A DNA stretch of 64,000 nucleotides from Atopobium sp. oral taxon 199 str. F0494 (GTDB lineage Bacteria > Actinomycetota > Coriobacteriia > Coriobacteriales > Atopobiaceae). Below are positions 1 to 64,000 of this stretch, in pieces (position 1 is the stretch's first letter; every line of letters starts with the position of its first letter). The notes beneath the pieces were generated by a model. The model saw nothing but the letters and a program-made list of their open reading frames with translations. It did not search any database and was not told where the DNA came from. Location: the NCBI RefSeq assembly GCF_000411555.1, contig NZ_KE150486.1, positions 186,001 through 250,000 of the forward strand. The letters are read 5' to 3'. Position numbers and translations under genes: made by a program.

Positions 1-491
1 CATCAGGATTCAAAAACGCCGCCAAGAATGTTCCCGAGATGCTTGCAGTGCTTGTTATCACTCTGTTTCAGCTTGGCTGTCTGTACTCGCTGCCGTATTT
101 TGTACTGCATGCCTTGGGACAGCCCGCAGACCTTTTGACCTGTCTGGCGTCCGGCTCTATGCTTGAACTTCTCACCTCGGCAATTCCGCTTCCCGGTGGC
201 ACCGGTGGCGCTGAAGGTGGCTTTGCCTTTCTTTTTGGACATATGTTTGGCGAGAAAATCGCGGCGGGTTTTGTGCTTTGGCGTGCCATCGAGTATTTCC
301 TCCCCACGCTCTTTGCCTCCATGCTTTTGGGTCTGCGTTCCCATGGCGGTCCAACAGTGTATCGGCGCTGGACGCAAGCTGTGTCTTCACTTTCCGCTTT
401 CATTTCTGGCGAGAAGCGCCTGGGGCAGAAAAAGCCCGCTTCGGCCGGTGGTATCCGTGTCAAGATGGGAGCCAAGGCCAAAAAGAAGTAG
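1..491 (+). CDS. Flippase-like integral membrane protein (LPG synthase TM / UPF0104 family), C-terminal part
   Basis: The reading frame is open from the left edge, so the gene starts before the window and only its last ~160 residues are seen. They contain hydrophobic segments and the motif PLPGGTGGAEGG, which is typical of the membrane domain of lysylphosphatidylglycerol synthase and related flippase-like proteins, where a P-G-G-x-G-x-x-E stretch lies in a re-entrant loop. The tail after about residue 120 of the visible part is hydrophilic and Lys/Arg-rich (ends GAKAKKK), so it is probably cytoplasmic. Members move or modify lipids in the cytoplasmic membrane. The substrate cannot be told from this fragment. 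Confidence 0.75.
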   Translation, partial: SGFKNAAKNVPEMLAVLVITLFQLGCLYSLPYFVLHALGQPADLLTCLASGSMLELLTSAIPLPGGTGGAEGGFAFLFGHMFGEKIAAGFVLWRAIEYFLPTLFASMLLGLRSHGGPTVYRRWTQAVSSLSAFISGEKRLGQKKPASAGGIRVKMGAKAKKK

Positions 492-619
492 GTCGTACGA
501 AGAAAGTTGCAAATGGCACTTGCATGTGCTGTGGGTTTTGTCGTACCATATCCCTCGCTGCAGGTGCGGTATCGCGGCTTGCTTGTGCTTGCCGAGCATA
601 CGGTATGCAGCTCATATAA

Positions 620-695
620 GGGCGTTTAGCTCAGGGGGACGAGCGCTTCCCTGACACGGAAGAGGTCACAAGTTCAAATCTTGTAACGCCCACCA
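620..695 (+). tRNA. tRNA-Val (anticodon GAC), with encoded CCA
   Basis: A complete cloverleaf can be folded. The acceptor stem pairs 620-626 with 685-691 (seven perfect pairs). The D-stem GCTC/GAGC is at 629-632 and 641-644. The anticodon stem CTTCC/GGAAG (646-650, 658-662) encloses the loop CTGACAC, so the anticodon is GAC (Val, GTC/GTT codons). The T-stem ACAAG/CTTGT (668-672, 680-684) encloses TTCAAAT. The discriminator A692 is followed by an encoded CCA. The 3' half is also the attL core of the element that follows, so the present 3' half came from the element. Confidence 0.95.
651..695 (+). repeat. attL: direct repeat overlapping the 3' half of tRNA-Val
   Basis: These 45 bases recur at 5690-5734 with only three adjacent mismatches (GTC at 665-667 against TTA at 5704-5706). 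The last 28 bases (668-695) are identical. A repeat that runs from the anticodon loop to the CCA end, with an integrase gene next to the distant copy, is the classic footprint of tyrosine-recombinase integration into a tRNA gene. Confidence 0.92.
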
Positions 696-703
696 ACTGT
701 TCA

Positions 704-739
704 CAGGTCAGAGGCTTAAAGCTTCTGGCCTGTTTTGTT
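704..739 (+). terminator. Rho-independent terminator after tRNA-Val, brought in by the element
   Basis: A 12-bp stem (704-715 with 721-732, two G-U pairs) with loop TTAAA is followed by TTTTGTTTT. It lies inside the integrated element, directly after attL. It replaces the original tRNA terminator, now stranded beyond attR at 5743-5775. Confidence 0.8.
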
Positions 740-741
740 TT

Positions 742-773
742 GCCGCAAATCCCGCCGCAAAATTGCCGCAAAA
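742..773 (+). promoter_or_regulatory. Three direct repeats GCCGCAAAW: integrase arm-type sites on the attL side
   Basis: GCCGCAAAT at 742-750, GCCGCAAAA at 754-762 and GCCGCAAAA at 765-773 are spaced 12 and 11 bp start to start. The same motif in the same orientation and with the same 12/11 spacing occurs at 5544-5575 near the other end of the element. Paired arrays flanking the two att cores are what is expected of the arm sites bound by the N-terminal domain of lambda- or Tn916-type integrases. The role is inferred from position and symmetry. Confidence 0.7.
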
Positions 774-870
774 GCTCAGAGTTTCCCTCTAAGACAAGGA
801 AAGGAGACCCGCTTTCGCGAGCCTCCTCATAGCTCAAACGCGCTTCCTTTGTAGCCGTGGAATTGCGCTC

Positions 871-1509
871 CTAACCTTCTACAGGCAACCCCTCAGAGGT
901 AACCCCTGCGCTGCCCATGTAGGCGTCCGACGCCTCGGATACGTCTTGGACTGCGCTGGCAACCACCTGCCCGAAAGACTTTGCGTAAGCCCCGCTCTCG
1001 TCATCGAGCATCGAGTTGCACGTATCGGTGAGTGAGGAGAGGGCGTCCTCGCAGCGCTCGATGTACGAGGCGGCATCGTCGTGCAAGTCGATGCCCTGTC
1101 TGTTGACGTTGGCATAAATCATGCGGGCTAGCGTGTAGTTGCCGTCCTTCTGCTTGGCCTCCCTGACAAGCTGGGCGGCCTCGGCCTGTGTGAGGTCGAT
1201 GAGGGAGAGGAACTGCATCGTCTCTAGGCTAACGTCACGGGGACGGGGCGCGAATGATGCACTACGCTGCTTGGTGTACTCGTCCATAGCCTTTTGTGCG
1301 GTCGCCTTGAAGGCCGCCTTAGCGTCCGAAATCTGCTTGTCATAGGCGGCGTTGTTCTGCTTGTAACCCTCCTCGCCCACGATACGGTCACGCAGGTTCT
1401 GACGGTTGCCCTCCTTGAAGCGGCGCGCTTCATCTATCTTTGTCTGCGCTTGGGCAGCGGCGGTGCTGATGGTAGTGATGGTCTTTTTGACTGAATCTCT
1501 GTAGCTCAT
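871..1509 (-). CDS. Hypothetical helical protein, last gene of the integrated element
   Basis: 212 residues, not recognised. Starting at ATG 1509 places GGAG six bases upstream; a longer frame would need a TTG at 1521 that overlaps this ribosome binding site. Residues 1-95 are Lys/Glu/Ala-rich and look helical to coiled-coil, a central segment (about 100-160) is mixed, and the tail is acidic. There is no signal peptide or membrane segment. It lies 26 bp after the terminase-like gene and so is probably co-transcribed with it. In satellites this position often holds packaging or capsid-interference genes, but nothing in the sequence shows such a role here. Confidence 0.75.
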   Translation of the reverse strand: MSYRDSVKKTITTISTAAAQAQTKIDEARRFKEGNRQNLRDRIVGEEGYKQNNAAYDKQISDAKAAFKATAQKAMDEYTKQRSASFAPRPRDVSLETMQFLSLIDLTQAEAAQLVREAKQKDGNYTLARMIYANVNRQGIDLHDDAASYIERCEDALSSLTDTCNSMLDDESGAYAKSFGQVVASAVQDVSEASDAYMGSAGVTSEGLPVEG

Positions 1510-1535
1510 GGTGTTCTCCAATCTTGTTGTTTGGT

Positions 1536-1934
1536 CTATTTGTCGGCGGGGAAGATGTCGCTGAGGTCACCGAAAAACTTGCGGTTCAACCTGCGGTCTG
1601 TCGCGGCGCGCTCCATGCTCTCGGTCTGGTCGGTGAGACGAACAACGTTCTGAATAATCGAGTTTGCAGCAGAGAGGCGCACACTGGGAGATGCTTCCTT
1701 GTCGGTCATAATTTCGCAGATGACATCTACGGCGTCCGAAAACTTGGACTGCAGAGCCTTAACGCCTGTATCGAGAAGCTCGTGCCTCGCTGTCGTGTAC
1801 AGCTCCACGAACTCGGGGTCGGACTTGTAGGCGCGCAAGGTGGACTCTCCCATACCCGCGACCCTTGCCGCCTCTTTTGTGGTGTTACAGGCTACCAGAG
1901 CCGCTACAGCGCGCTCGTAGTTATTCTTTGACAT
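1536..1934 (-). CDS. Phage-type HTH protein, possible small terminase subunit
   Basis: 132 residues. The N-terminus (about 5-40) is a helix-turn-helix of the kind A-A-L-x-x-C-x-T-x-x-E-A-A-R-x-A-G-x-x-E-S-T-L-R-x-Y, followed by helical repeats (ARHELLD, then PSVRLSAANSI, about residues 48-95). This layout is seen in phage and mobile-element HTH proteins (phBC6A51-like) and in small terminase subunits, which bind the pac or cos site and hand DNA to the large terminase. GGAAAGG lies about ten bases before ATG 1934. No large terminase is present, which would fit a satellite that redirects a helper's packaging. The terminase role is inferred; a plain DNA-binding regulator remains possible. Confidence 0.6.
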   Translation of the reverse strand: MSKNNYERAVAALVACNTTKEAARVAGMGESTLRAYKSDPEFVELYTTARHELLDTGVKALQSKFSDAVDVICEIMTDKEASPSVRLSAANSIIQNVVRLTDQTESMERAATDRRLNRKFFGDLSDIFPADK

Positions 1935-2008
1935 TGTGTGTACTTACCTTTCCTAGTAACAAGGCGCTTAAAATCGCTTAGAAGCGCTAATAAACTGATA
2001 TTCGCTGT

Positions 2009-2776
2009 TCAGAATGGGCAGTCGGACAAGTCGGGTTCCCCTGCGGGTTTTCTGTTCCATGCGCGTGAGGCTTCATGCCCATACGATTCACTGACCCTCT
2101 TTGAGATGCGCAGAAGGTAAGCCCGCCAATCGTGGATGGGGTTTCCCCTCTTATCAGTAAAGCCTCTACTCTTAAGCCTTTCGTATTCGTCGCCGTAGGG
2201 TTCCGGTACGTCGTTCTCTTCCATGAACCTAGCCCACTCGTCTTTGGAGGGAAAAACTGCAGTCGATTTGCCAAAATCGACCATATCTTTTTTATTGAAA
2301 CGTTCTATTGGTTTTAATGGGGCAACAACTTTGTTGCGCTTTAACCCCGGATTTGTTGCGCTTTTTGTCGAAAACGTTGCGCATTCTTCACTGATTTGTT
2401 GCGCATTCTGATTTACACCTCCTCTGGTATTGGGCAACGAATCTGTTGCGCATTCCCTTGGTAGGTTGAGGGTGTACGTTGCCGCCCGCCCTCTGTGACC
2501 CTCCCTCACCCTTGTGATTACGGGCACGGGGGAGCCGTCCTTGCCCCTAAACGTCTTTCGCGTGAGCGAAGTGAGCTTGTTACGTACGTTGTTTTCGGAA
2601 AGCCCACACTCGGCGGCAATCTCGCTCACTGGTCGCCAAATCTCCCTGTCTCTGTCTTTCTGGTAACGCATCAGGGAGATGAGCACGACAAGCTCTTTTC
2701 CGCTCACGTTGGCCTCTGTCAAGGCGGCGAGCATTCCTGCCCATACTCGCGTGAATGGCTCGCTCTCGCCGCTCAT
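2009..2776 (-). CDS. Winged-helix replication initiator protein of the element
   Basis: 255 residues. ATG 2776 is preceded by GAGGT at a good distance and lies 10 bp after the stop of the upstream gene; the frame is open further upstream but only as overlap with that gene. Residues about 15-100 form a winged helix (W-R-P-V-S-E-I-A-A-E-C-G-L-S-E-N-N-V-R) as in phage and plasmid replisome organisers. The middle (about 105-155) is a low-complexity linker encoded by the iteron array described at 2331-2451. The C-terminal part (P-x-x-Y-G-D-E-Y-E-R-L ... W-R-A-Y-L) resembles the tail of phage replication proteins. An origin nested inside the initiator gene is the arrangement known from lambda O. 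It probably binds the iterons and recruits host helicase. Confidence 0.75.
   Translation of the reverse strand: MSGESEPFTRVWAGMLAALTEANVSGKELVVLISLMRYQKDRDREIWRPVSEIAAECGLSENNVRNKLTSLTRKTFRGKDGSPVPVITRVREGHRGRAATYTLNLPRECATDSLPNTRGGVNQNAQQISEECATFSTKSATNPGLKRNKVVAPLKPIERFNKKDMVDFGKSTAVFPSKDEWARFMEENDVPEPYGDEYERLKSRGFTDKRGNPIHDWRAYLLRISKRVSESYGHEASRAWNRKPAGEPDLSDCPF
2281..2320. other. AT-rich segment beside the iterons, candidate DNA unwinding element
   Basis: Forty bases with very low GC (CATATCTTTTTTATTG ... GGTTTTAATGG) lie immediately next to the iteron array within the initiator gene. AT-rich blocks next to iterons are where duplex melting starts in lambdoid, plasmid and satellite origins. 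Assigned by position and composition only. Confidence 0.5.
2331..2451. repeat. Five iterons (TTGTTGCGC), predicted replication origin of the element
   Basis: The motif YTGTTGCGC occurs at 2331-2339, 2353-2361, 2396-2404 and 2443-2451, and as ACGTTGCGC at 2374-2382. The first four copies are 22, 21 and 22 bp apart, two helical turns, so they lie on the same face. All are in the same orientation, and three are followed by ATTC. The array sits inside the replication initiator gene and produces its repetitive linker. Regular spacing plus the AT-rich neighbour makes an origin the most likely meaning. Confidence 0.75.
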
Positions 2777-2786
2777 ATCCGTGACC

Positions 2787-3176
2787 TCAACCCATGAGGC
2801 CGTCGTAGGCGTGTGTGCGGCGCTCGATGAGCGTACGGCACGCGGGTACCTGTGCCACAAGCAAGCGGGCGAGGGCGGGGACGTGGTTGTTGTTGACCTT
2901 GGTCGTACGTCCGTGGCTGTCGGTGAACTCACGCCTGCGAACCTTCTCGGCAAGCTCCTGCATACCGAACTTCCGCCCTTGGGAGGAATAGCCTTGTGCC
3001 GTCTTGACCATGTATGACCAGGCGCCCTCGTTCTCCTTGACCCATTCGGCTGCCTCGTGGGCGAACCTTCTGTGCCTCTCGGCTATCATTTGTGAGGAGG
3101 CGTCTACAAGCTCCTCGCTCTCGGCCCTTGTGGCGGCTGCGACCGCTACGGGGGCCGTTCCCTTTCTAGTGGGCAT
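2787..3176 (-). CDS. Small conserved phage/mobile-element protein of unknown function
   Basis: 129 residues. The core (about 38-128) has the pattern F-A-x-x-x-x-W-V-x-x-N-x-x-x-W ... A-x-x-x-R-R-R ... K-V-N-N-N-H-V-P-A-L-A-R-L-L ... P-A-C-R-x-L-I-E-x-R, which recalls a family of uncharacterised small proteins found next to replication genes in phages and integrative elements. No catalytic motif is apparent. The first codons overlap the end of the HTH gene by 11 bp and the stop lies 10 bp before the initiator gene, so the three are translated from one message. A role in replication or its control is suggested only by position. Confidence 0.7.
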   Translation of the reverse strand: MPTRKGTAPVAVAAATRAESEELVDASSQMIAERHRRFAHEAAEWVKENEGAWSYMVKTAQGYSSQGRKFGMQELAEKVRRREFTDSHGRTTKVNNNHVPALARLLVAQVPACRTLIERRTHAYDGLMG

Positions 3177-3429
3177 CGGTCATCGCCTCGCTTAGGCCGA
3201 GTCTTTCAAGGACATCCACCGTGTTGAAGCGGTAGCGATTGCCAATCCTTACGCAGGAAAGCTTTCCAGAGCCTGCCATTCGTTGAATATGCCTCTCGCT
3301 AACCCCTGCGAGTGCCGCAACGGTTGGCGTGTCGATAAGGGCGGGGAGACTGCCTGCTCCGTCTCGCACCTGCTCGATAGTGAATCGTGAGTTGTGCGGG
3401 GTTCTAAGCCCCGCCGTGATTGTGCTCAT
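3166..3429 (-). CDS. Excisionase-family helix-turn-helix protein
   Basis: 87 residues, with AGGAGA upstream of ATG 3429. Residues about 33-80 (TPTVAALAGVSERHIQRMAG, then a basic wing G-x-L-x-C-V-R-I-G-N-R-Y-R-F and a V-x-D-V-L-E-R-L tail) match the MerR-like HTH_17 excisionase/AlpA fold. Such proteins bend att DNA and steer the integrase toward excision, or switch on satellite operons. It heads the presumed replication operon, and a 14-bp perfect palindrome (3461-3474) lies 32 bp upstream of its start. Xis and AlpA functions cannot be told apart from sequence. Confidence 0.8.
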   Translation of the reverse strand: MSTITAGLRTPHNSRFTIEQVRDGAGSLPALIDTPTVAALAGVSERHIQRMAGSGKLSCVRIGNRYRFNTVDVLERLGLSEAMTDAH

Positions 3430-3460
3430 GTCTTTCTCCTAGGTCGATTTACTGACTATC

Positions 3461-3474
3461 TCGTACCGGTACGA
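3461..3474. promoter_or_regulatory. Perfect 14-bp palindrome TCGTACCGGTACGA, candidate operator
   Basis: The palindrome lies in the leader or promoter region of the excisionase/replication operon. A related octamer GGTACATA occurs at 3510-3517 and again at 5605-5612 upstream of the integrase gene. This suggests that one element-encoded regulator acts at both promoters. The assignment is inferred from symmetry and position. Confidence 0.5.
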
Positions 3475-3547
3475 CACATAAGGTATCACAGAGAAACCGC
3501 AGTTAGATTGGTACATAAACCGACTGAGTAGGAAGAAATCCCGCGTT

Positions 3548-3630
3548 ATTTTTCGGGTCTCCGAGAGGTTTTAGGCACTCGGAAACATGACCCGAAAAAA
3601 TGGGCGAGAGGTTTTTCGCCCCGTCGCCCA
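3548..3630 (-). terminator. Two successive hairpins ending the integrase operon
   Basis: Read on the minus strand after the stop of the regulator gene (3683), TGGGCGA/TCGCCCA (3624-3630 and 3601-3607) forms a stem followed directly by TTTTTT: a standard intrinsic terminator. The T-run is itself one arm of a second, nested inverted repeat (3548-3559 with 3589-3601, plus an inner CCGAG/CTCGG pair at 3561-3565 and 3578-3582). The two structures share sequence and could exclude each other. Confidence 0.7.
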
Positions 3631-3682
3631 TTTGATCTGATGAGATATTTTTTATCTACACAAAAACGTCACAAAACGATTG

Positions 3683-4324
3683 TTACACGCTCTGTCCTTC
3701 GTCTGCAACATGAGTGGCCCGCTTCGTGACTGCCGCGTTGAAGGCTGTAACTGCATCTCGCAGCTCATTTCCGGCCTCTATGACTTGCGCGTTGTTTCTG
3801 CTTTTCCTTGCCTTATACATACGCCTCCACGCCTCAGCAACTTCAAGGAAGGCCACCAAATCAGTCTGGGTCGCCTGTGTGCGCCTCTCGTCTAGCACCG
3901 TTAACGCGGCCACGTCGCAGAGCGATTCCACTTCGTCATGGAAGAGGTAATAGCAAACGTTCGATAGGATACAGTCCATGCCCTTTATGTAGGCTTCTTC
4001 CGCCGTATCCTTGGTAAGCTCGTCAAGCACTACCTTTCGCGCTGTCTCCTCGGGTATGCCATAGCGTTTTGCAATCAATGTAGCGAGATATGCGACGAGC
4101 TTCTCTGCCTTATCTCTGTTGAGTGATGAGGGGTCGTCGCTCCAATTCTTGACTGTCTCCGGTGACTTAAAGCCTACTCCTTGGGCGACCTCTGCTTGTC
4201 CTACGCCCGATAGAAGCTCGGTGCGGATTGCCTCAATGCGTCCCGGTTCCACCTCACCAAGTGGCTTATTGTCGTTGGGAACGGGCAAGCTGCGTTCCTT
4301 CAACTCTTCAATGAGATTGCTCAT
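3683..4324 (-). CDS. Hypothetical protein with probable HTH, coupled to the integrase gene
   Basis: 213 residues, not recognised overall. Residues about 28-70 (LLSGVGQAEVAQGVGFKSPE followed by T-V-K-N-W) look like an XRE-type helix-turn-helix, and the rest is helical with a Cys/Tyr-rich patch (about 118-128). The start overlaps the integrase stop by 4 bp (ATGA, 4321-4324), which implies translational coupling. A small DNA-binding protein co-expressed with the integrase is a good candidate for the element's repressor, possibly acting at the palindrome 3461-3474. That role is inferred. Confidence 0.7.
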   Translation of the reverse strand: MSNLIEELKERSLPVPNDNKPLGEVEPGRIEAIRTELLSGVGQAEVAQGVGFKSPETVKNWSDDPSSLNRDKAEKLVAYLATLIAKRYGIPEETARKVVLDELTKDTAEEAYIKGMDCILSNVCYYLFHDEVESLCDVAALTVLDERRTQATQTDLVAFLEVAEAWRRMYKARKSRNNAQVIEAGNELRDAVTAFNAAVTKRATHVADEGQSV

Positions 4325-5532
4325 TTGTCATCGGTTCCCGTCTTCAAACGTATGATTGTTGCGTCTTTTGGTTTGCGCTCCATTGCCTCGCTCACGGTCT
4401 CCGCTGCCCTGCGCTTGGCGTCCGGGTCTGCACTTGCATAGATGTTCAGGGTCATTGCGGCGTTGGTGTGCCCCAGTATGCTTGATACGCTCTTCACGTC
4501 TACACCCTCGGAAATCGCCGCCGTGGCGAACGTGTGTCTCAGGTCGTGGAACGTGGGGACCCTGCCTTGGGTGCCCACTAGGCCGAGTGATGCCGCAATG
4601 GCCTTCCAAGCCTCCCAGAGGGCGTGTGGGGCCAAGTTTGTACCGTCCATCCTGCCCAGAACGTACAGGTCATTCGAGAAGGGGATTCCGCCTTCTAGAC
4701 ACTGCCTGACCATCTCGGTACGCTGTGTCTTAAGTGCCTCGATAATAGAATCAGATACCGGAATGTCGCGCCTGCTACCCCCTGTCTTAGGCTCCTTCAC
4801 ATAGGTTTTGCCTCTATCCCTGCCTATTACGGTGCGAACCCTGATTACATCCGATTCGAGGTCAACGTTCTTCCATTGGAGGCCGCAAATCTCGCCTTCT
4901 CTCATACCAGTGAAGAGGGCGAGCCTGATTCCAAGGTTCACGGGGCTGGATGCTGCTATGTCCAGAAACGAGACAAGCCGTGCTCTCTGGGCGGTGTCCA
5001 ATGCGTTTGGCTCCTTCTTTGGAATCTTGGGGAGCTTCACGGTGCGTAGGGGGTTCTTGACTATGCGCCCCGTATCCTCTGCGTGGGTCATTGCCGCTTT
5101 AAGGAGGTTGAAAGCCTTTCGCACGGTGGAAGCTGCATAGCCGTTGGAAACCATCGAGTTAACCCATGCCTGGGCGCTTTCGGCGTTCAATTCTTCGAGC
5201 CTTAGGGAACCAAGCTCCCCGTCAATGTGCTTCAACATCGCGTGATAGACGGTCACGGTTGACCTCTCGATTGACTCGGAAGCCTCTAGGGTATCGACGT
5301 AGCGCGTCACGTAGTCTATTACGGTTTCCGCTGGTGCGAGGATACTCGCGCTTACGGCTTCTGCCTCCATGTCATCGCGCCATTTGTCTAATTCCTTGCT
5401 TGCCTCGCGTTTGCCCTTAGCATCGAGGGACTTCTCCCTCTTGCGCCACTTCCCGCTCTCGTCCTTGTAGGAGAGGACGCCAATCCAACCCCTGCCCTTG
5501 CGCTCCCTTAGGTAGGCTGATGAGTAGAACAT
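4321..5532 (-). CDS. int: Tyrosine recombinase (site-specific integrase)
   Basis: 403 residues from ATG 5532, which has AAGGAGG (5537-5543) a few bases upstream; a start at 5562 is less likely. An N-terminal arm-binding domain (about 1-55, S-Y-K-D-E-S-G-K-W-R-K-R) is followed by a core-binding SAM-like domain (about 65-155) and the catalytic domain (about 165-390). The catalytic residues are visible as R in F-T-G-M-R-E-G-E, H-x-x-R in FHDLRHTFAT, H in ILGHTNAAMT and the nucleophile Tyr in LNIYAS. It inserts and, with the excisionase, releases the element at tRNA-Val. The arm sites at 742-773 and 5544-5575 are its presumed secondary targets; the latter lie just upstream of its own start. Confidence 0.95.
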   Translation of the reverse strand: MFYSSAYLRERKGRGWIGVLSYKDESGKWRKREKSLDAKGKREASKELDKWRDDMEAEAVSASILAPAETVIDYVTRYVDTLEASESIERSTVTVYHAMLKHIDGELGSLRLEELNAESAQAWVNSMVSNGYAASTVRKAFNLLKAAMTHAEDTGRIVKNPLRTVKLPKIPKKEPNALDTAQRARLVSFLDIAASSPVNLGIRLALFTGMREGEICGLQWKNVDLESDVIRVRTVIGRDRGKTYVKEPKTGGSRRDIPVSDSIIEALKTQRTEMVRQCLEGGIPFSNDLYVLGRMDGTNLAPHALWEAWKAIAASLGLVGTQGRVPTFHDLRHTFATAAISEGVDVKSVSSILGHTNAAMTLNIYASADPDAKRRAAETVSEAMERKPKDATIIRLKTGTDDK

Positions 5533-5543
5533 CGTTCCTCCTT

Positions 5544-5575
5544 GCCGCAAAATGCGCCGCAATATCGCCGCAAAA
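5544..5575 (+). promoter_or_regulatory. Three direct repeats GCCGCAAWA: integrase arm-type sites on the attR side
   Basis: GCCGCAAAA at 5544-5552, GCCGCAATA at 5556-5564 and GCCGCAAAA at 5567-5575, with start-to-start spacing of 12 and 11 bp, identical to the array at 742-773. They lie between the integrase start and attR, so integrase bound here could also repress its own gene. Confidence 0.7.
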
Positions 5576-5588
5576 TATCTACTTCGTT

Positions 5589-5617
5589 ATTGTACGCTAT
5601 TTACGGTACATACGGAA
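5589..5617 (-). promoter_or_regulatory. Possible integrase promoter
   Basis: On the minus strand, TACAAT (5594-5589) follows TTCCGT (5617-5612) at 17 bp. The -10 is good and the -35 poor. The octamer GGTACATA (5605-5612), also found upstream of the excisionase gene, lies within the spacer. Confidence 0.35.
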
Positions 5618-5689
5618 TATGACATATAGATACAGGTAGAAAACTCGTAACTGTCGCGTTGATATTTCCTGTTCGGCAACATAAAAAGA

Positions 5690-5734
5690 CTGACACGGAA
5701 GAGTTAACAAGTTCAAATCTTGTAACGCCCACCA
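5690..5734 (+). repeat. attR: duplicated 3' end of tRNA-Val
   Basis: A copy of 651-695 with three mismatches; the final 28 bp (5707-5734) are identical. It lacks the 5' half of a tRNA and is not a functional gene. This is the displaced 3' end of the original tRNA gene. Confidence 0.92.
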
Positions 5735-5742
5735 CAAGTTCG

Positions 5743-5775
5743 CAGGTCATCGGGTTTCTCGATGACCTGTTTCTT
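5743..5775 (+). terminator. Original tRNA-Val terminator, now downstream of attR
   Basis: CAGGTCATCG/CGATGACCTG (5743-5752, 5760-5769) with loop GGTTTCT and TTTCTT after it. It stands in the same relation to attR as the terminator 704-739 stands to attL. Confidence 0.75.
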
Positions 5776-5865
5776 AAGGTTCAGATATGTTTAATACTAT
5801 AGACGGAGAAACCATACTCCTTGGCGTACAGATGTTTCAATAGTCGATGCAAGTCTCTATTGATT

Positions 5866-6117
5866 ATGACTATAGATTTCAAATGGCGTCGGAGGTTATT
5901 GCTAGCTGAAATTATCATATCGGTAGCTGCTTCAATTTTGTTGCAGCTCCAGTTGATAAGTCCAAAGGTTTTTGCATGGTCTTTGGTGCCTGTTACTGTT
6001 CTCTTTCTTGCAGCAACAGTAACAGGAAATGAAACAAAACCGGTATTCAAGATCTTGTCATGTGTACTTTGGCTTGCAATGACGGCATACGCGTTGGTGT
6101 TCTTTTTGAATCAATAG
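5866..6117 (+). CDS. Small hypothetical membrane protein
   Basis: 83 residues from ATG 5866 (the frame is open to a TTG at 5821). Three hydrophobic stretches, about 9-30, 36-54 and 62-80, look like membrane helices, and the N-terminus is basic (KWRRR). There is no clear Shine-Dalgarno sequence and no recognised family. It lies just outside the integrated element, between attR and the Elp3-like gene. It could be a real small membrane protein or a chance AT-rich frame. Confidence 0.4.
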   Translation: MTIDFKWRRRLLLAEIIISVAASILLQLQLISPKVFAWSLVPVTVLFLAATVTGNETKPVFKILSCVLWLAMTAYALVFFLNQ

Positions 6118-6497
6118 TACTGTTGTAAATAGCGCTGTACAAAGCATGGTGCGGTAAGTCTGAGTACAGTGCTTTTACGCTGATTTTGAGAGTGTTATCC
6201 GGGTCAGATGGTTACTGCTGAGTAATCGGCTGTAATGCCGATGAACTCTTGTATTTCTCAGGTTGCTCAATTTAGCACTAGGTGTGCCGATTGGCTGCGC
6301 CCTTTAAATAGCAATCTGATGCTGAAATTTTGAGGTAGGGATTTAAGGGGCAGCTAGGCAGCTTAAAAAAGTGGCAGGCTTCTTATTGATTTTGCCGTTT
6401 CAATCTCTTGCCAGGTTTTAAGAAGGTTTTGTCACCTCTTGTCTGATCAGATAGAGCAGCTGTCATCTGATGCCGGCTTTATTGCATGTATGTAGTT
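6118..6497. other. Gene-free stretch
   Basis: About 380 bp between the small membrane protein and the stop of the Elp3-like gene. No frame with plausible coding character, no tRNA and no strong intrinsic terminator was recognised. Confidence 0.5.
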
Positions 6498-8348
6498 TTA
6501 CAGCTCTTTTTGCTGATATAAGTCGGCATCCTTAAAGCCCTGCGCACGATAGTAAGCGCGTGTGCCAATGGAGCTGATCACATTGAGGGCAGTATAACCT
6601 TCGTCTGCAGCAATCTTACCCGCCTGTACGAGTAGCTTTTGGCCAAGACCCTGATGTTGCGCGGATATGCCTTCTGAGCCCAGAGACAAAGCCTGGCCAT
6701 AAATATGCAGTTCTCGGATCATCGCCTGATCCGGCTGGACTATCAATTCATCGGCATGTACGTCGCATGTGCCTGCCGCCAGCTCATCCCAGTGTGGGAG
6801 TGAGAGCCGACAAAAACCTGCGATTTTGTTATCTCTCGTTACCCACTGCAAAAAGTGCTCATCACTTACGGCAGTAGTATAGGTGTAGTCCTGTAAGCTG
6901 AGCTCAGCTGCACTTACCTGTTGCTGGTTGATCTCCCTGAAGCGGATCTCTTGTACACAGGAAGCCTTTTCCCCATCATTGAGCTCTTGTTCGACCATTT
7001 GGCGCAGGTTTGTGTGTTTGTTGCCCACCAAAATATCGGTGGCACTAATATCGCGGATCATACGAGAAATACGTACGTATGTCGGTGCCGCTAATACGTC
7101 GTGTACCAGCACATCTACCAGCTCGTTTTTGGAGTAGGGCTGCCAGAGTCCCTTCCGGTACTTCTTGACCAGTTGCGTACCGTCTACCAATGCGCAAGGA
7201 TAGAGTTTGATCTCATCGGGAAGATAGCCGGGGTCAGTTACAAAATTGATAAAGTCTTGCTTATCTGCCTCGGGTGTTGCACCTAACAGATTGACCATAA
7301 GGTGCGAGTGGATCTTGAATCCATAGAGGCGAATAAGTGAGAATGCGCGTTTGATCTGCGCGACAGTCATTTGGCGTAAGTTGGCATCAAGAATTTCCTG
7401 CCGGGTACTTTGGATGCCGATTTGGATTTTAGTGCAGCCAAGCTGTCTGAACATGCGCAGGTTTGCGGGTATGATCGTATCAGGGCGCGTTTCTATGACC
7501 AGACCCACTACGCGGCAGGCTGCAGTCTCATTAGCACGTTGCTGTTTAAGAAGATCTTCGAAAGTAGCACGCATATGAGACCATGCAGTTTGGTGTGCTT
7601 GGCTGGTATCGTACAGCCTGTGGAAGGCCTGATTATACGTTACGGCATGCGCGTTGACGGCCGCTTGCTGACGAGCAACAAATGAAGACAGCGCTTCTTC
7701 TGTATTTTGCAATCCAAAAGAGCGATACCAATGCAGGCGCTTCTCGATCTGCTGAGGTGAACGGGGCCAATCATTGAGTGCGCGGAATAACTCGCTTATG
7801 AACCAGTATTGATAGTCCGCAGGATAATCACTCCAGGTGCCACCTAGTACAATAAGCTCGATCTTGTCTGTGGAATGGCCCATCTGATGCAGTGCTTGCA
7901 GACGAGCGGCAACTTGTACGTAAGGGTCAAAGAATGTTTGCTCCGCACGCTGACAGGCCGGCTCGTTGGCAATATAGCTTTTGGGCATGCGTAGATCACA
8001 GGGACAGTACAGGCAATTGCTTGAGCAGGTATGTGGTCGTGTGATGACCGTAATGGTGGCTACACCCGAGGCAGTGCGCCGCGGTTTCATGCGCACCGAG
8101 TGTATAAAGCGCGCTTCCAGCTCGGGCGTAACGTTCCAAGAGCGCCACAGCTCAGCATTTTTGTTCTTGACCTGTAAAAAATAGGGCAGGACAGCACGTT
8201 TGGGAATCTGTTTTGGGCTATCTATGCCACTGATGTTGTTGACAGTACCGCTGTGTGAGCGGAGCAACACCTCAAGCTGATGGGCGTCAAGAGCGCTCTG
8301 AGAGCTCGCGCGAAGTTTCTCTAGTATGTCCCATATGAGTTCGTTCAT
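6498..8348 (-). CDS. Elp3-family radical SAM / GNAT tRNA-modifying enzyme
   Basis: 616 residues from ATG 8348; an upstream ATG at 8429 would overlap the divergent gene and lacks a leader. The radical-SAM centre CSSNCLYCPC lies in a T-C-S-S-N-C-L-Y-C-P-C-D-L-R-M-P-K-S-Y context near residue 110, followed by the Elp3 signature L-G-G-T-W-S-D-Y and I-E-T-R-P-D. The C-terminal ~100 residues form a GNAT acetyltransferase domain (H-Q-G-L-G-Q-K-L-L, Y-Y-R-A-Q-G-F). Elp3 uses acetyl-CoA and SAM radical chemistry to add carboxymethyl to wobble uridine 34 of tRNA. Bacterial stand-alone Elp3 proteins exist, but without the Elongator subunits. Its divergent neighbour resembles Trm9, which acts on the product. 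TATAAT lies six bases upstream of the ATG, so the mRNA may be leaderless. Confidence 0.88.
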   Translation of the reverse strand: MNELIWDILEKLRASSQSALDAHQLEVLLRSHSGTVNNISGIDSPKQIPKRAVLPYFLQVKNKNAELWRSWNVTPELEARFIHSVRMKPRRTASGVATITVITRPHTCSSNCLYCPCDLRMPKSYIANEPACQRAEQTFFDPYVQVAARLQALHQMGHSTDKIELIVLGGTWSDYPADYQYWFISELFRALNDWPRSPQQIEKRLHWYRSFGLQNTEEALSSFVARQQAAVNAHAVTYNQAFHRLYDTSQAHQTAWSHMRATFEDLLKQQRANETAACRVVGLVIETRPDTIIPANLRMFRQLGCTKIQIGIQSTRQEILDANLRQMTVAQIKRAFSLIRLYGFKIHSHLMVNLLGATPEADKQDFINFVTDPGYLPDEIKLYPCALVDGTQLVKKYRKGLWQPYSKNELVDVLVHDVLAAPTYVRISRMIRDISATDILVGNKHTNLRQMVEQELNDGEKASCVQEIRFREINQQQVSAAELSLQDYTYTTAVSDEHFLQWVTRDNKIAGFCRLSLPHWDELAAGTCDVHADELIVQPDQAMIRELHIYGQALSLGSEGISAQHQGLGQKLLVQAGKIAADEGYTALNVISSIGTRAYYRAQGFKDADLYQQKEL

Positions 8349-8354
8349 ACTCGC

Positions 8355-8360
8355 ATTATA
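8355..8360 (-). promoter_or_regulatory. -10 hexamer TATAAT of the Elp3-like gene, leaderless configuration
   Basis: A consensus TATAAT on the minus strand is separated by six bases from the ATG at 8348. Transcription normally starts about seven bases after the -10, which here is the A of the start codon. No Shine-Dalgarno sequence is present and no good -35 is seen. Confidence 0.55.
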
Positions 8361-8405
8361 CGCAGTCAGCCTGACTTCACGTCGGTCGGAGTAGCGATAG
8401 TGAGA

Positions 8406-8411
8406 TAAAAT
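8406..8411 (+). promoter_or_regulatory. -10 hexamer TAAAAT of the Trm9-like gene, leaderless configuration
   Basis: TAAAAT is followed by exactly six bases before ATG 8418, the same geometry as the divergent promoter at 8355-8360. No Shine-Dalgarno sequence precedes this start. Confidence 0.5.
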
Positions 8412-8417
8412 CCACGT

Positions 8418-9218
8418 ATGAATACTCATATGAACATTGCCGGTACCTCATCTGACAGCAAGCAGACCGCGCGTCTGCTCAGCCACATTACCTCTGAGTT
8501 CTATGCGCAGCAGGCTCAGAGCTTCTCTGCCACGCGTCAGGCGCCTTGGCAAGGCTGGCAGCAGTGTTTGGATGCCATGCCTCGCTTTATGGCTGCCGAG
8601 AAGCCCCGTGTGCTTGATGTGGGATGCGGTAACTTACGCTTTGCTCGATTTGTGATGAAATCGGGCGTCAAACCCGCGGCGTATGTTGCGATAGATAATT
8701 GCGAGCCGCTGGTTCACTGCGGAGCGGCGGATGATCGGATTGTCTTTGTCAAAATGGATGTAGTGAACAGCCTGTTGGACAATACGTTGGCGTCTCAGCT
8801 GAAGATGCCGGCCTCTGACTTAGTAGTTGCCTTTGGCTTTATGCACCATGTGCCGGGAGCTCAAAATCGGGTGCAGCTTGTACGTACTCTGCTAGACAAA
8901 ACCAAACCGGGAGGATATCTCTGTATCTCATTTTGGCAATTTATGAACAGTGTCAAATTAGCCGCTAAAGCCAATACAACAACAGCCCAGGCTTTGCAGC
9001 AGCTCCAGATGGACGCAGACGTTTTAGAGGAACACGACTACCTGCTAGGCTGGCAGGACGAAGCTCATGCATGGCGATACTGCCATCACTTTACACAAGA
9101 CGAGCTTGATGACCTCATTGCTCAGCTTGGCTTTCACGTGCTCATATGCGCGCAGTTTAGCGCAGATGGAAAAGATGAAAATCTTAACCGATACCTTGTG
9201 TTCCAACGTGTGCGCTAG
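8418..9218 (+). CDS. Trm9-like class I SAM-dependent methyltransferase
   Basis: 266 residues. Motif I is V-L-D-V-G-C-G-N (about 63-70), followed by an acidic motif II (A-I-D-N-C) and F-G-F-M-H-H-V-P (about 140-147). Upstream, F-Y-A-Q-Q-A-Q-S-F-S-A-T-R-Q-A-P-W (about 26-42) matches the F-x-x-T-R-x-x-x-W signature that precedes motif I in Trm9/ALKBH8 methyltransferases, and the C-terminus N-R-Y-L-V-F resembles their R-Y-Y-x-x-F ending. Trm9 esterifies 5-carboxymethyluridine at tRNA position 34, the product of Elp3. It is divergent from an Elp3 homologue with 69 bp between starts, so a joint tRNA wobble-uridine pathway is likely. The substrate is inferred; a general methyltransferase role is possible. 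Confidence 0.75.
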   Translation: MNTHMNIAGTSSDSKQTARLLSHITSEFYAQQAQSFSATRQAPWQGWQQCLDAMPRFMAAEKPRVLDVGCGNLRFARFVMKSGVKPAAYVAIDNCEPLVHCGAADDRIVFVKMDVVNSLLDNTLASQLKMPASDLVVAFGFMHHVPGAQNRVQLVRTLLDKTKPGGYLCISFWQFMNSVKLAAKANTTTAQALQQLQMDADVLEEHDYLLGWQDEAHAWRYCHHFTQDELDDLIAQLGFHVLICAQFSADGKDENLNRYLVFQRVR

Positions 9219-9320
9219 TACTTTTTATGCTTTTATGTACTAGCGCGAAGACTGCAAGATTACCTGTGACAGTGACTGTTGTACAGCAGAAGTTTTCGTC
9301 TCAAAATGTTGTCAGAAGAT

Positions 9321-9371
9321 AGTTAGAATAAGCTAACTTGTGGGTATTACTACTAGCAAGGTAGCAATACC
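9321..9371. promoter_or_regulatory. Two inverted repeats upstream of ahpC, candidate peroxide-regulator operators
   Basis: AGTTAG/CTAACT (9321-9326, 9333-9338) is a perfect 6-bp inverted repeat. GGTATTACTAC/GTAGCAATACC (9343-9353, 9361-9371) is an 11-bp inverted repeat with one mismatch. Both lie in the 190-bp promoter region of the peroxiredoxin gene. Neither matches a PerR box; OxyR or a rubrerythrin-type regulator are possibilities, but no regulator gene is adjacent. Confidence 0.45.
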
Positions 9372-9409
9372 TTGACGTTGTCTGATAACCCCGACTGAAG
9401 GAGGACGAC

Positions 9410-9973
9410 ATGTCCCAGATTGGCAACGAAATCAAAGATTTTACGGTGCAGGCTTTCCAAAACAATGAAATCAAGACTGTCTCAAAAGCAGACACGCTGG
9501 GGAAGTGGAGCCTTTTCTTCTTCTATCCGGCTGACTTTACGTTTGTCTGTCCGACCGAGCTTGAGGATCTTGCAGAAAACTACAGCAAATTCCAAGAAAT
9601 CGACGCGGAGATTTATTCCGTTTCCTGCGACACTGAATTCGTGCATAAGGCATGGCATGATGAGTCCGAGCGTATCTCTAAGGTAACCTATCCGATGCTC
9701 GCCGATCCCGCGCAGGTGCTTGCAAGAAACTTTGGCGTTTTGATAGAGGAAGCCGGTCAGGCTGAGCGTGGCGCATTTATCGTTGATCCTGAAGGCGTCA
9801 TTCAAGTTGAGATGGTCACCGCCGGTGGCATCGGTCGCAATGCCGATGAGCTTTTGCGCCTGCTTCAGGCTGCTCAATTTGTCGCGCAATATGGCGATCA
9901 GGTATGTCCTGCCAAGTGGCACCCCGGCGCCGAAACTTTGAAGCCGGGTCTTGACCTTGTCGGTCAGCTGTAA
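9410..9973 (+). CDS. ahpC: Alkyl hydroperoxide reductase C, typical 2-Cys peroxiredoxin
   Basis: 187 residues, the usual AhpC length, with AGGAGG just upstream. The peroxidatic cysteine is in FTFVCPTE (Cys47) and the resolving cysteine is in QVCPAKW (Cys166). The P-x-x-x-T/F-V-C-P frame and the R of the active site (N-A-D-E-L-L-R region) are present. It reduces H2O2 and organic peroxides in the cytoplasm. The usual partner AhpF is not adjacent, so electrons must come from an unlinked AhpF or thioredoxin system. It is monocistronic, with an intrinsic terminator at 10039-10075. Confidence 0.96.
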   Translation: MSQIGNEIKDFTVQAFQNNEIKTVSKADTLGKWSLFFFYPADFTFVCPTELEDLAENYSKFQEIDAEIYSVSCDTEFVHKAWHDESERISKVTYPMLADPAQVLARNFGVLIEEAGQAERGAFIVDPEGVIQVEMVTAGGIGRNADELLRLLQAAQFVAQYGDQVCPAKWHPGAETLKPGLDLVGQL

Positions 9974-10038
9974 GAAGACAAGAAAGCATGTAATGCATGC
10001 TGGCGCTCTGAAGTAAATACAGTGCACGCTCCCAGCGA

Positions 10039-10075
10039 ACGACAGGTCCCCTTAAGGACCTGTCGTTTTCTTTAT
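10039..10075 (+). terminator. Intrinsic terminator of ahpC
   Basis: ACGACAGGTCC/GGACCTGTCGT (10039-10049, 10056-10066), an 11-bp perfect stem with a six-base loop, is followed by TTTCTTT. Confidence 0.9.
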
Positions 10076-10197
10076 CGTCCGGCTATTTTGTGGGCTTCTG
10101 CATAAGGACGGATTTTTTCTACCGTTGACGGAGGTTCCACCTTGAAAAAATGCAACTAACTAGGAATGATGGATAGTGGTGAAAGGAGGTGAGGAAT

Positions 10198-10536
10198 ATG
10201 GGAAACACAAAAAAGATTTTCCTTTTTTGCAGTGCTGGAATGTCTACAAGTATGTTGGCATATGCAATGCAGCAGGTAGCTGATAATCATAAGTTGCCGA
10301 TTACCGTTGAGGCGAAGCCGGTTGACTCTATCGGGCAAATCATTGAGGCCGAACGTCCTGACTGCATTCTTCTGGGCCCCCAAGTCTCACATATGTATAG
10401 CGAAACAGTTAAAAGGTTCGGCCCGACGGGAATACCCATCAGCCTTATTGATAAAGAATCATATGGTTTGATGGACGGAGAGAAGGTCCTTAAAAAGGCC
10501 ATTCTCCTTATCAAACAGGCCAAATCAGCACAGTAA
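10198..10536 (+). CDS. PTS lactose/cellobiose-family EIIB
   Basis: 112 residues. ATG 10198 follows AGGAGGTGAGG; the in-frame GTG at 10189 lies inside the ribosome binding site and is less likely. The phosphocysteine loop is I-F-L-F-C-S-A-G-M-S-T-S near residue 11, as in cellobiose/chitobiose EIIB. It passes phosphate from a Lac-type EIIA to the EIIC-bound sugar. The EIIC follows after 43 bp; no Lac-type EIIA is in the operon or elsewhere in the window. It is the first gene of the run that includes the glycosylasparaginase and the dipeptidase. Confidence 0.92.
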   Translation: MGNTKKIFLFCSAGMSTSMLAYAMQQVADNHKLPITVEAKPVDSIGQIIEAERPDCILLGPQVSHMYSETVKRFGPTGIPISLIDKESYGLMDGEKVLKKAILLIKQAKSAQ

Positions 10537-10579
10537 GACAAAACAGTATCGGATCTTTGCGTGGATTGGAGAAAGCACC

Positions 10580-11959
10580 ATGATGGAACGGCTTGAAAAA
10601 ATGCTGTTGCCGCTTGCGGAAGCTATTGGTAAGAACAAGTATCTTGTTGCGCTTCGCGACGGCTTTCTTGTTCTGACGCCCTTGCTTATCGCTGGCTCGA
10701 TTTTCCTACTCATTGCCAACTTTCCTATTCCGGCTTGGACGGAGTGGCTTTCCTCCGTTGTCATCAATCAAAGTACTGGTGAAACGCTCGAAGCCTTTGT
10801 GTCTAAACCCTCGTCGGCAACCTTTTCAATTATGGCAATCTTTGCTGTGATCGGCATTGCTTATTCATTTGCGCGTGAGATGAAGACGGATAAGATTTTT
10901 GCCGCGGCGACTGCGGTCATGTCCTGGTTCCTTCTTATGCCGTACTGGGTGAACGGATCTGCGCTTATCAATGGCGAGAAGACTGCTGTGACTATTCCAG
11001 GCATCTCTACCGGATGGGTCGGCGCTAAAGGTATCTTTATCGGCATTATCTGTGCTTTTGTATCTGTTCACATTTATAAATGGGTTGAAGACAGGGGCTG
11101 GACTATCAAGATGCCTCCCGGAGTACCTCCCACTGTCGTCAAGTCTTTCTCAGCACTTATTCCTGCCTGCGTTGTTATGATTGTTTTCTTTAGCATCAAC
11201 CTCGTGCTCGGTCTTGCGCAAACCGATGCGTTTACCATCGTTTACAAGTTTTTGCAGACGCCGCTTCTCAATCTTGGTGATACGCTAGGGGCTATGGTAG
11301 TTGCCTATATCTTCCTGCACCTTTTCTGGTTCTTTGGCATCAACGGCGGTTCTGTGGTAGGCGCCGTATTCAATCCTATTCTTCAGACGCTTTCAGCTGA
11401 AAACGTAGCTTTCTTTACCACTGGGGCTGGATCCCCTCACATTATCTGTCAACAGTTCCAAGATCTCTTTGCAACTTTTGGCGGCTGTGGCTCAACGCTT
11501 TCTCTTGTTATTGCCATGTTTATGGTTTGCAAGTCTGAGCGCATAAAGAAACTTTCAAAGTTGGCTCTCGTGCCCGGTATTTTTGGCATCAACGAACCAA
11601 TTGTCTTCGGCCTTCCCCTTGTGCTGAACCCCGCGATGTTAATTCCCTTTATGCTGGTTCCGACGCTCAACATCGTAATTTCTTATGCCTGTATGTCGCT
11701 CGGACTGGTTCCGGTATGTTCAGGTATCAATATTCCCTGGACGATGCCGGTTATTATTTCCGGTTTCCTAGCTACCAACTGGGCCGGTGCGCTCCTGCAA
11801 GCGCTCCTTCTTGTTATGGGCGTCTTTATCTACATACCGTTTATTAAGGCTATGGATAACGAATATCTTAAGGAAGAGCGGGAGAGCGTTGCCAAGATGG
11901 CCAAGACTGATGAGGCTGACGATATCGACCTCGATAACCTTTCCTTTGATGACCTGTGA
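10580..11959 (+). CDS. PTS lactose/cellobiose-family EIIC permease
   Basis: 459 residues (459 or 458, two adjacent ATGs after GGAG), the normal length. Ten or so hydrophobic segments, an N-terminal amphipathic stretch (L-x-P-L-A-E-A-I-G-K-N-K-Y-L-x-A-L-R-D-G), the N-G-G-S motif in FWFFGINGGS and the late F-G-I-N-E-P-I-V-F-G-L-P signature are those of cellobiose/diacetylchitobiose EIIC proteins. The C-terminus is an acidic cytoplasmic tail. The family carries disaccharides and related glycosides such as GlcNAc compounds, which fits a glycosyl-asparagine substrate given the downstream genes. The substrate is inferred. Confidence 0.92.
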   Translation: MMERLEKMLLPLAEAIGKNKYLVALRDGFLVLTPLLIAGSIFLLIANFPIPAWTEWLSSVVINQSTGETLEAFVSKPSSATFSIMAIFAVIGIAYSFAREMKTDKIFAAATAVMSWFLLMPYWVNGSALINGEKTAVTIPGISTGWVGAKGIFIGIICAFVSVHIYKWVEDRGWTIKMPPGVPPTVVKSFSALIPACVVMIVFFSINLVLGLAQTDAFTIVYKFLQTPLLNLGDTLGAMVVAYIFLHLFWFFGINGGSVVGAVFNPILQTLSAENVAFFTTGAGSPHIICQQFQDLFATFGGCGSTLSLVIAMFMVCKSERIKKLSKLALVPGIFGINEPIVFGLPLVLNPAMLIPFMLVPTLNIVISYACMSLGLVPVCSGINIPWTMPVIISGFLATNWAGALLQALLLVMGVFIYIPFIKAMDNEYLKEERESVAKMAKTDEADDIDLDNLSFDDL

Positions 11960-12032
11960 TGCGTACGATTTTCGTTTTGATTTTGAATGCAAGTACGCGC
12001 GGTTAGACGCGTTTGGAAGGCGGGATTTGCAT

Positions 12033-12560
12033 ATGAAGATAGTGATGGTATTCGATCAGATCCAGGCGGGCGCTGGCATTAAAGATGATCATATGGTTCC
12101 TTTAGGAATCATGAAGGGTGCCGTTGGACCCGCAATCATGATGGAGCCATATTTGAAGGCAATTGACGGTCATGTTCTGGCGTGTTTGTACTGTGGCGAC
12201 GGCTACTATGCTCAAAACAGACAGGAATGCCTTCGCAAGTATTGCGCTATGGTCGAGAAGATAAAGCCTGACGTAGTCATATGCGGTCCCGCTTTCAATT
12301 ACCTTGGTTTTGGTCGTATGGCTGCTGAAGTTGCTCTTGCCGTACAGGAGACGGGTACATCTCAGGCAATTGCAGCACTCTCCGAGGAAAACGAAGAGAC
12401 TATTGCTGTCTACAAAGACCGCGTGCCATTGGTGAAAACTCCCAAGAAGGGCGGGATTGGCCTTGACCGTTCATTGCGCGCGATTTGTGATCTGGCTGAT
12501 GCGTTGCATTCCGGTGACAGTGTCCGTATCAGCGAACTTCAAAAGGAATATTGCTTCTAA
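12033..12560 (+). CDS. Stand-alone GrdB-like N-terminal domain protein
   Basis: 175 residues from ATG 12033 (GGAAGG upstream; the frame is open further 5' inside the EIIC gene). The sequence (V-F-D-Q-I-Q-A-G-A-G, G-A-V-G-P-A-I-M, CGDGYYAQN, K-P-D-V-V-I-C-G-P-A-F-N-Y-L-G-F-G) follows the first domain of the glycine/sarcosine/betaine reductase component B. GrdB itself is about 430 residues, with a selenocysteine in its C-terminal part. Here a TAA ends the protein before that region, so it cannot do GrdB redox chemistry. It may bind or cleave a C-N bonded amino compound, which would fit the neighbours; this is speculative. Confidence 0.7.
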   Translation: MKIVMVFDQIQAGAGIKDDHMVPLGIMKGAVGPAIMMEPYLKAIDGHVLACLYCGDGYYAQNRQECLRKYCAMVEKIKPDVVICGPAFNYLGFGRMAAEVALAVQETGTSQAIAALSEENEETIAVYKDRVPLVKTPKKGGIGLDRSLRAICDLADALHSGDSVRISELQKEYCF

Positions 12561-12685
12561 CGCGCTGCAAAGAGGCGTATACAAAAAAGAAATGTACACA
12601 AAATAATCGAACGTGTAGCAGCGGCAAACGATAAAGCAGTGACTTCGGGCTAAAGAGAGATTTAAAAGAACGGAGGACGGATAGT

Positions 12686-13654
12686 ATGTGGGGAATTATT
12701 GCTACATGGCGTATGGCGTTGGAAGGCGTCTCCGGAGCGGCGCGTATGCTTGTAGAAGGTGAGTCGGCAGGTGATGCCGTTGAAGCCGCCGTCCGTAAAG
12801 TGGAGGATTTCCCGTATTACAAATCCGTAGGTTTTGGTGGTCTTCCCAATGCTGAAGGAGACGTAGAGCTTGATGCCGGCTTTATGGACGGCGATACACT
12901 TGCTTTCGGTTCCGTTGGGGCTCTCAAGGATTTTGCAAATCCCGTATCTATTGCCCGCGCTCTTTCCCAAACTACTGCCAATTGCGTGCTGATGGGAGAA
13001 GGTGCCGAGAAGTATGCGGCACGTCAGGGGTTTGAGCGCAAAACGATGCTTACTGACCGAGCGAGAATTCGCTATATGAACCGTCTCAAAACTGATGGCG
13101 GCACAGCTATTCATACGGATCTGAAACCCTATGCGGGTCACGATACTGTTGGTATGGTGTGTCTGGATGCTAAGGGTACGATTGCCTCGGCAACTTCTAC
13201 CAGTGGACTGTTTATGAAACGTCCTGGACGCATTGGTGATTCTCCCATATGTGGAGCGGGACTTTATGCCGATAGTTGTCGTGGTGGTGCCACAGTAACA
13301 GGTCTGGGTGAGGACTGCATGAGAGGCTGCATCTCATATGAGGTGGTACGGCTTATGGGAGAGGGTCTGAGACCTCAGGAAGCATGCGAGCAAGCAGTTG
13401 CCGCTCTTGATGAGAAGCTCAGGCGCGTGCGTGGCTCTGCAGGAGACCTTTCAATCGTTGCTATGAATGCTCAGGGAGCATGGGGTGCGGCTACCAATAT
13501 AGACGGATTTTCCTTTGTGGTGGCTACAGAAGAACTTGCACCTGTCGTGTACGTTGCAGAGCGCCAAGGCTCCCATACCGTCTATCAACCGGCCACGAAA
13601 GCGTGGCTTGATGAATACATGACAGCGCGTACTGCGCCGGTGGAGCTGATATAA
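12686..13654 (+). CDS. N4-(beta-N-acetylglucosaminyl)-L-asparaginase (glycosylasparaginase)
   Basis: 322 residues, with GGAGG upstream of ATG 12686. The Ntn-hydrolase signature G-H-D-T-V-G-M-V places the autocatalytic cleavage before Thr154, which becomes the nucleophile. R-P-G-R-I-G-D-S-P (about 180) and G-x-G-E are the substrate-binding segments of this family. The enzyme hydrolyses the amide between Asn and GlcNAc in GlcNAc-Asn, giving aspartate and an amino sugar. The N-terminus starts directly at the fold (W-G-I-I-A-T-W), without a signal peptide, so it is cytoplasmic. It lies downstream of a PTS and 2 bp before a dipeptidase gene, which suggests catabolism of imported glycosylated asparagine. 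Confidence 0.9.
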   Translation: MWGIIATWRMALEGVSGAARMLVEGESAGDAVEAAVRKVEDFPYYKSVGFGGLPNAEGDVELDAGFMDGDTLAFGSVGALKDFANPVSIARALSQTTANCVLMGEGAEKYAARQGFERKTMLTDRARIRYMNRLKTDGGTAIHTDLKPYAGHDTVGMVCLDAKGTIASATSTSGLFMKRPGRIGDSPICGAGLYADSCRGGATVTGLGEDCMRGCISYEVVRLMGEGLRPQEACEQAVAALDEKLRRVRGSAGDLSIVAMNAQGAWGAATNIDGFSFVVATEELAPVVYVAERQGSHTVYQPATKAWLDEYMTARTAPVELI

Positions 13655-13656
13655 AA

Positions 13657-14781
13657 ATGGCTGTTTCTGCGAAAAACACATTCTCTGATGAAGTTATCTT
13701 CAAGGCTGTTGATGCTTTTGCGCCATACATGATTGAGGCCATCAAAAACATCGTGCGCATTAACAGCGTGCAAGGCGAACCGACTCCTGAGGCTCCTTTT
13801 GGAATAGGAGTAAAGCACGCTCTTAAGCAGGCGTTGTTTGATGCTTCTGAGCTTGGATTCACAACAAAAAACGTTGATGATTATATGGGATACGCATCCT
13901 TTGGCTCATCGGAAGAATATATTTGTGCGGTAGGTCATCTGGATGTAGTACCTGCTGGTTTTGGATGGACACATGAGCCGTTTGGCGCGGAAGTAGCAGG
14001 GGGCATCATATATGGCAGAGGTGTTCTTGACAACAAAGGTCCTATCTACGCGTGTCTCTACGCGCTAGCCGCTCTCAAAAAATTAGGATTTGAGCCAGAA
14101 ACCCAGATCCGAATCATATTCGGTTGCAATGAAGAAACCGGCTTTGGAGATCTTGAGTATTACCTTGCACATGAGAAGCCACCCGTTATGGGCTTTACGC
14201 CTGACTGCAAGTATCCGGTGGTATATGCCGAGCGTGGTCGGCTTGTAGTCCGTCTTTTCCCGCGAAGTGGTAAGCCTGAAGATGTTGCAGGTCTCCTAAA
14301 CTCATGTGTCTTGAATACTCGCGATACAGGGGAGACTTTTGGGATTGCATATGCGCATAAGGAGTTTGGAAAACTCCAGACAAAAAACTACCGTATTGAT
14401 TCTCAAATGCGCTATGTTGAAATGGCCATAAGTTATCCCGCAGGTATTACTGCAGTTGAACTGGTAGGTCGTATACAAGCGGCTCTTCCGGAAATACGTG
14501 TAGAAACAGTGCTAAACTGGGACCCTGTGCGGTTTGACCGCTCTTCTCATCTTGTAAAAACACTGCAATTAACATATGAGCGTGTGACGGGACTTGATGG
14601 TACGCCGGTAACTACTACAGGCGGGACCTATGCCAAACTGATGCCTCATATTGTACCGTTTGGGCCTTCGTTTCCCGGGCAAAAGGGCATAGGACATCTG
14701 CCAGACGAGTGGATGTCCATCAGCGATATCATCAAAAACGCGAAGATTTACGCCTTAAGTCTTTACGAGCTTTCCCGGTAA
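13657..14781 (+). CDS. M20-family metallodipeptidase (Sapep/PepV-like)
   Basis: 374 residues, shorter than PepV (about 470). The metal ligands are visible as H in G-H-L-D-V-V-P, D in YGRGVLDNKGP, the E-E pair in GCNEETGF, D in F-T-P-D and the late H in GIGHLPDEW. A lid/dimerisation insertion lies between about 190 and 300, here reduced. It cleaves dipeptides with an unblocked N-terminus in the cytoplasm. The ATG is 2 bp after the glycosylasparaginase stop, so the two are co-translated. Its likely job is to process the peptide part of an imported glycopeptide or an Asp/Asn dipeptide. Confidence 0.88.
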   Translation: MAVSAKNTFSDEVIFKAVDAFAPYMIEAIKNIVRINSVQGEPTPEAPFGIGVKHALKQALFDASELGFTTKNVDDYMGYASFGSSEEYICAVGHLDVVPAGFGWTHEPFGAEVAGGIIYGRGVLDNKGPIYACLYALAALKKLGFEPETQIRIIFGCNEETGFGDLEYYLAHEKPPVMGFTPDCKYPVVYAERGRLVVRLFPRSGKPEDVAGLLNSCVLNTRDTGETFGIAYAHKEFGKLQTKNYRIDSQMRYVEMAISYPAGITAVELVGRIQAALPEIRVETVLNWDPVRFDRSSHLVKTLQLTYERVTGLDGTPVTTTGGTYAKLMPHIVPFGPSFPGQKGIGHLPDEWMSISDIIKNAKIYALSLYELSR

Positions 14782-14813
14782 GACAAAGTCTGTGAAAAGG
14801 AGTCGCCTCAACT

Positions 14814-15665
14814 ATGCGAAAGACAGAATACGTGTCTAAGGGCAGGCATATTTCGAAGAGTGAAGATACGTCGGAGACAGGATACGTGCAAAAGGCTCAA
14901 GGTATGCACGGTCGCATTGTTGAGATTTGCTGCGGAGGATTTGCCGATGCTCTGACTGCGGAAAAGGGTGGCGCACGGAGGGTGGAACTCAATTCTGCCC
15001 TGCCTTTGGGAGGTCTGACGCCAAGTGCCGCAAGTCTGCGGCTTGTCAAAGCACATACCTCACTTGAAACGATATGCATGGTTCGTCCGCGTGCCGCCGG
15101 TTTTGCCTATTCAGACGCTGAATTTGAGCAGATGAAAGCAGAAACGAAAGCGCTCCTTGCAGCAGGTGCGGATGGGATTGCCTTTGGCATACTGACGCCT
15201 GTTTCCACGGTAGATCTAGCTCGCTCGCGCGCATTGGCCGATATTGTCCATGAGGCGGGTGCTGTTGCGGTCTTTCATCGTGCTTTTGATATGACACCTC
15301 AACCTTTTAATGCCATTGAGGCTCTTATCGAACTGGTTCATGCCGACAGAGTCCTCACTTCAGGACAGCGTCCAACCGCGCTTGCCGGCGTGTCTTTGAT
15401 TGCACGTCTTCAAAGAGAGTATGGTGCTGAGATTGAGATTCTTCCTGGTTCGGGCATTACGCCGGATAACGTGAGTCGGTTTATACGGGAGACTAACGTA
15501 GGCCAGGTGCACGCTTCGTGCAAGAGTAAGGTAGAGGATCCCACCACCCAATCGCCTTTCGTAAGCTTTGCCTACCTTGACGGCGCGGACACTGTGGGGT
15601 ATGAAAAAGTTACATTCGAACGCGTTTGTCAGCTTGTCAAAAACGTCTCGGAACTGCCAGCCTAG
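14814..15665 (+). CDS. cutC: CutC-family TIM-barrel protein
   Basis: 283 residues. After an atypical ~30-residue polar N-terminus comes the CutC core: V-E-I-C-C-G, A-x-x-G-G-A-R-R-V-E-L-N-S-A-L-x-x-G-G-L-T-P, VRPRAAGFAY, G-A-D-G-I-A-F-G, V-F-H-R-A-F-D-M and the phosphate-binding P-G-S-G-I. The core begins at the ATG at 14904, so translation may start there, but AGGAG precedes 14814. The family was named for copper tolerance, yet its biochemical role is unsettled. Its barrel has a sugar- or phosphate-type active site, and its presence at the end of a glycoside operon suggests a metabolic task. Confidence 0.85.
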   Translation: MRKTEYVSKGRHISKSEDTSETGYVQKAQGMHGRIVEICCGGFADALTAEKGGARRVELNSALPLGGLTPSAASLRLVKAHTSLETICMVRPRAAGFAYSDAEFEQMKAETKALLAAGADGIAFGILTPVSTVDLARSRALADIVHEAGAVAVFHRAFDMTPQPFNAIEALIELVHADRVLTSGQRPTALAGVSLIARLQREYGAEIEILPGSGITPDNVSRFIRETNVGQVHASCKSKVEDPTTQSPFVSFAYLDGADTVGYEKVTFERVCQLVKNVSELPA

Positions 15666-15689
15666 CGACAGAACATGTAAGAGGATAAA

Positions 15690-16304
15690 GTGGATACCGA
15701 TATCAAAAATGCTAATGTAGATATTCAAGAGCGCTGCGTAGCGCCTGGCAAGACGGATCTTTTGCCTGACGCTCATCTTGGCGTACGTTTTATCGCCTAT
15801 CTAATCGATTGGTATATTGGTGCCTTAGTGACAGCACTTCCGATGGCCGTTTGCGCGCAAAAACTTTATGGTGATGTGACTATGCAAAATATCCTCTCTT
15901 TTGAAGCTCCCTATGGGCTTGTTGCAGGACTTTTTTCGCTGCTTTGCGCGGTTTTGTACTTTGTAGTGTTGCCCGTGTTGGTGTGGCAGGGTCAGACCCT
16001 AGGAAAGCACTTTTTGCATGTAAAAATCGTTTCGGCGGATGGCTCAAAGGCATCAGTGTCTCAGCTTTTGCTGAGGCAGGTTATAGGCATTATTGTTGTG
16101 GAAGGCGCTCTCGTGACGGCAAGCACGGTCCTTCGCAATGTATTGCAGCTCGTCTTGGGAATCAATGTAGCGTATGGGGTGTATGTGGGCATTGCAATCA
16201 GTTTGATAAGTGTGGCTATGTTGTGGTTTACCAAAGGCCATCGCGCGCTGCACGATTTCATTGGAGGAACTAAGGTAGTTCGTATCCCTAGTGAGAACAT
16301 ATAG
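15690..16304 (+). CDS. RDD-family membrane protein
   Basis: 204 residues starting at GTG 15690 with AGAGGA upstream. After ~30 polar residues, the R-F-I-A-Y-L-I-D-W-Y segment gives the R-x-x-x-x-x-x-D pattern of the RDD domain in the first membrane helix. Three or four further hydrophobic helices follow, with Q-G-Q-T-L-G-K-H-F-L-H-V-K-I-V-S and the closing R-A-L-H-D-F-I-G-G-T-K-V-V typical of the family. RDD proteins are of unclear function; some act as ion antiporters. It follows cutC after 24 bp and may be its co-transcribed neighbour. Confidence 0.85.
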   Translation: MDTDIKNANVDIQERCVAPGKTDLLPDAHLGVRFIAYLIDWYIGALVTALPMAVCAQKLYGDVTMQNILSFEAPYGLVAGLFSLLCAVLYFVVLPVLVWQGQTLGKHFLHVKIVSADGSKASVSQLLLRQVIGIIVVEGALVTASTVLRNVLQLVLGINVAYGVYVGIAISLISVAMLWFTKGHRALHDFIGGTKVVRIPSENI

Positions 16305-16316
16305 TCTTTTTTGACG

Positions 16317-17138
16317 CTAGGATAGAACGAATTTCTCGATAACCTCAGCGACGCCGCCGGCGTTGTTGTCGAGGGTAGTCACATAGTCCGCTTGACATTT
16401 AAGTTCTTTGGGGGCGTTTGCCATGAATACTCCGAGGCCTGCGGTTTTAACCATGGGCAGGTCGTTGTAGTTATCTCCGATAGCGATAATCTCTTCTGCG
16501 GGAATGTCGAGAATTTCTCCCAGGCGCAGGAGGCCCGTACCCTTATTGACGCCCTTTTTATTAAATTCAAGATAGCGATTGGCAGAAAAGCTGACGTCTA
16601 TGTCGTCCGTGATATCCTGCCATTCTTGCGCAAGCTGGTGAAGATAGGCAACGTTTGTATTCATGACCAGGCATTTAATGATTTGCTCGTCGGCGAGAAA
16701 GTCGAGGTTTGGCTCATCGGTTTCATCCATCTTTTGCAGCTTGCAAGTATAGCGGCGCTCAATTTCAGGAACGTTCCACGCCCAGATCTTGTGAGCCGTA
16801 TACACATGAACACAGAGATCGCCGAGGGCAAGCGCTCTTTGCAGCACCTCATTCGCGAATGCGCGCGATATACCTTCCATGCTGATGACGCGGTTGCCTT
16901 TGTTTTCGGTGATAACACCGCTGTTAAACGAGATGGTGTATTCATTCGGTTGATCATAAAGACCAAGCTCTTTCAAGGTAATCTGAATGCTCTGGTAGTT
17001 TCTGCCTGACGCGGGAACAAACTTGACCCCTTTGTTTCTCGCGGTAAGGATGGCCTTGCGCGCGTTTTCAGGAAGACAATGATTCGAGTCAAGCAACGTT
17101 TCATCAAGATCGCTTGCGATGAGCTTGTAGGAGGGCAT
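16317..17138 (-). CDS. HAD-superfamily phosphatase, Cof type
   Basis: 273 residues. Motif I is DLDETLLDS (about 9-17), motif II is the S in V-P-A-S-G-R-N, Lys lies in the N-K-G region of N-K-K-G-V-N-K-G, and motif IV is I-G-D-N-Y-N-D (about 219-225). A C2B cap lies between motifs II and III. Cof-type enzymes dephosphorylate sugar phosphates and cofactors such as flavin precursors in the cytoplasm. It is convergent with the RDD gene, 12 bp from stop to stop. The exact substrate cannot be predicted. Confidence 0.9.
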   Translation of the reverse strand: MPSYKLIASDLDETLLDSNHCLPENARKAILTARNKGVKFVPASGRNYQSIQITLKELGLYDQPNEYTISFNSGVITENKGNRVISMEGISRAFANEVLQRALALGDLCVHVYTAHKIWAWNVPEIERRYTCKLQKMDETDEPNLDFLADEQIIKCLVMNTNVAYLHQLAQEWQDITDDIDVSFSANRYLEFNKKGVNKGTGLLRLGEILDIPAEEIIAIGDNYNDLPMVKTAGLGVFMANAPKELKCQADYVTTLDNNAGGVAEVIEKFVLS

Positions 17139-17302
17139 GAAGTTCCAATCTGCTTGCCTTGCTTTTGATATTTCATTGTAGACATATCCGGCAGGCGTGT
17201 GCCAGATTGCTCGAGCGTTTCGCCGTTTTTTGCAGCTCTTGAAAGGCTCTGTGGCAGCTCGACGTATACTTTTAGCATCAGAAGCGCAAGAAGGGAAATG
17301 AC

Positions 17303-18283
17303 ATGAAACTCGCAGTGATTGGCACCGGAAAGATCGCGCATCAAGTTGTATCGTACCTTGTGGCGTGGGGCTATGAGTTTGCCGCGGTGGTGAGCACGCC
17401 GCGCTCCTTTGACGCAGCTCAAGAGCTCGCGCAGCTGACGAGAAGTGCCGCTTATAGCTCCTTCAAGGATGCCCTGGCAGGCGCTGAGTTTGATACGGTC
17501 TACATTACCACCCCCAACAACACGCACTTCTCGCTTGCTCAAGCTGCGCTTGAGGCGGATAAGAACGTCATTGTTGAGAAGCCGATGACGTCGAATTTTG
17601 CTGAGGCTCAAAAGCTGGCAGATCTTGCCCGTACGAGGGATCTCTTCCTGTATGAGGCGACTACAACGCTTTATCAACCAAACTATCAGGCTATCCGGGA
17701 AGTGCTGCCGCAACTGGGCGCAATACGGCTCGTGTCGTCAGAGTACAGTCAATATTCCAGCCGCTATGACGCTTTTTGCGCAGGACAGAATCCGCGCGCG
17801 TTTACCCTGGAGGCGTCAGGTGGCTCCTTGATGGATATCGGCCTATATGCTGTGACGTGGATTGTGGGTCTTTTTGGCAAGCCTCAGCGAGTGCGACGCG
17901 CCGCTACTATCCAGCGTGGCATTGATACTTCCGGTATTACGACGCTTGATTACGGTGATTTTCAGGCTGTGGCGCTGGACGCAAAGGATTGCGATGGACC
18001 AAACCGCTCGGTTATCGAGGGCGAGAAGGGCTATCTTGTACAGCATACGGCGCCTGGAGTGTGTGGCCGTGCGACTCTTCTGCTGCGCGGGAAAGCAGAG
18101 GAAGAGATTGATCTCAATCCTGCGAATCATTATCAGGCGGAATTTGAAGCCTTTGCCCGTGCTATTGATACCGGAAACAGAAAACATTGCGCTCGTCAGC
18201 TTGAAATCAGCTTGGCGGTGTCTCAGGTTCTCACCGACGCGCGCTATGACACGGGTGTGCGTTTTCCAGCGGACAAGGCATAG
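17303..18283 (+). CDS. Gfo/Idh/MocA-family NAD(P)-dependent oxidoreductase
   Basis: 326 residues, with an AAGGGA ribosome binding site. The N-terminal Rossmann motif is V-I-G-T-G-K-I-A (about 4-11), followed by T-T-P-N-N-T-H (about 70) and the cofactor/substrate motif VIVEKPM (about 92). The second domain (about 120-326) has L-M-D-I-G-L-Y, with the family's D-I-G-x-Y pattern where a catalytic His/Lys often lies. The family oxidises sugars, inositols or dihydrodiols. The gene stands alone between a phosphatase on the other strand and the RNase P RNA, so the substrate is open. Confidence 0.9.
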   Translation: MKLAVIGTGKIAHQVVSYLVAWGYEFAAVVSTPRSFDAAQELAQLTRSAAYSSFKDALAGAEFDTVYITTPNNTHFSLAQAALEADKNVIVEKPMTSNFAEAQKLADLARTRDLFLYEATTTLYQPNYQAIREVLPQLGAIRLVSSEYSQYSSRYDAFCAGQNPRAFTLEASGGSLMDIGLYAVTWIVGLFGKPQRVRRAATIQRGIDTSGITTLDYGDFQAVALDAKDCDGPNRSVIEGEKGYLVQHTAPGVCGRATLLLRGKAEEEIDLNPANHYQAEFEAFARAIDTGNRKHCARQLEISLAVSQVLTDARYDTGVRFPADKA

Positions 18284-18353
18284 GGGACAAGGGATAAGAG
18301 ATAGGGATAGGAGATAGCCGAAAACCACGGATCTTCTCGATTTTTTGGAAAGA

Positions 18354-18718
18354 GCAAAGCGGGCCTGTAAGCCGGGTTCTGTCGTGGACGACCATTTATC
18401 TACGAATGCCGTTGCCGACATCCTCTAGCGCGCAACCCGAGCGCAGTGCGGGCTACACCATAGCGCTCCTATTTGCGTTTGCTCCGGATGGGGTTTACCA
18501 AGCCGCCCTGTCGCCAGAGCGCTGGTAGTCTCTTACACTACCGTTTCAGCTTTTCTCTTTACGCTTGCGCGCAGGTGAGAGTCTTCTTTTCTGCGGCACT
18601 TTCCGTCGGGTCACCCCGCCTGGCCGTTAGCCAGCATCCTGCCCGTGGAGCCCGGACTTTCCTCATGGCAGCCCTCCAAGACTGGATGGCCGCCCCGCGG
18701 TCGTCTGGCCCGCTTTGC
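18354..18718 (-). ncRNA. rnpB: RNase P RNA, bacterial type A
   Basis: The minus strand reads through the conserved blocks of rnpB: GAGGAAAGTCCGGGCTC near the 5' end, GGTAAACCCC in the middle and ACAGAACCCGGCTTACAGGC at the 3' end. Helix P1 is given by 12 perfectly complementary bases (18707-18718 with 18354-18365), which set the ends. The RNA is the catalytic part of the enzyme that trims tRNA 5' leaders. A TACAAT -10 (18726-18731, minus strand) lies seven bases before the start. Confidence 0.97.
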
Positions 18719-18725
18719 AGAGGCG

Positions 18726-18731
18726 ATTGTA
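18726..18731 (-). promoter_or_regulatory. -10 hexamer TACAAT of rnpB
   Basis: On the minus strand, TACAAT ends seven bases before the first P1 base of RNase P RNA (18718). No good -35 was seen. Confidence 0.55.
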
Positions 18732-18830
18732 ACACTAAATCGAGCCCAATAGAAAAGTTTGCTACGCGGCGCATTCGACACTGGTACTATTAAAAACAGT
18801 GATATTCAAGCGAGCCATATGGGGGAGATT

Positions 18831-19379
18831 ATGGGCCTACTGGATTTTCTGAAGAAACAGTCTGCTGGCGAGAAGAACGCCGTGCCGGAGCCTATCCACG
18901 TACATGAGAAAAAACTGACCGTTTTCGCGCCTGCTACGGGTCGTGGCGTTGCCTTGGCCGATGTTCCCGATCCTGTTTTTTCCGGCGGTGTTTTGGGCGA
19001 GGGTTATGGTATCTGGCCCGAAGAAGGCGTCATCTACGCCCCAGTAAGCGGCGTTGTCAGTGCGACCACTCCAACCATGCATGCGCTTGGCCTTACCTCC
19101 AAAGACGGCCTTGAGATTCTGATTCATGTCGGTGTTGATACTGTTGAGATGCGCGGAGATGGCTTTATCTCTTTTGTCAAACAGGACGAGGAAGTCAAGG
19201 TTGGTCAACCGCTCATGAGCTTTGATTTGAAAAAAATCCACGCCGCGAAACATCCTGAGGTTATTATCATTGCGATAACCAATACCTCTGAGCTTGCAGG
19301 CGTTACTCCCGTAGAGCCGACCGAAAAGATTGAAGCGGGCGCTCCCATCCTTTGCGTCTCTGCGAAGGCTGCCAACTAA
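18831..19379 (+). CDS. crr: PTS glucose-type EIIA (Crr-like)
   Basis: 182 residues from ATG 18831 with GGGGGAG upstream. The active-site pair is His84 (P-T-M-H-A-L) and the phosphorylated His99 (E-I-L-I-H-V-G-V-D-T). I-Y-A-P-V-S-G and the closing G-x-P-I-L are those of E. coli EIIA-Glc and of EIIA domains fused to BglF/PtsG. It is a free-standing domain with a charged N-terminal helix (G-L-L-D-F-L-K-K) as in Crr. It could serve the EIIBC at 24528-25946, which lacks its own EIIA. It lies 2 bp before a YigZ gene. Confidence 0.93.
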   Translation: MGLLDFLKKQSAGEKNAVPEPIHVHEKKLTVFAPATGRGVALADVPDPVFSGGVLGEGYGIWPEEGVIYAPVSGVVSATTPTMHALGLTSKDGLEILIHVGVDTVEMRGDGFISFVKQDEEVKVGQPLMSFDLKKIHAAKHPEVIIIAITNTSELAGVTPVEPTEKIEAGAPILCVSAKAAN

Positions 19380-19381
19380 TA

Positions 19382-20026
19382 GTGAGTCGTTTGTCATACA
19401 AAACGCTTGCTTCGGGCTTTGAAGCGACCGGCATTTATGAGGATCGCCGGAGCCGTTTTATTGCCCAACTTACTCATATTGTGTCCGAAGATGAGGCGAA
19501 CGACTATATCGCCGGCGTTCGCGCGCGTTATCATGACGCCCGCCACAACGTGCCGGCATGGATTTTATCGGATGGCCGTGAGCGCTGCTCTGACGACGGT
19601 GAACCATCACGTACTGCCGGTATGCCAATCCTTGAGGTTTTACATGGCGCCGGTCTTGCCGATGTGTGCTGTGTGGTGACGCGCTACTTCGGCGGCACGT
19701 TGCTTGGTCCGGGAGGTTTGGTCCGCGCATATACCGCAGCAACGCAGATTGCTCTTACGGATGCCGAGAAGAACAACTCACTTGTTGAAATGCGTTCGGT
19801 GACTCGTGTGACACTGACAACAGTGCCGTATGCGCTGTACGAGCGCATACGGCACTTGGCGTCTGATGCGGGCGGTAAGGTTGCGCGCGCTGACTTTGAA
19901 GCTGAGGTTTTTCTTGCCATCGACTTCAAAAGCGGAGAAGAGAAGCCATTTATAGACGCTCTGAGAGAGCTCGGCTCAGGAAATCTTCTGCCGATGGTGC
20001 AATCCCCGCGCTTTGACGCGTTCTAG
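19382..20026 (+). CDS. YigZ/IMPACT-family protein
   Basis: 214-215 residues starting at GTG 19382, two bases after the EIIA stop. The N-terminal UPF0029 domain shows S-R-F-I-A-Q-L (about 24), A-R-H-N-V-P-A-W, DDGEPSRTAG (about 72) and V-V-T-R-Y-F-G-G-T-L-L-G-x-G-G-L-V-R-A-Y (about 97-116), the signature of the family. A ferredoxin-like C-terminal DUF1949 domain follows. IMPACT homologues in eukaryotes regulate Gcn2; the bacterial role, probably linked to ribosomes or translation, is undefined. The product is a soluble cytoplasmic protein. Confidence 0.92.
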   Translation: MSRLSYKTLASGFEATGIYEDRRSRFIAQLTHIVSEDEANDYIAGVRARYHDARHNVPAWILSDGRERCSDDGEPSRTAGMPILEVLHGAGLADVCCVVTRYFGGTLLGPGGLVRAYTAATQIALTDAEKNNSLVEMRSVTRVTLTTVPYALYERIRHLASDAGGKVARADFEAEVFLAIDFKSGEEKPFIDALRELGSGNLLPMVQSPRFDAF

Positions 20027-20037
20027 CGTTCTAGCCG

Positions 20038-21570
20038 CTACTCGCGGCCGTATCCGCCGAGCGCATAGCCCATGCCAGACCAAGGATCAACTTCAACATC
20101 CTTTGTTTCGTCATCCCAAAGTTTGAGGAGTTCCTCGGAAACGTATTCGCGGCGCACATCGGACTCTCCGCCGTACAGGCGGAACCAATCGGCGCTCATG
20201 ATGAGATAGCCGTCTTTGCCGGCGTCCTTGCCCCAGCTGTTTTCAATGCGCCACTGCTTTGCCTTACCGTCTTTACCAAGTTCAACACCCTGGAAGGTCA
20301 TGGCGTGAGTGAGGCATGTCTCGTAGTGGTCAATCATGGAAGTGCGGTCCATGTCAAAGTCAACGCCAAAAAGGCCGTTGAAATCAACGGTATCGGTGGA
20401 CAGGACATAGTTGAAGTCCTGAATGCGGCGAGGGAACTCCTGCATAACGTCGCATGCCATGGCGACCGGGTGTCCCGCCTTGAGAGATGCGATGGTAGCG
20501 GCCTCAAGAACCTCAGGAGCGACATTTAAGAAACGCGCCTTCAGGCCGCCAAGGACAGAGTCAACATACTTAACACGATAGACCGTGCCATAAGGGAATT
20601 TTGAGCCGGGAATGGAAACGAGTGAGACGAAGGCATCAACGTTGACGTTGCAGTACCTTTTCGCAAACTGAAGCGGCGTGATGTTAAGGTCGCGGAGAAT
20701 CTGGGCGCCTTTCTCGTCTTTTTTGTCGCCTTTGTCCACGTCCTTTGCCAGATTCTTGCCGGCTTTTGCGGAGGACTTTGCAGCGGAGCCTTCAGCAGGC
20801 TGTGGCGCGTTGTTCTCGCCAGGTTCAACAGGGAAGAGTTTTTTAGCGTCAGCCTTGCAGTCCTTGCCAACTTTCATTTCAAAATCAAATTTGATTGGCG
20901 GCTCGCCAAGGCAGACGGAAAGAATCTTGTAGAAATCGCCGAGCATCTTCTGCTTGGTTGCGTGGAGCTCATCAAGGGTAGCACCGTCGGCTGCAGCTTT
21001 GCGGAGCAGTGCGGCGTCTTTGCGGAAGAGACGGTTGATACGCCCGTCCATCTGGTCTGAGTTCTTGGAGCAGGCGGTCTCGGGCATGGCACTCTTGGGA
21101 ACCAGTCCGTATTTCTTTACTAAGTTCATGGCAAAGGGATAGTAGCCACCGTCTCCGATACCCTCGGTAAGAAGCGTCTGCACCAAGCGATCATCAGCAG
21201 GTTTGTTGGTAGTTTCGATGATGTATTCAAGCGTTGAATTGACTTTTTCAAGCTTGTCATAAAACATACCGTATGCCTGCGAAAACTCAAACGTATCCAC
21301 ATCCAAAAATTTGATGGCTTCCTGACGCAGGACGTTGAAGGCGGCAAACATCCAGCAGCGGCCGCTTTGGCGCTGGTTGGTAATATCGCCGGTCTTGGGA
21401 ATGGAAATGCCGTACGTATCGGTGTAGCTGCGCATGGCGGTAACGTCACGAGCCGCCGCCATAACGTCCATGGACGTGACAGAGTTACGTGCAATACGAT
21501 TAGCCCGATCTTTGCTAAATGCCTTTTGCTGTTTTGCGGCCCATTTGGGGTCAATGGTTGCTTCTGACAT
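20038..21570 (-). CDS. PepC/bleomycin-hydrolase-like cysteine aminopeptidase, copy 2, with Lys/Ala-rich insertion
   Basis: 510 residues. The C1B catalytic set is present: Gln and Cys in NQRQSGRCWMFA (about 64-75), His in C-L-T-H-A-M (about 415) and Asn in R-I-E-N-S-W-G (about 436). PepC is a cytoplasmic hexameric aminopeptidase. Compared with the upstream paralogue (21621-22979) and the usual ~450 residues, it carries an extra stretch of about 50 residues (near 245-295) rich in Lys, Ala, Asp and Gly. This is probably a disordered surface loop. It lies 50 bp after the paralogue and AAGGAGACTGT precedes ATG 21570. Confidence 0.92.
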   Translation of the reverse strand: MSEATIDPKWAAKQQKAFSKDRANRIARNSVTSMDVMAAARDVTAMRSYTDTYGISIPKTGDITNQRQSGRCWMFAAFNVLRQEAIKFLDVDTFEFSQAYGMFYDKLEKVNSTLEYIIETTNKPADDRLVQTLLTEGIGDGGYYPFAMNLVKKYGLVPKSAMPETACSKNSDQMDGRINRLFRKDAALLRKAAADGATLDELHATKQKMLGDFYKILSVCLGEPPIKFDFEMKVGKDCKADAKKLFPVEPGENNAPQPAEGSAAKSSAKAGKNLAKDVDKGDKKDEKGAQILRDLNITPLQFAKRYCNVNVDAFVSLVSIPGSKFPYGTVYRVKYVDSVLGGLKARFLNVAPEVLEAATIASLKAGHPVAMACDVMQEFPRRIQDFNYVLSTDTVDFNGLFGVDFDMDRTSMIDHYETCLTHAMTFQGVELGKDGKAKQWRIENSWGKDAGKDGYLIMSADWFRLYGGESDVRREYVSEELLKLWDDETKDVEVDPWSGMGYALGGYGRE

Positions 21571-21620
21571 ACAGTCTCCTTACTGTGAATTACATAAAAC
21601 GCTGTTGCTGCGATATGCGT

Positions 21621-22979
21621 TTAGCGGCAGCGGGCGAGTGATCCCATGGGATCCCAGGGTTCAAGTACCGTTGGCGTTTCAGTCTCAAAGATGTGCTTTT
21701 GCTCTTCAGTCAGATACTTCTTGTCAACGACGACCTGGTAGACGTACTCATCAAACCAGGAATCCGAAATAGTATCGAAGCCGTCGCGGCCGTGATCCTT
21801 GCCCCAGCTGTTCTCTACCTTCCAAAGGGTCGGTTTGTCATTCTGATCAAGGTTGACACCCTCAAGTACCATGGCGTGCGTCATGAGCGACTCACCATAG
21901 TCAAGGCGCTCCGCCTTATTGAGCGCGCCTTCGACCGGGAAGCCGAAAAGAGCGTCGATATCCAAAGCACGAGTGTCCATAATGCCTTCATCGCGGAGAT
22001 ACGACTGATCAACATCGCAGCCAAACCACACCGGCAGATTATCCTTAAGCTGTGCGATGGCCACGCGCTTGAGCTCTTTCGGTTCAAGGTTGATGTAGCG
22101 TACGCCGCCGTCTTCAATGACATTGCCCAGACGGGAGACCGTATAGGTATGATTGAAAGGCTTGTCGGCTGTCGGAGCTGAGATGAGAGAGATGTAATCG
22201 TCAAGGTTCATGTCAACAAACTCGTCAAAGAACTGTTGGGGAGTGTAGGTGCCAGCAGCTACGAGTTTGTCGTCCTTGTCGCGCAGGCGTACCTCAAAGC
22301 GCGCTGGAGGCTCTCCGAGGCAGGTGACGAGAAGGGCGTAGACCTCGCTCATCATTTCTTTCTTCATTTCTCGAAGTGTTTCCTCTGATTCTCCGGCTTC
22401 GTGTGTCTCACGCAGGCGTTTAGCTGCTCCGCGCAGGTAACGAGTCAAGTACTTGTCCATGTCATGCGTATTGCTGGAGTTCTCGGTTTCAGGCATGGCT
22501 TCCTTGGGTACGACGCCGTACTTCTTTACGAGGCTCTTGAACATATCCCACTGTCCACCGTCGCCGATGGGATCAGTTAGCAGGAACGAAACAAGACGAC
22601 CGTTGAGCGGTTCGTTGAGGGTATCGAGGATATTCTCAAGGAACCAGTTAGATTTTTCCATCTTGTCCCAGAACAGGGGATAGGCTTGCGAAAGCTCAAA
22701 GGTGGAAAGGTTGTATGTTTTGATAATACGGTAGCGGAAGGTGTTGAGAGAAGCGAACATCCAGCAGCGGCCGGAGTGCTTCTGATTGGTACGCTCACCC
22801 TGCTTGACCTCTATGTCAAATGACAGCGGATTTTCCGCGACACCCTCGGGAACGCGCGCTGCTTTGCGTACGCCGGCGGCAGTGGCGGCGTTTTTAGCAA
22901 CCAGGTTCGCACGCTCAGAGACAAAGTTGTCTTGCGCGGAAGAAACGTCATCGAAGGTAATGCTTTTCATTTCGTCCAT
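21621..22979 (-). CDS. pepC: PepC/bleomycin-hydrolase-like cysteine aminopeptidase, copy 1
   Basis: 452 residues from ATG 22979, preceded by AAGGAGT at six bases. Catalytic residues are seen in NQKHSGRCWMFA (Cys near 71), L-M-T-H-A-M-V-L-E-G-V and K-V-E-N-S-W-G. This is the standard length for the family. It removes N-terminal residues from peptides in the cytoplasm and is part of amino-acid supply from peptides. A second, longer paralogue follows directly on the same strand. The two are clearly diverged, so the duplication is not recent. Confidence 0.93.
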   Translation of the reverse strand: MDEMKSITFDDVSSAQDNFVSERANLVAKNAATAAGVRKAARVPEGVAENPLSFDIEVKQGERTNQKHSGRCWMFASLNTFRYRIIKTYNLSTFELSQAYPLFWDKMEKSNWFLENILDTLNEPLNGRLVSFLLTDPIGDGGQWDMFKSLVKKYGVVPKEAMPETENSSNTHDMDKYLTRYLRGAAKRLRETHEAGESEETLREMKKEMMSEVYALLVTCLGEPPARFEVRLRDKDDKLVAAGTYTPQQFFDEFVDMNLDDYISLISAPTADKPFNHTYTVSRLGNVIEDGGVRYINLEPKELKRVAIAQLKDNLPVWFGCDVDQSYLRDEGIMDTRALDIDALFGFPVEGALNKAERLDYGESLMTHAMVLEGVNLDQNDKPTLWKVENSWGKDHGRDGFDTISDSWFDEYVYQVVVDKKYLTEEQKHIFETETPTVLEPWDPMGSLARCR

Positions 22980-23320
22980 AGATACTCCTTTACGGCTTGA
23001 ATGACAGAACCGTTTAAGTATATGCCCAGAGGCAGCGATCAATTTCAAAGAGTTACCTTATAGAAACTTAGTCCGTTTGACCGCGAAGGGCCATGCAGGC
23101 CTGCTGCCCCTTTCGAAGTGGACGGAGCTTGCCGTGCGGAGTGAGATCCTCGGCGACATCTGCGCATCCATCGCGGTCGTGCAGACGAGGTCCGTCATCG
23201 CGGAGGCGGGACTCAAGGCATCGCCGACGGCGCTTTGGGGGAGGTCCTCGTCGCTCGTGCTGTCTCTTGCTCCGGGAAGCTGTCCCTGAGATGTCTGGGC
23301 ACTGGGGCTTGGTCAAGCCT
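22980..23320. other. GC-rich stretch without a clear gene, possible gene remnant
   Basis: From about 23070 to 23300 the sequence is clearly richer in GC than the pepC genes beside it. One plus-strand frame ending at 23289 is open for some 70 codons with G/C-biased third positions, but it has no ribosome binding site and no recognised family. It may be a fragment left by the insertion of the beta-glucoside island that begins here. Confidence 0.35.
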
Positions 23321-24319
23321 TCAGAGGGAAGAAGCTCCAAGCCCTGATCTGAGTGCGCCAGGCTTCACGCCAAAGATTTCCTGAAACTTGCAGTAGAAGT
23401 AGCTCAGATTCTCGTAGCCGACCTCTTCGGCGATTTCGGCTATAGGATCCTGGGAGTTCTGTATGCGGAAGTAGGCCGTGCTCATTCGCTGGAGGATTAC
23501 AAGCTCCTTGAAGGTGTGTCCGGTCTCTGAGCTGATGCGTTTGCTCAGATAGTTGGGGCTGAACCCGAAGTGCGCAGCTGCCTTGGCAAGCGTCACGTCG
23601 GCATAGTTCTCTTCGATGTAGCGCAGGACCGGCAAGATATCGAAGCTCTTTTGGGACTTCTTCTGGAGGTCGGTATCGCGGAACTGCCGCAGCAGCCTGC
23701 AGAACAGGAGCACCATCTCGGCAGCAATGATCTCTTCGTTGTAGACATCGTGGCTGAAGTACTCGCTCAGGATCTGTACGATATGATGGCGGGCTTCGGA
23801 ACTCATATTCCTGAGCACATAGAAGCTGTCATGCTCTGCTCGCTCCGAGATGGCGGAGGCTATGAAGGCATTGATGATGCCGCCTTCTCCCAGACGTCCC
23901 AGGAGCTTGTGCTTGAGGTATTCCTTGCGCATCACGATGGTGATGATTATATCGTCTTCGCCGAGGTATCCGATGCTGTGCACGACCCCCGAGTCGAGGA
24001 TGCAGAGATCTCCTTGAGACATGCGCACTTCGGTCCCGTCGACCATCTGCGTGCAGGAGCCGGAATAGACATAGAGGAGCTCGGAGGCTTTGTGGATATG
24101 GTCGGGGATATGGGTATAGCGGGACTCCTTGCGGATACAGAAGTTCGATTCCTTCAGCAGCGTGTTGAAGGTGAAGAGATAGACTTCGCGTCCATCGACC
24201 ATGACCTTACCAATCTTGCGATAGCGCTCGGAAAGCTGGCCGGGACCTTCCATACGATGGCGGAGTTCTGCCGGCGTTGTTTCCCGGAGTGCTTGATCGA
24301 GCTCAGCCTCTTCCATCAT
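23321..24319 (-). CDS. AraC-family transcriptional regulator of the beta-glucoside island
   Basis: 332 residues; 331 if the second of two adjacent ATGs is used, which gives better spacing (6 bases) to AAGGAG. The N-terminal part (about 75-135) is a cupin sugar-sensing domain (H-I-P-D-H-I-H, E-L-L-Y-V, G-D-L-C-I-L). The last 100 residues hold two helix-turn-helices (A-K-A-A-A-H-F-G-F-S-P-N-Y-L-S-K and I-A-E-E-V-G-Y-E-N-L-S-Y-F-Y-C-K-F) of the AraC/XylS type. It is divergent from the EIIBC gene with about 200 bp between, so it probably activates that promoter in response to a beta-glucoside. Confidence 0.92.
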   Translation of the reverse strand: MMEEAELDQALRETTPAELRHRMEGPGQLSERYRKIGKVMVDGREVYLFTFNTLLKESNFCIRKESRYTHIPDHIHKASELLYVYSGSCTQMVDGTEVRMSQGDLCILDSGVVHSIGYLGEDDIIITIVMRKEYLKHKLLGRLGEGGIINAFIASAISERAEHDSFYVLRNMSSEARHHIVQILSEYFSHDVYNEEIIAAEMVLLFCRLLRQFRDTDLQKKSQKSFDILPVLRYIEENYADVTLAKAAAHFGFSPNYLSKRISSETGHTFKELVILQRMSTAYFRIQNSQDPIAEIAEEVGYENLSYFYCKFQEIFGVKPGALRSGLGASSL

Positions 24320-24527
24320 CTGCTCCTTCCAAGAGGGGGGGATTTATGAGGACAGCATGCTCTTCTGCATGTGACGATATAAGACGGAAATCTGCATGTC
24401 ATCACTTAGATAAACAAGAGTGTAAGTTAGGTCAGTCAAGACAGTTTCTTCCGCCATGGTATCACGGAAGGGGCCTCCGTACACTTCTGAGTCAAGGAAG
24501 GGCAGTCCCACATCGAAAGGGGAACTC

Positions 24528-27505
<2,978 letters not shown>

Positions 27506-27538
27506 TAGTGAGACATACGCTTTGCCGAACCGATGGAA

Positions 27539-27580
27539 TGAAGAAGGAGCCGGCTCTTCAGAGCGCCGGCTCCTTCTTCA
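27539..27580 (+). terminator. Long hairpin closing the beta-glucoside operon
   Basis: Sixteen perfect base pairs (27539-27554 with 27565-27580) enclose a ten-base loop. The 3' arm ends in CTTCTTCA rather than a pure T-run, but the stem stands 33 bp after the glucosidase stop and is symmetrical enough to act on both strands. Confidence 0.7.
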
Positions 27581-27878
27581 GGTCAGATGGCAGAATGCCA
27601 TTCACCTCTCGATCATATGCAGAGAGTTGGCCGATATCTACGGATAACTACATTTCCGTGAGGTGCAAATTTTATTATCAGCCGATAAATTACTTGTACG
27701 AATTTTACCTGCGATTTTTTAGCTTTTGGCAGCTAGAACATATGTTTGTATCTCAGGCAAAAAACGGCGCTTTCAGGTATAGTAGAGAAGCGAGAAAAAC
27801 AGCGCCGGGAAAGCTCTTCTCGTATGGGGGAGCGGCGGCCTCGGCACACAAGTGCAACCTGAAGATGTGAGAGAGAAT
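27581..27878. other. Intergenic leader upstream of dnaE
   Basis: About 300 bp without a gene. A possible -10 (TATAGT, 27778-27783) lies some 95 bp before the dnaE start; no convincing -35 was found. The AT-rich part (27660-27720) has no obvious repeat. Confidence 0.4.
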
Positions 27879-30800
27879 ATGGCCTTCGTACACCTCCATA
27901 ACCACTCGGATTTTTCCATCCTGGACGCCGCTACACGCGTAAACGATATGGTCAAACGTGCGGTTGATCTGAAGATGCCGGCGCTTGCCCTTACGGATCA
28001 CGGTTATTTGTTTGGTATCCCTGATTTTGATCTTGCCTGCCGCAAATACAATGACGCGCAAAAGGATATGCAGCAATGGCGCACGGATGTCGAGTGCTTT
28101 CAAAAAGGCTGGGACCTGGAGGAACCGCCGGCGGATGCTCTTGACGCAGGAGAGCATGATCAAAGGCACCGCCAGTGGGAGCGCGATGTGTCCATTTGGA
28201 ATGAAACGCATGATATAGGAGCGGTAAAGGCAAATAAACCGCATCCGCTCATCAAGCCTATTTTCGGCTGCGAGGCCTATTTCATTACTGATGACTGCAT
28301 CGAGCGCGGTACCAAACAGACGCGCTACCATCTGATCCTTCTCGCCAAAAACGAGGCGGGCTACGTCAATCTCATGAAGATGATGTCTGAGGCCGCCAGC
28401 AAGGAGATGTTCTACTTCAAGCCTCGTACTACGCTTGATATGCTCCGCCGCTATCATGAGGGCATCATCTGCACATCCGCCTGTGTTTCCGGCATCATTC
28501 CCAGGAGTTTCTTTGCGGGGCAACCCGAAGAAGCTGAGAGATGGGCGCTCATCTACAAGGATATCTTCGGAGATGATTTCTATCTTGAGGTGCAAGATCA
28601 CGGCCTGTCCGATCCCAATTGGAACGGTTTTGACGATCGCACGCTTTCAGAGCATATCCTCAACCTTGGCCACAAACTGGGCATCAAGGTCGTTGCTACC
28701 AACGATAATCACTACCTCACGCGTGAAGATGCCTCTGTACAAGACATTGCAAGCTGTATCGGCACCGGTTCAAAGTTTGCCGACGCCAACAGAAAGCGTA
28801 TGTCGGGTACGGAGTTCTATTTCAAGACGGAAGAAGAGATGCGGGAGATCTTCTCGTGGGCTCCGGAGGTCATCGACAACACGCTTGAGGTTGCCGCCAA
28901 GTGTAACTACGAGCTTGACTGGACCCATATGTACCTGCCTAAGTTCCCGGACCTGGCGGAGGGGGAGACTTCCGAGGAGCGCTTCCGCAAGGAGTGCGAG
29001 GAAGGTCTTGCCAGGCGCTATGGCCAGAACTGGCGCGAGGTAGAGATCAGCGGCATCAACGTCAAAGAGCGTTTTGAGTATGAATATGACATTATCTGCA
29101 AGAAGGGCTTTGCAGATTACTTCCTCATTGTTCAAGAGTATGTGCGCTGGGCCAAACAAAACGGTATTGGCGTCGGCCCCGGTCGCGGATCTGCAGCGGG
29201 AGCCATCGTTGCCTATGCGATGGATATTACTACCTTTGATCCGCTTGAAAACGGCCTCATGTTTGAGAGGTTCCTCTCGCCGCAACGCTCCGAGATGCCC
29301 GATATCGATATGGATTTCGACGATGAACGTCGCCTTGAGGTCATTGATCACGTCCGTCAGCTTTACGGCCCCGAGCGTGTCAGCCACGTTATCACCTACT
29401 CAACCATTAAGGCGAAGCAAGCCATAAACGATGCGTGTCGCGTGCTTGACTATCCCGTCTACCAGGGCCAGCGCCTGTCTAAAATGATTTCCAACGACCC
29501 CAAAGCGCATCTTTCAAGCGTGCTCCACAAGGGTGATGGCGAGAAGAACGACCTCTATAATCCCGATTTTGAAGAAGCGTATAACTCCGAGGAAGTCTCC
29601 CGCGAAATTATCGATGCCGCCCTTGCCATCGAAGGCCTGCATCGTGGTGAGGGAGTTCACGCCTGCGCTGTTCTGATTGCGCCCACGCCCGTCAACGATC
29701 ACGTACCCACCAAGATGGACACCAAAGGCGAGGTTGAAATCACCCAGTTCGAAGGCCATTCCGTTGCCGATATGGGCCTTTTGAAGATGGACTTTTTGGG
29801 CTTGCGCACTTTGACCGTCATCTCCCGCGCGCTCAAAAACATCAAGGCGAACTTTGGCGTGGATATTAACGTTGATGAGATTCCCTTTACCGATCCCGAG
29901 ATATTCAAGCTCATGTCGGACGGTCGCACAGCCGGCGTCTTTCAGGTTGAGTCCGCCGGCATGACAGCCACCATCAAAGGCATGAGGCCTACGGAGTTCA
30001 AGCATGTCGTCGCTCTTATCGCGCTGTATCGCCCCGGACCTCTTGGTGCTGGCATGGTTACCAGCTACATCAACCGCATGAACGGCCGAGAAGAGCCTGT
30101 CGATTACGATCCCCGTCTGCATGATATTTTGGCCGAGACCTATGGGACCATGGTCTATCAGGAGCAGGTCATGCAGATTTCTATGAAGATGTCCGGCTTT
30201 ACGGCAGGCGAGTCCGATAAGGTCCGCAAGGCTGTGGCAAAAAAGAAGATCAAGCTCATGCAGGAGGTTGTCCAGCACTGGGACGACGGCGTTGATGAAA
30301 CTATGGAGCAGCACTGGAAAAACGGTGCTGTCCGCAACGGCTTTGACCGAAAAGTAGCGGAAACTATCTGGGACGATGTCCTTAAGTTCGCATCCTACGC
30401 GTTCAATAAGTCGCACTCGGCGGGGTATGCTATTTTGGTCATGCAAACGGCCTGGCTGAAGGCTCACTACCCTCATGAGTACATGGCGGCGGTTTTAACG
30501 TCATTCATGGGCAAAACCGATAAGATCGTCCACTACGTTGCGGCCTGCCGACAGGAAGGCATTAAAGTCAGTCAACCGGATATCAATGAGTCCGGGCGTG
30601 ACTTTACCGCAACAAAAGAGGGCATCCGCTTTGGCTTCGCGGGTATCCGCGGCGTTGGAGCCGGTGTCGCTGAGGCGATTATGGCTGAGCGTCAAAAGGG
30701 CGGTCCCTTTACCAATCTTCGTGATTTTATCGACCGTATGGATGCCAGCCAAGCAAAGCGTAACGTGGTCGAGGCACTTATCAAGGCAGGCGCATTTGAT

Positions 30801-31709
30801 TCAACGGGATATACGCGCATGCAGCTTATGGGACTTATTGACAAGAACAATCCGGAAAATCTTCTGGATTCCGCCGCAAAACGCCAAAGAGACAAGGCGT
30901 CCGGACAGATTTCAATGTTTGATATTTTCTCGGACATAGAAGGCTCCGGATTTACGGAGAGTTTTCCCGAGCCCGATGGCGTGGAATGGGAGCGCCGCTT
31001 TAAGCTTGACCAAGAATTTGACGTGCTGGGCATCTACGTTTCGGATCATCCGCTGACGCCTTATGCCTATGCGCTTTCACTTGCGCGCGACTATGAGCTG
31101 GCTGATATTGACGCGATAGAGGAGTATCGTTCTCCGAGCGGCGCTATCAAAGAGAAGTTCAAGGTTCCGGAAGGGGAGACCATTCGTCTTGCCGGTATGG
31201 TAACGGGTATTCAGAAGCGCGTAACCAAAAACGGCGACCCTATGGCTATCGTGACGCTGGAAGATATGGAAGGATCTGTTCTGCTGGTGCTTTTTCCGAA
31301 GGCCTACAAAAAGTACGCGTCAACGCTTGTTGGTACCGTTGATCCGGAAACAGGAGAAGCACAGGGCGATGTCATCGTGGGCGTTTGCGGCAAGCTTGAG
31401 CGCTCTGACCGTGGCACGCAATTTATCTGTTCGAGGGTAGGTTCCATTGAACTTAATGAAAGCAATGTGCGGCCACGCGTACTTGAGTTGCACATGCCAT
31501 CATCGGAATTTTCCCGCTCGAACTACGAGTTGCTGAGCCAAATCTTTAAGAAGTATCGAGGCAATGATTGCGTTGAGCTGCGTATTGAAAGTACAACCGG
31601 CGACATTATGCGCATGGAGATACCTACTCGAGTTGATGCGCACAATATGGCTATGATTACAGAACTATCGTACCTTCTGGGAGAAACGGGGCTTGCGCGG
31701 GTAGTGTAG
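27879..31709 (+). CDS. dnaE: DNA polymerase III alpha subunit
   Basis: 1276 residues from ATG 27879; a GTG at 27852 is in frame but the family begins with (A)FVHLHNHSDFS. Order: PHP domain (1-~340), palm with catalytic aspartates in MPDIDMDF (Asp475, Asp477), thumb and fingers (G-V-G-P-G-R-G-S-A-A-G, A-F-N-K-S-H-S-A-G-Y), helix-hairpin-helix (~920-970) and an OB fold (~1080-1160). It is the replicative polymerase of the replisome. Between residues 57 and 126 the PHP domain contains about 60 extra, highly charged residues where other DnaE proteins have a short turn before K-P-I-x-G-C-E-A-Y. The proofreading subunit is not encoded nearby. Confidence 0.96.
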   Translation: MAFVHLHNHSDFSILDAATRVNDMVKRAVDLKMPALALTDHGYLFGIPDFDLACRKYNDAQKDMQQWRTDVECFQKGWDLEEPPADALDAGEHDQRHRQWERDVSIWNETHDIGAVKANKPHPLIKPIFGCEAYFITDDCIERGTKQTRYHLILLAKNEAGYVNLMKMMSEAASKEMFYFKPRTTLDMLRRYHEGIICTSACVSGIIPRSFFAGQPEEAERWALIYKDIFGDDFYLEVQDHGLSDPNWNGFDDRTLSEHILNLGHKLGIKVVATNDNHYLTREDASVQDIASCIGTGSKFADANRKRMSGTEFYFKTEEEMREIFSWAPEVIDNTLEVAAKCNYELDWTHMYLPKFPDLAEGETSEERFRKECEEGLARRYGQNWREVEISGINVKERFEYEYDIICKKGFADYFLIVQEYVRWAKQNGIGVGPGRGSAAGAIVAYAMDITTFDPLENGLMFERFLSPQRSEMPDIDMDFDDERRLEVIDHVRQLYGPERVSHVITYSTIKAKQAINDACRVLDYPVYQGQRLSKMISNDPKAHLSSVLHKGDGEKNDLYNPDFEEAYNSEEVSREIIDAALAIEGLHRGEGVHACAVLIAPTPVNDHVPTKMDTKGEVEITQFEGHSVADMGLLKMDFLGLRTLTVISRALKNIKANFGVDINVDEIPFTDPEIFKLMSDGRTAGVFQVESAGMTATIKGMRPTEFKHVVALIALYRPGPLGAGMVTSYINRMNGREEPVDYDPRLHDILAETYGTMVYQEQVMQISMKMSGFTAGESDKVRKAVAKKKIKLMQEVVQHWDDGVDETMEQHWKNGAVRNGFDRKVAETIWDDVLKFASYAFNKSHSAGYAILVMQTAWLKAHYPHEYMAAVLTSFMGKTDKIVHYVAACRQEGIKVSQPDINESGRDFTATKEGIRFGFAGIRGVGAGVAEAIMAERQKGGPFTNLRDFIDRMDASQAKRNVVEALIKAGAFDSTGYTRMQLMGLIDKNNPENLLDSAAKRQRDKASGQISMFDIFSDIEGSGFTESFPEPDGVEWERRFKLDQEFDVLGIYVSDHPLTPYAYALSLARDYELADIDAIEEYRSPSGAIKEKFKVPEGETIRLAGMVTGIQKRVTKNGDPMAIVTLEDMEGSVLLVLFPKAYKKYASTLVGTVDPETGEAQGDVIVGVCGKLERSDRGTQFICSRVGSIELNESNVRPRVLELHMPSSEFSRSNYELLSQIFKKYRGNDCVELRIESTTGDIMRMEIPTRVDAHNMAMITELSYLLGETGLARVV

Positions 31710-31876
31710 ATGGAGTCGTTTGATTTCAACGTCTGCCGCAGCAGCAGTTGCTACGGGAATTTTCATAAATGCTACTTAACTTATAGCGTTTGTGATTTAA
31801 AACACACGGTCTGGGTAGTACTATAGGCAGAACGGTACAGTCTACAAGAGGGCGGTACCTTGTGAGAGGAGAAATA

Positions 31877-32257
31877 ATGGCACAAGCTAAGTTTTATCGC
31901 TGCAAACACTGTGGAAATATCGTCTACGTCGTCGTGGATGGCAACGTTGTTCCTTCCTGCTGTGGCGAGCCCATGGAGCTGCTTTCAGCCAATACGACCG
32001 ACGGAGCTACTGAAAAGCATGTTCCCGTGGTTTCCCGTGATGGCAGTAAGCTAGTGGTGAAGGTAGGAGAGGTTGCTCATCCCATGTTGCCCGAACACTA
32101 CATTGAGTTCATTGCTCTTGAGACCGAGCAGGGCGTCAATCTCAAACGCCTTGCTCCAGGTCAGCAGCCGGAAGCGCATTTTGCGCTTCCTGAAGACCAA
32201 CATGCGATTGCCTACGAATTCTGCAATCTGCATGGCCTTTGGAAATCTGAATTCTAA
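31877..32257 (+). CDS. dfx: Desulfoferrodoxin (superoxide reductase)
   Basis: 126 residues from ATG 31877 with AGGAG upstream. The N-terminal rubredoxin-like FeS4 site is formed by CKHCG and PSCCGE (cysteines about 9, 12, 28, 29). The catalytic iron site uses the histidines in T-E-K-H-V-P-V-V, E-V-A-H-P-M-L-P-E-H-Y and the C-N-L-H-G-L-W near the C-terminus. It reduces superoxide to peroxide without making oxygen and is typical of anaerobes; AhpC in this window would remove the product. A terminator follows. Confidence 0.95.
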   Translation: MAQAKFYRCKHCGNIVYVVVDGNVVPSCCGEPMELLSANTTDGATEKHVPVVSRDGSKLVVKVGEVAHPMLPEHYIEFIALETEQGVNLKRLAPGQQPEAHFALPEDQHAIAYEFCNLHGLWKSEF

Positions 32258-32317
32258 GAGCACCTGCAGGCAAGCGGGTTATGAACGCCGCTTGCACGAG
32301 GCTATTACGAGTTTTTT

Positions 32318-32347
32318 AAGAGCTGTGAGAAATCGCAGCTCTTTTTT
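32318..32347 (+). terminator. Intrinsic terminator after desulfoferrodoxin
   Basis: AAGAGCTG/CAGCTCTT (32318-32325, 32336-32343) is followed by a T-run, with a T-run also on the left side of the stem, so it may work on both strands. Confidence 0.85.
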
Positions 32348-32396
32348 GTATTTTTGGGCATACTTGTGAGGGGTTGCTTTAACCGGAGGATTGACT

Positions 32397-34094
32397 ATGA
32401 ATGTTGCCGTTGCACAAATGAATACGCAGAGCGGAGCTTTGTCTGAAACGTATGAGCGCATGCTGGCCTATGCCGAGCGCGCAAAGGAGCAACATGCCGA
32501 GCTCATTGTGTATCCCGCACCATCGCTGACGGGGCTGATGTCTCTTACCGATGCGACCGTTGAGGGGTTTCTTGAGGATCTGTTTGCAACGCTTAAGCAA
32601 CTTGCAGAGAATCTCCCGCTTCCCGCAGTCGTTCCTGTTGTGGTTACAAAAGACCATGAGGTGCTCAGCGAAGCGATGTTCTTGCGTCAGGGGCACGTGA
32701 CGCCTCTGCGCCTTACAGCGGAGATTGCGCACCTGAGCGCCCTCGCTCGGGAAAGCGTAACCGAAGGTGACCTTTCCGATGAGGAAGACCCGGGCTTTGA
32801 CCTGCCTCATTTTGAATGGGGCGATTATACGATAGGCATTTCATTTAGTTGCCAGGATCTCGATGCTTGGCGCGATGCCGATCAAACTGCTGACCTTATG
32901 CTCTATCTGAACACTTCGGGATATGCGTTGTCTGATGTCAATACCACTATGGGTCTCGGCCTGAGCGATAGCCGTTTTTCTTCCGATGCGGATGAGTTGG
33001 GAGCATGGGTTATTGGCGTTAACGCGGTCGGTCTGTACGGAGGGCACGTTAGCATCGGTTCAAGCTTCGTTATAGCGCCTGACGGAGAGTGCGGCATTTG
33101 CGCAAAAGCCTTTGAAGAGGACCTCATCTGCGTTGATATTGATTCAGGCTCACGAAGCAAAGAAGCACTCTCTCTTCCGGCGTCAGAAGATACGTCTGCT
33201 GTGGGATGGAAAGCTCTCAAGCTGGGTCTGTTTGAGTTCGTAAAGCAGGGCCATTTTGACGGCGTTGCGGTACTTCTCGACACGTCAGTCAGCGCCCAAG
33301 TGACGGCGGCGCTTGCGCGAAGTGTCTTTCAAGCATCTCAGATATATATCAGCAGCGTAGAAACGCAAGACCAACTTGAATATGATATTGCCTATGCGCG
33401 CCTTGCAGCATATGCTCGCGAGAATAACCTTTTGGTGCTTACCACCGAGAACAAGAGCGATTGGGCGCTTGGCGCGGGTGGGATGATTGCGGCCGGTGCG
33501 CTACATCCGCTGGGCGATTTGTATCTGTCTGAAATCCTTGATTTTTGCGAGTCGGTTCCTGAAGTGAAGGCTGACCTTTCAGCGACCGTTACATATGAGG
33601 TGTTTGATTTCAAAAAGAAGGATGAGCTTTTCTCGTCCTTTTATGAGCAGGCGCATTTCGTTGATACCGTTTTGTCGAGGACGATTGAGCTCGGCAAAAG
33701 CTTTCATGAGATAGTTGCTAAAATAGGCTATGAGGAAGCGGTTGCGGATGTGTTGGACGCGCTGTATGGCAATGGAGTTACCCGCCAGAACAGAGGGTCA
33801 TTGCTTATACTTTTGCAGTGTCCATTGGTCGATACCGAGCTGCCGCTCTTTACTTCGTGGAGAGACTCGCAACGAAAACAGACGGTAGAAGAAGATACGT
33901 CAACGCTGTTTGACGGCCTGCTCGCGTCGGCGGAGCACGCCTTTATGCAAGCGATTCCCGAACAGGTTGAGATGCCTTCTCCTGAGAGCCTCCAGGAGAT
34001 TCTGGACTATCTTCGTGAGTTCTCAGGTCTTGAGGGAGCGGGCGTTATGTTTGGCATGCCAAAAATGTGGCGGGGACCGTTTTCGGAGAATTAA
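32397..34094 (+). CDS. NAD-synthetase-like protein with degenerate active sites (pseudoenzyme)
   Basis: 565 residues from ATG 32397 with GGAGG upstream. The fold order is that of glutamine-dependent NAD synthetase: nitrilase-type glutaminase (~1-260), then the adenine-hydrolase-like synthetase (~280-560). The key residues are altered. Catalytic Glu in P-E-L-x-L-T-G-Y is Ala (YPAPSLTGL). Cys-Glu-Asp is SFSCQDLD, keeping only Cys. The Lys motif is not found. The pyrophosphate loop S-G-G-x-D-S is L-D-T-S-V-S-A. The later T-x-N-K-S-x-x-A-L-G stretch is kept. The frame is intact, so it was probably repurposed, perhaps as a partner or regulator of a true NadE. It lies 55 bp upstream of ruvC. Confidence 0.75.
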   Translation: MNVAVAQMNTQSGALSETYERMLAYAERAKEQHAELIVYPAPSLTGLMSLTDATVEGFLEDLFATLKQLAENLPLPAVVPVVVTKDHEVLSEAMFLRQGHVTPLRLTAEIAHLSALARESVTEGDLSDEEDPGFDLPHFEWGDYTIGISFSCQDLDAWRDADQTADLMLYLNTSGYALSDVNTTMGLGLSDSRFSSDADELGAWVIGVNAVGLYGGHVSIGSSFVIAPDGECGICAKAFEEDLICVDIDSGSRSKEALSLPASEDTSAVGWKALKLGLFEFVKQGHFDGVAVLLDTSVSAQVTAALARSVFQASQIYISSVETQDQLEYDIAYARLAAYARENNLLVLTTENKSDWALGAGGMIAAGALHPLGDLYLSEILDFCESVPEVKADLSATVTYEVFDFKKKDELFSSFYEQAHFVDTVLSRTIELGKSFHEIVAKIGYEEAVADVLDALYGNGVTRQNRGSLLILLQCPLVDTELPLFTSWRDSQRKQTVEEDTSTLFDGLLASAEHAFMQAIPEQVEMPSPESLQEILDYLREFSGLEGAGVMFGMPKMWRGPFSEN

Positions 34095-34149
34095 TGCCTT
34101 TCGTATGATAAAATGGAACGAACGTTCTTATCGTCTCTAAGAGGGCAGG

Positions 34150-34653
34150 ATGGTCATTTTAGGAATCGACCCGGGATTGGCTCATACGGGCTGGGGCATC
34201 GTTGAAACTCGCGGGTCGGCTTGCCGCGCGCGTGCGTACGGATGCGTGGAAACAAAGGCAAACGAGCCTATCGATATGCGTTTGGGTCGCATTTACGATG
34301 AGATTTCTCTGGTCATCCAAAAGTTCAGGCCGGTGGCGCTTTCAATTGAGAGCATCTACTTTGGACAAAACGTGCGCTCGGCTATTCCTACCGCTCAGGC
34401 AAGGGGAGCCGCGATTGTGGCTTGTGCTCGGGCGGGCTTGTCGGTTGGAGAGTACACGCCCATGCAGATAAAGCAGGCGGTCGTTGGTACCGGTTCGGCC
34501 GATAAGGCACAGGTCATGTACATGATCCGTACGGTCCTACAACTTGACCATGAGCCGCACCCCGATCACGCGGCTGATGCGCTTGCCGCGGCGGTCTGCC
34601 ATGCGCATCTGGTAAGAACAGAAGAACTTGGCAAAAGGAGAGTTCGTCTATGA
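34150..34653 (+). CDS. ruvC: Holliday junction resolvase RuvC
   Basis: 167 residues, the normal length. The acidic catalytic residues are seen as Asp7 (L-G-I-D-P-G), Glu in S-I-E-S-I-Y-F (about 68), and the D/D pair in H-P-D-H-A-A-D-A (about 140-144). The basic Q-I-K-Q-A-V-x-G-x-G-x-A-D-K segment is typical. It nicks Holliday junctions as a dimer, guided by RuvAB. It overlaps ruvA by 4 bp, so translation is coupled. Confidence 0.97.
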   Translation: MVILGIDPGLAHTGWGIVETRGSACRARAYGCVETKANEPIDMRLGRIYDEISLVIQKFRPVALSIESIYFGQNVRSAIPTAQARGAAIVACARAGLSVGEYTPMQIKQAVVGTGSADKAQVMYMIRTVLQLDHEPHPDHAADALAAAVCHAHLVRTEELGKRRVRL

Positions 34654-35288
34654 TCGTACAGCTTACCGGTACCCTGCTCTTTGTCAGTCCCTCGCTGATG
34701 ATACTTGATGTTCATGGCGTTGGCTATGAACTGGGCATATCCGCAAATACTGCCGCCGCCCTTCCTCAGGTGGGAGAGGCGGGCGTGACTATTCTTACCA
34801 GGATGGTTGTCAGAGAAGACGCCATGGAGCTCTACGGGTTTTCTTCGCGAGAAGAACGTGCGCTCTTTGATCGTCTGCGCGCTATTTCTGGCATCGGCGC
34901 CAAATTGGCGCTCTCGGTGCTCTCAACCTTTACGCCGCGCCAGCTCGCCGGCATCGTAGCTTCTGAAGATAGCGCGCGTATGACGCAGGTTGCCGGACTC
35001 GGAAAGAAAAAAGCGGGGCGTATGGTGGTAGAGCTTTCGGATGTTTTCGCCAAAGACACCGAACTCAGAAATCTTGTGGGTTTGTCGGGTCCAACGGAAG
35101 CGCTTGGCTTTGGCGCTGCAGCTTCGTCCCATGCGCCGCTTGATAATGAAGTAACTGAGGCTCTTCTCGCCATGGGCTTTACGTCGCAAGAAATCGCCTT
35201 GGCGCTGGAAGGCAGGGAAGAAGCGGGAGCCTCTACGATTGAGAAGGCCATAAGCTACGCGCTGCGCCGTCTGGGGAGTGGTAACTGA
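34650..35288 (+). CDS. ruvA: Holliday junction DNA-binding protein RuvA
   Basis: 212 residues. It has an N-terminal OB fold (M-I-V-Q-L-T-G-T-L, ~1-65), helix-hairpin-helix motifs ([10 protein letters not shown] and [11 protein letters not shown], ~75-125), a variable acidic linker and a C-terminal domain III (~160-210, E-A-L-L-A-M-G-F) that contacts RuvB. It clamps the four-way junction and loads RuvB. ATG 34650 overlaps ruvC and the stop overlaps the ruvB start by one base. Confidence 0.97.
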
Positions 35289-36361
35289 TGTGGGAGGCAG
35301 ATGCCAAAAACTTGTTTGAGAGTCCATCACATACAAGACCCCAGCAAAAAACCTATGGTGAAACAAGGATGGTTTCGGGGGAGCTCGGGCCGGACGATAT
35401 CGAACAGGAGCGTTCGCTCAGGCCTAAGACTTTGGACGAATACCTCGGGCAGACACGCGTGAAAGAGAACCTCCGCGTGCTTATTCAAGCTGCGAAAAAG
35501 AGAAACGAACCGCTTGACCATGTCATCTTTTCAGGTCCTCCGGGCCTTGGTAAGACTACCCTTGCCGGTGTCCTTGCGGGCGAGATGGACTCAAAGCTCC
35601 ACACCACTTCAGGTCCGGCTATCGAGCGTACCGGCGATCTTGCGGCAATTCTTACAAACCTTGAAGAGGGCGACATCCTCTTTATTGATGAGATTCACCG
35701 TCTGAACAGACAGATTGAGGAAGTTTTGTACCCCGCGATGGAGGACTTTTTCTTAGATATCGTTATTGGCAAAGGTCCTGCCGCCAGGTCAATCAGGCTT
35801 GATATCCCGCGCTTTACGCTTGTCGCTGCAACAACAAGAACGGGGCTTTTGACAGGCCCTTTGCGCGATCGTTTTGGCATTGCGTACAGGCTTGATTACT
35901 ATTCGGTTGAAGAACTGAAGACGATTGTGCTGCGGTCAGCCTCCATTCTTGAGGTGGTTGTAGACGAGCAGGGCGCCCTAGAGATCGCCTCTCGATCGCG
36001 CGGTACTCCTCGTCTGGCAAACCGCCTGCTTAAGCGCGTCCGTGATTACGCTCAGGTAAAGGCGGGGGGTACAATTACATGGGAAGTCGCTTCTCAGGCG
36101 CTTTCGTTTTTTGACATAGACGAACTGGGACTTGACGCCATGGACGTGAGTGTTTTGCGCGCTCTGTGCGAAACGTTTCACGGCCGGCCTGTTGGTCTTA
36201 CTACGCTGGCAAGCGCCGTTTCCGAAGATCCTTCGACGCTTGAGGACGTATACGAGCCGTACTTGCTTCAACAAGGGCTTATCGTAAGAACTCCGCAGGG
36301 TCGCCAAGCCACGCAGAGTGCCTTCGTCCATCTGGACATTCCAATTCCATCGCAACGTTAG
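35288..36361 (+). CDS. ruvB: Holliday junction branch-migration ATPase RuvB
   Basis: 357 residues. It has an AAA+ module with Walker [10 protein letters not shown] (about 81-89), Walker [11 protein letters not shown] (about 128), sensor 1 A-A-T-T-R and the arginine finger in L-R-D-R-F-G, followed by a winged-helix C-terminus. The N-terminus is about 25 residues longer than in E. coli. An alternative ATG at 35369 exists, but the start coupled to ruvA has GGGGAG upstream. It pumps DNA through the RuvA-junction complex. Confidence 0.97.
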
Positions 36362-36369
36362 GACAAAAG

Positions 36370-36768
36370 ATGCTACAGCGCGATTATATCCTTGAGATTA
36401 TTGCGGATTTCAGCAGAGCGGTCGCACGCGCTCTCAAACAGGCGAAGGAAAACAAAGACACCGAGCCTCTTGAAACGGCCGAGCAGCAGGTGGCTGAACT
36501 GATTGACTTAAGCCCCGAGACAGCGTGTTCTCTTGCCCCCGATTCGCTCGTTACCATGATGCTCTTGTCGGGCGTGGCGGAGTCTGTTGCCGAATATGTA
36601 AGCTACACGCTTGAGCGTACTTCTCGCATATACGAAGAGCTTGGCGAGAAGGACAAAGCAGGCCTGCGTCATTTGCAGGCCAAAGCTGTTGCGGAATCGT
36701 TTAATTGTGACCTTGGTCAGGCTCCGGAAGAATTTGCTGAGCTGGAAGCCGAGTGTTTCGCGCGATAG
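36370..36768 (+). CDS. Small helical protein, possibly DUF6483
   Basis: 132 residues, beginning M-L-Q-R-D-Y-I-L-E-I-I-A-D-F-S-R-A-V-A-R-A-L, the typical start of a family of uncharacterised Gram-positive proteins (DUF6483, recalled tentatively). The whole protein is predicted helical with TPR-like spacing near the C-terminus (E-L-G-E-K-D-K-A-G-L-R-H-L-Q). No catalytic residues are visible. It is 8 bp after ruvB and ends the operon. Confidence 0.8.
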   Translation: MLQRDYILEIIADFSRAVARALKQAKENKDTEPLETAEQQVAELIDLSPETACSLAPDSLVTMMLLSGVAESVAEYVSYTLERTSRIYEELGEKDKAGLRHLQAKAVAESFNCDLGQAPEEFAELEAECFAR

Positions 36769-36784
36769 AAGCGCAAAACACTCG
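36750..36784. terminator. Hairpin between two converging genes
   Basis: CGAGTGTTT/AAACACTCG (36750-36758, 36776-36784), with an inner GCGC/GCGC, overlaps the stop codon of the ruvB-linked gene and lies 10 bp before the stop of the converging L,D-transpeptidase gene. The T-run is weak, so its efficiency is uncertain. Confidence 0.5.
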
Positions 36785-36793
36785 CTTGTTTAG

Positions 36794-38911
36794 CTACCAG
36801 ATATAGATTTTTGTGCCGTAGGGGATGTTGTTATAGATCCATTTGGCATTTTCAGTAGCAAGGCGTACGCAGCCATGTGAGCCGTGATATCCTAGGCGGC
36901 CATCCCTCACCGTATACCCATCGCTGTTATACAAGATGGAGTGAATAAGGTAATCGCCTGTAATTTGTGTGTAATACCAGCATCGATAGCCACTGCCAAA
37001 GTACAAGCCCTTGGATCCGACAGTAAACTGTCCATGAGGGGTCCACATACCCGGCATGCCTGTAGTGCAATACCATTCGTACCATGGAGTCCAGTTACCC
37101 CGGTAACCCTTATAGACAGCGAAGCGGTTCTGATGGGTGTCTATTTGAATAAGCCAGTTGGTGGCGCTATAGATGCTCTGCGCATAGTTGAGCATGTCGG
37201 GATAGTAGCAGGGTTGCTCTACCATAGCGCCATCGGGGCCGGCCGCATAGAGTTTGCCTCCCCAAGACAGATATCCGGTCTTCATGGCACCCGTATAAGG
37301 ATCAAGGTAGTAATCCTTGCCGTCATCTTTAATCCAGCCGGTATCCATGGCGCCATTGGCGGCAAGGTGGTACCAATAAGCGCCGCCGGGCTTAATCCAT
37401 CCCGTTTGCATAAGGCCCTGAGAGTCAAGATAGTACCAGCGTCCGCCTGCCTGCACCCAGCCTGAGACAGGTTGTCCGTCGTCTCCGTACAGGTAATACT
37501 GACCATCGATTTTTTGCCAGCCGGTCAGGAGCTTGTGATCGGATGAAACATATATCGTCAAGCCGCCAAGGTCAATTTTTCCTGTTGGCTGAGATCCGTC
37601 AGCGGCAAAAAATTCGTTATTGATAATACGGCCGGTAATGGTGCCTTCCTGGGTCGCCCAAACCTTGTCGCCATTAGGCAGTAAAACCCATTGCTTTCTG
37701 GCAAGACCGTAGCTTTCATCAAAATAGTAATGACGCCCGCCGTTGAGAACCTGCTCGCCAAGGAGAGCTTCATGAGATGGACTATCAGGATTGAAATACC
37801 AGGTACTACCATTAGGGGCAGTGAACCAGCCGCTGATGAACGGACCATCATCGCTCGCCCAGGCCCACCGGCTTTCACCAAGTTTGACCCAGCTATTGCG
37901 CTTCATACCGGTATTTCCGTCGATGTAGTACTGTCGACCGTCAACACTGATTTCTCCTGTCATGAGCGGATGGTTTGCTTTGGTTGGATCAAAGTACCAC
38001 CAGGCGTTTTTGGGACCCCAGACCCAGCCGGACGCAAAAGATCCGTTGTCGGTCGCCCATACCCAGGAACCGTCAGTAAGTTGAATCCACTGGCTGGTTG
38101 CAAGGCCAAGCTGCTCATCAATCCAGTAAGGATATCCGTTGACCATAATCATGCCGAGGTCTGCGGGATGCAGAGGATTATGAGGATCAAAGTAGAAGAC
38201 GCGACCCCATTTTGTTGTCGCCCACCCTGAGGCAAGCGCACCGGAATCAGTTGCCCATGACCAGGTTCCTTCAGAGTTTTGCACCCATTCCTGACAGGCC
38301 ATGCCGCTGTTCTCGTCAATGAGATAGGTCTTGTCACCGTCAGTAACCTGACCGAACTTAGCAGCGTTATGAGGAAGGGTTGGATCAAGGTAGAACCATC
38401 TGTCACTTGGCTTTGCCCAACCTGAAACAGCAATGCCTTCTGAGTTGAAGAGATGCCAGCCGTCAGCGTCTTTTACCCAGGTGTTCTTGAGATAGGAGCC
38501 ATTCTCATCCTTATAGCGAAATCCCTTTTCGCTTGCTTCCCAAGGAGAGGAAGGCTCTTCAGGCGTAGGCTCAGGAGCGGGCGCAGGCGCGGGATTTTGC
38601 GGAGTGTCCTGTTGATTGTCGGTTGCTTCTTCGGTTTCCTGTGAGGCTGGCGCGCCGTCATGTTCCGGAGCTTTGTGAGAGTTTGCAGAAGATTCCTGCG
38701 ATGAAGGTGTGCCGGCGTTAGTCTCGGGAGGAAGCGCTTCCTCGGATTTTGACGTGTTAGCAGAAGATGAAGGAGCATAGGTGTTTCCCTGCGGCATGTT
38801 GTTGTCTGCGAGAATCTGAGAGGGGGTCAAAGCGATTGCAATACTTAACGCGATTGGCACAGCAAGTGCAAGAAGCGATTCTCTTTTTTTCTGGAGATGT
38901 GTGATGTTCAT
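36794..38911 (-). CDS. Secreted L,D-transpeptidase with cell-wall-binding repeats
   Basis: 705 residues from ATG 38911 with TTGGAGC five bases upstream. Signal peptide: basic Q-K-K-R-E then hydrophobic 13-29, probable cleavage after Ala35. A Pro/Ala/Glu-rich linker (~40-125) leads to about fifteen GW-type cell-wall-binding repeats (W-x-x-x-x-G-x-W-Y-Y-x-D type, ~125-560), interleaved with tryptophan-rich modules. The C-terminal YkuD domain (~575-705) has the catalytic H-G-S-H-G-C-V-R-L with His679 and Cys681. It makes 3-3 or protein crosslinks in peptidoglycan or modifies them. Codons 142-275 lie in a 403-bp perfect inverted repeat shared with the amidase gene 40330-42588. Confidence 0.93.
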   Translation of the reverse strand: MNITHLQKKRESLLALAVPIALSIAIALTPSQILADNNMPQGNTYAPSSSANTSKSEEALPPETNAGTPSSQESSANSHKAPEHDGAPASQETEEATDNQQDTPQNPAPAPAPEPTPEEPSSPWEASEKGFRYKDENGSYLKNTWVKDADGWHLFNSEGIAVSGWAKPSDRWFYLDPTLPHNAAKFGQVTDGDKTYLIDENSGMACQEWVQNSEGTWSWATDSGALASGWATTKWGRVFYFDPHNPLHPADLGMIMVNGYPYWIDEQLGLATSQWIQLTDGSWVWATDNGSFASGWVWGPKNAWWYFDPTKANHPLMTGEISVDGRQYYIDGNTGMKRNSWVKLGESRWAWASDDGPFISGWFTAPNGSTWYFNPDSPSHEALLGEQVLNGGRHYYFDESYGLARKQWVLLPNGDKVWATQEGTITGRIINNEFFAADGSQPTGKIDLGGLTIYVSSDHKLLTGWQKIDGQYYLYGDDGQPVSGWVQAGGRWYYLDSQGLMQTGWIKPGGAYWYHLAANGAMDTGWIKDDGKDYYLDPYTGAMKTGYLSWGGKLYAAGPDGAMVEQPCYYPDMLNYAQSIYSATNWLIQIDTHQNRFAVYKGYRGNWTPWYEWYCTTGMPGMWTPHGQFTVGSKGLYFGSGYRCWYYTQITGDYLIHSILYNSDGYTVRDGRLGYHGSHGCVRLATENAKWIYNNIPYGTKIYIW
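38087..38489 (-). repeat. 403-bp perfect inverted repeat, left copy (inside the L,D-transpeptidase gene)
   Basis: The reverse complement of these 403 bases is identical, base for base, to 41484-41886; I compared all lines and found no mismatch. On either side the two genes differ at once. Both copies sit in the same codon phase (the first base is the third position of a codon in each). It encodes about 134 residues of wall-binding repeats. Confidence 0.97.
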
Positions 38912-39226
38912 AGTGCTCCAATCAACTCTGCGTATTTGCTGCGACCAGGCATGCTCGCATGGAGATAGTACAACATGCATAAAGGCAGTACAGCATGAAA
39001 AGTAAGGTTCGAGAAAATACATAAAGACGTCTTTTATTATAGGGTGAATGGCTCTCATTGAGGTTCACGAAGAGAATATGCCGTTCGTCGATGCATTTTG
39101 CGCTGTTAGCGGTTTCTCGAGCAAATATGCGTTCGTTAAGGTTATTATATTCCTTGTGGTGTTAGCCACGGGTATCGCGCGTAAGCGCAGCGTTTGTCCC
39201 GCGGGACAAAGAAAGAAAGGCACGAA
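38912..39226. promoter_or_regulatory. Divergent promoter region and cold-shock leader
   Basis: 315 bp between the L,D-transpeptidase start and the cold-shock gene. It contains a 12-bp palindrome AAAGACGTCTTT (39023-39034), followed by a possible -10 TATTAT (39035-39040) for the cold-shock gene. The ~180-base leader this would imply is typical of cspA-type mRNAs, whose long leaders fold differently in the cold. Confidence 0.45.
39193..39210. promoter_or_regulatory. Perfect 18-bp palindrome just upstream of the cold-shock ribosome binding site
   Basis: TTTGTCCCGCGGGACAAA is a perfect inverted repeat without a spacer, ending 16 bp before the ATG. It could be an operator or, read as RNA, a hairpin close to the ribosome binding site AAAGG. 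Confidence 0.55.
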
Positions 39227-39430
39227 ATGGCTCAGGGTACTGTTAAATGGTTCAATCCGGATAAGGGTTACGGATTCATCTCTCGCGAGGACGGCGACGA
39301 CTTGTTCGTTCACTATTCCGAGATTGAGATGGACGGCTTTAAGACTCTCGATGAGGGTCAGCCGGTTGAGTTTGAGATTACAACCGGTCAGAACGGCAAG
39401 CTTCAGGCTTCCAGCGTCCACAAGATTTAA
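39227..39430 (+). CDS. Cold-shock domain protein
   Basis: 67 residues from ATG 39227. It is a complete [18 protein letters not shown] (RNP1) and D-L-F-V-H-Y-S (RNP2, here Y instead of F), closing with G-K-L-Q-A-S-S-V. It binds single-stranded RNA and DNA and acts as an RNA chaperone. It lies alone between two wall-enzyme genes, within the 3-kb segment that the inverted repeats could flip. Confidence 0.95.
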
Positions 39431-39458
39431 GTATCTCTCGAAACGTTACCGGAAAACA

Positions 39459-39488
39459 AAGAAGACCGCTACGGCGGTCTTCTTTTTT
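39459..39488 (+). terminator. Intrinsic terminator of the cold-shock gene
   Basis: GAAGACCGC/GCGGTCTTC (39461-39469, 39474-39482) with a four-base loop is followed by TTTTTT. Confidence 0.92.
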
Positions 39489-39522
39489 ATGCGCTTTTAG
39501 GCAGTTATGCGCCTTCGAACAG

Positions 39523-40212
39523 TTATGCATCTTTGGGCAGAAGTTCAGGATCTTCCCATGATTCAATGAAGAAATCCGCATAGGCGGTAAGCAGTTTTTT
39601 ATTTTGCGCGGGGTCATCAGATTGTACGGCGCAGGTTGTAAGCGACAGCGCTTTTGCAGTCTTCAGCGCAACAGGCAAGTCTTCAAAGATAATCGTGCTG
39701 CACGCGGTGGCATTGAGACGGATAAGGACATCTTGATAAAGATCGGGCTTATCCTTGCCCTTGCCGACGTCGGAGCCAAAAACCATGACGTCAAAGAGCT
39801 CGAAAAAGGGAATGCGCGGCTCCATTGAGGCAAATACATCAGCGTCATTTACCGTTGCGAGCGCTGTTTTGATACCGAGACTGCGCAGCAGCCGGATGTA
39901 CTTCTCGGCGCCCGGACGAAGCACGACGTCATGTTGATAAGCGGCTTTTCCCTTTGCGGTCCATTCGGCAATGACATGCTCAGGAGATTCGTCTAGATTG
40001 TAGGCCTCAACCGCCCAGCGAGCTCCTTCCGCAAAGCCGAGCGGAGAGAGCTTTTTGCTGAGGTTGTGATCGTAGGGAATATTGCGCACTTCAAAAAACT
40101 CCCGGTCGATTTTTTGCCAAAGCTGCGTGGTAGCGGCTAGCGTCCCGTCAAAGTCAAAGATGGCTGCCGAGAAGCGCGGGGGAAAGAGCGAGTTTTGACA
40201 AGTCGGATACAT
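39523..40212 (-). CDS. HAD-superfamily hydrolase (beta-phosphoglucomutase/phosphatase type)
   Basis: 229 residues. It has motif I F-D-F-D-G-T-L-A (about 19-26), motif II T-V-N-D (a T in place of the usual S/T context), Lys in G-K-G-K-D-K-P-D and motif IV I-F-E-D-L-P. A helical cap lies between about 30 and 95. The family dephosphorylates small metabolites. It has no operon partners and would flip along with the cold-shock gene if the flanking repeats recombined. The substrate is unknown. Confidence 0.88.
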   Translation of the reverse strand: MYPTCQNSLFPPRFSAAIFDFDGTLAATTQLWQKIDREFFEVRNIPYDHNLSKKLSPLGFAEGARWAVEAYNLDESPEHVIAEWTAKGKAAYQHDVVLRPGAEKYIRLLRSLGIKTALATVNDADVFASMEPRIPFFELFDVMVFGSDVGKGKDKPDLYQDVLIRLNATACSTIIFEDLPVALKTAKALSLTTCAVQSDDPAQNKKLLTAYADFFIESWEDPELLPKDA

Positions 40213-40329
40213 GCGAGTACAACCTTCCTTCAGAGAGTGCCTTCTTTATATATTTTGAGTTATGAGGTAAAATTAACTACTGCTTGATTTTACAGAAAAA
40301 CGCTTTACGCATCCCTAAACGGAGGATAT

Positions 40330-42588
40330 ATGAAACGAGCGAAGTTCACGGTTGTCACGCGTTTATGCGCGGCAGTCCTGCTGGCTTTAGTCGTAACCTG
40401 TCTGTGGGCGCCTCGATTAGCAGCGGCTGAAACCTATACCACGATGGATTCATCGGGTAATCTCGTTACGTCAGATTCACTGCAAAGCGCCATTGCAACA
40501 GCTCGGGCAACGGGAAGACCCATTGCGATTGACCCCGGTCACAGCGATGGCACAGCTGGCCGTGATCCGGGTGCTATCGGCCCAAATGGTCTGCGTGAAG
40601 GAGATGTGGCATGGAATACTGCCATGCGCGCAAAGTACTATCTCGAAAAATGGGGTATCCAGGTCGTTATTGTTCGCGGAGAGCATGAGGATCCTTCACT
40701 GCGGGAGCGCGTCCAGAGGGCGGTTGACGCGAACTGCTGCGCCATTGTTTCGATGCACTATAACTCAGCCGGTCCATATGCTGTCGGATCTATGGTGCTC
40801 GTTCCTCGCAGAGCGCAGTATAACAGCGATCTCTATGCCGCCGGACAGGCGCTTGCAAAAGCGATAAACGGCGAACTCAATAAGCGCGCGGGTATTACGA
40901 CACGCTGGGATTCGGCGCCAACCAAGGGAAACGGCTCGGAAAGTCCCTACGATACCGGCGAAGAGTCCGATTATTTCGGTATTATCCGCTATGCACGCAA
41001 GCAAGGTATCTTAGGCGTTATTATCGAGCATGAATTCATTTCCAATCCGGCCATGGAGGCAAAGCTGTCCGATCCGTCGTTTATCGACTACATCGGTTGG
41101 GCGGACGCGTGGGGCATCTGGGATCATTTCTATGCATCTGATACATGGTGGAGCATGAGCCGCGTTGACGTCTCAACGGATGCGAGGGGGCAGATTGTCA
41201 TGAGTCCTCATCTGATAGGTGTCGGCACGGGAATGACCTATTCCTACTATTACAAACCAGCTGGCGGTTCGTGGGTAACCCTTGCTGAGAACACCACAAA
41301 AACGTCAAGTACTTTTATGCCTCCTTCAAAAGGTACCTATACGCTCTACATTACTGCGAGGTCATCTGACGGTTCGAGTGTTTCTCGTCAGATTAACTAT
41401 GACTCATCCTCTATTTCGCCAAGTCCCGGTTGGCATAAGTATGATGCCGGTTGGATGTACTTTGACAGCAATGGAGTAGCCTGCAAGAACACCTGGGTAA
41501 AAGACGCTGACGGCTGGCATCTCTTCAACTCAGAAGGCATTGCTGTTTCAGGTTGGGCAAAGCCAAGTGACAGATGGTTCTACCTTGATCCAACCCTTCC
41601 TCATAACGCTGCTAAGTTCGGTCAGGTTACTGACGGTGACAAGACCTATCTCATTGACGAGAACAGCGGCATGGCCTGTCAGGAATGGGTGCAAAACTCT
41701 GAAGGAACCTGGTCATGGGCAACTGATTCCGGTGCGCTTGCCTCAGGGTGGGCGACAACAAAATGGGGTCGCGTCTTCTACTTTGATCCTCATAATCCTC
41801 TGCATCCCGCAGACCTCGGCATGATTATGGTCAACGGATATCCTTACTGGATTGATGAGCAGCTTGGCCTTGCAACCAGCCAGTGGGTAACGCTTCCTTC
41901 AGGACGCCGTGTATGGGCTGATGGCAACGGGTACCTGAGGACCTCTTCGGATGCCGGTGCCAAGCTGATAACCGAGGACGACGCTTCGGATCCCAAGCCG
42001 GGAGATGATGATGACAATAATCAAGAGGATCCTTCTAACAAGCCGGCGCGGGGCGCCTGGTCTACGAACGTTTCGATCCTTGGGAGCGCGACCCTTACCA
42101 AGGCGGACTTGGTAGCGGATTTGAAAGCAGGGCTCGCCGTTCGCGGAATCTCCTATCCGGAAGCGCTTGCTGCGAAGGGCGCAGCAACGCCCGAAGCCTT
42201 TATTGATCAGCTATGGGACGCAGCGCTTGCGGAAGGAGTGAGACCTGAGGTTCTTTACGCTCAGGCAATGCTTGAGACGGGATATCTGAAGTTCGGCGGT
42301 GACGTCAAGGTAGAGCAGTGCAACTTCGGCGGTCTTGGCGCAACAGGCAACGGTGTTTCGGGCGATACGTACGACAGCGTCTCTGAGGGGCTTCTCGCTC
42401 AGTCACAGCATCTTCGCGTCTATACGGGAAACTATCCCTTAACAGCCATTGTTGACAAGCGTTTTGGTAACTGGCTGCTCAACAGGCAGAAGGCAAATCC
42501 TGCAACAACTATCGGAAAACTTGCTGGTACGTGGGCTATGGATTCAAGCTACGGAGACCGATTGGTTTCCATTCTCAACCGTCTGTAG
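40330..42588 (+). CDS. Secreted bifunctional wall hydrolase: N-acetylmuramoyl-L-alanine amidase plus glucosaminidase
   Basis: 752 residues, with CGGAGG upstream. Signal peptide 1-33 (cleavage near L-A-A-A). The Amidase_3 domain (~60-275) has zinc ligands His71 (IDPGHSDG), Glu90 (LREGD) and His143 (MHYNS), and the catalytic Glu near 233-235 (IIEHEF). A beta-sandwich-like segment (~280-360, S-Y-Y-Y-K-P) follows, then wall-binding repeats (~370-540), an acidic linker (~555-575) and a glucosaminidase domain (~610-752; L-Y-A-Q-A-M-L-E-T-G, N-F-G-G-L-G-A-T-G). It cuts peptide stems and glycan strands. Codons 386-519 are in the 403-bp perfect inverted repeat shared with the L,D-transpeptidase gene. 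Confidence 0.93.
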   Translation: MKRAKFTVVTRLCAAVLLALVVTCLWAPRLAAAETYTTMDSSGNLVTSDSLQSAIATARATGRPIAIDPGHSDGTAGRDPGAIGPNGLREGDVAWNTAMRAKYYLEKWGIQVVIVRGEHEDPSLRERVQRAVDANCCAIVSMHYNSAGPYAVGSMVLVPRRAQYNSDLYAAGQALAKAINGELNKRAGITTRWDSAPTKGNGSESPYDTGEESDYFGIIRYARKQGILGVIIEHEFISNPAMEAKLSDPSFIDYIGWADAWGIWDHFYASDTWWSMSRVDVSTDARGQIVMSPHLIGVGTGMTYSYYYKPAGGSWVTLAENTTKTSSTFMPPSKGTYTLYITARSSDGSSVSRQINYDSSSISPSPGWHKYDAGWMYFDSNGVACKNTWVKDADGWHLFNSEGIAVSGWAKPSDRWFYLDPTLPHNAAKFGQVTDGDKTYLIDENSGMACQEWVQNSEGTWSWATDSGALASGWATTKWGRVFYFDPHNPLHPADLGMIMVNGYPYWIDEQLGLATSQWVTLPSGRRVWADGNGYLRTSSDAGAKLITEDDASDPKPGDDDDNNQEDPSNKPARGAWSTNVSILGSATLTKADLVADLKAGLAVRGISYPEALAAKGAATPEAFIDQLWDAALAEGVRPEVLYAQAMLETGYLKFGGDVKVEQCNFGGLGATGNGVSGDTYDSVSEGLLAQSQHLRVYTGNYPLTAIVDKRFGNWLLNRQKANPATTIGKLAGTWAMDSSYGDRLVSILNRL
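41484..41886 (+). repeat. 403-bp perfect inverted repeat, right copy (inside the amidase gene)
   Basis: Identical to the reverse complement of 38087-38489, with the two copies separated by 2,994 bp. Synonymous positions are identical too, so the copies have exchanged sequence recently or keep doing so. Confidence 0.97.
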
Positions 42589-42620
42589 TGCAACAGCATA
42601 CTCTGTATACGCGCATGTAA

Positions 42621-42655
42621 ACGGGGCGAGAAGATTTTCTCGCCCCGTGTTTTAT
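42621..42655 (+). terminator. Intrinsic terminator after the amidase gene
   Basis: ACGGGGCGAGAA/TTCTCGCCCCGT (42621-42632, 42637-42648), 12 perfect pairs with loop GATT, followed by GTTTTAT. Confidence 0.88.
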
Positions 42656-42682
42656 AGGGACAGAAATTCTCGTCAGCTCTCG

Positions 42683-44959
42683 TCAGCGATCGGGCTCGCT
42701 TTCAATAGAACGAAGCATGTCGTAGTAGATATCATCTTTTGTCATGATACCGAGGTTAGTCATAAAACTTTTTGCAACGCTAAAAAGCTCGGCGTCAAGG
42801 GACGCGCGGGTGCCTTCCATAAAGACTTCGGATACTTCCGGAGTCGGCGCTATGGGTATCTGCGTGCCTGCCAGTGTTCTGCGAATTTGCTCGTCTGTCA
42901 GCTCTTCAATTGAAAAGTGCGGCTCCCGTATTGCCAGGATACGCATTTCTGTACTGATAAGAAACATCGCGCCCGGCAGAAAACGAAGGGCGTATTGGTA
43001 GCAGGCCGATGCGGTGGCATAGTTATGAACGCGCCATTGAAAAAACGCCATCCGGTAGTATCCAAAGCCGATGCCTTCAGGATCGTGGGCGTACGTAAGA
43101 AGCGTTTTGAGCACTTCAATGGCTTCTTCAAGCTGCCCGGTTGCCTCGAGGCAGTGCGCAAGGTGCAAGCGTGCGCTGGTGCTGAGAGGAGCTACCTCTG
43201 CCGCTCGGCGAGCGTGCGCGATGGCGGAACTTGTTTTTGCTTGCAGCAGCTCAGCGATGGAGGTCAGAAGGTGGGCATCAAAGTAGGCCGTAGGAGCTAG
43301 TTTTGTCGTGCGTGCCCGCGTATCGAGAAGACGGTTGTAGAGCACGCGGTCGACATAACTAGTAAAGACTCGCCAGCAGGTCGTTTCATTGTCGGCGTAG
43401 GTTAGTGTGGCGTCGATGTCATTGAGCGCCAAGAGGAGGCACTTCTCGGCATCAGCGAAATCCTTTTGGGCGATAAGGGCGCGAGCCTGTGTGACGGCTG
43501 CCTGAAGCGTGCCTCCGTTAACGAATTCTGCGCCGACAGCTTCCATATCGCTTTCCGAGAGCGTGCCATCGATGAGACGGGCGACGATGCGCTCGCCGGC
43601 GGTACGGACGGTAGAGTCTTTGTCTTGCGCGGTGAGGGACAAAATCATGCGTACGTTTTCTTCAGTGGAGGAAGAAAGATTGCGCAGAATTTCGGTGGCT
43701 ATAACCTCTCGATGTTCCCCCTCGTCGATAGAAAGCCCCGAGACCTGAGTGGTTCCGAGGGCGCGCGCCGCCTCGCTTGCAAGTGACTTGGTGGAATCCT
43801 CGATGGTGTCGTATCGGCTGGGAGGGCAAAAACGTTCGTCCTCGAGGCTGAAGCTGGGTTTGACAGGGGACAAAATGTTTTCCTGGCTGTTGATTGACGC
43901 GCCCCACGACAAAAGAAGCTCAACCGGATTCGAGATATCGGTAAGCCGGACGTCTTCAAACTGATTTCTTGTGATATGCGCCGTGTACAAACAACAGTGT
44001 TTAACGGGATCTTCTGTGATGCCTTCTATCCAGACGTCACGAATAGTCTGTGAGCTGTTAAACGCGGATGCTGTCACAAGGATGCCGAGACGCGTGTTGT
44101 AGTCGGTGGCGGCGCGTTTGAGAACATCTTCGGTCGAAGCCATCTCACCGGTCTTGGGCTGGTAGTGTGTTTTTGGAAACACTTCTGGCGGTATCAGCTT
44201 AATGCGAAACGCTGCTCTTCCAGCATGGACATTGGTGCGGAAGTCCAGCTCCAAGCGGTAGGGCAGGCGCAGATTCTCGATGGCAAGAGAGATTGCCTTT
44301 CTGACAATCCACTCGCCGTCACGAGTTCCGTCCTGCGAACGAGCTGCACTGGCGGGAGCCTGCGAGGTGATTGAGCGCAGCACGTTGCGCTCAAACAGAA
44401 GCAGGTCATCCTTACTCACCATATTCGCATCCAAGAAATAATGATTGGCGAGAAGAGCGATGTTCAGAGCGCTTTCTATCTCAAGGAGACGCAAGCGAGT
44501 GAGATATGGGTAGGATGAGGCTGTCGTTCTGATGTAGAAGAGCCCGCTGGTGCGCAAGCGGATGATGCGTATCTTCGCAAGATGCGCGTCGGCGACGTTA
44601 ATCCCGGCCTCTTGCAGCCGCTTGGTCAGATGCAGCTTGTAGTCGCTGGGTTTCAGCGCGTCGGCGGCATCGGCGCTTGTCGGAGTGGTTTCGTCTGAGG
44701 CATGCGTCAACGCGTCTCTGACAAATGTCTGCAATACCTCAAGGGGATGTTGGGCAAGGGCGAGTTTTTTCGACAGGTCCTCTATATCAAGTTTTGAACG
44801 TTTTTGATTAAAGAGAAGACGAGAAGCGCTTTCGTTTTTTTCAGCATACAAAGACACCACATCGGGGAGCGTATCTCCGTCGACGAGTGAAGAGAACAGC
44901 TTTCCTAAGCGGTTACGACCGGGCTGCTTGGCTTCCGGGTCGTTTTCAAGGTGAGCCAC
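42683..44959 (-). CDS. Large TPR-containing protein of unknown function
   Basis: 758 residues from GTG 44959, which follows GGAGGT; an ATG at 44992 has no ribosome binding site. No known enzyme domain was recognised. The N-terminal two thirds are mixed alpha/beta with charged helices. The last third (~500-690) has TPR-like helical repeats (A-R-A-L-I-A-Q-K-D-F-A-D-A-E-K-C-L-L-L-A-L, A-R-L-H-L-A-H-C-L-E-A-T-G-Q-L-E-E-A-I-E-V-L). There is no signal peptide or membrane helix, so it is cytoplasmic. It is monocistronic. A scaffold or regulatory role is possible but not shown. Confidence 0.8.
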   Translation of the reverse strand: MAHLENDPEAKQPGRNRLGKLFSSLVDGDTLPDVVSLYAEKNESASRLLFNQKRSKLDIEDLSKKLALAQHPLEVLQTFVRDALTHASDETTPTSADAADALKPSDYKLHLTKRLQEAGINVADAHLAKIRIIRLRTSGLFYIRTTASSYPYLTRLRLLEIESALNIALLANHYFLDANMVSKDDLLLFERNVLRSITSQAPASAARSQDGTRDGEWIVRKAISLAIENLRLPYRLELDFRTNVHAGRAAFRIKLIPPEVFPKTHYQPKTGEMASTEDVLKRAATDYNTRLGILVTASAFNSSQTIRDVWIEGITEDPVKHCCLYTAHITRNQFEDVRLTDISNPVELLLSWGASINSQENILSPVKPSFSLEDERFCPPSRYDTIEDSTKSLASEAARALGTTQVSGLSIDEGEHREVIATEILRNLSSSTEENVRMILSLTAQDKDSTVRTAGERIVARLIDGTLSESDMEAVGAEFVNGGTLQAAVTQARALIAQKDFADAEKCLLLALNDIDATLTYADNETTCWRVFTSYVDRVLYNRLLDTRARTTKLAPTAYFDAHLLTSIAELLQAKTSSAIAHARRAAEVAPLSTSARLHLAHCLEATGQLEEAIEVLKTLLTYAHDPEGIGFGYYRMAFFQWRVHNYATASACYQYALRFLPGAMFLISTEMRILAIREPHFSIEELTDEQIRRTLAGTQIPIAPTPEVSEVFMEGTRASLDAELFSVAKSFMTNLGIMTKDDIYYDMLRSIESEPDR

Positions 44960-45200
44960 GATACACCTCCAACCGGTGGCATAATGATTCACCTTTTGGT
45001 AACTATATACCCCGTACGGTCAAAAGGCTTGTTTTTGTCGGTAACCGGTCAGCGCGCTCAGCGAAAATTCGCGGAAGCTCAGCGAAAAATGCTTTGCGTA
45101 ACAAGGCATCGCGTCTATTATGTTGAATGTTATAGATAGACGAGGGGAATATGTGGTACTGCAATGTTGTACTGCATTCGTTTGGCGTAAGGATATCTTT

Positions 45201-45911
45201 ATGGCAATCACTGTTCCACGTATCGCTGCAAAAGGCGCGCAATATCGGCAGGTTCTTGATGATCTTGCCAATCGAGACCTCGTTATTTTTGATTTTGACG
45301 GCACGCTTGCCGATACCATGCCTGGCATTACGCAGACCGCTCGGAAAGTATTTACGGAAATTGGCATGACTGAAGAGGAAATGGGCGATATTCGTCGTAT
45401 TGTAGGACCGCCGTTTCCTTACGCGTTTGAAATGGTTTACGGCATGAATCGCGCACAGGCAGAGGCGGTCACCAAACGCTATCGTGAAATTTATGCCGTT
45501 GAGGGAACGTGGCCTTTGTTTGAAGGTATTTATCCTCTTTTGGATGACCTCAAGCGTGCGGGGAAGCTTGTGGCCATCGCAAGTTCTAAGAAGCAGGACC
45601 TGGTGCTGCGCGGTGTCAAAGACAACCGTCTTGAAGGCGTTTTGGACGCCTGCGTGGGTCGGCGTGACGAAGCGGAATCCACAAAGGTTCAGGCGATTGC
45701 TGACGTCATGAATAAACTGCAGGTGGATACTGAACATGCGGTTATGGTGGGTGATCGCATGTATGACATCGACGCGGCTCGTCCGAATGACGTGCCCTGT
45801 GTGGGAGTTCTCTATGGGAATACCACGGTTAAGCAGGAGCTTATTGATCATGGAGCGGCTGCAATCGTTGACAACGTTCCCGAGCTGCACCACGTGCTTC
45901 TCGGTGCCTGA
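45201..45911 (+). CDS. HAD-family phosphatase, phosphoglycolate-phosphatase-like
   Basis: 236 residues from ATG 45201, seven bases after AAGGAT. Motif I is F-D-F-D-G-T-L-A-D-T (about 30-39), motif II is the S in A-I-A-S-S-K-K, Lys is in S-T-K-V-Q and motif IV is V-G-D-R-M-Y-D-I (about 195). The cap domain is of the C1 type. Such enzymes remove phosphate from phosphoglycolate, pyrophosphate or sugar phosphates. It stands alone with a terminator after it. Confidence 0.9.
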   Translation: MAITVPRIAAKGAQYRQVLDDLANRDLVIFDFDGTLADTMPGITQTARKVFTEIGMTEEEMGDIRRIVGPPFPYAFEMVYGMNRAQAEAVTKRYREIYAVEGTWPLFEGIYPLLDDLKRAGKLVAIASSKKQDLVLRGVKDNRLEGVLDACVGRRDEAESTKVQAIADVMNKLQVDTEHAVMVGDRMYDIDAARPNDVPCVGVLYGNTTVKQELIDHGAAAIVDNVPELHHVLLGA

Positions 45912-45920
45912 GCGCAAAGT

Positions 45921-45955
45921 ACGCCACGGCCTGTAGTACAAGCCGTGGCGTGTTT
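45921..45955 (+). terminator. Hairpin after the HAD phosphatase gene
   Basis: ACGCCACGGC/GCCGTGGCGT (45921-45930, 45942-45951), ten perfect pairs, then GTTT. It lies between converging genes and probably serves both directions. Confidence 0.75.
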
Positions 45956-45985
45956 ATCGTCGCGTAAGACAAGGACAAAGACGTC

Positions 45986-47938
45986 CTACTCAAGCTCAAA
46001 GGCGCCAGTATAGAGCTGGTAGTAGGTTCCTCGCTTGGCGAGAAGTTCCTCGTGGGTTCCGCGCTCAATGATACGGCCGTGGTCAAGAACGACGATAACG
46101 TTTGAGTTACGAACCGTGGACAGGCGGTGTGCGATAACAAAGGTGGTGCGGTCGTACATGAGCGCGTCCATACCTCGCTGGACGATGGCTTCGGTGCGCG
46201 TGTCGATACTGGAAGTAGCTTCATCCAAAATCATGACGGGAGGATCAGCGACGGCTGCGCGGGCGATGGAGATAAGCTGGCGCTGACCCTGCGAAAGCGC
46301 CGAGCCGTTGTCTTTGAGCATCGTATGATAGCCGTCGGGCAGGCGCCTGATAAAGTCATCGGCGCCGGCGAGTTTGGCGGCGCGAACGCAATCCTCGTCA
46401 GTAGCGTTCAGACGGCCATAACGGATATTGTCCATAACCGTGCCGGTAAAGAGATTCACGTCCTGCAGCACCACGCCGAGCGCACGTCTCAACGAGCTCT
46501 TCTTGATCTTATTGATGTTGATGCCATCGTAGCGGATCTTACCGTCTTCAATATCGTAGAAGCGGTTCAGCAGGTTGGTGATGGTAGTCTTTCCCGCGCC
46601 GGTTGCGCCAACGAAGGCGACCTTCTGGCCCGGTTTCGCATAGAGTGAAATGTCGTGAAGGACTGTATTTCCAGGTACGTAGGCGAAGTCGACGTCAAAG
46701 AGGCGCACATCGCCTTTGAGCGGCGTATAGGTAACGGTGCCGTCTTTGTGAGGATGCTTCCAGGCCCAATAGCCGGTACGGTACTCGGCTTCTTGAATCT
46801 CGCCGTCAACCATCTCGGAGTTCACCAACGTGACATAGCCTTCGTCCTTCTCGACAGGCTCGTCCAGAAGCTCGAAAATGCGGCCGGCGCCGGCTACGCC
46901 CATGACAACGGAGTTAATCTGTCCGGAAATCTGACCGATCTGCGCGGAAAACTGTCGCGTCATGTTGAGGAAGGGGACAGCTACTGCGATGTTGAGCGCC
47001 ATTCCGGAAAAAGAAACGTTCTGGAAGTTTGTCGAAATCATAATGCCCGCGGCGATAGCAACGATGACATACAGCAGGTTTCCGATGTTGTTCAGCACAG
47101 GCATCAGCGTGTTGGAATAGGCGTTCGCGTCACGGGAGCGGGCCATGAGCTCATCATTGATGGCGTCGAAGGAGGCTTCCGTTTCCTTTTCATGGCTGAA
47201 GACCTTGACGACTTTTTCGCCATTCATAATCTCCTGGATATGGCCTTCAACGTCGGCGGTAGTCTTTTGCTGCATCATAAAGTTGCGTGCGGAGCGGCCG
47301 CCCAGAAAGCGAGTGAGTCCTACCATCACAGCAGAGCCAAGGATGATGATGAGCGCCATGGGGATGCTGTAGTAGAACATGATAATCATAACGGCAAGCA
47401 GCATAATGAAGGTAAAGAGCAGCTGCGGCAGGCTGATACCAATCATCTGGCGCATAGCGTCGATGTCGTTGGTGTAGTAGCTCATGATATCGCCGTTGAG
47501 ATGGGAATCAAAATAGCTGATGGGCAAGTCCTGCATGTGGTCGAACATTCTGTAGCGGAATTTCTGGAGCGCGCCCTGCGTGACGATGGCCATGCCCTGC
47601 GTGGAGATGACGTTGCATATGAGGCTGATGACGTACATAGAGGCGAGAAGCGCGACGTTGGAAAAAATAACCGGCTGAGCGCCGCTCCAGTCCGCCGCAC
47701 CGATATACTGCTCAATGATGGTGAGGATGCGCTCAAGGAAGATATTGGGCACCGACTGCATGATCGCCTGGACAACGGCCGTGCCAAGAGCAACGGGAAG
47801 AAGGATGGGGTAGAACTGCCACAGCATCTTCATGGTGCGGCCGATAATCTTGCCCATAGAACCTTTTTTTCGAGGCTGTGGAGCGGCGTCGCTTTTCTGT
47901 TCTGTCTGCGCCTCCTGCGCTTGAGTCTGCTTACTCAT
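45986..47938 (-). CDS. ABC exporter half-transporter, second of a heterodimeric pair
   Basis: 650 residues from ATG 47938, with AGGAGG nine bases upstream. A Gln/Lys-rich tail and six membrane helices (~45-330) precede an ABC domain (~405-650). The ABC domain has Walker A G-A-T-G-A-G-K-T-T, Q-loop V-L-Q-D-V-N, signature L-S-Q-G-Q-R-Q and Walker B M-I-L-D-E-A-T-S-S-I-D. An insertion of about 40 residues before the ABC domain (Y-V-T-L-V-N-S-E-M ... D-G-T-V-T-Y-T-P-L) is unusual. It overlaps the upstream exporter gene by 8 bp. MdlAB/LmrCD-type pairs export lipids or drugs; control by a MarR protein favours drugs. Confidence 0.93.
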   Translation of the reverse strand: MSKQTQAQEAQTEQKSDAAPQPRKKGSMGKIIGRTMKMLWQFYPILLPVALGTAVVQAIMQSVPNIFLERILTIIEQYIGAADWSGAQPVIFSNVALLASMYVISLICNVISTQGMAIVTQGALQKFRYRMFDHMQDLPISYFDSHLNGDIMSYYTNDIDAMRQMIGISLPQLLFTFIMLLAVMIIMFYYSIPMALIIILGSAVMVGLTRFLGGRSARNFMMQQKTTADVEGHIQEIMNGEKVVKVFSHEKETEASFDAINDELMARSRDANAYSNTLMPVLNNIGNLLYVIVAIAAGIMISTNFQNVSFSGMALNIAVAVPFLNMTRQFSAQIGQISGQINSVVMGVAGAGRIFELLDEPVEKDEGYVTLVNSEMVDGEIQEAEYRTGYWAWKHPHKDGTVTYTPLKGDVRLFDVDFAYVPGNTVLHDISLYAKPGQKVAFVGATGAGKTTITNLLNRFYDIEDGKIRYDGININKIKKSSLRRALGVVLQDVNLFTGTVMDNIRYGRLNATDEDCVRAAKLAGADDFIRRLPDGYHTMLKDNGSALSQGQRQLISIARAAVADPPVMILDEATSSIDTRTEAIVQRGMDALMYDRTTFVIAHRLSTVRNSNVIVVLDHGRIIERGTHEELLAKRGTYYQLYTGAFELE

Positions 47939-49838
47939 GCAAGCTCGCCTCCTGTTCCGTTTCATGCGCTTCATCCGTTTGTTGCCTATTTTGCGAGAAG
48001 TACACCTCGCGGTAAATCTTGTTTTCTTTAAGAAGCTCCTCGTGCGTGCCTATAGCATTGACGCGGCCGTTATCGATAACGAGTATGCGGTCGGCGTCTT
48101 CAACGCTTGAAGTGCGCTGAGCGATAATAATCTTGGTCGTTTCAGGCAAAAACGTGCGGAGGCCCTCTCGAATGAGCGAATCGGTTTTGGTGTCAACGGC
48201 GCTGGTAGAGTCATCGAGGATGAGTACCTTAGGCTTTTTCAAAAGCGCGCGGGCGATGCAGAGGCGCTGTTTTTGTCCACCAGAAACATTGGTGCCGCCC
48301 TGCTCGATATGCGTTTCGTACGCATCAGGGAAGGTCTGCACAAAGCTATCGGCCTGAGCAAGCTTCGCCGCCTCAACAAGCTCCGCGTCGGTAGCCTGTG
48401 TATTGCCCCAGCGGAGGTTTTCGGCGATTGTTCCGGAAAACAGGACGTTTTTCTGCAAAACCATACCGACTGCGCCGCGAAGCGTATCCAAATCATATTC
48501 CCGGACGTCATGGCCGCCTACAGAGACGCTTCCGGATGTAACGTCGTAAAGGCGCGGAATCAGCTGTACAAGCGTTGACTTCGCGGATCCCGTTCCGCCG
48601 ATAATGCCAATGACCTCTCCAGATTTGATATGAAGGTCAACGCCGGAAAGCGCTTCGCGTCCCTTCGGTCCGGCATATGAAAAGCCGACGCCATTGAAGT
48701 CGATGCTTCCGTCAGAAACTTCTGTCCGTGCGATTTCAGGATTTGTAATGGTCGGGCGGGCGAGAAGTACCTCGCAAATGCGGCGCGCTCCTTCTTCGGC
48801 AATGATAATCATGGCGAGTACGAATGAAAGCATCATGAGACTCATGAGCATCATGAAGCCGTAGGTTATGAGCGAGGAAAGCTGTCCCACGCCAAGCGCG
48901 CTCCCTTGTGTGGAGATGATGAGGTAGGAGCCAGCGTAGAGGATGGCGACAAAGACCACATAGACCGCAAAGTTCATAAAAGGCGAGTTCAAAGCGATGA
49001 TGCGCTCAGCTTTGGTAAATCCCGCCTGCAAATCCTTTGAGGCCCGGTCAAATTTCTGTCGCTCGAAATTTTCGTTTACAAAAGACTTCACTACGCGAAT
49101 GCCAGCGAGGTTTTCCTCCGCGGATTCGTTGAGGGCGTCGTATTGCTTAAAGACGCGTTTGAAAATAGGAATGACGCGCGTGATGAGCGCGTAGAGTGCC
49201 ACACCTAAAAGAGGCATCATAGCGGCAAAGATAAGCGCCATCCAGCCGCCCATAACAAGCGCGGCGATAAACGAGAAGATGAGCATAAAAGGAGCGCGTA
49301 TGGCCATACGGATAATCATCATATAGGCCAGCTGAACGTTGGTAATATCGGTGGTCAGCCGCGTTACCAAAGACGATGACGAGAATGAATCAATCGTAGC
49401 GAACGAGAAGGTCTGAATGTTATAGAACATATCGCGACGGAGATTGCGGGCAAAGCCGGTGGAGGCGTGCGCGCAGGTGAGGCCTGCGGCTGCACCTGCG
49501 GCAAGCGAGCAAAGCGCCATGAGAGCAAGTACGGCGCCTGAGTTCATGATGGCTGCCACGTCCGCTCCCGAGCGGAGGGTATCTACCAAATCCGCCGTTC
49601 TGAAAGGAATCAAGACCTCAAAGGTGGTTTCGATAAATACAAGCACAGGCGTCCAAATGCTCGCTTTCTTGAATTCGCCGATGCTGCGGGCAAGTACCGC
49701 AATGATTTCTCTAATACTAAAGTTGCCGGTATCTGTGATACCCGTACGTTCTTGTTTGGCTTTGGCGAGAGCGGCAGTTTCTTCGGCGGACAGCGCTTCT
49801 TGTTCAAACTGTTCATGCGTTGTTACTTCTGTTGGCAT
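47931..49838 (-). CDS. ABC exporter half-transporter, first of a heterodimeric pair
   Basis: 635 residues from ATG 49838, with GGGAGAGG five bases upstream. The membrane domain (~55-355) is followed by an ABC domain with Walker A G-G-T-G-S-A-K-S-T-L (Ala where Gly is usual), signature V-S-G-G-Q-K-Q and Walker B L-I-L-D-D-S-T-S-A-V-D. In Walker B the catalytic Glu is replaced by Asp, the hallmark of a degenerate site in heterodimeric exporters such as LmrC or TM287. The partner gene carries the intact Glu. It overlaps marR by 16 bp, so the three genes form one coupled operon. Confidence 0.93.
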   Translation of the reverse strand: MPTEVTTHEQFEQEALSAEETAALAKAKQERTGITDTGNFSIREIIAVLARSIGEFKKASIWTPVLVFIETTFEVLIPFRTADLVDTLRSGADVAAIMNSGAVLALMALCSLAAGAAAGLTCAHASTGFARNLRRDMFYNIQTFSFATIDSFSSSSLVTRLTTDITNVQLAYMMIIRMAIRAPFMLIFSFIAALVMGGWMALIFAAMMPLLGVALYALITRVIPIFKRVFKQYDALNESAEENLAGIRVVKSFVNENFERQKFDRASKDLQAGFTKAERIIALNSPFMNFAVYVVFVAILYAGSYLIISTQGSALGVGQLSSLITYGFMMLMSLMMLSFVLAMIIIAEEGARRICEVLLARPTITNPEIARTEVSDGSIDFNGVGFSYAGPKGREALSGVDLHIKSGEVIGIIGGTGSAKSTLVQLIPRLYDVTSGSVSVGGHDVREYDLDTLRGAVGMVLQKNVLFSGTIAENLRWGNTQATDAELVEAAKLAQADSFVQTFPDAYETHIEQGGTNVSGGQKQRLCIARALLKKPKVLILDDSTSAVDTKTDSLIREGLRTFLPETTKIIIAQRTSSVEDADRILVIDNGRVNAIGTHEELLKENKIYREVYFSQNRQQTDEAHETEQEASLHE

Positions 49839-50287
49839 AAAGCCTCTCCCTTCTTGGATTTCTCGAGTGTCTTCCAATGTGCGACAAGCGTATCAAGCGT
49901 TGCAAGAAGCGCGGTCTGCTCGGCCTCATTTACACAGGCGAGCGCCTTGTCCAAAAACGCCTGGCGCTTTACTTCTTCCTCAAGCGCGCGTTTTGTGCCA
50001 AGCTCCGTGAGAGATACGATAAACTGCCTGCGGTCTTCTTCTGACCTCGTACGCGTGACAAGTCCTTCGGATTCCAGCTTACTGATAACCTCCGAAAGAG
50101 ATGCCGATGCGTTTAAGGTGCGGCTGAGAAGCTCCTTTTGAGTCATCGCGCCGTAGGCATACAGCGTGGTGAGAACAAATTGCTGACCGCCTCGACCGCC
50201 TCTGTTGACATAGAGGTAGTGGCCAAGAAAGCTGAGATCATGCAGGATGCGCATCTCATGAGCGGAGGAGGCAGAGGGTGTGTGCAT
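49823..50287 (-). CDS. MarR-family repressor of the ABC exporter operon
   Basis: 154 residues from ATG 50287, five bases after GGAGC. The winged helix lies at about 50-115 (M-T-Q-K-E-L-L-S-R-T, S-L-S-E-V-I-S-K-L-E-S-E-G-L-V-T-R, and the wing R-S-E-E-D-R-R-Q-F-I-V-S-L-T). Helices at both ends form the dimer interface. MarR proteins leave their operator on binding drugs or phenolic compounds. The promoter upstream carries twin palindromes (50354-50384) that overlap the -35 and -10, so autoregulation is very likely. Confidence 0.93.
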   Translation of the reverse strand: MHTPSASSAHEMRILHDLSFLGHYLYVNRGGRGGQQFVLTTLYAYGAMTQKELLSRTLNASASLSEVISKLESEGLVTRTRSEEDRRQFIVSLTELGTKRALEEEVKRQAFLDKALACVNEAEQTALLATLDTLVAHWKTLEKSKKGEALCQQK

Positions 50288-50353
50288 AGCTGCTCCGTTC
50301 GCATGTGGTGTTAATAACGGTTTCGTATTGTAGCGAAGAACAATCATATTAGC

Positions 50354-50384
50354 AAGGTACCTATAGAAAATTTTTAGGTACCTA
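50354..50384. promoter_or_regulatory. Twin AGGTACCT palindromes: MarR operator
   Basis: AGGTACCT occurs at 50355-50362 and 50376-50383, each a perfect palindrome, with centres 21 bp apart (two helical turns). With flanks they read (A/T)AGGTACCTA. They cover the -10 and -35 of the exporter operon promoter. Confidence 0.8.
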
Positions 50385-50388
50385 TCAA
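50360..50388 (-). promoter_or_regulatory. Promoter of the marR/ABC exporter operon
   Basis: On the minus strand, -35 TTGATA (50388-50383), 17-bp spacer, -10 TATAGG (50365-50360). Transcription would start near 50353, 66 bases before the marR ATG. Confidence 0.7.
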
Positions 50389-50444
50389 TTTCTCAGATTG
50401 CCTTGGATATGCTGGAGTCCTAAGGGAGAAAATCTCGCTGGCTC

Positions 50445-51302
50445 TTATCGGTTGCACCGGTGTATTGTGGCGAGAAGGGCGCGTACTACCGAGTTGGGGT
50501 TGACTTTCGGCAGATTATGCGGCGCTCCCGGCACAAAGAGAAGGTGGGCGTTTGGAATGGCCTGTGCGATGCGCAGCGTTTCTGAGGCGAGAATATCATC
50601 GTATTCGCCGGCCATGATAGTGGTAGGACAGGTGATGGTACGCAGCGACTCGGCCGGTATATGGGGCTCCCTATACATAAGCTCAATGTGTTCGGCTATC
50701 TTGGCGGCCTCGTTTGGGCTTGGTACGGGGTAGCCGTCTTCAAGAACGGCTCCCTCATACCCCTTTTCAGCCCAGAGCCGTTGAGCTGCAACGTATTCAG
50801 GAATCCAGGAGATATCTCCCGCTCCTTCAGGAATAAGGTTGGCGCCGACGGCGGTAAGACTGGCCACGCTGTGAGCGTAGTCACGGGCAAGTAGCAGTCC
50901 CTCAATGCCCCCATCGGAAAAGCCGAGGACATGGGCGGAGGTTACACCAAGCTCACAAAGGACTGCCGCCGCGTCCTCAGTCATCGTTTCATAGGTAAAC
51001 GCTTTTGTTCCACGAGTGCTGTTGCCTTGGTCACGAGAGTCCGGCGCGATGACGGTATAGCCGAGCGTAACTACGGCGTCAATGATTGCGCCAAAGATGC
51101 CATGTTCTTCTCCGTTGCCATGGAGCATAAGGATAGGAGTAGAGGCATCGGCTGCGTGGCTCTTCTCGCACGATGGCGCATAGACATAGGTTTCGATAGC
51201 CGCCCCATCGGGCGTGGCAACAGCGCGCCTCTGGGCAAGCTGCGCCGTAGGACGCACATAGGGACGCGGACGGTACACGGGCGGGAAGGGCACGGCTTCC
51301 AT
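50445..51302 (-). CDS. Alpha/beta-hydrolase
   Basis: 285 residues, with AGGAG five bases before ATG 51302. The nucleophile elbow is G-F-S-D-G-G (Ser near 145), the oxyanion region is L-H-G-N-G-E, the acid lies in A-G-E-Y-D-D (about 235) and the catalytic His is in P-G-A-P-H-N-L-P (about 263). R-D-Q-G-N-S-T-R-G is typical of esterases and C-C hydrolases of this fold. There is no signal peptide. It lies 66 bp after the methionyl-tRNA-synthetase-like gene and may be co-transcribed. The substrate is unknown. Confidence 0.92.
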   Translation of the reverse strand: MEAVPFPPVYRPRPYVRPTAQLAQRRAVATPDGAAIETYVYAPSCEKSHAADASTPILMLHGNGEEHGIFGAIIDAVVTLGYTVIAPDSRDQGNSTRGTKAFTYETMTEDAAAVLCELGVTSAHVLGFSDGGIEGLLLARDYAHSVASLTAVGANLIPEGAGDISWIPEYVAAQRLWAEKGYEGAVLEDGYPVPSPNEAAKIAEHIELMYREPHIPAESLRTITCPTTIMAGEYDDILASETLRIAQAIPNAHLLFVPGAPHNLPKVNPNSVVRALLATIHRCNR

Positions 51303-51368
51303 AACACTCCTAGAGGTATGTGTGGCAGGTGCACCTAGCGTGACGCCGGGATACTGCCATGTGAGCTC

Positions 51369-53414
51369 TTATTTCTTTTTCTGCTGGCTCGGGTGCGCTT
51401 TGAAAAAGTCAAAACGGGGAGGTAGCGCCTCAACGGCATGCGTTGTGGCGTCCTCGCCGAGCGTCTCGGCAAGCTGCTTTGGCCCCTCAAAGGCGTGCTC
51501 CCACGAGAAGAACGTTTCAGGAGCAAAGTTCATTGCTTGAGCGATGCGCTCGCATCCGTCAGGTACCGCGGGATGCATGAGCAGCGTAACGGTGCGCAAA
51601 GCGCAGAAGGCATCGGCAAGAGCCTGCTCATATGCGGCGTCATTGCCCTTTGCGGCCTTTGACGCTTCGTCCCAGCGCTTATTCTCCGCACGAGCAAACT
51701 CCTCCACAGACGCCAGGGCGCCGTGGGCATCGAAATCATGCGCAAGCTGTTCAAACGCAAGTGTCGCGCAGGTACAGGCATCAATGACGCCTTGGTGAGG
51801 GTCAACTGCAGGAAGGTGCCCGTCGCATACGTTTGCGGCGCCGTACAGGCAGCTGCGAGCAAGGCGATTGAAGATGTTCGTCAAAAAGGCCGACTCTTTG
51901 AGGGCGGGATCGACAACGCGCGGATCATCTTTGGTAAGCAGGTCGGGCTCGCCGTCTTTGCCCTTTCGTGAAACAGACGTATCAAAGGCTTTTGGCGAGA
52001 AGGACACGGCTCGCTGGTCAAGACCGAGCGAGAGCCAGTGCGCGCGTAACTGTTCGGGAGTGTAGAAGTCCAGAAGCTCTTCGGCCATGGGAGGCTTAAT
52101 AGCACCTGAGCTTGAGGCCTTTTTATTCATAAAGAGGATGTGATAGTTGGCGACAGGAATATCGGTAGTCAAACCCCAGTCTAGTGCGTCCCAGAGGGGG
52201 TTTTGGACAATGCAGTAGAAAAAGATGTTGTCCTGTCCTATGAACTGATAGACGGCGGCATCTTCACTGCACCACCAGTCGCGCCAATCGTCAGTTGCGT
52301 ATCGGGAGACCCCGTTGGCGGCGTCCGCTTCAAGACGAGCACGCGTAAAGGTAATAGGAGCCCAAAGACTTTCCGTCCAAACCCAAATGGTGAGATCTTT
52401 CAGATCTTCAAGGTCGGGAGACTTGAGACCCCATGGTATGTTGCCCGTCATGCGATAAGGCAACAATGTTTTACCGGTGCGAAAACGGATGCCCGCAGCG
52501 TCAAGAAGGTCGCGCGCGGTGTCGCGATCTTTCCAGTCATTGAAGACAAGCGTAAAGGACTGATGAGCCTTTTCCGCCTCGATGCGCTTATGAGCGGGAA
52601 GCGTATCTTCAACGGCGTCGAAAGCTTCGCGGAACTTGTCCTGTATATATATCATGGGGTCAACGAGCGTCTCGCGGACCGTGGAAGTCACCACGCTTCG
52701 AATCTGTGGGTCATGTTCCCAGCGATCGTCCAGCTCGGTCAAAAAATCCCGGTATTCTGAAAGGTCAAAGTACCAGCTTGGCGCGGGGCGAAGTTCAGGT
52801 CTGGTGCCGGTGAGCTGCGAAACGGGCGAGATGAGCTCTTCTGGATCAAACTGATGTCCAAGTTCACATTCTTCAGCGTAGGCCTTATCAGATTTGCATC
52901 CTTTGATAGGACAGCGGCCAATGACCTGGCGTCCGTTCAAAAACGTATGAGCTTCAGTATCGTAGAACTGTTTGGTAGAGCGCTTAATCAGCATGCCTTT
53001 ATCGTAGAGGCGCCGCATAATCTTGTCGGCCATCTCTTCATGAATGTCTGCCGCAGGTTTCAGAGCTGACCCTCCGTAAAAATCAAGGGAGATGCCATAG
53101 GCGTCGAGCGCCTGTTTTTGAAGCTCGTGATTGGCCGTCACATATTCAAGAATCGTGCCGGTATATCCTTCATTTTCGACTTTTTTGCGATATCCTTCCG
53201 CAATGGGGGAGCCATAGCAGTCCGTACCCGAGACAAACAGTACATTTTTCGCGCCAAGTCTGTCGCGCAGAAAACGTGCGAAAAAGTCGGCAGGCACAAA
53301 GACGCCGGCAATATGGCCGAAATGGAGGTTTTTGTTGCCGTACGGCATGCCTCCGGTCACGATGGCACGCTTGGGAAAATGCGGCCGTTCAGAAAAATCA
53401 ACGCGTTTCGCCAT
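51369..53414 (-). CDS. Methionyl-tRNA-synthetase-like class I tRNA ligase with altered signature motifs
   Basis: 681 residues. The N-terminal Rossmann motif is H-F-G-H-I-A-G (HIGH-type), followed by F-V-S-G-T-D-C-Y-G, where MetRS has T-D-E-H-G. A connective region has cysteines in G-R-C-P-I-K-G-C and E-E-C, and I-G-Q-D-N-I is kept. The KMSKS position reads N-K-K-A-S-S-S-G. A helical anticodon-binding domain follows (~520-680) and there is no C-terminal tRNA-binding EMAP domain. The changes at both signature loops suggest either a divergent MetRS or a paralogue with another role. Whether a canonical metG exists elsewhere cannot be seen here. Confidence 0.8.
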   Translation of the reverse strand: MAKRVDFSERPHFPKRAIVTGGMPYGNKNLHFGHIAGVFVPADFFARFLRDRLGAKNVLFVSGTDCYGSPIAEGYRKKVENEGYTGTILEYVTANHELQKQALDAYGISLDFYGGSALKPAADIHEEMADKIMRRLYDKGMLIKRSTKQFYDTEAHTFLNGRQVIGRCPIKGCKSDKAYAEECELGHQFDPEELISPVSQLTGTRPELRPAPSWYFDLSEYRDFLTELDDRWEHDPQIRSVVTSTVRETLVDPMIYIQDKFREAFDAVEDTLPAHKRIEAEKAHQSFTLVFNDWKDRDTARDLLDAAGIRFRTGKTLLPYRMTGNIPWGLKSPDLEDLKDLTIWVWTESLWAPITFTRARLEADAANGVSRYATDDWRDWWCSEDAAVYQFIGQDNIFFYCIVQNPLWDALDWGLTTDIPVANYHILFMNKKASSSGAIKPPMAEELLDFYTPEQLRAHWLSLGLDQRAVSFSPKAFDTSVSRKGKDGEPDLLTKDDPRVVDPALKESAFLTNIFNRLARSCLYGAANVCDGHLPAVDPHQGVIDACTCATLAFEQLAHDFDAHGALASVEEFARAENKRWDEASKAAKGNDAAYEQALADAFCALRTVTLLMHPAVPDGCERIAQAMNFAPETFFSWEHAFEGPKQLAETLGEDATTHAVEALPPRFDFFKAHPSQQKKK

Positions 53415-53595
53415 AGAAACCTCACAGCTATCGATTCAGCTCATATATTGAGACATAACGGCAAAATTATTTCACAACTTACGCATTTTTGCGTCGTTTG
53501 TCTTCAGGTATTTGAGAAAATGTCCAAAGTACTCGTCTGAAGCGGCTACTATAGTGAAGAAGAAAAAAGATGGCTCGGCGCAAAAAGGGAGCGGC

Positions 53596-54468
53596 ATGGC
53601 AAAAAAATCACTGGTCAATAGCTTTGACTTTACGGAAGCAAAGCCTCCAAAACATGCGCTTTCACCGGTAGTTGTGGCGCTTAGTATCCTGATTGTTCCG
53701 GTTGCCGTAAGTCTTTTTGGCTCGTATGTCATTCCTTCGGAATATGGCATCTGTGCGCAATTTGTCGCCTTCGCACTCGTTCTTGCCATGGTGCTGTTTT
53801 GGAACGCTCGCGTCAACGGGCGGACAAAAGAAGCGCTTGGCTTTCATGTGGGTGGCTGGCATTCGTTTTTTCCGGGAATTTCTTTGGGCGTGGTGTTGAC
53901 GCTCCTTGCGATGGGGCTCATTCTTTTGTGCAACGGTTTCGGCTTTGAAATCAGCGGTACCTATCGCGTGTGGTTTGTCCTCCTTTTGGTGGGCGGCTTC
54001 TTGGTGCAAAGTCTTGCCGAGGAACTTCTTTTTAGGGGATATGTGCAAAACGGCGTCCTGGCAGCTACAAAAAAACCATGGACCGCTATTGTGGTGCAGG
54101 CGCTCCTGTTTACGCTGCTGCACAGTTTGCGGCCGCAGATAGATCCTCTGGCCATTCTTTCATTTTTTGCCTTCGGCGTGCTTTTTGGCCTTCTGTTTGA
54201 GTATTCCGATAGCGTGTGGTTTGGAACGGGCGCGCACTTTATCTGGTATGTGGTGCCGACGATACTCTTTGGAATGCATGTTTCGGGATATGACGCGCCT
54301 TCTTCCATCCTGATATCCTTGCCGCAGGGACCAGACCTTCTTTCCGGCGGTTCTTTTGGACTTGAGGGGAGCATGCTGACTCTTCTCATTGTCGTTTCAT
54401 TGTGCGCCATATACGTGCTCTTCATCCAACGTATTGAGAAGAGCGCTGCCAAGAAAAAGAGAGCCTGA
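53596..54468 (+). CDS. CPBP-family intramembrane metalloprotease
   Basis: 290 residues from ATG 53596 with GGGAG upstream; upstream in-frame codons lack a ribosome binding site. Eight or so hydrophobic segments. The conserved motifs are E-E-L-L-F-R-G-Y (EExxxR, about 165), F-T-L-L-H (about 203) and a late H in G-A-H-F-I-W-Y (about 245). Abi/CPBP proteases (Rce1 type) process prenylated or peptide substrates in the membrane; in Gram-positives they often give bacteriocin immunity. The Lys/Arg-rich C-terminus is cytoplasmic. queH starts just after the stop. Confidence 0.9.
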   Translation: MAKKSLVNSFDFTEAKPPKHALSPVVVALSILIVPVAVSLFGSYVIPSEYGICAQFVAFALVLAMVLFWNARVNGRTKEALGFHVGGWHSFFPGISLGVVLTLLAMGLILLCNGFGFEISGTYRVWFVLLLVGGFLVQSLAEELLFRGYVQNGVLAATKKPWTAIVVQALLFTLLHSLRPQIDPLAILSFFAFGVLFGLLFEYSDSVWFGTGAHFIWYVVPTILFGMHVSGYDAPSSILISLPQGPDLLSGGSFGLEGSMLTLLIVVSLCAIYVLFIQRIEKSAAKKKRA

Positions 54469-54472
54469 TATC

Positions 54473-55129
54473 GTGCCGGAAAAAGACATGACAGCACATG
54501 GTGCGCTCAAAAGTACCTGCGAGCTTAGCGCTCTGAAAGCGGCCACGCCGCTATTGCTGCATGCGTGCTGTGGACCTTGTTCGCTGGAACCGCTGAAACT
54601 CCTTCGGCAAGAAGGTTTCGAGCCGACCATTTGCTGGACAAATCCAAACATACAGCCGCTTGAAGAGCACGCGCGGCGCCTTGAGACCCTTATGACGTGG
54701 GCACGAGAAGTTGCTCACGTGGAAGTTATCATCGCGGGAGACCCCCGTGAAAGGTGGGAGAGCGCGGCGGCGCCGGCGGCGTTTGATCGCGAGAAACGCT
54801 GTCGCTCCTGTTATGCCATTCGACTGGCGGAGAGCTGCCGCGTGGCGCGCGAGCGCGGGTTCACCTTTGTTTCGACAACGTTGGCCGTTTCTCCGTACCA
54901 GCTCTTTGACGTGTGCAGAGACGAACTTCTCGCCATTGCCCGTGCGCAAGGATTGACACCGGTATGGCGCGATTTTCGGCCGTATTATGCCGAAGCAACA
55001 AACGAGTCCCGCGAACTGGGGATGTACAGACAAAATTACTGCGGTTGCCGGTTTTCCGCCGCTGAAGCCGCACTTGAGCGCCAGGAGGCGCGTGATGCAA
55101 GAAAGGCCGCTAAAAGGCATGCGTACTGA
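54473..55129 (+). CDS. queH: Epoxyqueuosine reductase QueH
   Basis: 218 residues from GTG 54473; an ATG at 54488 is an equally possible start. The metal site begins with H-A-C-C-G-P-C (about 30-36); C-R-S-C (about 105-108) and the late Y-C-G-C (about 196-199) add cysteines for the iron-sulfur and adjacent metal centre. W-T-N-P-N-I-Q-P and E-S-R-E-L-G-M-Y-R-Q are family features. QueH reduces epoxyqueuosine to queuosine in tRNAs with GUN anticodons. It overlaps queA, which makes the epoxyqueuosine, by 35 bp. The two last steps of the pathway are thus coupled, while the early steps are not in this window. Confidence 0.93.
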   Translation: MPEKDMTAHGALKSTCELSALKAATPLLLHACCGPCSLEPLKLLRQEGFEPTICWTNPNIQPLEEHARRLETLMTWAREVAHVEVIIAGDPRERWESAAAPAAFDREKRCRSCYAIRLAESCRVARERGFTFVSTTLAVSPYQLFDVCRDELLAIARAQGLTPVWRDFRPYYAEATNESRELGMYRQNYCGCRFSAAEAALERQEARDARKAAKRHAY

Positions 55130-56282
55130 TGATTTTGATTACAACTTACCTGATGAACTGATTGCGCAGGCGCCGGCTGAACCGCGTGATTCCTGCAGGC
55201 TCTTGGTGCTTCACCGAAGCGATGGCCGTGTTGAGCACAGAGGATTCAAAGATATTGTTGAGTATCTTGAACCGGGAGACCTTATCGTAGCCAACAAGAC
55301 TCGCGTGATGCCTGCCCGCCTTATCGGTCGCAAGTGTGAGACGGGTGGCGTTGCGGAGACGCTTTTACTCAAGCGCCGAGAAGACCTTGATCCCCTTGGT
55401 CATCTGTGGGAATGTCTTGTCAATCCCGGCAAACGCCTCAAGCCTGGTGCGGTAATCGAATATCGCGCGGGCGGACTGCATGCGCCCGAATCGTCTTTGG
55501 TGGTGCTTACGGGCGAGATTGTTGACTTTGTTGAGGAGAGTAAAGGCGGGCGTTTGGTCCGCTTTGAGCCGGTCGGCGGCCGCACGCTTGACGAGGCGAT
55601 TCACGCGGCGGGACATGTGCCCCTGCCACCGTATATTACGCAATACGAAGGAGATCCCGAGAAGTATCAGACGGTCTACGCTATGCGCGATGAACATTCC
55701 GCGGCGGCTCCAACAGCCGGCCTTCACTTTACCCCTGAGCTCATTGAAGAGATTAAAGCGCTCGGCATCGGATGGGCATCGGTTGAACTGGAAGTTGGTA
55801 TCGACACGTTTCGCCTGGTGACGGAGGATGATCCGACGAAACATGTTATCCATACGGAGCGCTACCACGTTGCTCAAGAGGTCGTTGACGCTGTTCGTTT
55901 TACAAAGGCGGCAGGGCACCGCGTGATTGCCGTGGGTACCACAAGCGTGCGCTCGCTTGAAAGCGCCTGGGACGCAGACGCGCTCGCCTCAGATCCAGCA
56001 ATAACCGCGCGGCGCTTTGAGAGCGCGCTTGATTCGGCCACTGTGTCGGGTAGGGGCGATCTTGTGGCGCGCACGGACGCGACGACTGACTTGTATCTTA
56101 TGCCAGGATCAACGTTTCATGTGGTAGACGCTATGATTACCAACTTTCATGTGCCGCGCTCAACGCTTATGATGCTGGTGTCCGCCTTTGCCTCTCGTGA
56201 TGAAATCATGGCCGCCTACGCTGCTGCTATAGAGAACAAGTATCGGTTCCTCTCATTCGGCGACGCCATGCTCATTGTTTAG
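55095..56282 (+). CDS. queA: S-adenosylmethionine:tRNA ribosyltransferase-isomerase QueA
   Basis: 395 residues from ATG 55095, which follows AGGAGG by six bases; a second ATG at 55119 starts exactly at the family core (R-T-D-D-F-D-Y-N-L-P). Signatures are L-I-A-Q-x-P (about 21), N-K-T-R-V-M-P-A-R-L, D-E-H-S-A-A-A-P-T-A-G-L-H-F-T (about 200), H-V-P-R-S-T-L-M-M-L-V-S-A-F (about 355) and the ending F-L-S-F-G-D-A-M. It transfers the ribosyl part of SAM to preQ1 in tRNA. The stop overlaps the converging coiled-coil gene by 4 bp. Confidence 0.95.
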   Translation: MQERPLKGMRTDDFDYNLPDELIAQAPAEPRDSCRLLVLHRSDGRVEHRGFKDIVEYLEPGDLIVANKTRVMPARLIGRKCETGGVAETLLLKRREDLDPLGHLWECLVNPGKRLKPGAVIEYRAGGLHAPESSLVVLTGEIVDFVEESKGGRLVRFEPVGGRTLDEAIHAAGHVPLPPYITQYEGDPEKYQTVYAMRDEHSAAAPTAGLHFTPELIEEIKALGIGWASVELEVGIDTFRLVTEDDPTKHVIHTERYHVAQEVVDAVRFTKAAGHRVIAVGTTSVRSLESAWDADALASDPAITARRFESALDSATVSGRGDLVARTDATTDLYLMPGSTFHVVDAMITNFHVPRSTLMMLVSAFASRDEIMAAYAAAIENKYRFLSFGDAMLIV

Positions 56283-57586
56283 TTCAAGATTCTCCAGATC
56301 AAAAGAATGACCAAGATGACGAAGCCTGCGATAACAGCAAGAAGAGCTAGGCGCTGTTTGCGGGTTGTGACGCGTAAAGTCTTTTCCACATGAGCTAGTT
56401 TTTCAATCTCGTCCTGCTTTTGCTCGACAGCGGATAGCTGAGAAGAAACAGAGCCCTTGAGGCGCTCGGTTTCCTCCGGTGACGCCTGGATGGCCCGAGC
56501 GTCTTCGAGAAGCGCTAAAGCGTCGTCGTGCCGTTGCGCAGCGGCATCAAAGGCGTTCTGCGCCTGTTTGATGTTTTCCTCTACCGCGGTGAGGTTGTTT
56601 TGAGCAATGCGCTCACGCGCTCGTGCTTCTGTCTGGAGCCGCTCAAACTCATTTTTACGCTCCTCGTAGGCGCTGTGGGCGACATCGGTTGCGCTTTGGG
56701 CGCTCTCAAGGGATTTCTTCTGTGTCCAGAGATGAGTTTGTGCTATTTCGATGGCGCTCTTAGCCTGTTCGGTGATGGATGCCAGTGAGGCTTGCGCTTC
56801 TGATTCGCGTATTTTCTCCGAAGCAATATCGTTTTGTACGCGTGAGATTGCGCTGTTGTTTGCCGCGGGATCCTTTTTGAGTTCAGTGAGCTCTTCCAGA
56901 AGCTTATGCTGGCGCTCATGCGAGTTATCGAGCGCGCGTTGGGCAGAAGCGCAGGCCTGGTCACGCCGATCAGTGGCATCTTTGACCTGAGCTTCAGCCA
57001 TTTTGATAGCGCGCTTGGCTTCGGTAATGGTGCGCGCGACGTCATCCAGGCGGCCCTTTGCCGTTTCGGAAAGATTGCGATAGGGGCGAAGATTCTGCTC
57101 ATCCTCGCTGAGGATAGTCTCCAACTGTTTTTGAAGGTCTGTATGGTGTTGCGTAAGGGAATCGACCGTGTTTTTTTGCCGCTGCATTTCTTGCGTGGAT
57201 TCCGTGATGATTGCTGTTTGCTCACTGACAATGCCGTCATAGTTCTCATGAACATAAAGACGATGTTCCAGCTGCTCTTTGTCGGAGGTAAGAACTGTGC
57301 GCATCTCTTGTATCTGGTGGCGAGCATCCGCATGCGCTTTTGCCGCATAGCGGACTTCTCGAACCGCGGAGATGCCGCTCGTGACGGCATTTTGCGCTTC
57401 GCCAAGTGCGCCGCCTACGGTGGCAGCTACGTTACCTGCAAGGTTCTCCATATTTTTCTGGGCGGTTGTAAGTGGCTGCTCGTCATCTTTTTCCTGCTCA
57501 TGCGATTCGGTTTCTTGCAAATCCGCTTCTGATGAGGCGCTATCGACTACGCCGTTATTCTCGTCATATCGAGTGTCATTTGACAT
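56279..57586 (-). CDS. Long coiled-coil protein with C-terminal membrane anchor
   Basis: 435 residues from ATG 57586, five bases after GGAGG. After an acidic, disordered N-terminus (1-35), residues ~75-400 are almost continuous heptad-rich, Gln/Glu/Ala/Lys-rich coiled coil (E-I-Q-E-M-R, H-T-D-L-Q-K-Q-L-E-T). The end (~410-435, L-A-L-L-A-V-I-A-G-F-V-I-L-V-I-L-L-I-W) is a single membrane helix, giving a tail-anchored topology. No enzymatic motif. It may be a structural or division-related protein, which is speculation. It converges with queA, with stop codons overlapping. Confidence 0.8.
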   Translation of the reverse strand: MSNDTRYDENNGVVDSASSEADLQETESHEQEKDDEQPLTTAQKNMENLAGNVAATVGGALGEAQNAVTSGISAVREVRYAAKAHADARHQIQEMRTVLTSDKEQLEHRLYVHENYDGIVSEQTAIITESTQEMQRQKNTVDSLTQHHTDLQKQLETILSEDEQNLRPYRNLSETAKGRLDDVARTITEAKRAIKMAEAQVKDATDRRDQACASAQRALDNSHERQHKLLEELTELKKDPAANNSAISRVQNDIASEKIRESEAQASLASITEQAKSAIEIAQTHLWTQKKSLESAQSATDVAHSAYEERKNEFERLQTEARARERIAQNNLTAVEENIKQAQNAFDAAAQRHDDALALLEDARAIQASPEETERLKGSVSSQLSAVEQKQDEIEKLAHVEKTLRVTTRKQRLALLAVIAGFVILVILLIWRILN

Positions 57587-57763
57587 AAAGGCCTCCATTG
57601 GGTGTGTTTAAAGTTTGATCGATGAGTATTTTATCTCATAAAGAATGATAACTTTTAGTTTCTTGGGCAATATACGAGTAAATCGCGCTTTGATTTGCTA
57701 GGATATGTATAGTGGTTATGGAAGCATGCTTCCACATTGGACATTCGGAAGAGGAGTTCACCC

Positions 57764-58036
57764 ATGGTTTCAAAGCAGACTACCATCATCAATGCGACTG
57801 GCCTTCATGCCCGTCCGGCTTCTGTCTTCGTGACTGAGGCAAAGAAATTTGAGAGCAATGTTACCCTCAAAAACGTTGATAAGGATTCGGCTCCTGTTAA
57901 CGCCAAGTCAATCATGATGATTCTTGCCGCAGGTCTCGGCACCGGCACCAAGATTGAGATTGCGTGCGATGGCCCCGATGAGCAGGCAGCTCTTGACGCG
58001 CTTATCGCTCTTGTAGACGCAGGCTTTGGCGAGTAA
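57764..58036 (+). CDS. ptsH: Phosphocarrier protein HPr
   Basis: 90 residues from ATG 57764, after GAGGAG. His15 in T-G-L-H-A-R-P-A-S is the phosphorylation site; the regulatory serine is Ser49 in A-K-S-I-M, three residues later than in B. subtilis because of a short insertion (V-D-K-D-S-A-P). It carries phosphate from EI to the EIIA proteins of the PTS, including the Crr-like EIIA and the sugar systems in this window. The gene stands alone with its own terminator; ptsI is not adjacent. Confidence 0.95.
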   Translation: MVSKQTTIINATGLHARPASVFVTEAKKFESNVTLKNVDKDSAPVNAKSIMMILAAGLGTGTKIEIACDGPDEQAALDALIALVDAGFGE

Positions 58037-58058
58037 ACTTTTAGGCAGCAATGAGGGA

Positions 58059-58088
58059 GAAGCCCGGCTTCGGTCGGGTTTCTTTTTA
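58059..58088 (+). terminator. Intrinsic terminator of ptsH
   Basis: Eight pairs (58059-58066 with 58075-58082, one G-U) around GCTTCGGT, followed by TTTTTA. Confidence 0.85.
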
Positions 58089-58136
58089 TATAACGGGTAT
58101 ACTCAATGGGCAGAACATCCCTGCGAGAGGATTATC

Positions 58137-58508
58137 ATGAACAGAAGAAGTTTTCTCTTAACATGGTTCACCACGGCCATTGCAACGCTCGTGGCTGTTG
58201 CTATTGTCCCGGGCATGTCAGTTGTCGGCGGAAACTGGGCGGGACCTATCGCTTTCGCGCTCGTACTGGCTTTTCTCAATGCCTCTATCAAACCTATCAT
58301 CAAGATTTTGTCCCTTCCCATTACGCTGCTGACCCTGGGGATATTCTCCCTCGTTATCAACGCGTTCATGCTTGAGCTTGCCAGCTTTTTGTCGCGTCAT
58401 GTGTTTTTAAACGGTGTGCTCATTGACGGTTTCGGTGCGGCGCTTTTGGGCTCTATCGTGATTGCGCTTGTCAGCTCTTTTGTTTCGGGAGTTGTGGGCT
58501 CAGACTAG
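58137..58508 (+). CDS. Phage-holin-4-family (PF04020-like) membrane protein
   Basis: 123 residues from ATG 58137 with GAGAGGA upstream. Four hydrophobic segments (about 8-27, 33-53, 57-80, 95-120). Features of the YvlD/PF04020 family are A-L-V-L-A-F-L-N-A-S-I-K-P-I-I-K-I-L-S-L-P-I-T-L-L-T-L-G and I-D-G-F-G-A-A-L-L-G-S. The family is chromosomal and widespread despite its holin name; its function is unknown. The stop overlaps the converging Mbeg1-like gene by 4 bp. Confidence 0.9.
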   Translation: MNRRSFLLTWFTTAIATLVAVAIVPGMSVVGGNWAGPIAFALVLAFLNASIKPIIKILSLPITLLTLGIFSLVINAFMLELASFLSRHVFLNGVLIDGFGAALLGSIVIALVSSFVSGVVGSD

Positions 58509-59707
58509 TGTGCTCCTGTGCGCTTGTGAGCTCTTTGGGGGAGCTTGTTCTTCTCGCTGTCGGTTGATTGCGAGAAGTGCTGAGCGAAGTTTATCTGCTC
58601 TCTAAAGGTCGAAGCGGAAGCTGAAACAAGGGTGGCAAACAAATCTGCAAAGACGGACCAGGTGCGCCGGTCGGTATTCATGAGTGCTGTGAGAACGGCT
58701 CTGAGCGATGCGGACGATGACGTGATGTCGCTGAAATAGACGGCTCCTCCAGCCATCAGGGCGTCAAAGAGGTCATTGGTCATGGATTCGCGGTACTCCA
58801 ACGGAAGGCTTGTATACCACGAGGTAAACGCTTCATTGATATGTTTGCATTCGGGTGTGAAATCACTGCAGATGACAAAATGATCACACTCTACCTGCCA
58901 GGAGACGGCGTCATGCGCCATTACGCTGTTTTCGGAACTTTGAACGATAGTCATAGGCGTTTCAGCGTCGTTGAAGATCATTCCGACCACACTGAAGTTG
59001 GGAAGCAGCCGGATATATTTTTTGCCGAGCACGTCATGAGCGGTATGAGAGACGGTGCCCGGACACATATTGGGACCATCGTTACTCCAGACTCTGTCAA
59101 GGTACGGAAGAAGTTCTTTTGGAAGCACGCTTGCGGCGTAGCTTGCGAGGTTGCCTCCTTTTGAGTGCCCGCCGACAAGTATGCAAGCATCGTGTGGCTC
59201 TGGCGTATCTTTTAGGTATTCTCGCACGCAGTTTTCAAGGTACAGGGCGGCTCGCTTATCCGCTTCGGTCACCTTGAAGCTCAAATCAAGATTTTCTCGC
59301 CATCCCACAAGGGTGCCATCGGTACCTCGATAGGAGACATAGCGCTGTTCTGAAGGAAGGTATACCGTCAGTGCGGCAAATTGCATGTTTTTATCGGAAT
59401 CGATTTGGTTGACATAGTTGCCGAGCCGCGCTTCAGCGAAACGAGGAGCGTCCTTAAGCGCCTCGAGAAATGTTGCGTCAACACGGGAGAGACCTGTCAC
59501 AAGGCTTGGATCTTTTTTGATGCGCCTTATCATCTTCGCGCAGGCTGTCTCAAGAGAAATTGTTTTCTTTGAACGCTCGGAAAAGACGATGCCGTCAAAG
59601 CCCATGTAGGCGAGAAGGGAGAGCACCAGGTTGTCCACGTCATTGAAAGGCCTCTCAGAAAAGGAAAGGTCTCCACGCCATTTCAGATAGTCGACTACGT
59701 TTGGCAT
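58505..59707 (-). CDS. Mbeg1-like (DUF2974) alpha/beta-hydrolase
   Basis: 400 residues from ATG 59707 with AAAGGA upstream. The lipase-type elbow G-G-H-S-K-G-G (Ser near 190) and S-Y-R-G-T-D-G-T-L-V-G-W-R-E-N-L-D-L-S-F (about 130-150) match the DUF2974 family. S-N-D-G-P-N-M probably holds the acid. N-terminal Y-L-K-W-R-G-D-L-S-F-x-x-x-P-F-N-x-V-D-N-L-V-L-S is the family hallmark. The proteins are cytoplasmic and their substrate is unknown. An extra ~50 residues at the C-terminus are Ser/Lys-rich and probably disordered. Confidence 0.9.
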   Translation of the reverse strand: MPNVVDYLKWRGDLSFSERPFNDVDNLVLSLLAYMGFDGIVFSERSKKTISLETACAKMIRRIKKDPSLVTGLSRVDATFLEALKDAPRFAEARLGNYVNQIDSDKNMQFAALTVYLPSEQRYVSYRGTDGTLVGWRENLDLSFKVTEADKRAALYLENCVREYLKDTPEPHDACILVGGHSKGGNLASYAASVLPKELLPYLDRVWSNDGPNMCPGTVSHTAHDVLGKKYIRLLPNFSVVGMIFNDAETPMTIVQSSENSVMAHDAVSWQVECDHFVICSDFTPECKHINEAFTSWYTSLPLEYRESMTNDLFDALMAGGAVYFSDITSSSASLRAVLTALMNTDRRTWSVFADLFATLVSASASTFREQINFAQHFSQSTDSEKNKLPQRAHKRTGAH

Positions 59708-59780
59708 AGCTTTTCCTTTCATCTAAAGCGATTAATGATGGCATAATCAAAAGGTTGTCCAAAGATGCTTGGAGTATATC

Positions 59781-60278
59781 GTGAAACATACGGTAGAAGT
59801 GATGAAATTTAGCAATCAGTCAGCGCAGGCGAGCAAAGGCATCTCGCTCGGTGAACGTTTGGTTTTTGCTGATGTTCTCAATATCGTATGTCGCGCGTTG
59901 CATGCCAATGGCTGGTATGCTGGCTCAGAACTCAGCCAGCAATATCGTAACTTTTTGATTTCTCCAGCCTCGCCTTTGTGCGTGGCGCAAGTCCTGTCAA
60001 TTTTTCTGGGTGTTCGGTCATTAGAGCCTCAGCTGAGCAAGCTTCCACCGCTTGTAAAAAAGACACTGACGCTTTTTGCTTCCACAGGAATAGGCGTATA
60101 TCTTATTCAGATACCCATCATCAACTATTTGAACGTCAACTACGATCAGCCGTGTTATGCCTGGCTTAAAGATGATGCATTTATACGGGGTTTGTTTGTT
60201 TTTGCAGTCGCAACGATTGTGACGATGGCGGCGCAGTTTGTTTGGAAAACGCTGAAAAGGAAATTTTCGCATTTTTAA
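59781..60278 (+). pseudogene. Acyltransferase-3-like C-terminal fragment
   Basis: 165 residues from GTG 59781, six bases after GGAG. The second half (T-G-I-G-V-Y-L-I-Q-I-P-I-I-N-Y-L, then a hydrophobic helix and a basic tail) resembles the last membrane helices of acyltransferase-3 (OafA/YiaH) proteins. The usual first 200 residues, with the catalytic His, are missing, and no such coding region lies upstream. The gene may be a decayed remnant or a short membrane protein in its own right. Weak family match. Confidence 0.45.
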
Positions 60279-60334
60279 TTTGTGTCCGGTCAACGTGATA
60301 CCGTAGTACTGACGTTTTTCATGAGAGGATGAAA

Positions 60335-63300
60335 ATGGCTTGTACGCTCGTTAGTACTACATCAGGCTCCATTGTAAATAAGCCGGTCAAAGAGGCATTG
60401 GTAGCAAGTATAGAGCGCTGTGGGCGAGCAGTGCTTTTAGTTGATACGCCTGATGCAAAACGAACGGCGCTTAAACTGCTTGCGTCTGATCCAATGCTCT
60501 CGTTGGGACTATGCGTGGTGTCTCTTTCTGAATGGGCTAAAGAGCTTTGGAGCCTTTTTGGCGATGGGCGCCAAGTCATTTCAAAGGAAGCTCGCCTGCT
60601 GCTTATCCATGAAGCACTGGATACCTTTGAAGCTCAAGAGCTAAAACCACTTGATGTGGGAACAGGCACGCTAAAAGCTATTGAAACAATAGCGCGGAAC
60701 TACCTTCCGTGCATCAACGCGCGCGATGATGCTCTGGGATTTACCGTTGGACAACAGCGCGTGCTCGCGGTCCTTGAGAGGTATCTAGACCTCGTACACC
60801 AGCATGGAATGCTTGAGCAAAGCGAATCGTATGCTCTGCTTGTGGAAGCGCTTCCCAAGGCGTATTACGCTTTGCAGAGTGTCGTTGTCAGCGGCGTAGA
60901 AAACCTGTCTCCTGCCGAAGAGGCTTTTTTGGGCGCGCTTGCTCAAACCATGGATGTGCATATAATTCTTTCAACGCCTGACAACTATGCCGGCGATGCA
61001 AACAGGGCGTATCTCAAACGGCTTTCCGATAAACTGAGAGTGGATCTTGTGTTTGTTGATGACGATTCTGAGAAGCATGACGCTGAAATCGAGGCGCTTT
61101 TGCATACGATTTTCAGACCTCGTCAAAACGTGCAGAAACCTCAAGGAAAGGTAGTCTTACTTTCTCCGGCAGGGATTTTAGCCAAGTCAAACCTGATTGT
61201 TGAGCATGTCCAGAACCTCATAGCTCAAGGTGCTCAAAACATTGGAATATACGCGCCTTATCCGAATGAGGCTTGGGAAGAGCTGGCGCCGCGGCTTGCG
61301 GCGCGCGGTATCTTTGCAAAGGGTTGTGTGCGGCAGTTGGTGGCTGGCAGCCAAGCAGGAAGGGCGTTTTTGAGCCTGGTAAAAACTGTTTTACGGCTTC
61401 AGAGACTGTCAGAGTCATGGCCTGATGCCTCCCAGAAATCGTTAGGAGATATGACATGGTGGCCGCCACGGGAACTAACTGGTTTTTTGCTCTCTCCAAT
61501 CTCTCAGGTTTCAGTCGAAAAGGCCTGGAGTCTGGATAGGTCATGGCGAAGCAATCGTACTCTCATGCCTCATCAGGTATTGCGTTCTCTTACACAAGCT
61601 TCTCACACGTCTCAAGCGTGCGCCGAAGCGGTTACGGCTATTCGCGCCGGTCGTATAAAAGAGGCGGCAAACCGTCTTTTGATGGGATGCGCCGAGCACC
61701 AAGATGCCTATGACGCCCAGACGTACTACGATATCTCGAAGTCCCTTTCTGCCGTGATAGCGGGGACTCAGACCATGCGCGGTCTCGGCATGAAGTTTGA
61801 CGTCGCTACCGAGCAGAGATTGTACGCCCTCATGGGCCAAGAACAGTATGAACTGCGTCTTACGAATGGCGTAGCAAAAACTTCTTGCGCTGTTGAGATC
61901 CTTTCGGCTCAAAGTTCTTGTGAACCCAACGCTTTTGACGCCGTTATCTGTCTTGGAATGGATTCTGTGTCCACATCGCTTGTGGCAAAAGACAGAGCGC
62001 TCGATGTCCTTACGCAGAAACTTACGGGCGTAAAAGCGATCGCGCCGCTTGCTGAATCCCGCCGTTCTTTTTACAAAATGCTGGCAAGCGCTCGTCAGTT
62101 CGTCTCGCTTGAGCTGACGCTTCATGACGAGCATGCAAACGAAGCGTTTGCCTGTGTTGTATTGAAAGAACTACTTGCGTGCTATGGGGGATCCTCCCAA
62201 AATCCTGTTATTCCCCAGATAACAAGAGGGGAAGAAACGCTTTCCGCTAATCTTCTTGTAAGCGGAAAAGTTCCCCATAAAATCGCCTCTCTTCCATCGC
62301 AGCCCACGGGTTGTATCCCTGAAGTGCTGAAACCGTTTGTACTACTTCCCTCTCGACAGGGAGAAGAGCGCATCCAAATCCAAAAGCTCTCCGCTTCGCA
62401 GATTGAGTCGTATCTTGAATGTCCATATAAATGGTTTACGCAGAAGCGTCTCGGACTTGACGGGATTGACGCCGGCTTTGGTGGGATTGAAAAAGGAATT
62501 TTTGTCCATCGCGTGCTTGAGTTGACGCATCGGCAGCTTCTTCGAGAAGCGCTGGGGCAGGCGGATAATCTCTCTGTCGATCAAACGTGGGATATCGCGA
62601 CAACATCGCTTCCTCTATCGCGTGTTTCCTCAGATACGCTCACGCGGGCTACTCAGATTCTTGACGAGCAGTTTGATATTCTCGCCGAAGAACAGTACGC
62701 AACCTCGCAAAAGAAAAGCAGAAGAGCTCAAAGGCTGGTTCCCCATAGCGCTTCTCAACATCAGCAAATGCAAAAACTGCGCGAAGATCTCCACGGGCTT
62801 TTGTCATTTGAAGCTGATAAGCTCCTTTCGTTTGAACCGAGATTTTTTGAATTGAAGTTCGGCATGGATGGGGGAGAATCAGCCCAGTATGCAGGCATTG
62901 AGTTTAACGGCTCCATTGACCGTATCGATGTGAACGCCAAGGGCGAAGCCGTTATTATCGATTACAAACACAAATCCTCCGCCGCTCTTAAGGACTACGC
63001 GGTTCAAAGCACGGTCGATGAGCAGCGCGATAAGGACGTTGTTCAGCTTTCTTCAGAGAGGCTGCCTCGCCATGTGCAGGCTATCATTTACGCGCAGGTC
63101 GTGCGCAAGTACTTGAAAGCCCACAACCTTACCTCAATCGGCGCCATGTATATGGGAACTCGTCACACCTATGCGCTGCTTGGCGCTGCTCCGGATTCGT
63201 ATATCTACCGGATCTTCGGCGTGGGAGACGATAAAGGCGTGAGTAAAACTATGGAGTCTTGCATTGTCGGAGAAAACGTTGAAACGTTTAACGCATGCCT

Positions 63301-63430
63301 TGACGCGTGGGAGGCTCAAATCGCCCAGGCGGTCGAGCGCATGCTCAACGGCGATATTCGCGCTTGCGCACTTGATAAAGAAGCCTGTACGTATTGCCCG
63401 GTTATGAATTGTCTGGAGAGGAAGAACTAA
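60335..63430 (+). CDS. addB: AddB-like PD-(D/E)XK nuclease/helicase subunit
   Basis: 1031 residues from the second of two nearby ATGs (60335), which is six bases after GAGAGG. The N-terminal ~600 residues form an inactive helicase-like fold without a clear Walker A. The C-terminal nuclease domain (~690-1030) has E-C-P-Y-K-W-F (first iron-sulfur Cys), G-S-I-D-R-I-D, I-I-D-Y-K-H-K (catalytic D and K) and a final Cys cluster C-A-L-D-K-E-A-C-T-Y-C-P-V-M-N-C. AddAB processes double-strand breaks up to a Chi site and loads RecA. The stop overlaps the addA start by one base. Confidence 0.9.
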   Translation: MACTLVSTTSGSIVNKPVKEALVASIERCGRAVLLVDTPDAKRTALKLLASDPMLSLGLCVVSLSEWAKELWSLFGDGRQVISKEARLLLIHEALDTFEAQELKPLDVGTGTLKAIETIARNYLPCINARDDALGFTVGQQRVLAVLERYLDLVHQHGMLEQSESYALLVEALPKAYYALQSVVVSGVENLSPAEEAFLGALAQTMDVHIILSTPDNYAGDANRAYLKRLSDKLRVDLVFVDDDSEKHDAEIEALLHTIFRPRQNVQKPQGKVVLLSPAGILAKSNLIVEHVQNLIAQGAQNIGIYAPYPNEAWEELAPRLAARGIFAKGCVRQLVAGSQAGRAFLSLVKTVLRLQRLSESWPDASQKSLGDMTWWPPRELTGFLLSPISQVSVEKAWSLDRSWRSNRTLMPHQVLRSLTQASHTSQACAEAVTAIRAGRIKEAANRLLMGCAEHQDAYDAQTYYDISKSLSAVIAGTQTMRGLGMKFDVATEQRLYALMGQEQYELRLTNGVAKTSCAVEILSAQSSCEPNAFDAVICLGMDSVSTSLVAKDRALDVLTQKLTGVKAIAPLAESRRSFYKMLASARQFVSLELTLHDEHANEAFACVVLKELLACYGGSSQNPVIPQITRGEETLSANLLVSGKVPHKIASLPSQPTGCIPEVLKPFVLLPSRQGEERIQIQKLSASQIESYLECPYKWFTQKRLGLDGIDAGFGGIEKGIFVHRVLELTHRQLLREALGQADNLSVDQTWDIATTSLPLSRVSSDTLTRATQILDEQFDILAEEQYATSQKKSRRAQRLVPHSASQHQQMQKLREDLHGLLSFEADKLLSFEPRFFELKFGMDGGESAQYAGIEFNGSIDRIDVNAKGEAVIIDYKHKSSAALKDYAVQSTVDEQRDKDVVQLSSERLPRHVQAIIYAQVVRKYLKAHNLTSIGAMYMGTRHTYALLGAAPDSYIYRIFGVGDDKGVSKTMESCIVGENVETFNACLDAWEAQIAQAVERMLNGDIRACALDKEACTYCPVMNCLERKN

Positions 63431-64000
63431 TGGCTCTTAACTTCGACACGCTTACACCCGGGCAAAAGAAAGCTGTTCTCACGCTTGATAAGCCTCTGTT
63501 TATAGCAGCTGGAGCCGGTTCGGGCAAAACGTTTACGCTGACACAGCGCATCGTCTGGGCGCTGAGTGAGGGCTCGGGAGAAAACGGCGGAGCCTATCTT
63601 GACTCTCTTGACCAGGCGCTCGTTATTACCTTTACGAACGAAGCGGCAAAAGAAATCAAGGAACGGGTAAGAGAGGCGCTTGAAAAAGAAGGTCTTGCTG
63701 ATGAGGCTCTGAAAGTGGATTCCGCATGGATCAGCACCATTCATAGCATGTGCGCTCGCATCCTTCGCGCGCATGCCTTTGACATAGGCATTGATCCTGA
63801 TTTTGTCGTCTTAAGCGATCACAGACGCAGCGAGCTCTTAAAAGCCGCTCTTGAGGAAGTTTTGACTTCCTTAAAAGATGATGACGCGTACGCGGAGTTT
63901 TTCTCGGCATTTGAATTAAAAGACACTGCTTATGCTGGGAAAAGTAAGGTTCATTCGCTTGATGACATGATAGAGCAGCTTGCCGTGGCAGCGCTTTCTG
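63430..64000 (+). CDS. addA: AddA-like UvrD-family helicase/nuclease, N-terminal part
   Basis: The first 190 codons are in the window, and the frame is open to the right edge. Q-motif L-T-P-G-Q-K-K-A-V (about 8-16), Walker A A-A-G-A-G-S-G-K-T-F-T-L (about 25-36), motif Ia V-I-T-F-T-N-E-A-A-K-E-I-K-E-R-V (about 63-78) and motif Ic S-T-I-H-S-M-C-A-R-I-L-R (about 101-112) identify a superfamily-1A helicase. The position directly after addB points to AddA rather than UvrD/PcrA. The C-terminal nuclease domain lies beyond the window. Confidence 0.92.
   Translation, partial: MALNFDTLTPGQKKAVLTLDKPLFIAAGAGSGKTFTLTQRIVWALSEGSGENGGAYLDSLDQALVITFTNEAAKEIKERVREALEKEGLADEALKVDSAWISTIHSMCARILRAHAFDIGIDPDFVVLSDHRRSELLKAALEEVLTSLKDDDAYAEFFSAFELKDTAYAGKSKVHSLDDMIEQLAVAALS

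Follow-up and report, generated by a model that had tools for sequence, protein, structure and literature searches.

The DNA analyzed here, i.e., the window, is a 64-kb stretch (C1:186001-250000) of a 1.67-Mb Atopobium genome (G000). An island of ~5.04 kb is inserted in a tRNA-Val gene of the window, and seven intact genes, all on the minus strand, lie between the two copies of its att site. The attachment gene, tRNA-Val (gac), occupies bp 620-695 on the plus strand and is itself intact. Its 3′ end doubles as one att copy, bp 651-695, which is identical to the empty site of a congener, G003. The distal copy, found by a direct-repeat search at bp 5690-5734, is a tRNA-Val 3′ fragment. The two copies form a 45-bp direct repeat of the tRNA 3′ end, identical at 43 of 45 positions and spaced 5039 bp apart. 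The original prediction had placed an element at 696-5734 between two tRNA-derived att sites. Both the element and the sites hold up, and the size is corrected to ~5.04 kb between att cores.

The segments just inside the att copies are structured, as follows. Next to the tRNA-side copy, a hairpin search found a terminator-like hairpin at bp 703-733 on the plus strand, which would serve as a replacement tRNA terminator. It is followed by GCCGCAA in three direct copies with a spacing of 11-12 bp (bp 740-773; starts at 742, 754 and 765). A repeat search found a second, arm-like GCCGCAA triplet near the other end (bp 5542-5575; starts at 5544, 5556 and 5567). By their layout, the two triplets are putative integrase arm sites. 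They are a feature absent from the original prediction and are kept at both ends of a related element in genome G269 and at the single readable end of another in G185. A second terminator-like hairpin, bp 801-828 on the minus strand, closes the rep-terS-orf216 operon.

The gene at bp 4321-5532 encodes a 403-residue protein that, judged by its sequence, is certainly a tyrosine integrase (PF00589, 4.5e-28). Overlapping int by 4 bp is the gene of a putative regulator of 213 residues (bp 3683-4324), a position taken by other HTH-type proteins in the elements of G031 (186 residues) and G185 (158 residues). A 253-bp intergenic region, bp 3430-3682, lies upstream of the xis operon; it contains a terminator-like hairpin (bp 3602-3621) and would be the operator/promoter region for that operon. 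The xis gene itself, bp 3166-3429, encodes an excisionase-type HTH protein that scores above the curated HTH_17 and TIGR01764 thresholds, so that integrase and excisionase, both named in the original prediction, each pass the curated cut-offs of their families. Next is the gene for P129 (bp 2787-3176), a conserved protein without a named family that is found between xis and rep in the elements of G031, G269, G185 and G313; a P129 relative likewise precedes rep in G378.

The replication initiator gene, rep, extends from bp 2009 to 2776. Its product has an N-terminal HTH and a C-terminal part in common with the G031 protein. The matches of the initiator are weak ones, namely HTH_36 at 3.6e-5, slightly under the cut-off of that family, and PHROG replication-initiation families. 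Inside the gene are five iterons, GTTGCGC(A/T)T, at bp 2333-2455 (starts at 2333, 2355, 2376, 2398 and 2445), with two more copies elsewhere in the 64 kb. The cluster is a putative replication origin. The iterons are retained in the initiator gene of G269, in agreement with the original reading of an initiator with internal iterons; in the initiators of G031, G185, G378 and G313, candidate iterons showed no excess over codon shuffles. The last two genes, for a TerS-like protein and for ORF216, are treated below. Among the seven genes there are none for capsid, portal, tail, TerL, lysis or conjugation functions, and ORF listing together with family searches bears out the claim of seven genes on one strand without structural genes. 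A domain-family search of the seven proteins found no relaxase, FtsK/Tra or other transfer domain. For defence genes, PADLOC returned just weak mad1 HTH matches.

Elsewhere in the window, bp 18352-18716 encode an ordinary bacterial RNase P class A RNA. Two divergent cell-wall genes, bp 36794-39058 and 40330-42588, which by eye look L,D-transpeptidase-like and amidase-like, have in common ~130 residues of wall-binding repeats that are nearly identical, as if by gene conversion.

The gene at bp 1536-1934 encodes a 132-residue protein that matches PHROG small-terminase families at 3.1e-5; its relatives match PHROG 7344, 2538 and 4044 down to 3.6e-8. A tblastn search of 50,697 phage records had hits in 15, at identities of 30-40%; of these records, 13 are Streptococcus satellite phages and the other two are small human-faecal phage scaffolds. 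An AlphaFold2 model (pLDDT 79) shows an HTH of three helices and, after it, two long ones, i.e., the N-terminal HTH and central helical hairpin of TerS proteins. In a Foldseek search of the PDB, the top eight matches are chains of 2AO9 (phBC6A51), which is counted among small terminases (PMC11331095); the PaP3 small terminase ranks 11th, and TetR-type folds are lower in the list. All of these PDB fold matches are above E 0.001, the best being 0.037. When the TerS and ORF216 profiles were searched against PDB sequences, a designed helical bundle matched weakly and no other hit was significant; small terminases scored E 0.12-0.34. A TerS relative lies immediately before a Terminase_3-type TerL in the faecal scaffold MT836267 and in the IMG/VR contig 3300031760_008113. 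Taken together, the PHROG matches, the tblastn records, the fold model and the TerL neighbors make it likely that the product is a small terminase. The original prediction had proposed a TerS-type HTH-plus-helical layout and had named a different predicted fold as grounds for giving it up; the fold obtained is terminase-like, albeit with the best E at 0.037.

ORF216 (bp 871-1509, minus strand; 212 residues from the ATG) is modeled as a confident helical hairpin, residues 3-86, and a less confident small helical domain. Fold searches gave only generic helical matches in the PDB, none of them significant, and in BFVD an unnamed protein as the best match (E 0.023). No capsid-size redirector fold of the CpmB, Rcm or Sid type is among the PDB and BFVD matches listed. 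The modeled topology would be compatible with a redirector or scaffold of these types. By hhalign, the ORF216 family shows weak similarity (E 3.4e-4) to a protein of roughly 220 residues encoded a few genes beyond TerS in faecal and IMG/VR contigs; none of 100 shuffles scored as high, and an unrelated control gave 0.34. Streptococcus helical proteins of similar size near TerS were considered as relatives and have no detectable relationship. ORF216 is thus a candidate packaging or capsid-assembly factor, the capsid-assembly role being speculation by likeness to helical redirectors such as Rcm.

The island has relatives in other Coriobacteriia, as the gene-order search suggested in the original prediction brought out. 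The TerS profile matches in 6 of 400 Coriobacteriia genomes, namely G000, G269, G031, G185, G378 and G313. G269, from a different genus of the same family, carries all seven genes in the same order at tRNA-Val, with an att spacing of 5054 bp. Six of the seven genes plus a different regulator are found in G031, an Olsenella MAG, at tRNA-Thr between 47-bp att copies spaced 5221 bp apart. The same content, in a different member of the family at the same tRNA-Val, is found in G185, which is labeled as the same species (G185:C1:434000-451000, L017, 6002-9996); there, part of the int end and the adjoining 6 kb read as N. Compared with the window, the G185 element is 91% identical at the integrase C-terminus, 66% for Xis, 68% for TerS and 57% for ORF216; no dnaE match was found in G185. 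The more distant element of G378 lies at tRNA-Val (tac) with an att spacing of 5456 bp and has an integrase, a P129 relative, an initiator-like protein and TerS; no ORF216 relative is recognized in it. The likewise more distant element of G313, at tRNA-Pro, has an integrase, an excisionase, a P129 relative, TerS and a 207-residue protein that was aligned with ORF216 from its position and an identity of 17%, its order with TerS being swapped. No att repeat of at least 20 bp was found for it. Finally, a 5577-bp element of G273 (G273:C2:281000-294747, L018, 7857-13484), at tRNA-Val (cac), encodes a DnaB-like helicase as well as a relative of ORF216 at 21% identity; no TerS is recognized in it. 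Imperfect 25-bp repeats at 10401-10566 of that locus may be an origin. Thus TerS and ORF216 occur together usually, not always, given G378 and G273.

The congener G003 (82% identical to G000 in dnaE) has the same tRNA-Val unoccupied, its left and right flanks joined via one att copy. In every gene compared, dN/dS is below 1, with 0.12-0.36 for terS and orf216. The empty site, the recurring gene order and these ratios argue that the island is not a chance arrangement. The G000 and G269 elements are 88.4% identical over their full length, 5.1 kb, while the host genes dnaE and ruvB are only 73% and 70% identical. From this comparison of sequences, the element evidently crossed genera recently. 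Within the pair, dS is 0.03-0.21 for int, the regulator and xis, 0.94 for terS and 0.42 for orf216; the first three genes being far closer than the last two, the elements appear to have evolved by mosaic exchange.

Close relatives were not found in viral contigs with TerS, integrase or ORF216 as queries, which gave distant loci only. Four of these, the faecal scaffolds MT836267, MT837714 and MT837364 and the IMG/VR contig, resemble the island in having TerS followed by a distant ORF216 relative. They differ in length, 6.3-11.5 kb, and in content: TerL and primase are present as well in MT836267 and the IMG/VR contig, and a tape-measure protein and Gp15 in MT837364. MT836267.1 has a 124-bp terminal repeat and hence is circular, ~11.3 kb, with TerS, TerL, an integrase, a repressor and a primase. 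No capsid or tail family match is present in its proteins scanned, and it is a candidate satellite in its own right. MT837364.1 was found via its ORF216-like protein, not by the TerS search; a 124-residue neighbor of that protein matches TerS families, so that TerS, the ORF216-like protein, Gp15 and the tape-measure protein are on one 7-kb scaffold (1921-6736), in which neither TerL nor capsid was seen. The two TerS-matching human-faecal phage scaffolds come from Mexico, and DNase treatment was part of a study on the virus-like-particle virome in Mexican children (PMC8361208). An origin of the scaffolds in particles is likely, although an accession link to that study was not found.

The layout invites comparison with known satellites. 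PICIs have a divergent stl/str arrangement and a pri-rep layout. The island has the integrase, excision and replication functions, the own att site, the TerS found in some members only, and the lack of structural and lytic genes that mark PICIs and SaPIs, which are ~12-15 kb long with a conserved gene organization and a master regulator (PMC6092414). It departs from them in size, being 5.04 kb with bounded TerS-bearing relatives of 5.05-5.46 kb, and in having one strand and an initiator only, with neither a divergent master regulator nor a primase-type replication module. Hence, of the original reading as a SaPI/PICI in a reduced, 5-kb form, the satellite part is strengthened and the family name does not hold: the island would be SaPI/PICI-like in working and is not a bona fide PICI. 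The Streptococcus satellite prophages (PMC6813308), such as Javan147 (MK448334) and Javan292 (MK448404), are alike in having a terminal integrase and a distal TerS homologue, 30-40% identical. They are longer, 8-15 kb, and far richer in genes, some having an annotated primase, and their integrase and regulator are opposite in strand to the remaining genes. The PICMIs, minimal Vibrionaceae satellites of about one-eighth of the helper genome, have a core of int, alpA and primase and no terS (PMC10803314). Compared by features, not by homology, they share with the island an int that often has a downstream gene overlapping by 4 bp, an excisionase-type regulator and a replication gene; the island has TerS, and no primase was found in it, which places it outside that group.

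The content of the island also has to be weighed against origins other than a satellite. Int, Xis and Rep at a tRNA gene, with iterons in the initiator, are the core of integrative plasmids and AICEs too. An integrative mini-plasmid or AICE-like element, self-excising, self-replicating and moved by a conjugative neighbor, would fit that core, with the TerS-like protein as a copy-number or transcription regulator. An HTH plus helices suits a regulator as well, TetR-type folds being present lower in the Foldseek list, and the G273 element retains much of the layout without a recognized TerS. We regard this origin as unlikely, since the seven genes include no relaxase, FtsK/Tra or other transfer gene, such as the FtsK-like translocase or relaxase of AICEs and conjugative elements, and since the TerS relatives sit in satellites and phage contigs, two of them directly before TerL. 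Neither the initiator protein nor the element DNA has a plasmid match, which also tells against the plasmid association that the original prediction had offered as its counterevidence.

Two further origins start from phage. Integrase, excisionase, initiator and TerS are all phage-type genes, as they would be if a larger prophage had decayed, losing its late genes, and only a remnant were left; such decay is very improbable, because the genes are all intact and under purifying selection, and content, order and size are alike in several genera, with recent transfer between genera. That the island is instead a self-sufficient small virus, its coat protein being ORF216 or P129, both without a named family, would agree with the near-constant size. 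We give this scarcely any credence: ORF216 is modeled as a long hairpin of helices and a small helical domain, for which neither PDB nor BFVD gave a coat-protein match, and a TerS without TerL implies a helper. We consider it fairly probable that the island is an integrated, minimal, helper-dependent phage satellite that tags its own DNA with its own TerS, and a member of a small Coriobacteriia family. This reading is strengthened by the TerS relatives, which are confined to satellite phages and phage contigs of small size, by the terminase-like fold, the recurrent gene order, the clean empty site and the inter-genus transfer, and by the lack of a plasmid match.

For the satellite, the helper, the induction, the circle, the packaging and the role of ORF216 are what we infer, as follows. 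In the resting state, the integrase would keep the element in the tRNA-Val gene. Infection by a helper phage would turn on the operon xis-P129-rep-terS-orf216, and Xis with the integrase would then excise a circle. Rep would bind the iterons in its own gene, allowing replication on host or helper enzymes. TerS would bind a pac-like site on the satellite and recruit the helper's large terminase, and the satellite DNA would enter helper particles, either in concatemeric form or with the capsids altered. ORF216 would probably assist a late step, possibly capsid assembly. With four Pfam families, HK97-type capsid, portal, Terminase_3 and TerL_ATPase, no match was found in G000, G185, G031 or G269, i.e., these genomes hold no resident helper of those types. 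It follows that the helper phage probably comes in by infection, as for the PICMIs (PMC10803314).

A bolder proposal, which we think doubtful, is that TerS and the ORF216 family make up a packaging cassette of two genes common to the minimal satellites of Coriobacteriia and small gut phage contigs. ORF216 would then represent a capsid-assembly or packaging factor of a new class, and the near-constant 5.0-5.5 kb would reflect packaging in fixed concatemers or in capsids that are unusually small.

The better-known phage satellites are those of staphylococci, streptococci, enterobacteria and vibrios. Among the open-access papers searched, the terms 'Coriobacteri' and 'phage satellite' were found together in a single one, on faecal transplantation. 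If the satellite reading is true, a seven-gene, TerS-bearing satellite that crosses genera would lower the size limit of TerS-type satellites. It would also provide a minimal model for helper-dependent packaging and a route to the phages of these bacteria via their parasites.
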